NCBI GenBank assembly: GCA_905250025.1
Contig: CAJNOJ010000039.1
Coordinates: 494,175 to 558,174 of the forward strand
Reading direction: 5' to 3'
Length of the DNA stretch: 64,000 nt
From: Adineta ricciae
Lineage: Eukaryota; Rotifera; Eurotatoria; Adinetida; Adinetidae
Part shown: piece by piece, positions 1 to 64,000 of the stretch
Numbering within the stretch: the first letter of the stretch is position 1
Layout: each line of letters opens with the position of its first letter
Position numbers and translations under genes: made by a program
Notes under the pieces: generated by a model
What the model was told of the DNA's origin: nothing
The model's database searches: none
Seen by the model: only the letters and a program-made list of their open reading frames with translations

Positions 1-3388
<3,388 letters not shown>

Positions 3389-3702
3389 CAACACGAAAAA
3401 AAAAGAACACGAACTGATCATGGAAGGGAAATATTTTTCTTACTGTTTTGTGTATAGAATTCTTATGTGTTTTCTTTTCTGTTTGTTCGGTGCCAATTAC
3501 TGCATGTAATTGAATTCTATATCTAGTCTTTATGTTTCTCTCTGTCTGATATTAGATCTTTCCACGATTTATATCTGTAAAAATTCATCCATGTATTTTT
3601 TTTTGTCTGTGTATTCAAAATTAAATCAATACTCTGTCCCCCTATGACTTTCAATAACATAGATATACATCGATCTATTTTTCTCTTCGTATTCTTACTT
3701 AG

Positions 3703-5524
3703 ATGGCAACACATTTATGTCGTGTTTTACCGGTGTGCAGTCGGACTGCACTAAAAGGACGTCTTCGAATGTCCTTACCAATGATTTCAAGTCTAAATCA
3801 ACAAATGGTAAATGATAAAAAAGATTATCATTTCGATGCGAGATAAATCTTTTTCTTCCAGGTCGTTAGAATGAGTCATCATGATATTCCAGAGCCAGCT
3901 GGCGAAACACGTACAGAATCGGATACATTTGGACCCATCAAAGTTTCAGCTTCAGCTTATTATGGAGCACAAACAGCTCGTTCAATGTATCATTTCAACA
4001 TTGGCATCCCAACTGGTAATGAGAGGAAAACCGAACATTTGTATTCGAAGTCTATCGATTGTGTTTAGATCGTATGCCATTACCTTTGATTGAAGCTTTT
4101 GGTTTATTAAAACGAGCTTGCGCGACTGTTAATAAACAATTCGGTCTGGATAAGAAAGTATCTGATGCCATCGCACAAGCATGTGATGAAGTCATTGCTG
4201 GCAAACTAAATGATCATTTCCCATTGAGTGTTTGGCAAACGGGATCCGGTACACAATCGAATATGAATGTCAATGAAGTTGTTTCAAACCGTGCGATACA
4301 AATCCTTGGAGGTACAATGGGAAGTAAAAAGCCGGTCCATCCAAACGACCATGTTAACAAGAGTCAAAGCTCGAATGATACATTTCCAACAGGTAGCAAC
4401 CGATAGGAAAAAAGATGTTTCGTTCATGTATTGAATTGTCATTTTGTCGTTGTTAGCAATGCATATTGCTGCTGCTTTGGAATTGAAACGTCGTCTACAT
4501 CCAGCTTTGAAACATCTCCATGATGCATTAAAGAAGAAATCAGATGATTTCGCATCGATTTATAAAATTGGTCGAACACATTTACAAGATGCTGTACCAA
4601 TGACACTTGGACAAGAATTTTCTGGTTATACACATCAAGTAGCCATGAGCATGGAACGTTTGAAAACTTGCGAGCCACGCTTATATGAATTGGCAATCGG
4701 TGGAACAGCTGTTGGCACGGGTATCAATACACCAAAGGGATTTGGTAGATTTGTTGCTGATGAATTAAAAAATCTTACAAATTTACCATTTATTGATGCA
4801 CCCAACAAATTCGAGGCATTAGCAACACACGATACAATGGTTGAATTAAGTGGTTCACTCAATACTCTAGCGGCGAGTTTAAGTAGGAGATAAATTGATG
4901 ATTTTTTTTCGTATCAATCTATCGGGTATTTGTTTTTGTTAGTGAAAATCGCCAATGACATTCGTCTTTTGGGTTCGGGTCCACGATGTGGAATCGGTGA
5001 ATTAGTATTACCCGAAAACGAACCAGGTAGCTCAATCATGCCTGGTAAAGTCAACCCAACTCAATGCGAAGCAATGACAATGGTTGCTGCTCAAGTCATG
5101 GGCAATCACGTTGCAGTGACAGTCGGTGGTGCAATGGGACATTTCGAATTGAACGTGTTCAAACCATTGATTATCAAAAATGTTCTTCATTCGATACGCA
5201 TTCTCTCGGATGTTTGCCATTCATTTACAGACCATTGCGTCGTCGGCATTGAACCAAATACACCAATCTTGACTAAATACATGCGTGAATCGCTTATGTT
5301 AGGTAAGTCGGATGAAAACTGCGATTGAATTCATCTTTTTGCTTGAATGTTCGCGTTATCATTTAGTCACGGCACTTAATCCGCATATTGGATACGATAA
5401 AGCAGCACAAATTGCGAAAAAAGCACATAAAGATGGTACAACACTACGTGAAGCTGCTTTAGCTTTAGGACATTTAACCGAAGAACAGTTCGAAAAATGG
5501 GTCAATCCAAAAGACATGGTTTAA
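3703..5524 (+). CDS. FH: Fumarate hydratase, class II, mitochondrial
   Basis: Catalyses reversible hydration of fumarate to malate in the citric acid cycle. The first exon (3703-3808) gives an Arg-rich, acid-poor N-terminus that suits a mitochondrial targeting peptide, then splices to MSHHDIPEP. Class II fumarase features appear in order: [48 protein letters not shown] and the signature loop [11 protein letters not shown]. The C-terminal domain reads [13 protein letters not shown]. At least five introns of about 50-60 nt interrupt the gene. An internal ATG at 3871, after the presumed transit peptide, could start a cytosolic isoform, as FH is dual-localised in many animals; that is inference. 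A polyadenylation signal AATAAA lies about 45 bases after the stop. Only about 315 bp separate it from MELK. Confidence 0.96.
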
Positions 5525-6066
5525 AAAAAGAAATGAACAGTTTCCTCTACTTTCTTCATTCTTTCCCTCAATAAACATATTTTAGTGTATTCTAGTTTAC
5601 TAACAAGTAGATTCGTCTTTTTCGACACAAGAAGAAACGCATTATCTAACTATTAATCACTTTCAATAGTCGTTTGACGACGCAAAGGTAGTGCGTAGTG
5701 ATACAAACTGGACGCGTTCGTTCGCGAAACAAGAAATTATTGCTCGAATCTGACGATACAATGATTTCTATCGCACACGATCTTCATCTCATTGGTTAAG
5801 AAACACTTCGATTGAGTGATAGTATATCTCAATTCGTTTTGTACTTTAACCGACAAAAACACGACCTAGTAAACAAATAATCCCATGACTACTTTATCAG
5901 TAACATCATTTCGAAAAAATCTATTTTACTATCGATAGAAGATATCTTCTATCGTTTTCTTTCTCGTTCTCTCGATAAACTTTAAACAATAGATATAAAT
6001 ATACTAAGATTACAACGACCATTCACACGCATATACACCCGCTAGTTACATACTAAACTAAATCAA
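5525..6066. other. Intergenic, FH 3' end and PHYHD1 upstream
   Basis: Holds the FH 3'UTR with an AATAAA near 5569 and about 450 bases of AT-rich sequence before PHYHD1. No open frame or structural element worth calling is visible. Confidence 0.5.
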
Positions 6067-7334
<1,268 letters not shown>

Positions 7335-7743
7335 ATGAAGTTAATCCTGTTCACATACAAATACAAAATATTGCAAGATTTGGATGTGTTTTAAGTCTAA
7401 GATAGAGATCGAATAAAAGAGATATCGCTTTTAAATAACGTTCGATTCGTTTACTCTTTTCTACATCAATGATGTAACCAGTCGAAATCCTTAGGGCGTC
7501 GATGAGAGTAGGTACTTTTCATCAACCTTGATTCTCGTATCTATACTCTCAAGAATTAATTTTTATTAAGCATAGAGAAATAGTATATTCATAGAAAAAC
7601 AAAAGACCTTACAAGCATGAACACATCCTCAACAAATATGTAAATGTACACTGAATCAACATTGACTACATCATAAATAAAACCTCTAGCACAAAACAGA
7701 TATCACAAGGAAATGAATTACAGCAATGTTGGTGTCCTGTTCA
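7335..7743. other. Convergent 3' intergenic region
   Basis: About 400 bases shared by the 3' ends of PHYHD1 (plus) and innexin (minus). It contains an AATAAA for PHYHD1 near 7412 and A/T-rich stretches suitable as innexin 3'UTR. No coding potential is seen. Confidence 0.45.
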
Positions 7744-9880
7744 TCAATGTTCGCTCTCATGTGCTTGGTCGCCATGACTTTGAGGAGTTTGATCATTTCT
7801 CGTTGATGGAATATGTTGTAACGGCTGAGGAAATTGATTAAATGGAAGCGTGTTTGATCGTCCTCGTTGTGGTTGTCCATCAGATGATGTGTTACGAACC
7901 ATTCGACGTTTAACTTCTGGTGGCTGCTGATCATTTATACGACGTAAAGCAAATGGATTCCCTCCTGGATGTGATGCGTCATCTGGTGTTCGCGGCTGTT
8001 GTAGTTCAGGTCGCGGTTCGGGTTTCAGGCCTGGTTGACCTTCCTTCGGAATTATCAAATATTTGTAAAGAGTTGTTCGTGGCGGTGGCAACTTTTCTTC
8101 GACTTCATTAGCAAAGAATCGTTTGTCGCAACACTTTTGATATAGATCGTGAATGAGTTTGGTTGAAACGAAATCACTGTGAAAGTTTCATAAGATTTCG
8201 TTCATTTTTTCAATTGAAAACAAAGCTGATCTTACCTAGCATTTGTTCCGATAATACGTAAGATGAAATGCCCATCGGCTTCGAGATACTCTTCATTAAA
8301 GAAATCGAATAAAGACAGAGGTTTTTTTGGATTATTGTAATAGATCTCTGGAACGATGAACATTCGAGACTGATGGTGAACCTTTCGGCCATCACTTAAA
8401 ATATGAACTTCGTCTCCTGTCGTAGCATCCGACATATCACGACTTTGCACTACAAATACAATAGCTAGAGAGAAAAAAAACGAGTTCTTCATATTCCTAT
8501 GACGTACATCTAATGAGTAGATCATTATCTTCTATGTTCATATGAGAACGACAGGAATCATTGAATGGCCATTTTTGTGTGATTTCATAGTCCATGACTT
8601 TCAATCGTCCTTCGATATAGGATTTGCGTCGAAAGAAAAGTCGATAGATCCAGATACCAAGATCGTAGAGTGTCAAAATAATTACGAAGACAAACCAAAA
8701 CCATAGAAAGGTAAATATTTGCTGTAAAGGAGAAGAAGAGAAAAATATCAATACTTTGGTCGAACAAATATATCACTGAACCTTACTTGATTAAACAAAT
8801 TTATTGGCAGAACACACATTACTGTGTACGTATGTGCGATAGGTAGAGCATTGGCTTCACGAATTTGGAAATCACTATTACAAATACTTTTATAAACAAA
8901 TATGAGAAAAGATCTTCTTCTTACCATAGAGTAACTTTCGGAAAATATTTACTACTAAATTCCCAACCTTTGCCTTGATAAAGTAGTCGAATAACTGTAG
9001 CACCTAATGACCAAAACGGTTGACCCAATAGCAAAGACAGCAACACGAGTTGTGACAACGCGTTCAGAACATAGATAATTTTTATAAATATGAATAAATT
9101 TCTTAAATAATCGCCCATATAGCGACCCGAAGATGGAACGAACATGATAAAGCATTTTTTCCACCAAACAGTCTCGCGATTATTTGATTGACGACGTGGA
9201 TCATCAACATATTGATCGATAACTGATATCATAAATTTCATTAATCGATCGCGTTGTTTTTCATCGTTTGCTCTCTTGTAGTTAGACGCTGCTTCAACGA
9301 TGTCTCGTATATCAATACCTTTTTTACAGCAAAACAAAATCAACAATAACGACGTGGAAAGTCAATTTACCTGATCGTTGACACAATACACGCCATAATA
9401 CATAAGGTACAAAGAAAAGAAAAGCTTGAAAAAGAAGTATGAACGGTATCCACTGGTAGTAACGTATGGACATATCATGCCGGATGTCCGGATTTTCAGG
9501 TATTTCACTTTGATCGTCAATGTAATACGTATTACGTACCCAGCACACCTAAAGAATTAATATAAACAATACACAATAAATCTGAATAGGAAAACTTTTT
9601 ACGTACATTATTGGTATAATCTTCGTAATTTCCGGTGAAAAAAGCTGGTACCTGGAGAAAGGTCAATTACTCTGATGATTTCATTGATATGAAATGAACA
9701 TACCCAACATTGAATACGTTTGGAAGTGAATTCACGATTCGATACGATTACAGTGAAGGCGATAAGTATCGCACATGTATAACGATAACTAAGACGATCA
9801 CCAGCGGAATCATCACTACGAGATGTGCCCAGAAATAAGGTTGAAAATTCATTGGCGGCTTTTAATATTAATGCCGACAT
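7744..9880 (-). CDS. Innexin (gap-junction channel subunit)
   Basis: Four-pass membrane protein that forms invertebrate gap junctions or hemichannels. The family signature appears as SIRYYQWIPFILLFQAFLFF (first extracellular loop into TM2). Paired loop cysteines are present: one before VPAFFTGNYEDYTNN, one in VCWVRNTYYIDD, and two in the second loop around DFQIREANALPIAHTYTVMC. A fourth hydrophobic segment reads IFTFLWFWFVFVIILTLYDL. A cytosolic tail of about 200 residues, rich in Pro, Gln and Arg, follows and ends HESEH. The start at 9880 gives MSALILKAANEFSTLFLG, the usual innexin N-terminal length. About nine exons are separated by 50-70 nt introns. Innexins are absent from vertebrates in this form, so this is the clearest sign of an invertebrate host. 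Confidence 0.93.
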
Positions 9881-11835
9881 GACAATCGAAGATGACTAGG
9901 TGTAATATACACGTCTCTACTTCAATTCTCTTGAAGATATTTATAATGTTCTTATCTAAAATGGTAGAAAGTGTAAACTGATCCGAAATAAATCTGGCTA
10001 TGAGTATGTTTAAGCGCATCAGCTGAGAAAGAAAAAAAATCATAGGAAGAAGCGATTTCAATCAATCGATTACTCAACTCTACGCCTCTCAGATTTTCCT
10101 CGTATCTATAAACATATACTAAGCAGAGACTGACATTTATGCTTTGTTTTATAATCCATATCTATTTCTAATTACCATAAAGCATACGCGGACAAACTAA
10201 CTAGTAGACCAAATCTTCGTCGTGGATATGGTGTTTTATTTCTTTCGAACATAATATTTGGTGATGAAATATTTGTTGAAAACTAATTATCTTCCCGACG
10301 ACTTCATTTCGATTTTCGAGCCTCTATAATGATTAACAACACTTACCATACGCATACGAATAGCATATATCACATACTCGTAAGTTTGTTATGGGTATGT
10401 CTATGTATACGTACGTCCGTATGCATTGATTGACGACAAATAATATCAAGAACGATGTAAGACGTTAGTTATTGATGACATTCATTCATTCATACATACC
10501 TCAGGACAGAAGGTTGGAGAAGAAACTTAAAAATATTGTTATTTGTATAGAAGATTAGAATAGAATCAGTCAAGTAGCTCTTTTTTAGGTAGTAGATTCA
10601 TTATAATCATTGTATAAGTGTGAGTAGAGCGATTGTAGTTTTCCTTCAATGTCAAACTTTTTCTGTTCCTCTTTTTCTCTTTCTCTGACAATGGTTATAT
10701 ATGCGTTTATATATTTACTACAACTACTAGGCGTAAGGCAATGCTTTTTTTCTGATAGGAAACTTTGAGTCGTGTGCGTGTGTACGATGCTTTTGGTTGT
10801 CCGTCTCTCTCTCTCTCTTGCAGTGATAGAACACTAGAGAGAAAAGAGAAAATGCATGGGAGTGTAAGGAGGGAACAGGAGGAAGAGGACAAGAAAAAGA
10901 AAACTCTCTATTCGCTTGGCAATATTTGCCCTAGTACGACGTTAAAAAACCGCAAGACAAAGGAGAAAAAGAATGAAAAAGAACTGTGAACGATAAAAGA
11001 AGAGAACTACCCAGTAACGTTGCATACATGGAAATAGGACAATGTCTGAGACATATTTCAAACGAAAGTATTGTGTTTTTCTCTCCTCGAGCAGCAAGGT
11101 ATACACAATTATGCTGAAATCAAGGTTACGAATTGCGATGAAAGCGACCACTGAGATGGTTAATATGAGAGAGTGGCAAATATATATAACAGCTGTTCTG
11201 ACCAGCGATGAATTGATGCGTAATTTCACATCGACATCTCAACAACACATAGATGGGAGAAAAGAAAAGAAGCAGCAGAGGAAGCTATTATTACACCAAC
11301 TCCTGATACGATGATTTTGATATAAAAAAGGAACATGTTTGTCTCTTCTCCTACCTTGGTTTTCTTATTAGCATTGATAGGCTTCTATGTAAATATGATG
11401 ATTAAGATATATCAACACTTTCGCACTTGGAAACCTGAATACATAATATGTTTGTGTACATGTTCATAAAAAGAGAATTACAAATAATGTTTGTTTGACT
11501 TCATCTTGAATAACACACTATTTGGAATCTGATTTTCTTCTAATTGTAAATTGCCACTGAATTCACGTTTCTATCTATTGAACTGAAATTGATAAATAAG
11601 GCCGATTAACAATTTTTTGCCTAAAAACTGCTATAGATAAAATCATGATACATTAATTGGCAGACATAGAGCGACCTCTAACGTACAAATATAGTATTGT
11701 GTTTAAGCGGAGCCAATCAATTGATTCGTTGTTACAGAAACAGTGAAAAGTTTTCTTTTCTTTCTTCTGTTTATGTGCTTGCTGTTGCTGAAATATAACG
11801 AAAATCTTTTCTGAACATATTTCCATATTGTAAGC
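9881..11835. other. Intergenic region, about 2 kb
   Basis: Lies between the innexin start (minus) and the U1A-like gene (plus), so it likely holds two divergent promoters. It is AT-rich with pyrimidine and purine tracts (for example CT repeats near 10800 and GA/AAG-rich sequence 10840-10985). Open frames here are low in complexity, overlap on both strands and match nothing known. No RNA gene was recognised. Confidence 0.5.
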
Positions 11836-12723
11836 ATGGATATTTCTACGGGTGTTGCTCCTCCTGCACCTGCGCCATCACAATTAAACACTACGTTCAC
11901 CGGTCAAAATACTATCTATGTCAACAATCTCAACGAACGTGAGATTTCTTAGGAGATTCTTCTCGACGTTGATTTCGAAATTTTTTCTCTATTGCTTTTA
12001 GGTGTTAAAATTCCTGAATTGAAAAAATGTCTCTACGCTATCTTTTCGAAATTCGGTAAAATACTCGATATAGTTGCTCTGAAAAATCTACGCATGCGCG
12101 GTCAAGCTTTTATCATATTCGATCAACCAGATAGTGCTGCACAAGCGTTGACATCGATGCAATCGTTTCCGTTATATGATAAACCGTTGCGAATACAATT
12201 CGCCAAAGTAGATAGTGATGTCATTGCAAAACGCAAGAACACGTTTGTCGAGAGACCGAAACGTCGTAATGATACAGATGCACCATCGGTATCGAAGAAA
12301 GAAAAACGTCGACAACAATTGGCTGCTAAACAAGAACAACAACGTTTAATGAAGGCACAAATGGCTGCACAGTTTCCTGGTTTACCAGCTGGTATGCCAC
12401 CAATGATGCCGGGTATGCCGTCAATGATGATTCCGCCTCCACCAATGATAAATCGTCCAGTTCTACATCCGCCAATCTTTGGCGGAGAAATGCCAAACAA
12501 TATTCTATTCGTATCCAATATTCAAGATGCCAATGAAAGCATGTTAACAACACTGTTCAAAGGTTATAGCGGCTTTCGTGAAGTGCGCCTCATTCCCGGT
12601 CGTGAAGGCATTGCCTTCGTTGAATTCGATCTCGAACATCAAGCAGCCATGGCTAAAGATGGTTTACAAGGATTTAAAATTACGCCCGACAAAGCAATGA
12701 TGATTACATTTGCTAAAAAATAG
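11836..12723 (+). CDS. SNRPA: U1A/U2B''-type snRNP protein (SNF), two RRM domains
   Basis: Spliceosomal RNA-binding protein of the U1A/U2B''/SNF family, which binds stem loops of U1 and/or U2 snRNA in the nucleus. CDS is join(11836-11938, 12002-12723), 274 residues. RRM1 carries RNP2 IYVNNL and RNP1 RGQAFIIF, followed by PLRIQFAKVDSD as in U1A. A basic linker (KRKNTFVERPKRR) and a Pro/Met-rich stretch near residues 140-190 precede RRM2 (NNILFVSNI ... GREGIAFVEFD), ending ITFAKK. Length and domain order match U1A (about 280 residues) better than U2B'' (about 225). The 63-nt intron splits an Arg codon inside RRM1. AATAAA lies near 12804. A paralogue starts 127 bp downstream on the same strand. 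Confidence 0.94.
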
Positions 12724-12827
12724 CTTAGTGCTCATTTTGTTGTTGTTGTGTTGTTTTTCTTCTTTCTTTTTTACATTCTTGTTATAAACACGAAACAACA
12801 GACAAATAAATGTATAACTCTGGTCAT

Positions 12828-12849
12828 GTTTTGTTTCTCTCTGTTCTAG
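12828..12849 (+). promoter_or_regulatory. 3' splice acceptor abutting a start codon
   Basis: A pyrimidine tract ending TTCTAG lies directly before the ATG of the second U1A-like gene, only 105 bp after the upstream stop. No matching short upstream exon is obvious, so a trans-spliced leader or a leader intron is implied. Confidence 0.6.
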
Positions 12850-13838
12850 ATGTCGACTGCTACAGATCAACCGATGGCGACAACAATGACAAGTACGCTA
12901 GCGCCTGTACCAAACTCTATTCCGCCGAATCATACACTCTATGTGAATAATCTCAATGGGAAAATCAAGAAACAACAATTAAGAAAATCCCTCTACAACC
13001 TGTTCGTTTCTTATGGTCGTATCCATGCTGTTGTTGCCATGAAAGGTGTCAAAATGCGTGGACAAGCATTTATCGTTTTCGATGATATACAAAATGCGAC
13101 AAGTGCATTACGCTCATTGCAAAGTATTATGTTCTATGGTAAACCAATGCGTTTATCATATGCGAAACGTGATTCGGACGCAATACGTAATTCCAAGGAA
13201 CAAATTGCTGAGAAGACAGCAGCATTAGCTGCCATGAGTCAGCCGGAGCCTAAGCCACGTAAAGAGAAACCTCGTATACCACCCCCACCATCCCAACCAC
13301 CACCAGATCGTACTGTACACGAACAACATATCGGTAAGATTGGTCGATTTTCGAAAGTAATACAATGATCCTCTTTGTATTTGTTAGCAATGATGAATTC
13401 CGAAGAAGTCAATCGCGCTGCTAATGCTGTTGCCTTGGCTGAAGCTGAATTACAAGAATTACCATTACGAGATCGTACACGTCGAATTCAATCGATTATT
13501 GCTGCACAAACAACAATGATTGGTACTGCTGTTCCAATGATGACTGAAGTACAATCGAATTCGACACTATTTGTGACAAATCTACCTCAAGAAACAACAA
13601 AGGACGCACTTGAAATGCTATTCCGTCAATTTTCAGGTTATCTCGATGTCCGACTCGTTCCTGGTCGTGAAGGAATTGCTTTCATTGATTTTGATAATGA
13701 TGTCGGCGCCGCTTCTGCTAGAGGTATGGTCTTTTCATATGATCTACTTTCATATGCGATTCTATCTTTCTAGATGCTCTCAACGGTTTTAAGATTTCGG
13801 CAACAAATGCAATATCAGTTAGTTTCGCAAAGAAATAG
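12850..13838 (+). CDS. Second, divergent U1A/U2B''-like snRNP protein
   Basis: Tandem paralogue of the preceding gene. CDS is join(12850-13333, 13388-13723, 13774-13838), 294 residues, with 54-nt and 50-nt introns. RRM1 has RNP2 LYVNNL and RNP1 RGQAFIVF and ends MRLSYAKRDSD. The linker differs from its neighbour: PKPRKEKPRIPPPPSQPPP followed by an Ala/Glu-rich helix. RRM2 reads STLFVTNLPQETTKDALE and GREGIAFIDFDND, ending SVSFAKK. The intron positions differ from those of the first copy, so the duplication is not recent. The sequence TTTCTCTCTGTTCTAG abuts the ATG, so a 3' splice acceptor sits exactly at the start codon; this suggests trans-splicing or a leader intron. Whether one copy serves U1 and the other U2 cannot be told from sequence alone. 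Confidence 0.9.
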
Positions 13839-14107
13839 AAAAACAAAAGAAATGAGATTTCCATTATGTTTTTTTTATATATGGTTCTTTGATGAAGTCG
13901 AAGTTGTTTACTTCGTGTTTTGTTGTTGTGTTATTTTATAAAAATAAAAAAGAAAAAGTAAGGTCGGCTTTTGAAAGGGCGCCGAGAAAACTGACTTTGA
14001 ACAGATACTGATACACAGATTCATCTTGCACAATAGCACCATCTCTTTCCATACTAAGACTGTTTCTATTTTAGATTGTTCGCTTTTTCTTATCTATTCT
14101 ATATCCA

Positions 14108-14518
14108 ATGAATACATTAGAAAGTCAAAACAATCGACAATCGGAAGAATTAGCTGCTAAAGTCTCTCGACTTAAACATGTTCGTGATTTACCGATTACT
14201 TTCATTTTCTAGAAATCCATTTTCTCCTGTCTTTTTAAGATTGCATTCGATATCGAGAATGAAACAAAAGATCACAACCGTTTTCTTGAAAATATGGTAA
14301 ATGAAAATGAAATATTCACGCAAAATCATATCTCTCCGCGATTTTAGCGTTTCGATATGTCTACTGCACGTAGTTTTCTCGGTGGTAGTACTCGTCATTT
14401 AGGTAATGTAATGTCTAGTGGACGAGGCGATCGTCGTGCAATGTGTTACATAGCTGGTGCTATCATTCTCGCTTTTTTGTTTCTCTACTATGTTGTTAGT
14501 TCATTTCGTACAAAGTAA
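14108..14518 (+). CDS. BET1L: BET1-like Qc-SNARE (GS15 type)
   Basis: Small tail-anchored SNARE of Golgi transport. CDS is join(14108-14179, 14240-14296, 14348-14518), 99 residues. The SNARE helix reads VSRLKHIAFDIENETKDHNRFLENMRFDMS in sequence across the three exons, split by introns of 60 and 51 nt. It is followed by SSGRGDRRAMCYIAGA and a C-terminal membrane anchor IILAFLFLYYVVSSF with only three residues after it. Length (about 100) and the MARSGQDNR-like region match BET1L/GS15 rather than BET1. The donor of intron 1 is GTTCGT, weaker than its neighbours. A TATTTTAG acceptor-like site lies 34 bases before the start. Confidence 0.85.
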
Positions 14519-14654
14519 AATAATGTTTTTATTCGATACGTACACATTTATCTATTTGTTATTGAAGATGAGTGGGACAAATCGGGAAAACTCATCTTCG
14601 AATGAATTTTCTCATTTTGTTGTATGTTACTCAAATAAAAAATGCACCAATATT

Positions 14655-14673
14655 TATATATATATATATATAT
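14655..14673. repeat. (TA)n dinucleotide run
   Basis: A TA microsatellite of about nine units lies just before the acceptor-like site of the leucine-rich-repeat gene, in the 175-bp space after BET1L. It may affect the leader region but has no other visible role. Confidence 0.8.
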
Positions 14674-14693
14674 CTTACGGTTGGATTCTAGAT

Positions 14694-16974
14694 ATGCACC
14701 TTCTACGTCGTCCACTCCCTCCCCGTCTTCGTCCGTTGTTACTAAGCGACATATCTAATGGATCCGAAATTTTATCACCACTTTCATCAGCGTCCGGCTC
14801 ACCAAATAGTTCAGCTAGATCATCACGACCATCGAGTCACACTCGTTCACCACGTCTTCTACCACCCCTGAGTGAGGAAGATCGTCACCATTCAAATCCT
14901 GCCATCGAATCTCGACAGAATGAGCCATCAGCTGATAACCAATTGACTGTGGCAATGAAAGATAAGGAGACACCTGACCAAGACGATGATGAAAGCGATG
15001 AAAGCGAAGACGAACGAGAAAAGATTTTACGAGAAAGAAATGAAAGAAAGTTGCTAACTCCACTAAAACCACGTGAATATTCACATTTTAATAAATTGCA
15101 ACGTTCAGTTACAACAGCCAAACAACGATCACTTCTTCGAACTCCAAAACACAGAGGACCCCCTGCTCTACCAGCCAGACGAACACGTACTTTCTGTGAT
15201 ATTAAATCCCATTTCACGCATATAACAGACGACGAATCGTACAATGTCGCTAATCGATTTACTTTCAATGATTTCATTCTTCATTCGTCTGGATCAAACA
15301 CTCGATCATACGAAGAAACAGCTGTAAGAAAAGCTTTCCTATCGAAATATACATACAAGCAGGTATGTGAAATGATTGCCGAACGTGTCTGGGCCGATCG
15401 ACGAGAAGGTGGACAAGTGAGTGATTCAATTGAACTCCAACTTATCAAAAATTGTGATTCAAGATTCATATCCAAACATTGGTACCTGATATCGAACCAT
15501 TTCAAAATCGAGTACCTATGCATCAAATCGTAGCTGAAATGGCTCTTGTACTTCGACAACACATGTCACATATAATTGGTAAGTTAAGATTCGCAAAACT
15601 ATGACTGAATTTATCTCTTCTTCTCCTTCGCAGGCTCTCAACTGAAAATGAATATACGAACATTGCCAAGTTGGCGACAAAAGGAAGGGGCACACACGGA
15701 AATTCTTCTCTACGAAAAGGAAAATAAAAAAGAATCTCATGCTGAACTCGAAGAGACTGACGGTAGGATAAAGACTTTCTATTCAGCCAAGTGATACATT
15801 TTCGTCATATAGATTCATTTGAATACAAACGCGATACGGGGGCTCAGATTGCCATTTTAGATAGTTTAATAAAAAATGGCACACATTTAGATTTACGTGC
15901 CTTTACATTGGAATATCTTCCAGATATTTCCTTGATGTACATCACTTTAGTTGCCATTGATCTGTCCTACAACTGTTTCCAGGTAAGATTGTTACGATAT
16001 TCGAAATCAACGGAATCTATGATTTATTCCGAATAGACTATTCCAGAAGAATTATTCGAATGTACAAAGCTTGAACATCTTTATCTGCGTCATAACCCGA
16101 TCTCTTCAATAGGATCTGGAATGAATAAACTACAAACGCTCGTTTTTCTCGATATGGCATTTTGTCAGTTGACTGGTTCTCTTACCGAAAAGTAATGCAA
16201 AAGAAAATTTTCTACATAAGTATAAATGTGTACGTTTTATATTCATGTCATTAGTTTATTTGGATTGGTCAATCTTCGTCATTTGGATATATCCTACAAT
16301 CTCGTCCAAAATATTCCGACCGGTATAGCAAATTTAAGGTAAGAATTTCCATCTCTGTCCAGATAATCATTTATTTGAATTTTTATAGAAATCTTCGACA
16401 ATTGCTTTGTGATGGGAACGAACTTAATCATTTCCCAGCAAGTACGATTGGCATGACTAATCTTCGATTGGTCACTGCAAAAAACACTTGGCTTTTACCT
16501 CCACTAGCCATGGTTGAAAACTCAACAAAACCTCAAGTGAGATCTCGCTGACACCTATTACATTGTCACTTCTATTCGATTTGTCCTAGAAATTACTTGA
16601 ATTAACCACTTCTCGTCTCAGTCAACTTCATTGGAAGGAACTCTTCCATAAAATTCCCGATTCGTCCAAAACCTTACTTGCTAAGTAAGCGAACTACATA
16701 TCTTGCGAAAACTGTCATTATCATTGTCACGATTTTCAGTGCTCAATTATGTGATACTTGTTCGAACTTACGAATTGGCCATGGTTTTCGTAAAATAATC
16801 ATCTGTGAAAATTTGTTTGGGATTAAACTACTACCAGTTCTTTTTGTCAGTTGCACACCTGAATGCATACAACAATTTTTATCTGATAAAGCTTATAGTA
16901 CGACAATTCCGTCCAAGAATGCTTATATTATCAATGAACAATTTATTTCTCACCTGAAAACACGTCATATGTGA
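14694..16974 (+). CDS. Leucine-rich repeat protein with Ser/Pro-rich N-terminus and Cys-containing tail
   Basis: Multi-exon gene starting MHLLRRPLPPRLRPLLL. The first 170 or so residues are Ser/Pro-rich and acidic (DDDESDESEDERE). A conserved-looking helical segment follows (VRKAFLSKYTYKQVCEMIAERVWADRREGG). From about 15860 there are six or so leucine-rich repeats of the LxxLxLxxNxL type (LVAIDLSYNCFQTIPEEL, LEHLYLRHNPISSIG, LRHLDISYNLVQNIP, LRQLLCDGNELNHFP). The last exons encode a tail with CDTC and CTPEC, resembling the C-terminus of LRRC58/LRRC63-type proteins. I do not recognise the exact orthologue; LRRC63 is the best guess and function is unknown. The ATG lies two bases after an acceptor-like TTGGATTCTAG. 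Exon 1 is the largest; later introns are 50-60 nt. Confidence 0.8.
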
Positions 16975-17060
16975 TCAAAATGCATTTTCGTTTTCTTTTT
17001 TAATACTTTTTTTCGCGACTAATCTTCACAGTATATAAATAATAATCTCACGAATGAGCT

Positions 17061-17073
17061 TGTCTTTTTCTAG
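17061..17073 (+). promoter_or_regulatory. 3' splice acceptor upstream of TRMT112
   Basis: TGTCTTTTTCTAG ends 11 bases before the TRMT112 ATG and about 100 bp after the preceding gene. It is consistent with leader trans-splicing within a closely packed gene series. Confidence 0.55.
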
Positions 17074-17084
17074 ATCGAAAAAAA

Positions 17085-17517
17085 ATGAAGTTGATAACAC
17101 ATAATATGTTAACATCAAACATTCTTAAAGGTGTTACCAAAGGTTTCCCGTTGAAAATCAAAAATGCCAAATTCGAAACGGTTTCTGTTGATTACAATCG
17201 TGATTTCATCACTCGAATCCTTCAACGTATCGAATATGACGCACTCCGATCAGCAATAAAAGACGTAAGTTCATATTGAACATGATAAGTTCGAATTGCT
17301 CCTTCTTTTTCGTTTACAGTTAGGTTTAAATGAAACGTTACCTGAATCCTTATCCGACAGTATGCAAGACGACGAGGAATTTTTGAAAATAATGCATCGC
17401 GTCTTGCTGGAATATGAAATTGAAGAAGGCGAATTGATTTGTCCCGAAACCGGTCGATCGTTTCCGATTTCCAAAGGTATTCCGAATATGTTATTACAAG
17501 AAACCGAAATATCCTAA
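17085..17517 (+). CDS. TRMT112: TRM112-like methyltransferase activator
   Basis: Small zinc-ribbon-type protein that activates several tRNA, rRNA and protein methyltransferases (for example ALKBH8, BUD23/WBSCR22, HEMK2 partners). CDS is join(17085-17264, 17320-17517), 125 residues, the usual family length. Typical segments are MKLITHNMLTSNI at the start, LPESLSDSMQDDEEFLKIMH in the middle and GELICPETGRSFPISKGIPNMLL at the end. Like other animal copies it keeps only the C-terminal Cys of the zinc site (ICPETG). The intron is 55 nt with GTAAGT. A strong acceptor-like TGTCTTTTTCTAG ends 11 bases before the ATG. AATAAA follows near 17561. It sits only about 110 bp after the leucine-rich-repeat gene. 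Confidence 0.95.
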
Positions 17518-17615
17518 AACAATGATTTTGTTGTAATCATTATTTGTTATTGCTGATCAAATAAAAAGAAATTTCACAGCATTTGTCTTTTCTCATCTAC
17601 TAATCTACTGAAAGC

Positions 17616-18726
17616 ATGTGTATTATAGATATGAATCTTGGAAGTATGAATGATCATTCATTGCTCGGTAAGGTAGAAACATCATCTGCGAAAAGAGAAA
17701 ATGCCCGTAGAATGCTTCCGCTGTATTCATTTGACATGTTACCTGAGTATCTTCAGTTCAATCCGTATATACGAACGGGCTATCGACATGGTTTAACTTT
17801 CAAAGGTTGTTTAGTCAGGTAATGCTTGTGTGGAAAGATTGTTCGCATGAAAAGACGTGTTCTTTCGATGTGATAGTTTATTGTATGTGAATAACGAATC
17901 GGTCAATGTTTGGTCACATTTGATTGGTGCTGGTCTTTTCATTTACTTCTTTTTTCACAATATTTGTAAAGCACAAGTTTTTCCATCGATAACAAAGACG
18001 ACTGATTATTATTTTATACTATTCTACACAATTTGTGTCATCGTAAGTATGGATTTCTTGCCAGGTTTCTAGCTTTGTTCAATCTCTCGTAGGCATGTAT
18101 GTTATGTTCTGTGAATTTTCATCTGTTCAATTGTATCTCACCGCGAGCGTCTGCACACTTTCTCAAATTAGATCTCTGTGGTATCGGTTGTGCTATTCTC
18201 GGTTGTTATATATGTGGTCTTCATCTAACATTTGAATGCTTTCAAAACTGGCGATTACGGTATGAGACAATGATCATTGGTGTCATCATAATTGCTGTTA
18301 TTTACTACATTCACGGAGTTAAACGATACATTACACAAAATAATCACGTTGCTTTGTTTATCGTGATCTCATTGTCCGGTTTTATTCCAAGTTTACATTG
18401 GTATTACCTAGAGGGTGGTTGGTCGAATCCATTCATTCGACATTTCTTTCCAAAGATACTCATTCTTTATGGAATATTGACTATTGGCGTGTTCGCTTAT
18501 TTGACAAAGTTTCCAGAGAGATTATTTCCAGGTAGGATGATTATGGATCTGATGTCAGCACGTCTAACGTCGATTCGTTCATTCTTTAGGTTATTTTGAT
18601 ATTTTGTTTTCGAGTCATCAGATTTGGCATTTTGCAACGTTGGCTGCATTCATATGGTGGTATCACAATTCTATTGAGTTGATGCATTATCGTCTGATAA
18701 ATCCTTGTGATACACAATTCGAATGA
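17616..18726 (+). CDS. PAQR3: Progestin and adipoQ receptor family member 3-like (seven-pass Golgi protein)
   Basis: Seven-transmembrane PAQR/hemolysin III family protein. Conserved N-terminal motif LPEYLQFNPYIRTGYR leads into NNESVNVWSHLIGAGLF, the family hallmark. Further on are SPRASAHFLKLDLCGIG and FSSHQIWHFATLAAFIWWYH, giving the His and Asp residues expected for the metal site. PAQR3 (RKTG) is a Golgi-resident regulator of Raf signalling in vertebrates; that role here is inference from similarity. Four exons are supported, with splits at 17818/17877, before ACMLCSVNFH, and at FPG/YFD. The start is uncertain: ATG 17616 is first, but ATG 17631 lies two bases after an acceptor-like TATTATAG and may be the real one. 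The stop is at 18724-18726. Confidence 0.88.
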
Positions 18727-20254
18727 CACAAATCATTTTTTTTTAGTTAGAATTCCTTTGTTTAGATTCATTTATTATGTCTTTTTTTGTAATAAGTATA
18801 ATGTATGATCTGTTCGAGAATGAAATTAGACATACGTAGTCGGTTTTACTTAATGAATATCTCTCATTTTTCCTAGTTTTGTTTTGATTTTGAAATTTCT
18901 TATTTTTCAGATACCAATCAACTGAATTGAGAATTCGATTTAATCTCACTCAATATCTACGAGATGGAACAATCGTTTTTGGCACATATGGATATTCTCC
19001 ATGGATGAAGCATGAATTACAGGTGAAGTAATCGGTCGGTTATCGATCAAATCAATTTGCAAGAACCTTGCGATGTGTGAAGCAATGAACAGAAGAAAGA
19101 AAATTAGAGCTGATACATATCGAATAGCCAAGAAAGTTCGAACGAAAAGACATTCATACGCAGACTAAGACGAATAAGTAGAAAGGACATATACGTTCGA
19201 TGAAAAGATATTCTGTCTTAAATACAAGTTCATATATCGAAGCAACACAATGGTACGATTTAAACCGTCGAAGACAAAGTACAATGTAAAAAAATGTAAG
19301 ATTTTTTTTCAATAAGAACTTGGTATTACCATTAAAAATTAAAGAATGTGTCGCGCTCGAAGTTCTTGGTGAGTTATCTAATCTTTCTTTACATCACGTT
19401 GTGCAAGAACTAGATTAATCTATCGTGGTAAACAACAGCGCAGGGTATATATAAGGTCGTTGAAGTTTATGTCAACTACGGATATAAGGACGAAAAGAAT
19501 CTTTCTCATAACAGATGAAATGAGTCAGACTGTCGTTTCTGGTTAATTCAGCACATCCAATCAGTACGATGAGCATTCAGTCGTATTTAATTTACTTTCA
19601 CAGTGAAGCGCTACATAAAGTCGTTCATTATAGTCTCGTGAGATCGACTTATATGGAAAAACAAAGATGATAAACATACTGATAAGTTTCATTATCGCTA
19701 TTTGTTCTGTGACGTATAATCAAGGACTTTATAGGAGAAAAAAGCAGCAGCAGCAACATAGGTTATCTTTATTGTCGTATTTTGATAGCTCTACTTTGGT
19801 GCTTCGAAATTTATAGCGTAAGGTCAGTTTTATGCGTCAAATTGTTAAATTGCCACGTATAAGATCGAATGTTTTCTTACACAAAAAAGTGACATTTATT
19901 TTTATCTGAGATGACGAAATAACAGGAGAAAAGATTAAAGTAATGATGAAAGAAATCCTGATATGACAGAGTTGGTTTAAAATGTAACGACAAATATTCT
20001 CGTGTCCTACCATATTTGGTGAGTAAAAGAAGAAAGAGAATGACTATTTATAATATTATTCTACTTATTCTGCTGTGAGTACAGAACATCGCAGGCAATG
20101 ATAAAAGAGAACATGAGTCATAGTTGAGAAGAAAATAACAGAAAGCATTTGTTGTAAGTTTTGATTCATTTTCTCGGCTGTGTAGAGACGGTGTGACTGA
20201 TGCTCTTTCCTTGACTGTTGGAAAAGAACGTTCATCTGTTTAGATCATAGAAAA
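18727..20254. other. Intergenic region, about 1.5 kb
   Basis: Between PAQR3 and the ABCB gene, both on plus. It holds the PAQR3 3' end and the ABCB promoter or leader. One splice-flanked open segment at 18911-19022 is listed separately. Otherwise the sequence is AT-rich without recognisable genes. Confidence 0.5.
18911..19022 (+). pseudogene. Splice-flanked open segment, possible orphan exon
   Basis: A 112-nt stretch is preceded by a good acceptor (TTATTTTTCAG) and followed by CAG/GTGAAG. One frame is open throughout and reads TELRIRFNLTQYLRDG and FGTYGYSPWMKHELQ. I do not recognise the sequence and see no partner exon nearby. It could be an alternative last exon of PAQR3, a relic of a lost gene, or chance. 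Confidence 0.25.
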
Positions 20255-23200
20255 ATGGGAACTAATCCAAACGATTTAAATCATCGACAAATACATCCAC
20301 ACGATGATGTTAAGTATAGTAATGGAGTCGGTACTAAAGTAACAATTGAAGCAAGTCCAACTGAAGCTTCGTCTAGGTTTGTTGGCTGCCTATTTCGTAG
20401 AGGTATATTTTCGAATAATTTCAGTGTTAAAATGAAGGATCTTTTCGCAAAAAAAGATGACAGCGAAAAGAAAGACAAAACGCCGGTGCCGATGGTCGGC
20501 TTCTTGAGTCTGGTATGTTCCTTACTCGAGTGTTAACGAAGTGCACTTAAATATTATTCACAGTTTCGTTTCGCCACTGGAGCTGATTTTTTGTACATGC
20601 TAATCGGTACTGTTGCCGGTATGAAAATATTGACTAAATGAACTTTTCATATATGTACTCGATCTTTTTCCGATAATTTAGCTTTGGTTCACGGGGCTGC
20701 ATTTCCACTAAGTACAGAACTAGCTTTAGATGGCAGACAATTTAAAAGGAAATGTTTGTTTAGTGTTACTTATCTTCGGACAAGTTACCGATATTTTTAC
20801 CCAACGGCCACTCAATGTATGCGACCTTGATTTTTCAATATTTAACGGCCGTTGTCCACCTGGAGTGACGTTGACTACAGAGAATATTTATACGGAAATT
20901 GCGTAAGTTCTTGTTTTGTTGTGCTATGGTGGACAACTATTTCCGATTGTTTCTATAGAAAGTGTAATCTGACGGGTTTAAATATCACTCTACCGGATGT
21001 CGATTTCCTTGGAAATATTCGTCAGCAGTCATTGTGGCTTACGAGTAAGTCATGTGTATACAAGATGAACGAGCAGAGATGAGGAAAAGCCCGAAAATCG
21101 AAGTACATTGTTGCAGAACGAATTGCCTAACGATACGTTGTAGTTATGGGATGCGGCACTATAGTAGTCGGATACTTTCAAGTTGCCTTTTGGTCGATTG
21201 CTTGTGAACGGCAAACACGTCGTCTCCGCGAAATACTATTTCGATCAATACTTCATAAAGAAATTGCGTATTTTGATACTTATAAAACCGGTGAACTTAG
21301 TACAAGATTGAGTGATGATGTTAATAAGGTTCATGATGGCATTGGCGATAAAGTCGGTTCGGCATTGCAATTTTTCGCTGGCTTCATTGCCGGCCTTGTT
21401 CTTGGGTATGTTTAAGATAAAATATTCAGCTTCCGTGACAAGTAGATTCTTCTCTCTATTCAGACTAGTCAAAGGATGGAAATTGACACTGGTGATACTC
21501 TCTGTTAGTCCCGTGCTTTTTATTAGCGCAATGATCATAACGAAAGTATGGAGCGAATGGAAAAGAATAAGAGTTTTACAAATCTCGTTCGTAGCTGACT
21601 GCAACAATGACTTCTCAAGAGTTGAAAGCTTATGCAAAAGCCGGCGCTGTTGCCGAAGAAGTACTCAGTAGTATTCGAACAGTGTTTTCTTATAATGGTA
21701 CAGGTTATGAAGTGAAAAGGTAAATGATCGTGTTTCAAGTATCTTGATCTGTTCACATATTTCATTTAGATACGAACAACATCTAAGAGCCGCTAAGATT
21801 CGTGGTATTAGAAAAGGAGTCTTCAATGGAGCTTTGATGGGTACTATCTTCTGTTTAATGTTTTGTACTTACGCTTTGGTACGAAGATGCTTTAATTTCA
21901 ACACTTCTAGAATATTGATTCTCCAATTCATAGGGTTTCTGGTATGGAGCCAAACTTGTTCGTGAAGAGAATTATTCGATCGGTGGAATTCTTATTGTAA
22001 GAGTTCTATTGTTGAAAGAATGAAAAACGGTTTTATCTTGTTTTTTTACTTGAACAGGTCTTTTTCTCAATTATCACAGCCGTTTTTAGTCTTGGTCAAG
22101 CTGCTCCTCATCTACAATCCTTAGCACAAGCTCGTGGTGCAGCTTTCGCATTATGGAATATAATTGATACAGTAAGCGGAGGCTACAGGCGATGAGCACA
22201 TAGGGATAACATACATATTCGCTGCTTTTAGCCATCAGCAATAAGTATAGATGATCCCAATGGTATTAAAAAGGAAGATTTCGTTGGCGAAATCAAATTT
22301 TCTAATGTCAATTTTGTTTATCCATCTCGACCGGACGTTACCGTACACAATAATCTTAGTTTCACTGCTAAATCAGGTCAAACAACAGCACTTGTAGGCA
22401 CATCCGGTTGTGGAAAAGTGATAATCACTGATTTTGATCTGCTATGAAATTAAATATATTTCGAAATGTGTAGAGTACCTGCATGCAATTGTTACAGAGA
22501 TTTTATGATACAGTTAGCGGTACAGTTGAAATCGATGGAATTCCAGTGAATCAATATAATCTGACTTGGCTTCGGCAACATATTGGCATTGTATCACAAG
22601 AACCTATCTTGTTTCAAGTCAGTATCAGCGAAAATATACGTTTTGGACGTATGGATGCGACACCCGAAGAAATTGAAAAGGCAGCTAAAATGGCTAATGC
22701 GCATGACTTTATCATGGAACTGCCAAAGAAATACGACACGCTCGTCGGTGAACGTGGCGCACAATTGAGTGGAGTAAGTTGCTTTGAACTTGAAATCCCG
22801 GTGCATTTGTTCTCGATATCTTTAAGGGACAAAAACAACGCGTTGGTAAGAGTGTCGAATACGAGTTGTCGTAAAATAACAGTCAACTATTTCGAATTCA
22901 TTTAGCTATTGCGCGTGCACTCGTTCGAAATCCGCGTATTCTTCTGTTGGATGAAGCAACTGTAAGTGATATAACGCTACGAATGTAATCTTTTTGTTTG
23001 TTTCAATTGGAATTAGAGCGCTCTCGATACCGAAAGTGAACGTATTGTACAAGAAGCGCTTGATCGTGCTTCAAAAGGACGTACAACCGTTGTCATTGCC
23101 CATCGTTTATCAACTATTAAAAATGCGTCAAAGATAGTTGTTCTCGACAAAGGAGCCGTTATCGAAGAAGGTACAATTTTATGAAAGAAGTTTTGAAACC

Positions 23201-26200
23201 GATGGAAACGTGATGCTTGTCACCTTTTAGGAAATCATGAAACATTAATAGAAACTAAAGGTGTTTATCATGGTCTTGTTGAAGCACAAAATTTACGTGT
23301 TAAGGGAGAAGATGAAGACGAAACGGAAGGTAAGACGAATATTTCAACTAAGTGCTCTATGAATGAATTCTCTCTGCATAGCAATTCCCGTTTACAATCG
23401 AGCTAGATCGATGAGCAACTCAGATCAATTTCAGAAACAATTATCCGTAGAAAACAAAGACTCAAAGGAAACAGCTACCGATGCAGAAGAGAAAATTGAG
23501 GTAATTGTTTACTATTGATCGTTGCAAATAGCATCTGAATATCGTGTTGTCAGATAACTAGTCTAATAGAAATATCAAAGTAAGTAAATTCAAAAATAGC
23601 TCACTGCAATATGTACTCCACACGAATAAAATCTTTAATATTAATACTCGCTTTCGTACACTAATTCAAAGCATTCTTTCTAAAGATGGCCACATCCTTA
23701 CTTGGACGGAAGGAAAACGACGAACCTGTCATATCTGTAAGACAATCTATATGTTGTATATTATTTCACTATATTTTGCACTCCTTATTTATCGTTATTT
23801 GAATGTTTACTGAGAAAACAAAACTTTTATGCGATTGTATTTAGTATTCTGGACCTTCACCATTCTTCTCTATGCTCAAAATGAACAAACCAGAGTTAAT
23901 ATACATCATATTTGGTTGTGTCGCATGTATTTGTAATGGAGGTGAGTTGAGAAAAGTTGTCTGGTACGAAAATCAAATCTGTCCATGTTCAGGTGTTCAA
24001 CCAGCATTCGGTGTCATTTTAAGCAAAGTTATAGCAGTAAGCGAAGAGCTACGTTTAGAAAGAAACAGAAATCTTTCAATATTTTTGCTACGAAAGGTCT
24101 TTCAAGTGTGTGATCCAAAGGAACAGGAAAGAAGGGTATTGACGTATATTCTCCTATTTATTGGTCTTGGCTTTCTGATGCTGATTACAATGTTTTTACA
24201 AGTAAAAAGAAAATGAAACTGTTCGCTTGAACATTCGATTTCATTTCAATTTAGAGTTTTCTCTTCGCAACATCAGGTGAAGAATTGACACAGCGTCTTC
24301 GTTCAAAGATTTTCCGTGCTTTACTGCGGCAAGAGGTTGCTTACTTTGATCAAACAGAAAATAGCACAGGTGCACTGTGTACCCGTCTTGCTACTGAAGC
24401 ATCCGATGTTCAAGGGGTACGTATTCAATGGGCTTGACTTTTGCATTCTGTTGAGCAAATATTTCATAGGCAACTGGTATCCGTATTGGTACTATGTTAC
24501 AAAATTTCTCAAATCTCGGTGTTGGAATTATTCTAGCATTCGTTTACGGTTGGTCATTGACTTTGATTATGCTAGCTTTCGTTCCATTTATGATTATTGC
24601 TGGCTTTTTACAAACATATCTCATGACTGGTTTTGCGAATAAGGTAAAGGACTTGAGTTGAAATACGTTTCATTTAATTGCTTCCTTTTCCAGGATAAAA
24701 AAGCGTTAGAAACCGCCGGCAAGGTCAGTTATTGACAATATGTACAAGATAGGAATAGAAATTCTTTATTTATTAGATTGCTGTTGAAGCTATTGCGAAC
24801 ATTCGAACAGTCGTACAATTGACAAAAGAACAACACTTTGACGATGAATATTGTCGATTACTTGATGTACCCTTTCGGTATGTGTGAGCAAAATATGTGT
24901 CAACGATGATTTCAGACGTATGTGAAATTGTTTTCCGTTCTCTTCTTATAGAAATAGTTTGAAACGAGCACATGTCTTTGGAATTGTATTCAGTTTCACC
25001 GATGCGGTGAGAAGAACTTTGACCAACTTTCATTCAATGTTTCCAATTATTGTTCTGTTAAGATTATGTTCTTCGCACAAGCAGCACTGTTCACTTTTGG
25101 TGCTTGGCAAGTCGAACGAGGAGCAATGACGTAAGGAAAACGAACAGATTAATCAGCCATGAGTAGATTTGCTTCGAATTTTTAGTTTTGAAAACATTAT
25201 GCTGTAAGTTTATTACCTTTTATGCGAAAAATGATGTACTTATTGTTCCTGCTATTTCATCAGCGTTATGAATTGTATACTTTTTGGTGCAATGGCAGTA
25301 AGTGATTCCTACTATCTTATGTATTGACATATGATTTGAATCATTCCGTTCAAAGGTTGGTCAAACAGCATCAATGTCACCGGATTATTCCAAAGCCATC
25401 GTACGTTTAAATTTTAGTGAGAAAATTCTCGTTTTCGAAACTGATTCATTATAGGCATCGTCGAAGAGAATCCTAATTTTACTTCGTCGTGAACCATCCA
25501 TTGATAATTCTTCGACTGCAGGAGAAACCATTGTCAGTAGAAACGTATCGAAGCTATTGTTCTATTTGATGGGCTGTTTGATTGTTTAGAATAACTTTCA
25601 AGGTCGAATCAACTTAAAGAATATCAAATTTTGTTATCCCAATCGTACAGAAGTACAAGTACTGAAAGATTTTCAATTGAGCATTGAACCAAGTATAACT
25701 AGACTTTGTTCGTTGAGAAAAAAAAAGAAACATCGCGTTTCATTGTACTTAGATAAACAGATTGCACTTGTTGGCTCTTCTGGCTGTGGAAAAAGTACTA
25801 TCATTCAATTGCTTGAACATTTCTATGATCCAACACATGGACAAATCGTATGTTCGATCGATTGAATAAAATAAGTGTTCTATTTTGGTATGTTGTAGTT
25901 GATCGATGAAAAGAATATTTCATCTTTGAATCTTCAATGGTGGCGAAGTCAACTTGGTCTTGTTAGTCAAGAACCAATTTTATTTGATGCATCGATTCAA
26001 GAGAATATTGCTTACGGTGATACATCGCGAACTATTCCAATAGAAGAAATTCAAGAAGCAGCTAAAAAGGCGAATATCAGTCGGTTTATTGAGAGTTTAC
26101 CCGAACAATACCAGACAAATGTTGGCTCCAAAGGTACACAATTGTCCGGCGGAGAAAAACAACGAATCGGTAAGGAAAATGGGAAGGACTTCAGTGAAAT

Positions 26201-26554
26201 AAAGCTCTATTTTCATTCATTTAGCAATCGCGCGAGCGTTGATTCGTAATCCAAAGATTCTACTACTCGACGAAGCAACTGTAAGTAGCATGACATTGCT
26301 CGAATAAGTATTCTATGTTTTTCAATTTATATCAGAGTGCTCTCGACACAGAAAGTGAACGTGTTGTTCAAGAAGCACTTGATCGCGCATCACAGGGACG
26401 TACAACAATTGTCATTGCTCATCGTTTATCAACTATACAAAACTCTGATCTTATTTGTGTGCTTCACCGTGGTCAAATCGTGGAATCGGGTCAACATGAC
26501 GACTTATTGGCGCGTAAAGGACACTATTATCGTTTGGCACAGTCCAAGAAATGA
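20255..26554 (+). CDS. ABCB1: Full-length ABC transporter, subfamily B (P-glycoprotein type)
   Basis: ATP-driven export pump of lipophilic compounds with two membrane domains and two nucleotide-binding domains in one chain of roughly 1,250 residues. More than twenty short introns interrupt it. TMD1 runs from [23 protein letters not shown]1 has Walker A GTSGCGKST, the Q-loop VSQEPILF and signature QLSGGQKQR (rejoined across an intron), then [15 protein letters not shown]. An acidic linker near 23300-23740 leads to TMD2 ([21 protein letters not shown]). NBD2 has Walker [19 protein letters not shown], signature LSGGEKQR and [20 protein letters not shown]-loop VIAHRLST. Both ATP sites look intact; NBD2 has Glu where LSGGQ is usual. 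Start [10 protein letters not shown] follows an acceptor-like TCTGTTTAG by 11 bases. Poly(A) signal AATAAA lies near 26567. Confidence 0.93.
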
Positions 26555-26815
26555 GATTTTATTTTTTTAATAAACGTTCAATTTTTTTTTCTTATTCAAC
26601 AAGGCTTGTGTTGACTGGCATTTTCTCTTGCTTTATACGTTGTAGTTTTGAATAAATGAAAAAACAACAATGATTATGGATAGTGTCTTTTAACAAAGAA
26701 GATATGAACTGCTGAAGAGAAAGAAGAAAAGTGCGCAAAAACGCATACAAATCGAAATGAAAATATGGTTTTATTAAGTTTTTTCAATTAGATTTCGTTT
26801 TTAGCGATATGTTTT

Positions 26816-28458
26816 TCAATACGGTGCATAATTCGATGAACCTCCGTTGCCACGACTAGCGCCACGATATGGGCCACCTCGACCGCCACGATATGAACCA
26901 CCTGAATATATAAGTTAACATTGAATGATGGTGACATTTGATATCATGACGACTTACCTCGATCATCGCTGTCTCGGAATGAATCCCCATCGCCACCATC
27001 ACGGCCTACAAAATATAATCAAACGTAAAGGTGTTATGCCATTCGTTAACACCCAGAAAAACTTACTACGAAAGCCACCGCCGCCGCGGCGATTGTCGGA
27101 AAAGCCTCGTCCACCGCTACCTCCGTCAGCATTACCCCAACGACCAGTATTGTTGGAGTTGAAACCTGGCCGTGAGCCACTGTCCCAATTGCTACGACCA
27201 CCTCGATAACCTTTTATGTTACAAAAATACATGAGTCATACAAATTAGATCATTCGAATATATACCGCCTCGACCGCCGCGATCATTGTTATCGGTGCGT
27301 GTACGACGTTGAGCAAGCTGAACACGTACAGATCCACCAAGTGAGTCGATATGTTGATCTAACAGATCAATCGATCGTTTAAACTAGAAATCAAGCAGAT
27401 CACGACCTACCATTGAATTCCGAGATAGCTCGATCAGCAGTTTCTTCGTCATCATAGGTTACGGTAGCTCGGCCATTGCCCTCACCAGTATCCCGATCTT
27501 TGTAAATCCAGATTTTCGGGCCACCCGATCGATCGTCTGTCTAAGATACGAACAGCACACCAAGACATTCCGATAATGACTGTAGGACTCAAGAATTACT
27601 TTAATTGAACCGACTTTTGAAAAGGCATCATAGATTTGATCGCGTGTAACATCTTTTGGTAAGTTTTGAATAAAAATCGCATCTCGAAGTGTTTCCATTT
27701 CTCCACCATTATTTTGTCGACGAAATCCATAACTGCCACCTCCTCGTCCTAGAATATAAATAACAAATATAAATCACATGTTTCGAATTTCATATGTTTT
27801 CACTCCCGAAAAAAAAAAACAACACAAGAAACGAAATTTTGTCTCTTTCAATCAACGCTCAAATAAATATTTCCTTTTCATTTTCTTTCGCTCAGAATTT
27901 ATATCAGTCATATTTAAACTGGATCCAACGGGCATATAAATCTTACTTGAGTTATTATTTCCAAATGACCCACCATATGATCCACTATTGGAAGATAGAA
28001 ATCAAAATAATCATCAAACATCACATCAAACATAAAATAGGTTTAAATTTATATATTTTCGATTTATCATGTTTACCGGTTTAATCGATCAATATCTTAC
28101 TTCAACGCTTTTTTTTCTCGATATTATTCAACTCGTTCCAATAATAGAGAAGTCTTTAGTTTTGATTGGTTGGTCCAAAAAAAGTTTCATGTATATAGAG
28201 TTTTTCAAACGAAAATAAAAAGATTTCATTCATATAATCAATCGATAGAGAAAACTAGCCTAACGAATGATGCTTACCCTCCTCTCGGACCATTGCTGTC
28301 ATCGTCGTCATTGGAACGAGAATAACCTCCATGTGAGCCTAGAAAGTTCACCAATTCGTTTGGAATATCTATTAAATAGACATACCACCACGCGATCCGG
28401 AACTCCACATATTTCCACTATTGCCGTCATTTGTGTTCATACCACTATTGAACGCCAT
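26816..28458 (-). CDS. FET-family RNA-binding protein (FUS/TAF15/cabeza-like)
   Basis: Nuclear RNA-binding protein with a low-complexity N-terminus, one RRM and RGG boxes. Start MAFNSGMNTNDGNSG is followed by small exons of Gly/Ser/Tyr-rich sequence, including an about 45-nt exon near 27955-28000 reading GSYGGSFGNNNS. The RRM begins ETLRDAIFIQNLPKDVTRD and continues GGPKIWIYKDRDTGEGNGRATVTYDD, the insertion-bearing loop typical of FUS/EWS/TAF15 and fly cabeza. C-terminal exons encode repeated RGG/GGRGG motifs ending SSNYAPY. No RanBP2-type zinc finger was found, although vertebrate FET proteins have one between RGG boxes. Roles in transcription and splicing are known for the family. A TTTTTTTTGTCTAAG acceptor-like tract ends five bases before the ATG. 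About eight exons. Confidence 0.82.
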
Positions 28459-28962
28459 TATTGCTTAGACAAAAAAAAGAAACCTTGTTGATGAGTTTCG
28501 TAATAAATTTGCCGGTGTGATTCAAATATCGGTAAAAGAAAAACAAAATGATAGAAAAGAATGTTTTTGTTGTCCTTCTTTTCTTTTCTTTTGCACTGAG
28601 TAGAAAATTCTGTATCAAACTGGAGGCACTGATAATATATCAGTGTCACTAGTTACAAAAAGAGGTCACTACTCAACGGCTACAACGTCAAAGACTCTAA
28701 GAACGCAACGGACAAAGCATTTTGTTACTTATTTTGAAAAGGCAAGGGCATCGAATCTACTCTCAAAGATAAAATTAAAACATCTTTCGTCGACATTACA
28801 AAGTAGAAAATTATTAAGTCACATGATCATCCAGAACCATCATACAAAGTTATAATCGGTATATGAGAATAAAAGCCAAATGATATTTTTGATTTTTCTT
28901 ATCAAACTAGAAGATAATTTAAAGCTAATGACTGAAACTAAAACGTATAGTTTTCATTCATC
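28459..28962. other. Divergent promoter region between FET gene and lipase
   Basis: About 500 bases between two genes transcribed away from each other. AT-rich, with a pyrimidine tract belonging to the FET leader (28466-28480) and nothing else I can name. Confidence 0.5.
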
Positions 28963-31322
28963 ATGTGTTCGAAAGCAGGTACGTTGAAGGAAAACGAACA
29001 GATTTTTTACGACTACTATCGAGAAGTTCTTGGGTATAGATTATAAATAGAAAGTGACAATGTTGAACATTCAAAATTGAAATTACACTTACTAATATAA
29101 CCAAAGTCATGTTTGATTTGTGCATCATTTAGGTTTATATTCGGTGCTTATTGTCCTGTGTGTTATTTTTGTTGATGCTCACCTTGTTTCAATTCAACAA
29201 ACGAGCGATGAACCACTTGCTATTGATACCATCTCACATGTTGTACCACCGATGAATCGAGCAATGAAGTCATTTGCTCGTGCGAATGCTTCCGTGTGTT
29301 ATCCAGTTATTGGCTGTTTTGACAACAATGATCCATATAATAATGCTGCTCTAGAAATTCCTCAAGCACCCGAATTAATTGATACTCATTTTCTCCTTTT
29401 TACACAAGAAGCACCTACAGATCCGGAATTTCTTAGTTACGATGGTAATGATCAATCAATCGCAGGCTCAAAACTTAATCCATCACGCTGGCTAAGAATA
29501 ATTGTGCATGGCTTTGTAAATAATCGTAACAGTATATGGATCAGACCGATGGTGGATGAATTGTTGAAATTGAAAAATGTTAGCTGTGCTTAACTGTCAT
29601 GTTGTGGAGCCTATTGTCATTATTTCTCTTTGTAGGACGAATTGTCCGATGTACTTGTCGTCGATTGGGGCAACGGTGCTAAATTTCCATCATACCCAAA
29701 TGCTGCTTCTAATACGCGTCTAGTTGGAAAACAGATTGGTTTACTTTTGAAGAAATTACATTCGATGAAAGGATTTGCATACGATAAAATTCATTGCATT
29801 GGTTTGTTAGAATTCTTAAATGTCTACGCCATAAATCCTCTTTTTCTCTCTCCTTTTAATTTGAAGGACATAGTCTTGGTGCACATACATGTGGTATAGC
29901 ATCAAATACTGTTGATAATCAACTAGCTCGTATTTCTGGTCTTGATCCCGCTGGCCCATATTTTGAAGGCAAAAATGCACTCGTTCGTCTTGATCCAACC
30001 GATGCCAAATTTGTTGATGTTCTTCATACGAATACCGAAATTGCTTTTGGATTGGGTCTCGGATCCGGTGAAGTCTCAGGTCATGTTGATTTTTATGTTA
30101 ATGGTGGGCAGAACCAACCTGGTTGTCCGTCAATGTAACACATATTCTATGTACGTCTCATGCGACTTTTATTTTATCATCTCCGTAGGACTACATTGAT
30201 TGGTGGTCTTCTCGGCGGTCAATCAGAAGGTATAGACTAAATTCTAGAATCTTTGAAATAACTAGTTTCATTGTGTAGCTACTTTTGAACAATCATCCTG
30301 TTCCCACAGTGAGTTCAACCGAAGGGACTGTATCAATACGATTCTTCTTTCTATGCACAAAATAGGTCGTGCTCATGGATATTTTACCGAATCAATCAAT
30401 TCCGAATGTTCATACAAAGCATATCCATGCAGCAACTATGTAAGTAAACACTTTGTTTCATTGTCAATTTCATCTACAAAGTATTTTCTCAATTTTTTAG
30501 AACAGCTTCATGAGTGGTGAATGTCTCGTCTGTCCTGAATCCGGATGTGGTCAAATGGGTAATTGACATGATTTCTATGGTCTGAATTCTGGCGCTATGC
30601 TTTCTTTTTATAAAATATATAGGCTTCCATTCAATTTCTTCACCTGGTCGCGGTAATATGTATTTAACGACGAAGAGTGTTTCGCCATTTTGTGGTAAGA
30701 TTTTATCTATCGTCGAATTAAGTTCATTTTTGTTGAATAATATCAACTATCTAGGTTACCACTACCTCATTGAAGTTACCCTTGATCATAATATTGCTAA
30801 AACAAGCGGAGAGATCTTCGTGGCAATTCATTCAAATTACGAAATGTTAGCAAATGTCAGCGTGACTTCGAAGTATGTTAGGAGTTCATGTGTTTTTCAT
30901 ATTTCGCCGTTTTTTTTCTTCTTCTTAAAGATCCAACGCGGATATCAAAGCTGGTGATGTATTTCGACATATGTTCAGTTACAAAGCTGATTTAGGTCAG
31001 GTTGATTATGCCATTGTCTACTTCAATAAAGCAAAAAGCTGTATGTACTCAATTGAGTAAAATCAATAATGACTGAATCGTTGTCTTTCGTTTAGTGTTC
31101 GGCTGGGGTGGTCCGAAAGCAGATGAAATCGTGGTATCCAATCTTCGTCTGAAATCAGTTGAAGACCCGATTGTGTATGTATATAATTCAAATCGGATAC
31201 ATTTCCACACTACCGCTTTCCCTTCTGAAAATAGATACACTGGACTCTGTGGTGCCAAGACAAAAGTAGCGGCATACACATCTGAAACAATTTTACTTAA
31301 TCGTGATGATTGCCGACATTAG
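28963..31322 (+). CDS. Secreted pancreatic-type lipase with C-terminal PLAT domain
   Basis: Alpha/beta-hydrolase lipase of the vertebrate pancreatic/lipoprotein lipase family. A 16-nt first exon (28963-28978, ATG to GCAG, donor GTACGT) joins in phase to 29133, giving MCSKAG followed by signal-peptide core LYSVLIVLCVIFVDAHL. No ATG lies in frame within exon 2, so this small exon is needed. Catalytic Ser is in GHSLGAHTCG (rejoined over an intron), Asp in ISGLDPAGPYF, His in SCSHSRAHGYFTESI, matching the family triad. A lid-region cysteine pair (NSECSYKAYPC ... CLVCPESGCGQMG) is present. The last third is a PLAT/LH2 beta-sandwich (YHYLIEVTLDHN ... DEIVVSNLRLKSVED). Likely an extracellular or gut triglyceride or phospholipid lipase. 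Ten or so exons; AATAAA near 31346. Confidence 0.88.
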
Positions 31323-32544
31323 AAAGACGTGTATTTCTTTTTCAATAAAAGAATATTTTATTAAGAGACACTCCACAAGAAAAAAACGATTTTTTTCTAT
31401 GTGCTCGCGTTCATATGCTTGTCATTAGCCAACTTAACTTCTTAGAGCATCTTTGCCGTTAATTGGTTGGTGAAAATTGAGCGATATAATGTCAGAAAAT
31501 AAATTGTTGTACGGTTATTGAATTCAAAGTTTAATCATAAGGAAAAATGTTCGAAATTAATGAAACATACCTACTTTGTAAGTGTCTCATAAGAGTTCAT
31601 TTTACTGAAGAAAAAAAAACACTGTACATTTTCCATATTTTATGTATCGAGTAATCAAAATCCGTTAATCATCGTCATATTTGAATAAATATTTTACTTA
31701 TTATTAGTCATCGTTCTCCCTAACAAAACGCAAAAATTCATTGAAAGAGTAATATTTTTCTGTCTGTATGCATACAGATGTATGACAATCGAGTATAAAG
31801 TTTTTTTTCCTTTCCTTCACTACCAACATCATACGACATCTGTCCATGCATCAGCTGACATGGTAGATTCATTTGATGTTTTTATTTTCTGTCCATCTTC
31901 CTTTTATGGTAGTATGTTGTGTATTAATCTGTCCACTCTCTCTCTCTGCCTCTCATTCGTTCTCCATCGTATTGTCTCTCTTTTCATCTTACCAGTATCA
32001 ACATGATTGGAGACCTGCTCGGTGATTGTAAATATCCTTATACTAAAAAAGTTCAAGTTCATTACATTGTCAATAAAAAACAAGTTTTTCGATGCAGCTA
32101 TTTATTTATTTCAGATTTCACCCGATCATTGTTCGACAATTTTCCATAGATTTTGAGTTGATGTCATTTGACTTGATTCATTATAAGTGATAATACTGGT
32201 TAACAACATAACACAATCTTTTTCTCAGATCAGGTAAAGTCTTTGTTGTTATTTTCTTTTCTTTCTTCTTATGAATGTGTAAGAAAAACAAAGTAATAGT
32301 TGTCTATTATCATGTTTGTTGCTTTCCTTTTTGTCTTCTACCTTTCTATAACTATGTGTGATTAATGAATTACAATATACATTCAAGGTTTTGTCGTTTT
32401 TATTTGCCGTCATAGAAGACAAAAGAAAATCAACATCATATCTGCAGTTTACTTTTTTTTTTCATTTAATTTTTATAAACTATTTGAAAGTTTTGACATA
32501 TTGAAGAATTTCTTTTCTCATTCTTCGAATTATTTTACATCGAA
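31323..32544. other. Intergenic region, about 1.2 kb
   Basis: Between the lipase and Slingshot genes, both plus. Rich in T tracts. Open frames are short and compositionally biased. It probably contains the Slingshot promoter and 5' leader. Confidence 0.45.
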
Positions 32545-34955
32545 TGGCGACAAGGTGAGATGTTACGATTCTGAGAACAGGGGAAGGTGCATATGTATAC
32601 GTACGCAGTACTTTTTTTTTTCTTCTTCTTTTCATCTTTTCAATTCATGTATTGAATGAACATAATACCATTCGAAAAATGTTAGGTATAAAGTCTTACA
32701 AAAGAGAACATCGAAATGATTTTGATTGATTGTAAACTTTGTCTTTTATTTCTGTTTAGTTCGTTGTCAAACAGTCAATTCATTTTTCCGTCTCTTCATG
32801 GAACTCTGAGCTTGCCAAAGATTGCCTCCGCAACTACCAATACGATCGACCGTCATCAGGCAAGGATCGTTGCGGGCAATGCAGGTTCGTACATGGCCTT
32901 AACTAAAACTGATTAAGTAAGTCTTGATTTTTCTTCTTACTCTAGAAAATTTACGTACACATCTTGACTCGATGTACAAACTGCTGCGACCCGACGATCG
33001 CCTCACCCTGGTATGTTCGTTACAAAATTCAACTCAGTCATATATTGCTTTTTCTGTTTGATTAGATGGTACAGTTGGAAAGTGGTTTTCCAAACCGTTT
33101 TCGCTACCTAGTCATTGTAACATGCGTGGGAAGACAAGAAACAGAAGAGTAAATATTCAGGATTGAATTCAATAAATATACATTTCATTTCCTAGATCGG
33201 CTATTCTTGGTTTCGATGTCGATACAAACGATATTACAATCGGCATGTCATTGCCAATATGGGCCGATTTAGATATATCACTCGACGGTGATGGGTAAGA
33301 TTTTTATCTTTCGAAGAAAAAGAAACTATTGCGATTGTATTTAGTGGTTTCAAAGTAACTTCTTACGAACGATGTCATATTTTCAAGCCGGTGAGCGTAC
33401 AAGCACTATGGTATGTTCGATGAGTTAACAGACTTTCGTTTGCTTCATGAATCTCTCCTTTTTTTCCACAGGACTGCATATCAGAGTTTACACAAAGCAT
33501 CCAATCAAGCACGTCTTTATAATTATATTGTTAACAATGATTTAACACATACATGGATTGAATATTATCGTAATCCAGATATTCGTTCAAATCAAACCTA
33601 TGTTAATGAATGGAATCAAATGGATGATATTCTATCACATCGTAGTGATTCACCTCATTTATATCAACCGTATGTGACTACGATTGCATTGAAATTTAGT
33701 TTTAAAAAAATGAGCTTTCTTTAGGCTATCGTCAGATGAAGAAACGTTACGTTCAAGAATACATGTGAAATTAAAAGAAATCATGCTACAAGTTGATCTT
33801 GATGAAGTGACATCGAAATTTGTATGTTAAAAAAAACCAATGAAACGTGCCCGCTTTATACACACGCATGTTCTTTCGTTTAGTTACGTGAGCAATTAGA
33901 AAATACTTTTCAAATGTCCTTGTCTCCTTATAAACAGTATATCGATGACGTTATGTTACAAATTCTTGCTCAAATGGATAAACCAACAATGATACTCCCG
34001 CATTTATATCTCGGCTCCGAATGGAACGCATCCAATTTTGAAGAATTGAAAGCAAATAACATTGGCTATGTGCTGAATGTATCTCGAGAAATCGACAATT
34101 TCTTTCCTGGTCATTTTAAATATTTAAATGTTCGTGTGCATGATCATGATGATGCGGATTTATTAAAAGAATGGGAGAAAACATTCCGATTCATCAATGA
34201 AGCAAAGTAAGATCTTCTTCATCTCAATTTTCTATAAATGTTGCATTCTTTTAATATCTAGAGCTAATAATCAATGTTGTTTAGTACACTGTAAGATGGG
34301 TATTAGTCGATCTGCATCGACGGTATGCATCAACTTGTTTTTCTCTATCAAACAGCAAACGAATACTTTGCTTTTTAAATTTAGGTATTAGCATATCTTA
34401 TGAAAGAAAGCAATCATTCATTTGCTGATGCTTTGGAGCATGTGAAGAAACGACGATCATGTATTAACCCAAATGGTGGATTTAGAAATCAGTTATTGAT
34501 ATATGAAGGAATTCTAGCGGCAAAGTAAGACCGAATTCTTCTTTGAACCCAAGCCGGTTACATTCTCCGATCGTTCGCTTGAATAATTTCTATTGTTCTT
34601 TTTCGAGAATAAAAACATAACCTTGAGCTGTACTTTCCATTCAATACGATCCGGCTTTTTTTTATATTCTAGTAAAACATTCCGAAGTAAAATAAATGAC
34701 AGTCAGACAACTACAACAACTATTGGCAAAAAAACAGTAACTATTCCAGCGATATCTTCGTCATCATCGTCATCGACGTCCAAGAGTACTCCGTCTACTC
34801 CTACTGAGCACTCGCCACCATCGAATCCTTCCATAGTTGTCATGCGAACACGATCCCCGAATAGATCCAGTGCTGTTGTCGTTGTTCCACGACAAGCAAC
34901 TGAACATTGTAAACAAACATCACAGGTAGCTGCGCGGCCGAATTCGATGATTTAA
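32545..34955 (+). CDS. SSH: Slingshot-type cofilin phosphatase
   Basis: Dual-specificity phosphatase that dephosphorylates cofilin/ADF and so activates actin turnover. Proposed first exon is 11 nt (32545-32555, ATGGCGACAAG, donor GTGAGA); it joins in phase to 32760, giving [18 protein letters not shown]. The N-terminal Slingshot domain follows ([68 protein letters not shown]), then a DEK_C-like helical domain ([20 protein letters not shown]). The catalytic domain has [29 protein letters not shown] and the active-site loop [13 protein letters not shown] with its Cys and Arg. The tail is short and Ser/Thr/Pro-rich (ending RPNSMI), much shorter than in vertebrate SSH1/2, and lacks a clear long F-actin-binding tail. 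Confidence 0.9.
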
Positions 34956-35533
34956 TTAATTTATATATATTTTTTTTTGTTCTTTCTTTCCATTTTCACT
35001 TACTGTACCTACATTCTTCTTCTGTCTCTCTTTGGACATACGGAAAGAAAATCGTTTTTGTATGTATGAAATCTAAATTTTCTTTTGTTCTCTGTTCATG
35101 CTGGAATGATACCATTTCTTTTTCTTTTCTTCTTTCATTTGCTCTCCTCTCTCTGTTATACATGTGTTCTATTCCCTTTCTGCTACAACAAATAGCTGAC
35201 AAAAGCTTACAAACAAACGGAATAAATATTGAAACGCACTTTCAATCTATACTCAGTGATTTCTTGCCTATATGACTATTCTTCGGAAAACAAAAGAGTA
35301 TGCTCTATTAAAAAACAGAAATATTAGACGGTGTCAAGTGGTACTAGCTGTCATATTGATAATATTTGTACGTTATCTGATTAAAGTAACCACAAGCTCA
35401 CTAGAACTTGTGCAATCTGCTCTACGAATAATGATTACTCATTGCAACATGGCATGGGAAGTATCTACATTCGAGATGGATTTTTCGTTTGAATTGCTTT
35501 TCTTAATTTTTACATTAAATTACACACTTAAAG
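34956..35533. other. Convergent 3' intergenic region
   Basis: Separates the 3' ends of Slingshot (plus) and the cation transporter (minus). T-rich then mixed sequence. An open frame near 35066-35275 has no recognisable homology and skewed composition, so it is not called. Confidence 0.45.
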
Positions 35534-37218
35534 TTAGACTTTTTTATGTTCGCTAGCTGGCATATGTGTAAATTCGAAGTCTAAATGAACGAATGCTCGT
35601 TCAACGTCATCAATTTCCTCTAATTGAGTTTGCAATTCGGCACCAATGTCATGCGCTTCAGACAATGGCATTGCACCCGGTAAACCAATATCGACTTCGA
35701 CGAAAAAATTCGTACCAAGATGAACAGCTTGGATCGAATCGACTTTTGTAACGATATCTGGACGATAATTGTATACAACATGTGTTATTCGTTGGAGAAA
35801 GGGTGGTTCGGCTGATAGACCGGTCAAATGACGCACCTGCCCTGAACAATACAGAAACAAAAAACAAGTAGAAAGCTTGTAACTACAAGAAAATGATTTA
35901 CTGTTTGCTTGTAAAATCCAAGCTATGATAATGTAGATTGAAATGACGATACCACCGACCGGATCAACTACTATTGCTTCTTGTTTGAGATCACCACGTC
36001 GAGCATGAGTTGCTGAATAAACAAATCAATTCATTTCAATAATGTTGTCTACTCTCATACCTATAAGTCCGCAAGCAAGCGCTACGATATTAGATACGAC
36101 ATCATTACGATTATCTTCGGCCAGTGCGTACATTGTTGGATTGTTGATTCGATAACACAAAACGAAAAGAATTGCTTTTGAGACTAGAAGAAAGAATGAC
36201 GAGAGTTTCCTTTTCCATTTGACAAGAAAATCAAATTTACCAATAGTGATAACCATTGATACGATAGGTAAAATACTCATATCGATATCAGGTAATGTTT
36301 TTGTTGATGAACCATTATGTTTATTGGTAAAATATTCAATATCCTGTTCTAATGTTTCACCACTCTCGAAGATGACTTGTACACTCGCTGAACACATGAT
36401 GACCGATAGAATGACAATCGAGATGGGTTCAAGACGAGTTCGACCTGAAAAATCAGTACAGCGTTTGCTTTTGGACTTATATTTAATCTGTATGTACCTC
36501 CAGGATATTTATAAGCATCACGATTTTTGATTTTTCTCGATGTCCAAAGAAGAATGACACTTGTTAGTAGATCGACGGTACTGTCTACAACTGATGAAAT
36601 CACTGAAAGTGATCGCGATATGACCGCTGCGATAATTTTGATAATCAAAAGAATCTTTAATCGAATATTTAGAACAAATACTTCGACAAAGCAAGGAAAA
36701 CTTACGATATTTACTACTAAAGTAACTCGAGTCAAAATTTTGATATTACGATTTTGTCGTCGTTGTGCATCTGTTTGATGATCATTTGATTCGTCCGTTT
36801 TTGGCAACAGAATGTCTTCGATAGACGTTATCAATTCCAACTGATCTTCATAGAAATCCCTATTTTCAGTTAATAACATCGGTGAAAAAACCTTGTCTCA
36901 GCTTATTTATATTATCTACCTGACTTTTTTCGGAAGAGATTTGTCATCTGGATGACAAAGAGGCTTGAATGACTGAATATGCTTGAGATAGCCATAGTCC
37001 GATGAAACATCAGGCGCTTCTGCTGCTGCTGTCGTTGTTCCTTGGTCAACATCTGCTTCTGGTATAGAAGCGTTATTACGGTTTTTTGACAATGCTTCTC
37101 GTCGAGCTGCTAGAACACGTAAAGGCCGTGCTGGGTTTGGAGGATTGCTGCTAAATGATGATCGTTTTCTGCTTGTATTCGGTAGAATATGTGGCTCTTC
37201 AAGCTCTACGTAATTCAT
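35534..37218 (-). CDS. Cation diffusion facilitator, Mn-type (DxxxD) metal transporter
   Basis: Membrane cation/proton antiporter of the CDF (SLC30-like) family. After an Arg/Ser-rich cytosolic N-terminus of about 100 residues come the transmembrane segments. TM2 contains VVDSTVDLLTSVILLW and TM5 contains AEDNRNDVVSNIVALACG, both giving DxxxD metal sites. This pattern, with KYPGGRTRLEPISIVI after TM2, resembles the Mn-CDF group (plant MTP8-11) rather than Zn transporters, which have HxxxD sites. A C-terminal cytosolic domain (HLGTNFFVEVDIGLPG ... VERAFVHLDFEFTH) ends HKKV. Seven or so exons with short introns. A TTTCATCTAG acceptor-like site ends two bases before the ATG. Mn or Fe transport is inferred from the motif and was not tested. 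Confidence 0.87.
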
Positions 37219-37705
37219 TTCTAGATGAAAGCGTCTATTTCACTCGATCAAATCAGGTAAAACCTTTAATGCGTATGTTGATTTCGGTGATCGCTTTGCT
37301 ACTCGAAACGCCTCTCATTCATGATCGATTGATATGTGATCGGTGGACCTTGTCTTTTTATTTATACTCATCATTGGTGAAAAGGTATATTCTTATTTAA
37401 TTCGTAACTTAATACCTAAAAACAAGAATCTTTTCTACTCATTAGTGATTGATTCATCGAAGTAGATATAAAACCGAGTCGCACAGTACATGTTTTTCAT
37501 TATTTCAATCCACACATTTTTTTCTCGTTTAAGAGCAAACAGTAAAAAATACAGAAGAGAGTTATACAATGAAAATAGTGAAATAATCTGTAAAAAAACC
37601 GAGAGAAAATATCCATTGATTGATTGTTTATTTGTTACATATACATCATATTCAATTGGCATCCTACGAAAACTTTATCAATCAATTTCCTACGTATCAG
37701 GTTAA
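37219..37705. other. Short intergenic gap, CDF leader and PARP-fusion 3' end
   Basis: About 490 bases between two minus-strand genes. AT-rich and without convincing coding potential on either strand. Confidence 0.45.
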
Positions 37706-40700
37706 TCATCGATAACTTATGAGATATTCAGCATATGCTTGTGAATCATGATAGGTTACTAAAGATAAACGAAATCAGATAAAATACTCATTTGATAGAA
37801 ATCGGTCCTACCAAATATACTGTGTCCATCACCAGTTGTATCAAAACCTGCGGGTGGTACACGCATTGATGAATTCCCTTGAACTGTATTACCAACAAGA
37901 ACCCGAGCTAGAATATACAAATAATAACTTTAAATGCGAGAAATTTTCAAATCCTATTTACCAAGAAACATTCGTCGAATCCCATTGCGATCAGGTGCAG
38001 CGTAGCTGTGACTATATGTTGAATCGCGTGCAAAATAACTACCTTGCCCATAAGCAACGGCTATAATAGAAATATTGAAAAAGAAATTTCTCTGTGTTCT
38101 CGATATCAACTAACCACGTTGACCAGCGTACGAACGATTAAAACATTCCATCTCGATATTTCTCGATGCTTGTTCGTCGCAGCCTGAGAGAAATATAAAC
38201 AATTCGTTTAAATTTTTACTAGCTCTTTTTCTACGCTTCACCGTGAAATAACCATTGTTCAGTTTGTTTGCCTAGTTTTTGTCGGAATTCAAAATCGTGT
38301 GCTGAATATTGTTTGAACCATCGTTGATTTTGTATGCGTTCGATTTGTATAATTGTTGGTGGATTAGTACCAGGAAGAGAAGGTCTTGACATTTGTCGAC
38401 GAGCATGCACCAGCGGACGTTGGTTGTAAACATTTGTCTGAGTATATGGAACTGGAATCGATGGATGCACCTGTGCAGGAAAATGAGCTTGAGGAATATT
38501 TGGGATTGACGATGGTTGCGCCTGTGCATGGAAATGAGTTTGAGGGACACTTGGTGCTGTCGATGGTTGGAACATTGATTGTGGCCACGGATGTCCGAAA
38601 TATGGCGCCTGTGGAGAGATCTGATTGCCTGCGACCGGTACTGTCATCATTGATGGTAGTGCCATTGGATTTACAACAGCTGTACTATTTGGATTGCTAG
38701 AAACTGGCGCTATAGGTCTGAATGGCTGCGTTAGTTGTCTTTGACGAATTGCAGGCTGTTGATTCGTTAACGGTAGCATAAGAGGGGCTGATGAGTATGA
38801 GGGTGGCAATTGGTGCGCAGGTATCGCAGGATTATGAGTTAAAGTCATTGGAGCGAGAGCTGCTTGTTGATTTGCAAGGTGAGTCCAGCTGTTTGTAAAT
38901 TTATCCAATACAAATTTATACTCTGTAGATTGTGGATCAAGTGTATGACGAGAAAAGTTCATTAACATTGGCAGTGTCCAGTATTTAGGTAAACATTGCT
39001 GTTGATTTATCAGTAAAATATCAAAATCGGAATCATCATCATTGTCATTCGTATTATTGTCGGCCTAGATAGAAAAACGGAAATATTCTTATGTAATCAG
39101 ATGTGTTCGAGGCAATTTCTACCTGATTAGTACTTCTTTGTTGACTGAAATGCACCGCATGTTCCAATTCAAATAGTTTTCCTTGCTGATACAATTGTAT
39201 GGCATCAATCTCCACCTGTGGTAAACGTAAATTAGCCAGATCATTACGTTTGATCGAAGCACGGCAGAGTGTACAAGCTAATAAATAAAATAATATTTCG
39301 TCTTCTAAGAAGAAAAGAATAACTCATTCGCACTCACTAAGCAATTCATTTGTCATCGTTCGTTGTCGATTGACTTCATTCGCAAAACAATCATAACATA
39401 TTTTACAATTACAATGCAACACAAAGATATTGCCGTATGAATGCTGCTTAGAGCATATTTCACATTTACGACGTGGTATATCATCTTCATTCGTTGCTGT
39501 TGCTGTTGTTGCCGTTTCATTTTGTTGTTCAAGAGTTGGATCGACATTTACTGCATCTTCATTACCATACAATTGTGTATATAACTCAATTACCTTCTGA
39601 TTTTGATAATTCTGATAGAGATTGATCTGTTCATTCGTCAAGGCGCGCACTTCTAAGAAATCTCTATCTTGTAAATGATAACTGCATTTGTAACAGGTTA
39701 ATATTTGGTTAGTGTTCAACTATAGATATCGAACTTCAAAATTAGTCATCTATAAATCTCTTCTTACTTTTCTTTGCAGATGTTGTGTATAGCATCCTAA
39801 GCATAGCGAATGGCCATTATCACAGTTGATTGTGTAGAAATCTTCCGATGGTACTGTATTTTTGCACACGTCACATAAATCATTGGATAAAACTAAATAA
39901 TACAAGTATCGAAAAACAGAAAAGACTTTCATAGCAATTCACCCACCAATTGGCTGATTGAATTGTTCAATCATTTCATAGACATCTATAGTCTGTCGAT
40001 GTTTTCGTTGCCATGCATTTATAAATGATTTAACATTTTTCTCATCAATGTTGGGATTCTGTAAATGCTTGACTAAAAACTGTATCAATGCCGTATTATT
40101 ATCATTGTTACATATAATCATGTGTTGTTCATAATCATCAATAGAAACGGGACAATAGCAGATTTCACACGGAATTGTTAGGGAACGCCCGAGACATTCA
40201 TTTTGATGGATGTAGAAATTGTGTTGATCGATGTACAATTCACATTTACCACATTTCATTCGACTATCCTTATTTTCCGTAGGCGGTTTTAATTCAAGTA
40301 GTTTAAGAAGAACTTGATGATCTTTGATTGCAATTGGTAGATCGTCAAGATCTTCGACTTTTAACGAATAAGCGCAATCAACGATTAAACACCGTGGTGG
40401 TGTTTTAGTCTAGAACAAAATATGAATAAAAGGACGCAAATCGCTTTATTTCATTCATACTTGAACATGTTTCTGTGTCCAGATGAAAATACAATTCAAA
40501 CAAAAGCAATGCGTTGATGGACAATGGAATGTTTTCAATAGTTTCTCTTGTTTACCACAATGATGACATTGTTCCTTGTTTTCGTCAATCTCATCAGGTG
40601 TTAAATCAGCAAAAACACAGGACGATGGATTTGAAAGACTTCGTCTAGAATTCGGTGATTGACACCGTCGTTTACTTGAAGGACATGAACGTTCTGAATC

Positions 40701-40745
40701 TTCATTATTAGTAGTGACATCAACTCTCGAAGACGATTGACTCAT
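37706..40745 (-). CDS. Multi-RING/TRAF-like zinc protein fused to a PARP (mono-ADP-ribosyltransferase) domain
   Basis: Ten exons join in phase to 849 residues: 40461-40745, 39947-40409, 39768-39892, 39338-39719, 39123-39277, 38242-39064, 38115-38183, 37962-38060, 37812-37907, 37706-37758. Residues 60-107 form a RING-like Cys/His set (CHHC, TFHCPSTHCFCLNC, then CLIVDC). Two CxxC..HxxxC fingers follow (CGKCELYIDQHNFYIHQNEC; CEICYCPVSIDDYEQHMIIC). Two more RING-like blocks come next (LCDVC..CDNGHSLCLGCY..CYKC; KCEIC..HCNCKICYDCF..CTLC). A Pro/Gln-rich linker (about 480-690) leads to a PARP catalytic domain: IERIQNQRWFKQYS, LFHGC, CFNRSYAG, YGQGSYFARD and IFVTYHDSQAYAEYLI at the end. The triad reads H744, Y776, I831, so mono- rather than poly-ADP-ribosylation is predicted. 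The usual HGT is HGC here. Start is preceded by acceptor-like TATTTTAG, 8 bases upstream. Confidence 0.88.
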
Positions 40746-41125
40746 TTTAGCATCTAAAATACGAACGTTTCATTAGCTGGACGTCTCAGATATTATGTCA
40801 GTTTTTCCACTATTTTTTTTGTCATATTTTTCCTTTTTCCCCATGTGATTCATATTATATCGTTGTGTATGGGTACGTATGTGTGTGCAAGGCAAAAGAA
40901 TCAATCGAATCAAATTTCACATTTTCGGTAGAGCACTAATGACATCTATCCGATGATAGAACACGTTTACTGAACATCAAGTTAATAAAAATGAAAATGA
41001 AACCAAATCAGAAAATATTACATGATAATAAGAGATCAATGACTATTCTAATTAAGAAAAAAGAGCGAGAAGAGAAAGAGAGAGAGATAGAATGACAACA
41101 TAAAGCGCTTGCTGAAAATACAAGT
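40746..41125. other. Intergenic gap before nidogen 3' end
   Basis: About 380 bases, AT-rich, with the leader acceptor of the PARP fusion gene at 40754-40755 (minus). No other feature seen. Confidence 0.45.
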
Positions 41126-44100
41126 CTAGCCAAGCTGTGGAGGCGGAGGTGGAGGTGGTCGTTCGCGAATAAGACATTGCAATCCGGCGTTATCAGCACA
41201 GTGACAGACACGTTTAGCACGAAGACTTAAATTCGGTAAACAAAGTTGACCTGTCGTGCAATCATTATTGTCACCACATACATTGTTCACTAGAACAAAG
41301 GAATATTATCATATGACATTTGAGAGAGCAGTTCTTCTAATTTTTATTTTACCATCACTAGGACATGAGTCTTTGACTGCAACTAAACCGTAGAGTTTAC
41401 CGTTACCACCTGATGGTAGAAGTACACTATCAGGTGTACGACTAGGTGTTTTATCAATTCGACCGATTTTATTTCTAAATGGTGAATAAATCAGTTCGAT
41501 AGAACATTTTCAAGTCAGCTACATACGTTGACCAATCTGTCCAATATGCATATTGAAGTCCATCACTCAATCCGAAGATCATTGTTGTTTGATCAGTTAA
41601 AAGTACACGACGATTTGATCCATCATCGCGTACACATTCAATTGTTTTCATTTTTGCATCACCCCAGCATAATTCTCGACGATGATGATCGTAATAGAGA
41701 CCATTAGGTAAACCAAGTTTGTCGGAAACCAGTATTTTTCGTTCGCTTCCATCCATGTTAGCTCGTTCAATACGCGGATTTTGTCGATTCCAGTCTGTCC
41801 AGAAGACATATCTAAGAGACAACGAATCTTTTGTCAAAACTATCGATATGCTAATCTTACCCAAGTTCGGGATTGACCGCAATAGCACGAGGATTCTGAA
41901 TATTTTTATCCAAAAGAACTTTACGTAAACTACCGTCTAATTTCGCCACTTCCAAACGTTTCAATGCTGAATCCGTCCAAAACACTAGACGTGATACCCA
42001 ATCAATAGCAATACCTTCAGGACTACCGAGTCCTAAAAATCAAACAACAACTACTTTCTCTTTCGAACTCATGTCCATCAAAATTACCGCTAAGAATGAC
42101 TTTCTGTTCCGTGCCATCGTATTTCATTCGTTGAATCGTCTTACCAGATGTATCGGTAAAATAAACAAATTGCTGACGGCAATCAACAGATATACCGACA
42201 GCACGCATTCCTATACATACAGGTATTCGTTGTAGTTTTACGAGGAAAGATTTCTTATTTGCTTATTACTTGGGACATAAAGAATACGCTGTTCGCCATT
42301 ATTAGTTGAACCTGATGCTGTCAGAGGCACTTTGAGAATTGTTTGTCCTTGATTAACAATTAAAAATTGTTCTTTGGGTCCGCCTAACGTTTCTGCGCAA
42401 CTACAATGACAACCGAATCTCAATCATATGGCAGAGGAAAACTTAGAAAATATTTACTGTATTCCATCACCAACAAAACCATCTTTACATGAGCAAACAT
42501 TGTCCTGAAGAATTGCATCATAAACACAAGCAGCAGAAGGTGAACAAATAGTGGCATTTTCCAAACACGAATCTAAACGAAATCAAAAGGTTACAATTCA
42601 ATAGGACATAAACATCCTACGTTCGTGACGACATGTTATTCCATCTCCTTTGTAACCAGTTCGACAGAGGCATACATGTCGGTCGATGCGTTCATTGTAG
42701 ATACATTGTGCATTCACATGACACTTATTCTCGATATTACATGACACCACTGCAAAATCGAGAGAGCATACAGAATTTTCCTTTGGTATTTATACTCCGT
42801 TACCATCTTTGACACAAGTAGAAAATGTTGTTCCGTCGTTGAGATATCCAGGATCGCAGACACATTTACTGAAACCAGGTCGTTGTTCATCCGGTAGGCA
42901 ATGTGCATTATATCCACAATCGCCATCTGTTGAACAGAAATGTGCTGTACAAGAATACCCATCGCCATAAAAGCCTACAATCATTTGTTTGATGGAAGTC
43001 AAGAATCATCGTTGCGAAAACAAACCTGGTTTGCACGTGCATTCATATTTTTGTGTATTTTCGTTGATTAAACAATTGGCATTGGTATCGCAATTGTAAT
43101 ATTCGTTGCATTGTTTTGGTTTGCAAATGGATTTATAATTTCCGTTAACATGATTTTCATGATCGTCAGTCATTTGCCAACCTTCTTTGCATAAACATCG
43201 AGCATGTCTTGTATGAGGATCTTGTATGCATGTGGAAAATTGTGGACAGATCTTTGTCGCACAAGTTTCAACTAGATAGAGAAACTGTTGTAAGATTTCT
43301 CTTTGGAAAAAGGTCAATCCTTTACTTTCATCATTGATAGGTTTACAGAAAAATCCATTACCAATATAGTTTCGTTTACATTCACAACTAAAATTTCCAT
43401 AGGTGTTCGTACATATGGCATTTGAATGACATGGTGATTGAATACATTCGTTTACATCTATGAATAGATAGGAATACGGTCAAGAGATATGGACAGATTT
43501 CATCTTCTTACCGTCACAACGTCGTACGCCATCTCCGAGAAAACCCGGATTGCATTTGCATTCGTATGTATTCTGTTCAAAGTTCGGTATACATTGAGCG
43601 TAGCCATGGCAAGGTGAAGAATCACATGGGTCAAATTTTGGAGCTAGAAAATTGTAAGAGATTGTCTTCGGTCATCGAGAAAGAAAGAATCTTGTTTGCA
43701 AGTNTCATCGAGAAAGAAAGAATCTTGTTTGCAAGTACCTTGTGTGCCAACTTTTGTGACAGTAAAAAATCGAATGGTCGTGTCTTCAATTGAATGATAA
43801 ATATGATTATCTTGATTCGATACGATAATTTCTTTTGGGGATCGATGTGGATTATGTGGGCATTCGTAAAAACTCAAATTATCCTCAATTTCATAACTCA
43901 TGTTGTACGCAACACTGGTGTTCGCATCAATTTTCGACACTAACGTATATGTTGGAGATGCTTTTGCATCGTAATGACCTACAAAATATGAATTCACGTA
44001 TGTTTCTCGAACAACCATAGACGAACCTAATGATCGTTTGATGTATTTTATGTTATTGTTGCCGATCGTAACCGATAAGTTTCCTTCGGGATGTGGTAGA

Positions 44101-45966
44101 CTTCCATTAATATACGTATCGACTTGTAGAACACCTGATTCAATTCCACGGAAATATTGTTCAATGTTTAAAATGGCTTGCTCGGTTGTATTATCGACTT
44201 CGAAAATACGAACCGTAGCTGTACGATTCACCACACCACCTACAATTGCAATTTTGTTAGAGAAAAAGATTTCATTCAAAACTTAACCTGTCAAAGCAAA
44301 ACCATTATCGATCGGATCTGAAAATCGATGAACGGTGCCGAATAGCCAATTGATCGTATTAAACAATGGAATTAACTGCTGAAGATTTGAATGAGTTAAA
44401 GGCATATTGTAAAGTGAATTATGAATACGACCATCTTCGATGTAAACATAGCCTTGCAATTCCGAATCGATCTTCTGTCCATTGATAGTGCCATTGATTT
44501 TGCCCACGACTGGGTAATTTTCTATTCGAATTTATGATAGCAATGAGTGATCAAGTGAGGAGGTAACGAACTTACCCGCACGTTCACATCGCTGACCAGA
44601 ACCAAGATAAGGAAAGAGACAACGACAACAATATCCATTTCCTTGATTTTCACATCGAGCATTACGAGAACAAGTTTTACATTCTACTGCATCTAGAAAT
44701 CGTCGAGTTCCTTTGAGATAAAGAGATCGAGATTAGTTCAATTTTCATTACCTGGTGGAATTGTTGAGGTAGATGGTGATGATAGGTATTCATGATAGAA
44801 ATTTTGTGGCTGATGTTGATAGATATTCGATGAGTACGGTGCTACAATATATTGAAATGCATTGAACTGTCTATTTCGAAAAACATACATTGTACTGGTA
44901 CAAGAACTTCTTCTGCGTCATCTTCGCTTCCAGCTGGTGTGATACGGAATCTTCCGTAACGACGTCGATCACCGATCAAATAGACCCAAACACCAGGTTT
45001 TCCAATATTCGAGTCTCTATTCATTCCACCGATGTATAAAATCTTCCGGATTATGTTCTGTACATACCTGGCAAGATTGGCAGCAGTCTCTCCACTTGAT
45101 CCTGGTAAGACAATTGTCTGCTGAGAAGTACCATCGGTAAAGCCAGCTTCAGCATATCGATCTTCTCGGCCTAGTTTGGTTGGACTATACGCGGAGATGA
45201 ATTCCAATTTGGCGTACATAAAGATGGAATATGTTTGTGTACCATCGCTAACAATCGCGACTTGAAATGTATTTTTCTATTTTTATGGCGGAAAATAAAC
45301 GAAAATTGCTAGGATTTACAGAAGTGTCTCTTGTTTACTTTATCATCCTTGTTCAAATGAGAATGTACATCTTTCCAGGTGCAGATCAGAATTGAGTTGG
45401 GTTGGAAATGTGTTGCACGTGGAAAACCTTCTTGAACTAATTTCTTCGCCTTTTCAAGTAAGTGTTCTTCTTTCGTATATCTAAAATACTTTCATTCCTA
45501 AAGACAACTTTAACGAGCAAAAACACGTTTTACTTGTATGTGATTGAGCCACCTTTTATTGAAGTATCAATATCAGCCCAAAGTGGTGCAATGATCGCAT
45601 ATCCACTGTAACTCGTTAATGTAATTTGTGGAAAGAAATACGCAATTGGTAATAGAAACGAAAGAAAACCGTTGGTATTGATCTTTACAAAAAAAAAAGA
45701 GACAGGTTCTTTCTTTGTCGACATGATAATACACCTATACTTACGTAAATACTCTCGTATTTCGTCGTTATGAACGGTATTTCTGGCGAGAGAATAATTT
45801 GCTCTGAATGTGTATCATCCTCTTTTGGTAATTGAACTCCATCTTCATAGATGAAGAACTCCGATTCACTAACACTTTGACTGAACGTATTCAAACAAAT
45901 GAAAATCAAAAGACAAATAATTGTCTTTTGACTTCGACAACACATGAACATATTGACCATAGACAA
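41126..45966 (-). CDS. NID: Nidogen (entactin), basement-membrane glycoprotein
   Basis: Large secreted matrix protein that links laminin and collagen IV. Domains in order: a signal peptide ([15 protein letters not shown], near residues 13-27); a NIDO domain ([17 protein letters not shown] ... [22 protein letters not shown] ... AGFTDG); an EGF-like module with paired Cys near 44580-44690; a G2F beta-barrel (44500-43740, with [20 protein letters not shown]); about seven EGF repeats (43640-42440) with the typical CxCxxGFxGDG pattern, for example [15 protein letters not shown]; then YWTD/LY beta-propeller repeats ([39 protein letters not shown]) and a final EGF-like Cys-rich tail ending in seven prolines and QLG. 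Two starts are possible (45966 or 45960). An N at 43704 lies in an intron. A thyroglobulin type-1 repeat, seen in vertebrate nidogens, was not found. Confidence 0.93.
43672..43736. repeat. Perfect 32-bp direct repeat around an ambiguous base
   Basis: Bases 43672-43703 and 43705-43736 are identical, separated only by N at 43704. The repeat lies within a nidogen intron (minus-strand donor GTACTT near 43737). It looks like an unresolved overlap or gap join rather than biology. Confidence 0.9.
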
Positions 45967-47320
45967 CAGAAGAAGAAGAAGAATAGGAATGATTTGTACG
46001 TGTAGTAATGCTTGGTATAGTCAAATGAATGAACACGAATGAATCGTGTCAATGAACGTTAGCTTCTTTTTCTTCTTCTCTATTCTCTACAAAAGGAATG
46101 ATAATGATCGAGATATGTATATACGTACATATGTTCAATGTATTTAACGATGCAATGTGTAACTCTAGAGATAGTGTGTGAATACGTGCGTGTATTGCAT
46201 AAAATAAAACACATCCAGTCAATCTAATATTCATATATGAACATGAATGTGAACATGTATAGTATTGTTAGCATTCGAGCATATAATATACCACCATCAG
46301 TGAACGTGTGTGTGTGTGTGCTTTAACAATATCAGAGATCAAACAAGTGTTCTTTTGTATTTGTCTGTCTATTTGACCGCGAGAGACATTGTGGTGCGAT
46401 AATATAATCGATGATAATGATGAGGAATTCAGTACAATTACGTCATTGGTGTATCAGGAGAAAAGTTATTTGAATGGTACACGATTCTCTGTTGATTTGA
46501 AGTGAGAGTATTTTATTTTTGTTGCATCATTCAATTGAAGGGTGTTCATGTTCCATGTGCATTGTTCTACTACATGCATTATGGTTGAAAACGGTGAGTA
46601 TATTCTCAAATATACGGATATGTCTATTGAACGATAAACTTTAGGGTGATTAATGAGGGTAGCTTTTATCGATATGCACGTTCTGATATATGTAAATGAA
46701 AGCGAAAGAATTTCTGTTGTACATAGAAACTACGAAGCTTGGAAGTCATTTTCGATTCGATGGTATTCGAACAGAAATTTGCCATTTTTGTCTCAATTGA
46801 GTCGATAATTGTCATTACGCTTGACATTTCTCTTATATCTTCTTTGAATAAAATTAATTTCATTTCGGAATGTGTTATTTGTTTGTGTTCTACATAATCA
46901 AAAGATATACATGTAGACATTCTGATCAAGTCATCTTTTCCATTCGTCGAAGAAAATGTCGAAATATGATAAATACTACTCACTTGCATCTTTTCTTCAT
47001 GTCAAATTATCGATCGATTGTGTAGACATTTATTTCCCATGAGCATCATCAAATTTACATAACTAGTCAGTGTTAATTTACGAAATGTTCTGAAAATTTT
47101 TGTTTTCGCCCAGAGTGATAATCAAATCAACATGTCAAGAACTGTACACTTCAGCGTGTTTTTCTCCTTCGCACAACAGCAATTTATTTCGATATACTCA
47201 TGGGTGAAATTTATTATGTGAAGCAAAAAAGACTGGATTTCTTAAGATATTTTCAAATACTGTTGAGCGATAGATACAATAGAGGAATCTCTTTCTTCGT
47301 GTACAAATTGTCATCGATAA
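45967..47320. other. Intergenic region, about 1.35 kb
   Basis: Between nidogen and the neuropeptide gene. Contains a short GT run (46305-46320) and AT-rich sequence. A 107-codon minus frame at 46666-46989 has no recognised similarity and ordinary intergenic composition, so it is not called a gene. Confidence 0.45.
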
Positions 47321-47687
47321 TTAAGGTTGAATATGCTCTGCAGCCATCAAATCACGACGCTTACGTCCAACCAGATAAGAGGCTCGTTTACCGACTAAAT
47401 ATGTACCACGTTTGCCTACTAAATAGGATGCTCGTTTAGCGGCCGAGAGATCTTCATCTAAAATATCAGAAGAGATTAGCGAAAAGATTTGTTTCGATCT
47501 TACCACTATCATCGAAATCTTCCTCCGATGCAACAACGTATCGTTTGCCTACCCAATAACCGTTAAGATGTTTTCGTTTTTGCAAGAGATCGGTGAATTG
47601 TTCACGTTCTTTGTTGGCTTGAACCATAACAAATGTCAAGCCAAACAGCGCGAGGAAGATATAAGCGAGAACGGTTTGGTATTGCAT
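47321..47687 (-). CDS. Amidated neuropeptide precursor (YLVamide / YWVamide peptides)
   Basis: CDS is complement of join(47321-47457, 47504-47687), 106 residues, one 46-nt intron (GTAAGA..TTTTAG). Residues 1-24 are a signal peptide (VLAYIFLALFGLTFVMVQA). Dibasic sites frame four peptides ending in Gly, the amide donor: KHLNGYWVG-KR, ASYLVG-KR, GTYLVG-KR and ASYLVG-RKRR. Predicted products are HLNGYWV-NH2 (with or without the leading Lys), ASYLV-NH2 twice and GTYLV-NH2. An acidic spacer (YVVASEEDFDDSDEDLSAA) separates the first from the rest, as in many neuropeptide precursors. I do not recognise the family; the short Y-x-V-amide ending recalls but does not match molluscan or annelid amidated peptides. 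Upstream splice signals (donor near 47870, acceptor TTCTTCTAG near 47767) suggest a spliced 5' leader. Confidence 0.85.
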
Positions 47688-47766
47688 GATTTTTCTTTGA
47701 AGAGAAATAAATCTAGAGATCAGTACTCGAGAAATACGATGGGTACGAAATGAGGGTCAATAGTCT

Positions 47767-48145
47767 AGAAGAAAATCATATAAATAGAGAGAACGAGAGA
47801 GGAAAATATTTGTTGGAAATTAACAGGAAGAAAAAGGAAAGTAATAACGTGTGTGTCTGTTCACGCATACCTGCAAGGTATTCATGCATTCGACAACGGT
47901 ATTAGTATAATTCAATTCATTTTCAAAATAAAGAATGTCTTTTCTTAATGATCTGAAACTAAACCAGTTTTCTGCGCTAATTCTAATGTCATATGCAGTT
48001 CATTACCTATGGAGATTTCAAAGTGATTGGAAAATAGAAACTGAAGTGAAAAATAATAATCCAATTTCGATTTAGAGTCATTACTCACGTTGATCAACGG
48101 CAAATATGTAGTGTAGAGAAAAGGAAAGTTGACAATCGCTTCCAT
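47767..48145 (-). other. Probable spliced 5' leader of the neuropeptide gene, with a small open frame
   Basis: On minus, ATG at 48145 opens a frame that crosses a canonical intron (GTGAGT ... CACTTCAG, about 48018-48066) and stops at 47945, giving about 50 residues starting MEAIVNFPFLYTTYLPLIN. Further down are a donor CAG/GTATGC near 47870 and an acceptor near 47767, before the neuropeptide ATG. The simplest reading is a multi-exon leader carrying an upstream open frame. A separate tiny gene is possible; I do not recognise the peptide. Confidence 0.35.
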
Positions 48146-49091
48146 TCTCTTTTCCTTCAGTAACGATAATGATCATTAGTTTTCCGTAGCACTTTTTGCT
48201 TCATTACATACAGACAAATAGTGCTTTTGATAAAAAATGAACGGACAATTAGCTCTTCGATCTGCGTAGATGTGTGTGTGTGTCGTTTTTCAACAGAGAT
48301 TTTCCTTTAATCGATTTCCCTCCCTCTCTCTCTCTTTCTTCTCTCCCTCTTTTTCTCTCTTCATTCTCTCCCACTCATAGTCACTCGTCATCATCAGTTC
48401 GCCTCGCATGGGTTGCAGTTCTGCTGCTAATGTGAATTAAGAAGGAGTGAGAAGAAGGTTCTTACGCTGTCGAAATACAATGAATTGAGGTTTATTAATG
48501 ATCGAACATATTAGCTGATGGAAAGACAACCTTTGACAAGAAATGAATGTTGAAGAGGTTACTCTCATTCAAACAGTTTTTATTAGTAGCTGTTTAGTAT
48601 TAATCGATTCATGAAATGGAACATATTAACAGCAGAAGAGGAGAAGAAAGAAAACTAGCTGAAACGTTTAATCAATGAATTAATCAAAAGCAATTGTTCT
48701 GTTTCTTTATGCGTTCGTGCTCTGTTGTTATTGACGAGGCATCGGAAACAGTAGAACGAGAGAGAAAAATCGTCTAAAACAGGACTGAATTGTCACCGCA
48801 CGAGATCGTGTCAAATGTACAATGATGATTGGCAGTTTCTATTCAATAGATACACATATTTATTCCTTTGGAACAAGCAAATCTCTTGTGCGATTCGTAA
48901 CGGAATGACTTCTATAAATATTAGCAGAAGCCTGTGAAGTCGTCATCGTCTGTTCATCTTCACTCACGTATTTCTTCGCTCTACATTTATTATTTCTCTT
49001 TTCTTCTTCTACTAAATGGTATTAACACGTTTACATTTGCTTCTGTGGAACGATTCGGAAGAGGAAAGACAAAGTTCTATTTACACGTGAT
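48146..49091. other. Intergenic region with CT-rich tract
   Basis: Between the neuropeptide leader and the DENND2-like 3' end. A pyrimidine-rich stretch (CCCTCCCTCTCTCTC... ) occupies about 48318-48372. No coding signal is seen. Confidence 0.5.
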
Positions 49092-51177
49092 TTATTCGAA
49101 AATTTTTCTCAAGAATTTCGAGAATGACGGGTTTGTTGGCTTTGTTGATAGTTTCATTTGTTTTTCCAGGAGATCAAATGTTTGACGAAATCGAATCAGC
49201 GGATTGATGGTGAGATCTTCGTTTGATCGCTGACGTCGTTCATTCAAACGGCGAATGAAAAGTGAAAACGTGTTCTCACTATTTCGTTGATAATCATCGA
49301 GGAATTTCATAAACAGCATTCCTATCAAACAAGAAGAACGAATCCGTTGAAAATATTTCAGGAAACCAAACTTACCGGATATAAATTCTTTGAGAAATAT
49401 GACGTAAGACGGAGTGATTTGCACGCGAAGGAATTCATCTGTGTGAAATTCATACCCAAGATAATTATCTACAGCCTTCGGTTCATTATTTAGAATTACT
49501 TGTGATAATTCCATTGAAACAAGTGATTGTAGATCGATGCCACTATCACGATGTTGAAGACGATCTGGACCTATAGAAGATTGCTGATCTTTCTCCGTTA
49601 TTGACGATTTGTTACGTTTGAAAAAGTCCGGTAAACGATAGAGTAGTTCAGTAAATACGGATAGAAATGCTTCACTAACGGCAATATTAGTTAATATGGA
49701 ATTGGTTCTCAGTAAGCGAAATCTTGCTACATAATCAAGTGAAGATTCTAAAATTTGTCGAAGATTGTACGGTAACAAATATGTTGTTTCGAGATTTCCG
49801 TCCAGTGTACATAGATCGAGATCAACAATCAGCGTTTCACTATCTGGTGCTTTAGGTATTTGCTGCATTGTGTCACGCAAACAACCGTATATATACGGAC
49901 ATGGACTATCCAATAGGTCAGTTAACCATGACGAGGGCATCAGAGAAACGAATGAATACGGCCATATAAATGGATAGATAAGTAATGAAAGAGCTAGTGT
50001 ACATTTGGTTAATTTCGATGGGTAATGTGAGAAAAGCAAGATACGTTTCGAACGTAACATTGACTCAAACAAATAAATAATTTGATAGGAGGACAGGCAA
50101 GAAAGTAGGGTTGAAAAATAATCATGATTGAGACGATCATCCCGCGGACATACATAGAAAAACAAACGACGATCGTTTAGTACACAAGTGACACCTGATG
50201 AATTTAAATTAGGCATAGGCAATGGCTTGGAATAGAATGCCTGCATTAGAAGACTGCATTCCATTTCGTTGGTCATATATGCTAAAAGAAAACATCAGTA
50301 TGTCAATATAATTCCTCTATTTGACTTGCATGCACTTCCCATATGTAAAACAAAAGTAGATGTTTACCTTTTATCAATTCATTTAAAATGGCATCGTAGA
50401 GTTTGAAATATGAATGAGATGAGACTAAAAAAAATAATGAAGTACTCTAATAATTAAATTATGTTTCTTACCAATGCAAATGACAATTGGATACTCTGCC
50501 ATTTGATTGTATTCTTTTGATAGTCGCCGACAATAACCATATTCGACTTGACCATTGGAAAGTGTTCGTGTAAAGATGTACGTAGCAGAATCAGTAATAA
50601 GTTGTCCACCATTGCGATGATTGGAATTCAATTCAGGGAAACAGAAACGTTTGTATACTGACAATGCTTCGAGAATCTTATCTTCATGATTATCATCATC
50701 AGGTGGGTAATGTCCGAGTAAGAGTTCTTTATCGACGCACTGATCGGATAATGTAATAATAAATGCTAATTTATATAGATGAGCATCTAAGTTTGATGAT
50801 GATGATGATGTGAAAGCGAGATGATGACCTTCAAGAAATCGATTGCAATCGTGTGGTGTATTGACATAATCAGTTACATAAGAAGAACGTGCAGGTTGAA
50901 AGATTTGTTCATCGAAGAACGAACCATTGACAGTGAAGCCGTTTTCGTGAGAATTTCGATGTTGAATGATCGAATTTGATAAATTTTTATTCGAAGACTG
51001 TCGCTGACTTGAATGACCATGCAATGGTGGTGATGAAAGATAATGCAATCCATTTGATGATTCAATATTCAAACTCGAATGAGATTTCGTATCGTCATCC
51101 TGCAATGAATTCAGTTTCGTTCCGTAATCGAGTGAAATCGAGTTTTTCAACAAATATTCACTACGAATCGATGTCAT
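49092..51177 (-). CDS. DENND2: DENND2-like DENN-domain Rab guanine-nucleotide exchange factor
   Basis: CDS is complement of join(49092-49321, 49376-50281, 50368-50424, 50472-51177), 632 residues, all junctions in phase. The N-terminal 120 or so residues are Ser/Asn/His-rich and likely disordered. The uDENN part reads LYKLAFIITLSDQ then YKRFCFPELN and FTRTLSNGQVEYGYCRRLS. The cDENN core has FSTLLSCLSSYQIIYLFESM and SKRILLFSHYPSKLTKC, then ALSLLIYPFIWPYSFVSLMP and SPCPYIYGCLRDT, closely following DENND2A-D. The dDENN part follows with FLKEFISGMLFMKFLDDY. DENND2 proteins activate Rab9 (and in part Rab13/Rab10) in endosome and membrane traffic. Vertebrate members have a longer N-terminus. The start is the first ATG of the open frame. 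Confidence 0.88.
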
Positions 51178-52032
51178 TTGAAATTTCGTATGAAAATAAA
51201 TACCCTATTGAATCTATTATAAAAGTAGTTATAAATAAGAAGTACACCCAATCAAGCGTGACGGATGTGAGCGATGGTGAGGAATTATTCTTTTCTACAT
51301 TTTCATTCGTCGATGATGATCACTTTGTATTTTATGTCATTTCTTCCTCACGAATGAATCGAACCTGAAAGGAAAATATGTTTATTTTATTACCATTGCT
51401 ATGCGAATGTAATAAATGGCCACGCGGCTCGTCTTACACTTGTGTAGTTATTTTCTTTTCGCTTCGAGCTGAGTTCGATACTGTATTTCTTTCATTTTTT
51501 TCGTAATCAAAACATCTGACCTCGATGATCTTTTCTTCTAAAGTTCGTACACGTTGTTTTTCTATAGACAATGTCGAAGGAATGTCGATTATTTTTTGAT
51601 GATATAATCATAATACCCGCGAACAATGATCAATGTGTTTGAAAGAAAATTTTGTCGTTTCTATGAGTCTTGTTTATTATTATTTTAGTCTTTCTCTTAC
51701 TCCCATCATTAAAATCGAGTAACACACACGCAAAAAAAGTTCAACGAGAAATCGAAAAGAGGAAAATAGAGGCACACTGCTCATCAAGATTAATTCACAT
51801 AGTTAAAGGAAGAACAAAAAAAGGAAGAGAAGCTATCGCTATAGTTTCGAAAATATCGATAGGTTCACTAGACACACTGTACAAAAAAAAGAAAAAGACG
51901 ATAAATAAAATTTCAAAGGCGAAAATGGATAATAAAGTACGCAGCAAAAAAGTTCGACACTTTATCATCGGATAGACACATATATATAAACAAACAAAAA
52001 AAGATTGAGAAAGACGGTTTTTCTTTCCCCGA
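51178..52032. other. Intergenic region between H1-like gene and DENND2-like gene
   Basis: Both neighbours are on minus, so this holds the DENND2 promoter and the H1 3'UTR. A plus-strand frame at 51670-51975 is Lys-rich because of A-runs and is not believable. Nothing else is visible. Confidence 0.45.
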
Positions 52033-53508
52033 TCATTTGCGGCTTTTCTTGCTAGAACCACCACCAGACTTTCGAGCTTTCTTGTTCGGCGACGAACTGT
52101 TGGAATCTAGACGAGAGAAAAACAATGAAATGTCCGTTTGCTTCGACCATGTGCCGTGACACTTACTTTCTCCCGATCGTTTGTTTGGTGATCTTGATTG
52201 TTGGCGTTCATCATCGGTTGCCGATTGATTGTTATTGTCATCTTGTGATGCTTGGCGTTTTTGACCACCTTTGGGTCGGCCACGTTGTCGAGATTGTTCA
52301 CCATTATCATTTTTGCGATTATTTTGTGATTTACTTGGTGAACGAGATGTCGATCGACGAGATGTGATGCTTTTACGGCGACCACCTGATTTACTTTTGC
52401 TTGGCGAACGAGATTGTTGTTGAGGTAGTTTGTTATTTTTGCGACCGTCACTCTTCTTGTTCTTGTTGGGCGATGATCGTGATCGACTTCGTGATCGATT
52501 TGCTTGACTTGATGATCGGGATCGGTTTTGCTGTTGTGGCGGTACGTTGTTTTTACGACCATCGGATTTCTTTGATTTGCTTGGTGAACGTGATCGGCTA
52601 GCATTATTTGATGATCGAGAACGTTTTTGTTGTTGTGGTGGCACATTATTCTTACGACCATCGGATTGCTTTGATTTGCTTGGTGAACGTGATCGACCTT
52701 GGGACTTGGTATTCTTACGACGACGATCAGTTGATTGACTTCGGCGGCCAGATCGGGATCGCGATTGCGATTGCGATTGCGATCGTGAAGGTGAAGATGA
52801 AACACCACGGCTACCAGAACCGCTTTGTGATGATGATCGTCGTTTACTTGATTTCTTGAAAAAGAAGAAAGAAGTATGAAGGCGATTTTAACGGAAATTG
52901 AATTACATTAGATGATGAGTTTTTATTGTTTGCTTTTCTTCCCTTGGCAGACAATCTGTAATATCCGTTGCTATAGCCCGTACCTATTTAAAATTATATT
53001 ACATGGTGAGAATTAACGAACTTAGGACATCGCTTACCACTAGCAAGTGAAATAACGCTGTCTTTGAGAAGTGCTTCGACTGCTGAGCGAAGATGACTCT
53101 AGAAAATAAGAAAAGTCTTATTAACAGCCAGGGATTTGCTATAGCATTCAAGTCTTACATTAACAACTTTGCCGCTACCGATTCCATACGTATTTTTGAG
53201 ATGATTCATGATTTTTGATCGACTTGAACCTTTACGGGAGTCGTGCTATAAATCAAATAAATATTTGTTATCGAATTGAAGTTAGAGACTAAGGGATTTC
53301 TTACAGCTGAAATTGCTTCGGTAATCATTCGTTGATAGTTCGGATGTCTCGATGATGTGCCCGCTCGTCGTTTTTTTGGCGACTTGGACTTTTGTTTAGT
53401 TGATGAATTGTAGCTTTGTGATGATTTGCGTTTCATCGGTGATCCAACTCTACTTTGTTTGGATGTTTGACTTGCTGATTTGCTCGATGTCTTTTTAGCA
53501 GACGCCAT
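52033..53508 (-). CDS. Linker histone H1-like protein with long SR/Q-rich repetitive tail
   Basis: CDS is complement of join(52033-52106, 52167-52854, 52907-52983, 53038-53098, 53159-53245, 53305-53508), 396 residues. A basic Ser/Lys-rich head (MASAKKTSSKSASQTSKQ) precedes an H15 winged-helix domain: HPNYQRMITEAISAVHDSRK, GSSRSKIMNHLKNTYGIG, VVNSHLRSAVEALLKDSVI and TGYSNGYYRLSAKG. The tail of about 240 residues is not the usual Lys/Ala/Pro type. It is rich in Arg/Ser dipeptides and has three tandem units of about 30 residues containing SPSKSKKSDGRKNN and PQQQ. A more ordinary basic end (SPNKKARKSGGGSSKKSRK) closes it. Five introns are unusual for a replication-type H1. It may be an orphon or tissue-specific linker histone, or another H15-domain chromatin or splicing-associated protein. 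Confidence 0.82.
52420..52700 (-). repeat. Three tandem coding repeats in H1-like tail
   Basis: Units encode SPSKSKQSDGRKNNVPPQQQ, SPSKSKKSDGRKNNVPPQQQ and SPNKNKKSDGRKNNKLPQQQ, each followed by an R/S-rich segment. The first two are very similar in DNA as well as protein, so the array has expanded by unequal exchange or slippage. Confidence 0.85.
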
Positions 53509-54187
53509 GATCGGTTAAGAAGTGGGAGATATAAGTGTGTGTGTATGCAGTGTGGGTTAAAAAGGATGAAATGAATCGATAGACGAAAAGAATCTTAGTT
53601 ATAAACTCGTTGATTTCGCAAAGAATACAACGATTTTTCTCTCGTCTTTGTTACCGATAGAACTGGTCGTCCATCATCGAGAATCGATATGGCGGACACT
53701 AATACAGGCAACAGGATACATGAATGAAGGCCTGGATTTTTCAATAGACAATGTGTAGACTATTTTCGTATAGCTAACAACACGATCAGAACGTCGAAAA
53801 AGAAAATTCTAGTCAAATGAACTGACTTTTTGAACAGAATCAATCGCGTTACCAGGTATCATAGCTATAGAGCCTATGCAAAAAAAAAAGCACTTTCTAT
53901 TATAAAAATACCTTACTATTCGAATTGTTCTTTATCAAAGGGTATACCTCGACGAAAGTGTATTTCATTCGTATGATACCCGGAGGTGATCGGATTTGTC
54001 TAGAACAATAGCATAGTTAATACTCTATACAAATATATCTTATTGAATCTGCATAGGAAGTCGATCGATCGGAATTGAAGAATTATAATTAAGAACATGT
54101 TTATTCGATATTGACAGGAGAATTGATTCTAATTATATATACTGATTGTTCCAAGACAAGAAAAGAAGTATAGAAAAGGCACGCATG
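53509..54187. other. Intergenic gap, GPCR 3' end and H1 promoter
   Basis: About 680 bases between two minus-strand genes. No conserved histone-type downstream or upstream element could be identified, and no other gene. Confidence 0.4.
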
Positions 54188-55336
54188 TCAAACAAAATGC
54201 TCAAAACATTGCTGATGATGTTTCTTTCGAGATTGATTCAGTCGAAATAAAGGAATTCCTTCGTGACATTTGGTCTGAAGATGAGGTCGATTGGATTTTG
54301 ACGTTAACAAATGCTGTCCAGGTGTTCGATGTTGTCTCGTTGAACAGATTAGGTTTTGTTCCGTTGGAGGCGCAGAACGTTTGTACCAATTAATATAGAA
54401 TTCACATTGACAGTATCGACGGAACAAATGCATCAATTCAATACGAAAACGTGCACATGAGAAAATAAAAGCAAGAAAATTCGATGCATGATGAAAATGT
54501 AATAGGATATTCGTATATATGTGAATCGCGTATTGAAAATTATTCAGTTGACGTGTAATCAATAGATAAGTCGTGTGAATAGTCGATGGTGTAGCTGTTA
54601 GCACAAAACATATTGACGAAGTCAAAAGCATCGCTGTTAATTGTCGTTGTTTACTCGACAGATCGAATGAACTTCTTGTTACCAATTGATTGTGAACTAA
54701 ACCCGTACATTGGTTTTTTAACGTTTGTTCAAGGCGTAAAGCATAGTGAAGACGTTGAATGATAATTAAATTACATATAATACATAGCGGTACAGTAAAC
54801 CAGTAAGTCAAACCGGATCGAATACATTCCCAAGTCAAACGATGAAAATTTCCTTTGAATGCACAAAACGATCGAGTCGGTACAGTCTGATTCATACTAT
54901 AAACATATTCAATATGCATATGTTGTGCATAGTGACTGAAAATTAGCAAAGATGTAAGAAATAAAGCAACAACTAGAATACGAGATGTCAGACGACTAGT
55001 TAATCGTGGCATTTGACATGGATTAAATACTAATGAACAACGTTCGACATTAATAAAACACACGAGCCATACAGATAATAAACGGAACACATCCATCAGA
55101 AAGAAAACTAAACAATCATACGACGTTACTTGTGGATGAAGTTTAGTAACGATTTGAAGACTTTGTAGACATAAAACAATGCAGTCCGATATCGATAATG
55201 CTGAGATGAATGCTGCTGAAGGTGTCTTACGAAAGAAAGATTGATTCACAACTATTAATATTAAAACGTTTCCCGTGCATCCAAAAATTGTCAATGATAG
55301 GATCGCAATTGTCCGAACACGTTCTAGAAACAACAT
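54188..55336 (-). CDS. Class A (rhodopsin-type) GPCR, orphan, peptide-receptor-like
   Basis: Single-exon, 382-residue seven-pass receptor. TM1 contains GCTGNVLILIVV (the conserved GN), TM2 SALSISDCIVLCL (the conserved D, here SD rather than AD). TM3 ends VCFINVERCSLVFNP, so the DRY motif is ERC. TM4 to TM7 are hydrophobic; TM6 has FVLTATPSTIHTTYL with Pro, and TM7 has HASNFLAFIFSCARFRIEL where NPxxY is expected. Cys in the TM3 start (YDCLVFF) and the second loop (RSFCAFKG) could form the usual disulphide. The pattern resembles the large lineage-specific families of FMRFamide/neuropeptide-like receptors in rotifers and other spiralians. The ligand is unknown. The acceptor-like tract CTCTCTCTCTTCTAG abuts the ATG, implying a spliced leader or a leader intron. 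Confidence 0.85.
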   Translation of the reverse strand: MLFLERVRTIAILSLTIFGCTGNVLILIVVNQSFFRKTPSAAFISALSISDCIVLCLQSLQIVTKLHPQVTSYDCLVFFLMDVFRLLSVWLVCFINVERCSLVFNPCQMPRLTSRLTSRILVVALFLTSLLIFSHYAQHMHIEYVYSMNQTVPTRSFCAFKGNFHRLTWECIRSGLTYWFTVPLCIICNLIIIQRLHYALRLEQTLKNQCTGLVHNQLVTRSSFDLSSKQRQLTAMLLTSSICFVLTATPSTIHTTYLLITRQLNNFQYAIHIYTNILLHFHHASNFLAFIFSCARFRIELMHLFRRYCQCEFYINWYKRSAPPTEQNLICSTRQHRTPGQHLLTSKSNRPHLQTKCHEGIPLFRLNQSRKKHHQQCFEHFV

Positions 55337-55355
55337 CTAGAAGAGAGAGAGTACA
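55337..55355 (-). promoter_or_regulatory. 3' splice acceptor abutting the GPCR start codon
   Basis: On minus, CTCTCTCTCTTCTAG runs straight into ATG. The coding region itself has no introns, so the acceptor serves a leader exon or a trans-spliced leader. Confidence 0.6.
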
Positions 55356-58300
55356 TTGAAAGAAGAAGAAAAGCAAAAATAGAAGAGTTTCTGTTTCTGC
55401 GACATCAGTTCGAGATCGACAGAAATTAGAATAAAATATAAGCATGCTGATTTTTTTTTCTCCTCTCGCTTGGCTGTATTTGAAAACAAAATAAAAATGT
55501 AATAAGATATGATTATCATCTAAAATGACAGATCAGCCTCAGGGTGTGAAATTCATACACATGCTCTCGATCCCTCGTTACCACCGAACTTCACTACTAC
55601 AACAATTTATCTTAATGTATTTATTATTTAGCTACAATAATACGGAATATAATTAGAACGAACACACATTCATCTCAACGCCCACTTTCCATCAGGCATT
55701 ATTTTCTCTCGTCGATTATATTCATAGCATATTTCTGTCAGATTCCCATATCGACATAAATATTGAGATATATAAAACAAAAAACCCGTTGACTACATCA
55801 AAGCAGTGTTTATTAATTGTTTCCACGTGTATGTACGAGAGAAATTAATTATGCATAAACGTAATTATAAAGATACGATCGAAAATAATACGATACATAT
55901 GGTTGATTTAGTATTTTAAAAGTTTAAAAGAAATTCTCGTCGGATTCTTCTGAAAAACATCACTCAATGGGCATGCTATTCTTCAACACCGACGGCAATA
56001 TAAACTCCTGATGTTAAGAAGCTCATCGGTATCAACTATTTGAACTTACCGTCTTTAGGCTTTTTTTTTCTTTACATTCTCTACCAATGACGTGAGAGTT
56101 AGCAGGCATTTGAGGAAAAACATAATTATTTCCGAACGTGTGCGTGTATATTTGATTACCTGAACGTATTCAATACATTTTCATATAAGGAACTCCACTC
56201 GGAAGTAAAACAACCGTTGAGGTTTGCAGTACATCGCTCTGCCGATCGCCGTGCAATGCTTCCGAATGATTTTAGTTCGATTACCTCACGTACGACGTGT
56301 AATTCGAAGGAAACGATCTCTACTTGTCTCGAAAGAACGCTTTTATACATTGGAGAATTCGCTATGACCAGTCTATCTAGGAAAAATAAGCAATATCAGG
56401 CAAAAGAAAATATTTGTCCATCAATAGATATTTATACACTGTTATTCAAAGGCATCAGCTTCACTATTCATCTGTTTTCATATTCAAGTCGCCTACGCTA
56501 TATCTCTAGAGAACTGTATGATTTCTTATTGTATTTATCTAATAATAAATGATAGAAAAAATAATGGCGAAGATTGTATTACTTGTTCATGTCAAGTTCA
56601 ATATATAATCAATAAAAAAAACGAATCTCGACGAGAAGGCGATGGAGAGAATTAGTTTTATAGAGCAATGAATGACGTGAGCATAAAATTTGAATGATTT
56701 TCTAAAGAATTTTTCTTTGCATATATGTTTGATTACATAAATTCTTCGTTTTTGTCAATATGTGACAAAGTCCAGATGCGTATCTGTCGATATTCTCGAA
56801 TGAGTAGGTGGATGGAACGCAAAATGTAATCGTATAACTTGTTTTTTTCCTAATCAATGCAGATCAAATTGCACAAAGATGTTTTGTGTGTTTTCAATGA
56901 TTGAATTTCTGAATAGACGAGAAATATATAAAAATTCTGCATGAATGCGGTGGAATTCCTCTTGCACTCGATGTTTTTCAGTAATTTAATTGTCGATTTG
57001 AAAGCCAATATAGAAAGAACTACCCGATCAATTTTCTCCACATATTGTTCATTGAATATGAATGTCGAAATCATCGAGCGACTTATTGTTCATTTCCTGG
57101 AAAGTACTAATAGTCTAGTGTCCTATTCATATCATTTGTGCTTGTCAGGAGCTTCTTTCTGAACTACGTAATATACGTGAGTGCGTGGTAATCTTTGACA
57201 TTTCATGATTAATCCCGAATGAAAGATTTATTCGTGTAACTACGGAATTGACTATAAATATCGTACTTGTGTTTCAATCGAACGCATCCTTTTCACCATG
57301 TCTTATCGACTGTCATCGGACAAATCCTTTGATCTTTTGATATCGGATGTATTTATGTTACTGTTTTACTTCAATCATCTCGTGTCATAATAATTTCTTC
57401 GAAACAACGCCGCTCGTATTGGATAGATTCTTTCCTATATCATCATTAAGGATATATTTTCTTTTCCTTTTCTGACCTCTCTCTCTCTCTCCCCTTTTCC
57501 GAAAACCAAGGATATCCTCTAGCAAATGTAAACAACACATATTGCACCACTAACTCTTTTCTGATGTTCTTAACTATATTTATCAAATCCATACGTTGCT
57601 TCTTTTATGATGTTGATGTAAAAACGTGCATGAATGACTTTGTTAAATAGAATAGAAAAATCAATCATGATGAATACATATTCATTGACTAATGGTATTT
57701 TCATAAACTCATTATGCCTGGTTCACTGAGAATATTCTTGTTTTGCTAATCAAAGAATTCGCTGTTCAAACAAATCATCTTACCTCGATTTCTTTTAGAC
57801 ATAAGACGAACAAACAAAGATCTTCGATTATTGTTTTGTTCGTTCAAAGAAGAAGCATTCCCGATCGCTTGTTTTCCCTCATCCTCGAAATTGTTCCATT
57901 AAGTACTCTTGCCATTTCGTTATGTTGCAGCTGTTCGACACTGCAATACCATTGTCAAAATCAATCAAATAAAAGACAATGAAAAATCATTGTTCTCCGT
58001 AGACATCAAGACGAAGTCTGACAGTTCTTTTCTTCTTTCATTTCAAGCATGAAAACATATGATACTTCAGCAATTGAGAATTGTATTCATCGATCTTTTT
58101 TCTTCTTCGTCTTTGTCTAAGACTATTATATTAAATCTCTATTTGTCATTGTTAGTGAATTACATAGACCAGTATGACTATTTAAGAAAGGAAATGAAAC
58201 CGGAACTTATCATTTTCTTCCGAAAAGAACTCTTATCCGATTCAGACTGTCAATTGCTATCAGACTTTGTGATTAATCGAAAAATCATGGAGAAAGAAAG

Positions 58301-59095
58301 GATATGTTGATTAATATTCGCACAGAACAAATTGACTGCCGAAGAGCACGATCATTTTTGTTCAAAGAACTCTTCTTGTTCTTTCTGTTAGAATCGCATT
58401 CGTTGAGGAAAAACAACCGAAGCAAAGCATTCCACTGTCCAACTGAAGTATTTTTTTCTCATGAAAAATAAAAAGAGAAAATAGTTCTATAATTGTGCGT
58501 ATGTATGTGCGTTTGTCGTATACAAAGAGAACAAAAAAAACAAAACAAAAATACAAATGCAAAAAAGAAAAAAGTCCATAGCTCTTTTTCTCTTTTTGTG
58601 TTTCGTCTGCGTCTATCATACAGAATGATGAGAAAAACGAGAAGAGAGAGATAAAGCATAAAATATAGGAAAAATTAAGGAGTGCATAATACACCCACAG
58701 ACATACACACACGGAAGAGCATCGATAAGAATGAAATAAACAAAAATAAAGTAGATAGGGAGAGAGAAAGAAAGAAAGAAAGAAAATGATAGAGAGAGAG
58801 AGAAGCAGCTCGTGCGGTTGCAACAAAACAACAATCTGAAACTCATCAGTATCATCATCTTATTGTTTTCTATACATGTACACACGCACGCACACAAGAT
58901 GAAAAAATAAAATAGAAGAGAGAACGCATTAAAGGAAGAGAACCTTCGTTGTTTGTTGTTTATCCGCAGTGAAGTTGTAGGCAATAAGTGTTGGTAGTAT
59001 TCTTGTTGTAGTTCGAACAGCAATCGGCTATGAGAACCTTGAGCTATGCATGTAGACATACATAGACGCACAAAGAGAAGATAAAACTAGAGAAT

Positions 59096-59098
<3 letters not shown>

Positions 59099-59142
<44 letters not shown>
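59099..59142. repeat. (AG)22 microsatellite
   Basis: An uninterrupted AG run of 44 bases about 40 bp past the junctophilin stop codon on minus, so probably in its 3'UTR (CU-rich in the transcript). A less regular AAAG/AG tract is at 58760-58803. Confidence 0.95.
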
Positions 59143-59145
<3 letters not shown>

Positions 59146-59179
59146 AAACGAACGGTCATGGGCAACAAACATCATCATA

Positions 59180-64000
<4,821 letters not shown>

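Follow-up and report, generated by a model that had tools for sequence, protein, structure and literature searches.

A bdelloid rotifer protein joining RBR-related RING1-type domains to a PARP14/15-like domain in a single chain

We provide evidence that a gene of the bdelloid rotifer Adineta ricciae combines, in one chain, a zinc-binding half related to ubiquitin ligases of the RBR type and a PARP domain of the PARP14/15 kind. The gene lies in a stretch of 64,000 nucleotides from contig CAJNOJ010000039.1, here called the window. Judged from gene structure and comparison with related sequences, the fusion is real, conserved and encoded as one chain. The protein is most simply read as the descendant of an RBR-type gene in which RING1 was doubled and a PARP domain came to stand in place of IBR and RING2, probably through exchange of the ligase's catalytic half.

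Results and discussion

Gene model

The gene occupies positions 37706..40745 of the window and is read on the minus strand, from 40745 to 37706 (all coordinates below refer to this strand). Ten exons splice in phase to 849 residues with no internal stop: exons 1-5 at 40745-40461, 40409-39947, 39892-39768, 39719-39338 and 39277-39123, exons 6-10 at 39064-38242, 38183-38115, 38060-37962, 37907-37812 and 37758-37706. The introns follow the GT-AG rule and measure 48-60 bases each. A deposited A. ricciae protein of 849 residues, named 'Poly [ADP-ribose] polymerase' (P0001), is letter-identical to the spliced window protein. Splicing and the identical deposited sequence thus confirm the ten in-phase exons and 849 residues given in an earlier note on this DNA. 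The part that this note had called a linker (38970-39060) instead encodes an acidic stretch and, after it, the residues with which the PARP fold begins.

Two neighbours on the minus strand were recognised in passing: a gene of the cation efflux family at 36026-36897 (one exon frame scores above the Pfam cut-off, one just below) and, at 41475-41936, a frame that encodes an LDL-receptor class B repeat.

The PARP domain and its insert

At full length, PARP (PF00644) is the sole Pfam family that scores above its cut-off (62.3 bits against 26.7), and the best solved relatives of the domain are PARP14 and PARP15. The fold is divided into two pieces. The second, which contains the catalytic centre, comprises residues 704-849 (37709..38365); the first, at about residues 495-533 (38876..38992), aligns to PARP14/15 once it is joined to the second. 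Between them a Pro/Gln-rich insert (about residues 536-703; 38366..38869) interrupts the fold. When the insert is removed the PF00644 score becomes 68.7 and the profile match begins at position 1, not 21. Similarly, the PARP14 score goes from 92.6 bits with the whole protein as query to 109.4 with the joined pieces, and the match reaches into the first piece.

The catalytic triad is found exactly where it had been placed before: H744 (38245-38243), Y776 (38037-38035) and I831 (37818-37816), conserved in 7/7, 7/7 and 6/6 family sequences, respectively. A triad of H-Y-[hydrophobic] instead of H-Y-E characterises a mono-ADP-ribosyltransferase. Judged by its triad and best relatives, the domain should be a clade-3, PARP14/15-like enzyme that adds single ADP-ribose units. 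With PARP14 and PARP15 (clade 3) it has the catalytic fold and the H-Y-hydrophobic triad in common, but the in-fold insert and the RBR-related zinc half set the window protein apart. It also differs from them in its lack of accessory domains: Pfam detects no macrodomain in P0001-P0006, and WWE gives no match.

The insert of about 170 residues is rich in Pro, Gln, Ala and Ser, and its place is kept in the family while its sequence is not. The spacing from STEY to I..IERIQN amounts to 148-212 residues in 7/7 family members against 17-22 in 11 other PARPs. Overall the insert is missing from 14/14 other PARPs (11 by script pattern, and three similarly short by eye). We considered an unspliced intron as the source of the insert. 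This is unlikely given the observation that seven family models keep the insert at the same place, even though length and sequence vary. Moreover, its 168 codons contain 0 stops (against 8 and 3 in the other forward frames), and none of 2000 mononucleotide shuffles was stop-free.

A tree of the PARP domain (18 rows, without P0016-P0018, which the pattern used for cutting out the domain missed) needs two changes of the fused label, and 0/11 of its inner branches are strongly supported; the origin of the PARP part is not settled by the tree.

The zinc-binding half

The three RING-like blocks and two CxxC..HxxxC fingers described previously are all present, and the 32 proposed Cys/His zinc ligands are invariant in every aligned family sequence that covers them (6/6 or 7/7). 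RING-A (residues 60-107; 40374..40568) is of the C3HC4 type with C-x4-C in its last zinc loop. It is followed by zinc finger 1 (residues 148-167; 40194..40253) and zinc finger 2 (residues 176-195; 40110..40169); for these three elements the ligands are conserved in 6/6. RING-B (residues 256-303; 39684..39875) is a C3HC4 domain of the RBR RING1 type, and RING-C (residues 377-423; 39264..39464) is a second RING1-type copy with eight cysteine ligands. Both have the canonical C-x2-C as last ligand pair, whereas RING-A does not. RING-B is without a linchpin arginine: position 304 is Ser, Asp or Thr, and Arg in 0/7 family sequences. In RING-C, Arg424 (39261..39263) comes immediately behind the eighth ligand, at the linchpin position; this residue is Arg in 6/7 family sequences and Leu in Didymodactylos carnosus.

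None of the RING families scores above the Pfam cut-off in the window protein, either at full length or with the zinc pieces cut out. The cut-out RING-B yields several sub-threshold RING matches and a narrow pass for zf-TFIIIC (23.5 against a cut-off of 23). Because the RING models stay below cut-off, the name 'RING' is based here on ligand conservation and profile comparison. A profile of the N-terminal half matches parkin RING1 with E=0.031 as its best value, and RING-A itself weakly matches the RING1 of an RBR-type E3 (E=0.052) and the RING of TRIM2 (0.4).

The earlier note had also called this half TRAF-like. This label proved weak: for the finger pair, E is 0.02 against TRAF4 and 0.17 against FLN29, and Pfam reports neither zf-TRAF nor MATH in full-length P0001-P0006 or in the cut-out zinc pieces. 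As the best TRAF-type match ranks behind an unrelated plant zinc finger (0.012), the protein was not assigned to the TRAF family.

Further domains were sought in P0001-P0006. There is no Pfam match to IBR at E up to 1 and no match to a RING2 with catalytic cysteine; RING-C runs into an acidic linker and then into PARP. Unlike the DELTEX family, these six proteins have no Pfam match to a DTC domain. NCBIfam, a bacterial and archaeal library, yielded no match. Structure predictions were of low quality, with a mean pLDDT of 36.5 for the 849-residue protein (8 sequences) and 40.0 for P0007 (6 sequences). The predicted PARP part likewise stays below 50, and no conclusion was built on these models.

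Probable origin from an RBR-type gene

The A. ricciae genome was searched with the whole protein, and 53 of 88 first-look candidates were scored. Four further genomic places match the zinc half, on C669 (L039), C94 (L040 and its near-copy L041) and C127 (L042), with no PARP match within the surrounding 6.5-7.5 kb. These relatives and the window gene have both fingers and one RING1 in common, as well as the part of RING-A that starts at the third ligand; the first two ligands of RING-A were not found in L039-L042.

All four relatives proceed from RING1 into an IBR. The IBR exceeds the Pfam cut-off of 24.3 in three of nine scanned pieces (39.2, 39.2 and 35.8 bits; L041 was unscanned), and these are the pieces that span RING1 and IBR; zf-RING_14 passes in one. 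After the IBR, a RING2-like segment can be seen by eye in L039, L040 and L042, where no Pfam family scores above cut-off. The RING1-IBR region of L040 matches an RBR-type E3 (E=1.2e-6) and parkin (7.3e-6), followed by weaker matches, from E=0.0081, to zinc regions of viral papain-like proteases. For L042 the match to an RBR/parkin-like RING1-IBR reaches E=0.0047 only.

Profile comparison (hhalign) links both RINGs of the window protein to the RBR RING1 of these relatives: 99.6% for RING-B (E 3.8e-24) and 98.9% for RING-C (3.3e-17), while RING-B and RING-C match each other at 98.3% (1.1e-14). The N-terminal block matches that of L039-L042 at 99.5% (3.3e-23). In each of these four comparisons 0/100 shuffles with fixed Cys/His and all other columns shuffled reached the real score. 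The likeness covers RING-B and RING-C plus the stretch after each. Against the relatives' IBR only 0.5% is obtained for RING-B and 1.4% for RING-C, and RING-C as a degenerate IBR was accordingly rejected. Given that RING-B and RING-C are of the RBR RING1 type, an origin from an RBR E3 is indicated rather than from a TRAF-type protein. In the RING1s of the four relatives, the residue at the linchpin position is Pro (twice), Ala or Asn.

Gene structure can be compared as well. Intron 2 of the window gene (39893..39946) is a phase-1 intron located 6 residues ahead of the first RING-B cysteine. By eye, a phase-1 intron also precedes RING1 in 4/4 relatives (two of them near-copies), at a distance of about 12 residues, so that the place matches only roughly. 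With their RING-like part and two fingers before RING1, L039-L042 may constitute a lineage-specific RBR subfamily. An additional run of finger-like motifs was seen in a neighbouring frame of L040 (4281-5132).

Family and distribution

The protein searches detect only proteins that share exact words with the query and have 0.55-1.75 times its length. Using the whole protein, six were found in all (P0001-P0006). The relatives from Rotaria sordida, Rotaria sp. Silwood1 and Adineta steineri show 58-60% identity at 100% query coverage. Shorter models come from Rotaria sp. Silwood2 and R. magnacalcarata (P0005 and P0006): they start inside RING-B, most of which is thus missing, as are RING-A and the two fingers. 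A protein of D. carnosus (P0012) shows 38% identity over 789 columns, its model stopping before the third triad residue. In a protein of 350 aa (P0007), RING-A and the fingers are present along with a portion of RING-B, but RING-C and PARP are absent.

The earlier note had proposed a search for the same architecture in other rotifers. The single-chain layout indeed recurs in A. steineri, in two Rotaria and in D. carnosus, and is therefore neither chance nor a mis-joined gene. Its presence in D. carnosus implies that the fusion is probably older than the known bdelloid radiation. No A. vaga protein is among the six matches to the window protein, which might mean that the gene was lost or that its model falls beyond the searched length range. 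The search that found P0012 did return one A. vaga protein (P0017), whose accessions beside PARP we take to be ankyrin and macro.

Proposed mechanism and alternatives

In RBR ligases RING1 holds the E2~ubiquitin in an open state, after which the ubiquitin passes to a cysteine of RING2 (accessible part of PMC5462532). The same source describes a linchpin residue in more than half of the canonical RINGs, with RBR RING1s being without it. As the window protein has no RING2, and hence no catalytic-cysteine domain, such a relay would not be possible. On balance we lean slightly towards a protein whose RBR-derived zinc half would act as a RING-type E3 next to a mono-ADP-ribosyltransferase, with both marks coupled in cis on shared targets. 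RING-C, with its linchpin-type arginine, would work like any ordinary RING, activating E2~ubiquitin so that the ubiquitin is transferred directly, and an arginine in six of the seven sequences is what a return to such canonical transfer would look like. RING-B would serve as a second or regulatory dock for E2 or ubiquitin; since RBR RING1s normally discourage direct transfer, it at least may be inactive alone. RING-A and the fingers would recognise the target, and the PARP domain would add single ADP-ribose units to that target, the enzyme itself or bound ubiquitin. The two marks would thereby be coupled in cis, against in trans as is thought for DTX3L/PARP9/PARP14.

The most serious alternative, which we nevertheless hold to be doubtful, is that the zinc half serves only as a scaffold for targeting: its RBR-derived RINGs would have lost ligase function and would bind protein, ubiquitin or nucleic acid, bringing the PARP to its targets. 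It would fit that neither IBR nor RING2 follows the RING1 copies, that RBR RING1s disfavour direct transfer (PMC5462532, in the part accessible), that D. carnosus has Leu at the linchpin position and that RING-B is without Arg there in 7/7. A lost function is harder to reconcile with all 24 RING ligands being retained down to 38% identity, and with the arginine of RING-C at a position where the four relatives' RING1s have none.

A bolder version of the coupled enzyme, which seems unlikely to us, is an RBR ligase in which an NAD+-using transferase took the place of the thioester-forming catalytic module. The PARP would prime the target, and RING-bound E2~Ub would be discharged in cis onto the ADP-ribose, so that one chain would write a hybrid mark. 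An ester-linked hybrid of ADP-ribose and ubiquitin is known from DELTEX ligases (PMC12687431, accessible part), and it is possible that such a hybrid is written here, although P0001-P0006 gave no match to a DTC domain.

Quite improbable is a protein in which the RINGs present E2-bound ubiquitin and the PARP ADP-ribosylates this ubiquitin or the E2, blocking conjugation instead of promoting it. P0001-P0006 show no detectable DTC domain, and ubiquitin ADP-ribosylation, initially attributed to PARP9/DTX3L, was subsequently mapped to the RING-DTC part and then reinterpreted (as far as the accessible text of PMC12687431 goes). This has to be set against the exposure of ubiquitin in open E2~Ub on RING1 (PMC5462532, accessible text) and the chain position of the PARP, which is that of the relatives' IBR and RING2-like segment. 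Finally, a merger of two neighbouring genes by annotation is hardly credible: even though the gene model was made from DNA and protein sequence only, two models start inside RING-B and P0007 is without PARP, the same parts are joined in five models from Adineta, Rotaria and Didymodactylos (P0001-P0004 complete, P0012 incomplete at its end), P0005 and P0006 still link RING-C to PARP, and the frames join in phase.

Comparison with known systems

RBR E3s of the parkin kind have RING1 in common with the window protein, but there it is followed by IBR and RING2, whereas here RING1 is doubled and followed by PARP. In DTX3L/PARP9 (with PARP14), E3 and ART-fold functions are also combined, though divided over two or three proteins rather than united in one chain. 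A clade-3 PARP of Dictyostelium, DDB0232928, has an N-terminal U-box and a macrodomain (accessible parts of PMC2964712 and PMC4245714). It likewise has an E3-type domain and a clade-3 PARP in one chain, but the window protein has three RING-like domains and two fingers instead of the U-box, and no macrodomain. PARP6/8 proteins with UBCc occur in fungi, moss and Chlamydomonas (PMC4245714, accessible part). There a ubiquitin-system domain is fused to PARP as well, but it is E2-like and the PARP is of another clade.

The earlier statement that no standard animal protein is known to have several RINGs and a PARP in one chain is thus weakened: the Dictyostelium U-box PARP is a printed precedent for an E3-type domain joined to PARP. 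In the literature searched, which consisted mostly of papers outside subscription, we found no animal PARP described as derived from an RBR or RING protein.

Desiccation and significance

A link to desiccation tolerance, suggested earlier, is not supported. R. magnacalcarata is classed as obligately aquatic and nondesiccating (accessible part of PMC7943196), and RING-C with the PARP half persists in this species (P0006, a partial model), which speaks against a desiccation-only role. In A. vaga many PARP genes are raised by radiation and rehydration, none of them tied to the window gene in the accessible part of PMC10809525.

The linkage of ubiquitin to ADP-ribose on proteins has been described as a mark only recently; in mammals a PARP supplies the ADP-ribose and a separate E3 the ubiquitin (PMC12687431, accessible part). 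A natural single chain with both modules would offer a compact system in which coupling can be tested by point mutation. Two protein-tagging systems that usually reside on separate proteins may here be run by one molecule. The fusion further suggests that evolution can put a different enzyme in place of an RBR ligase's catalytic half, and that this exchange was retained since the deepest known bdelloid split.

Other bdelloid PARPs

Matches to PARP are found at at least 125 places in the A. ricciae genome, often several per gene, pointing to a large PARP expansion. Macro-PARPs do occur in bdelloids (P0008 and P0020). Other partners of bdelloid PARPs, by Pfam accession or name, include major sperm protein and WWE; further accessions presumably stand for macrodomain, PDZ and ankyrin. 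One protein of 599 aa (P0021) has a PARP14/15-like PARP and, shortly upstream, a RING-like C-x2-C..C-x2-C motif without match to a RING family; it is possibly an independent fusion.
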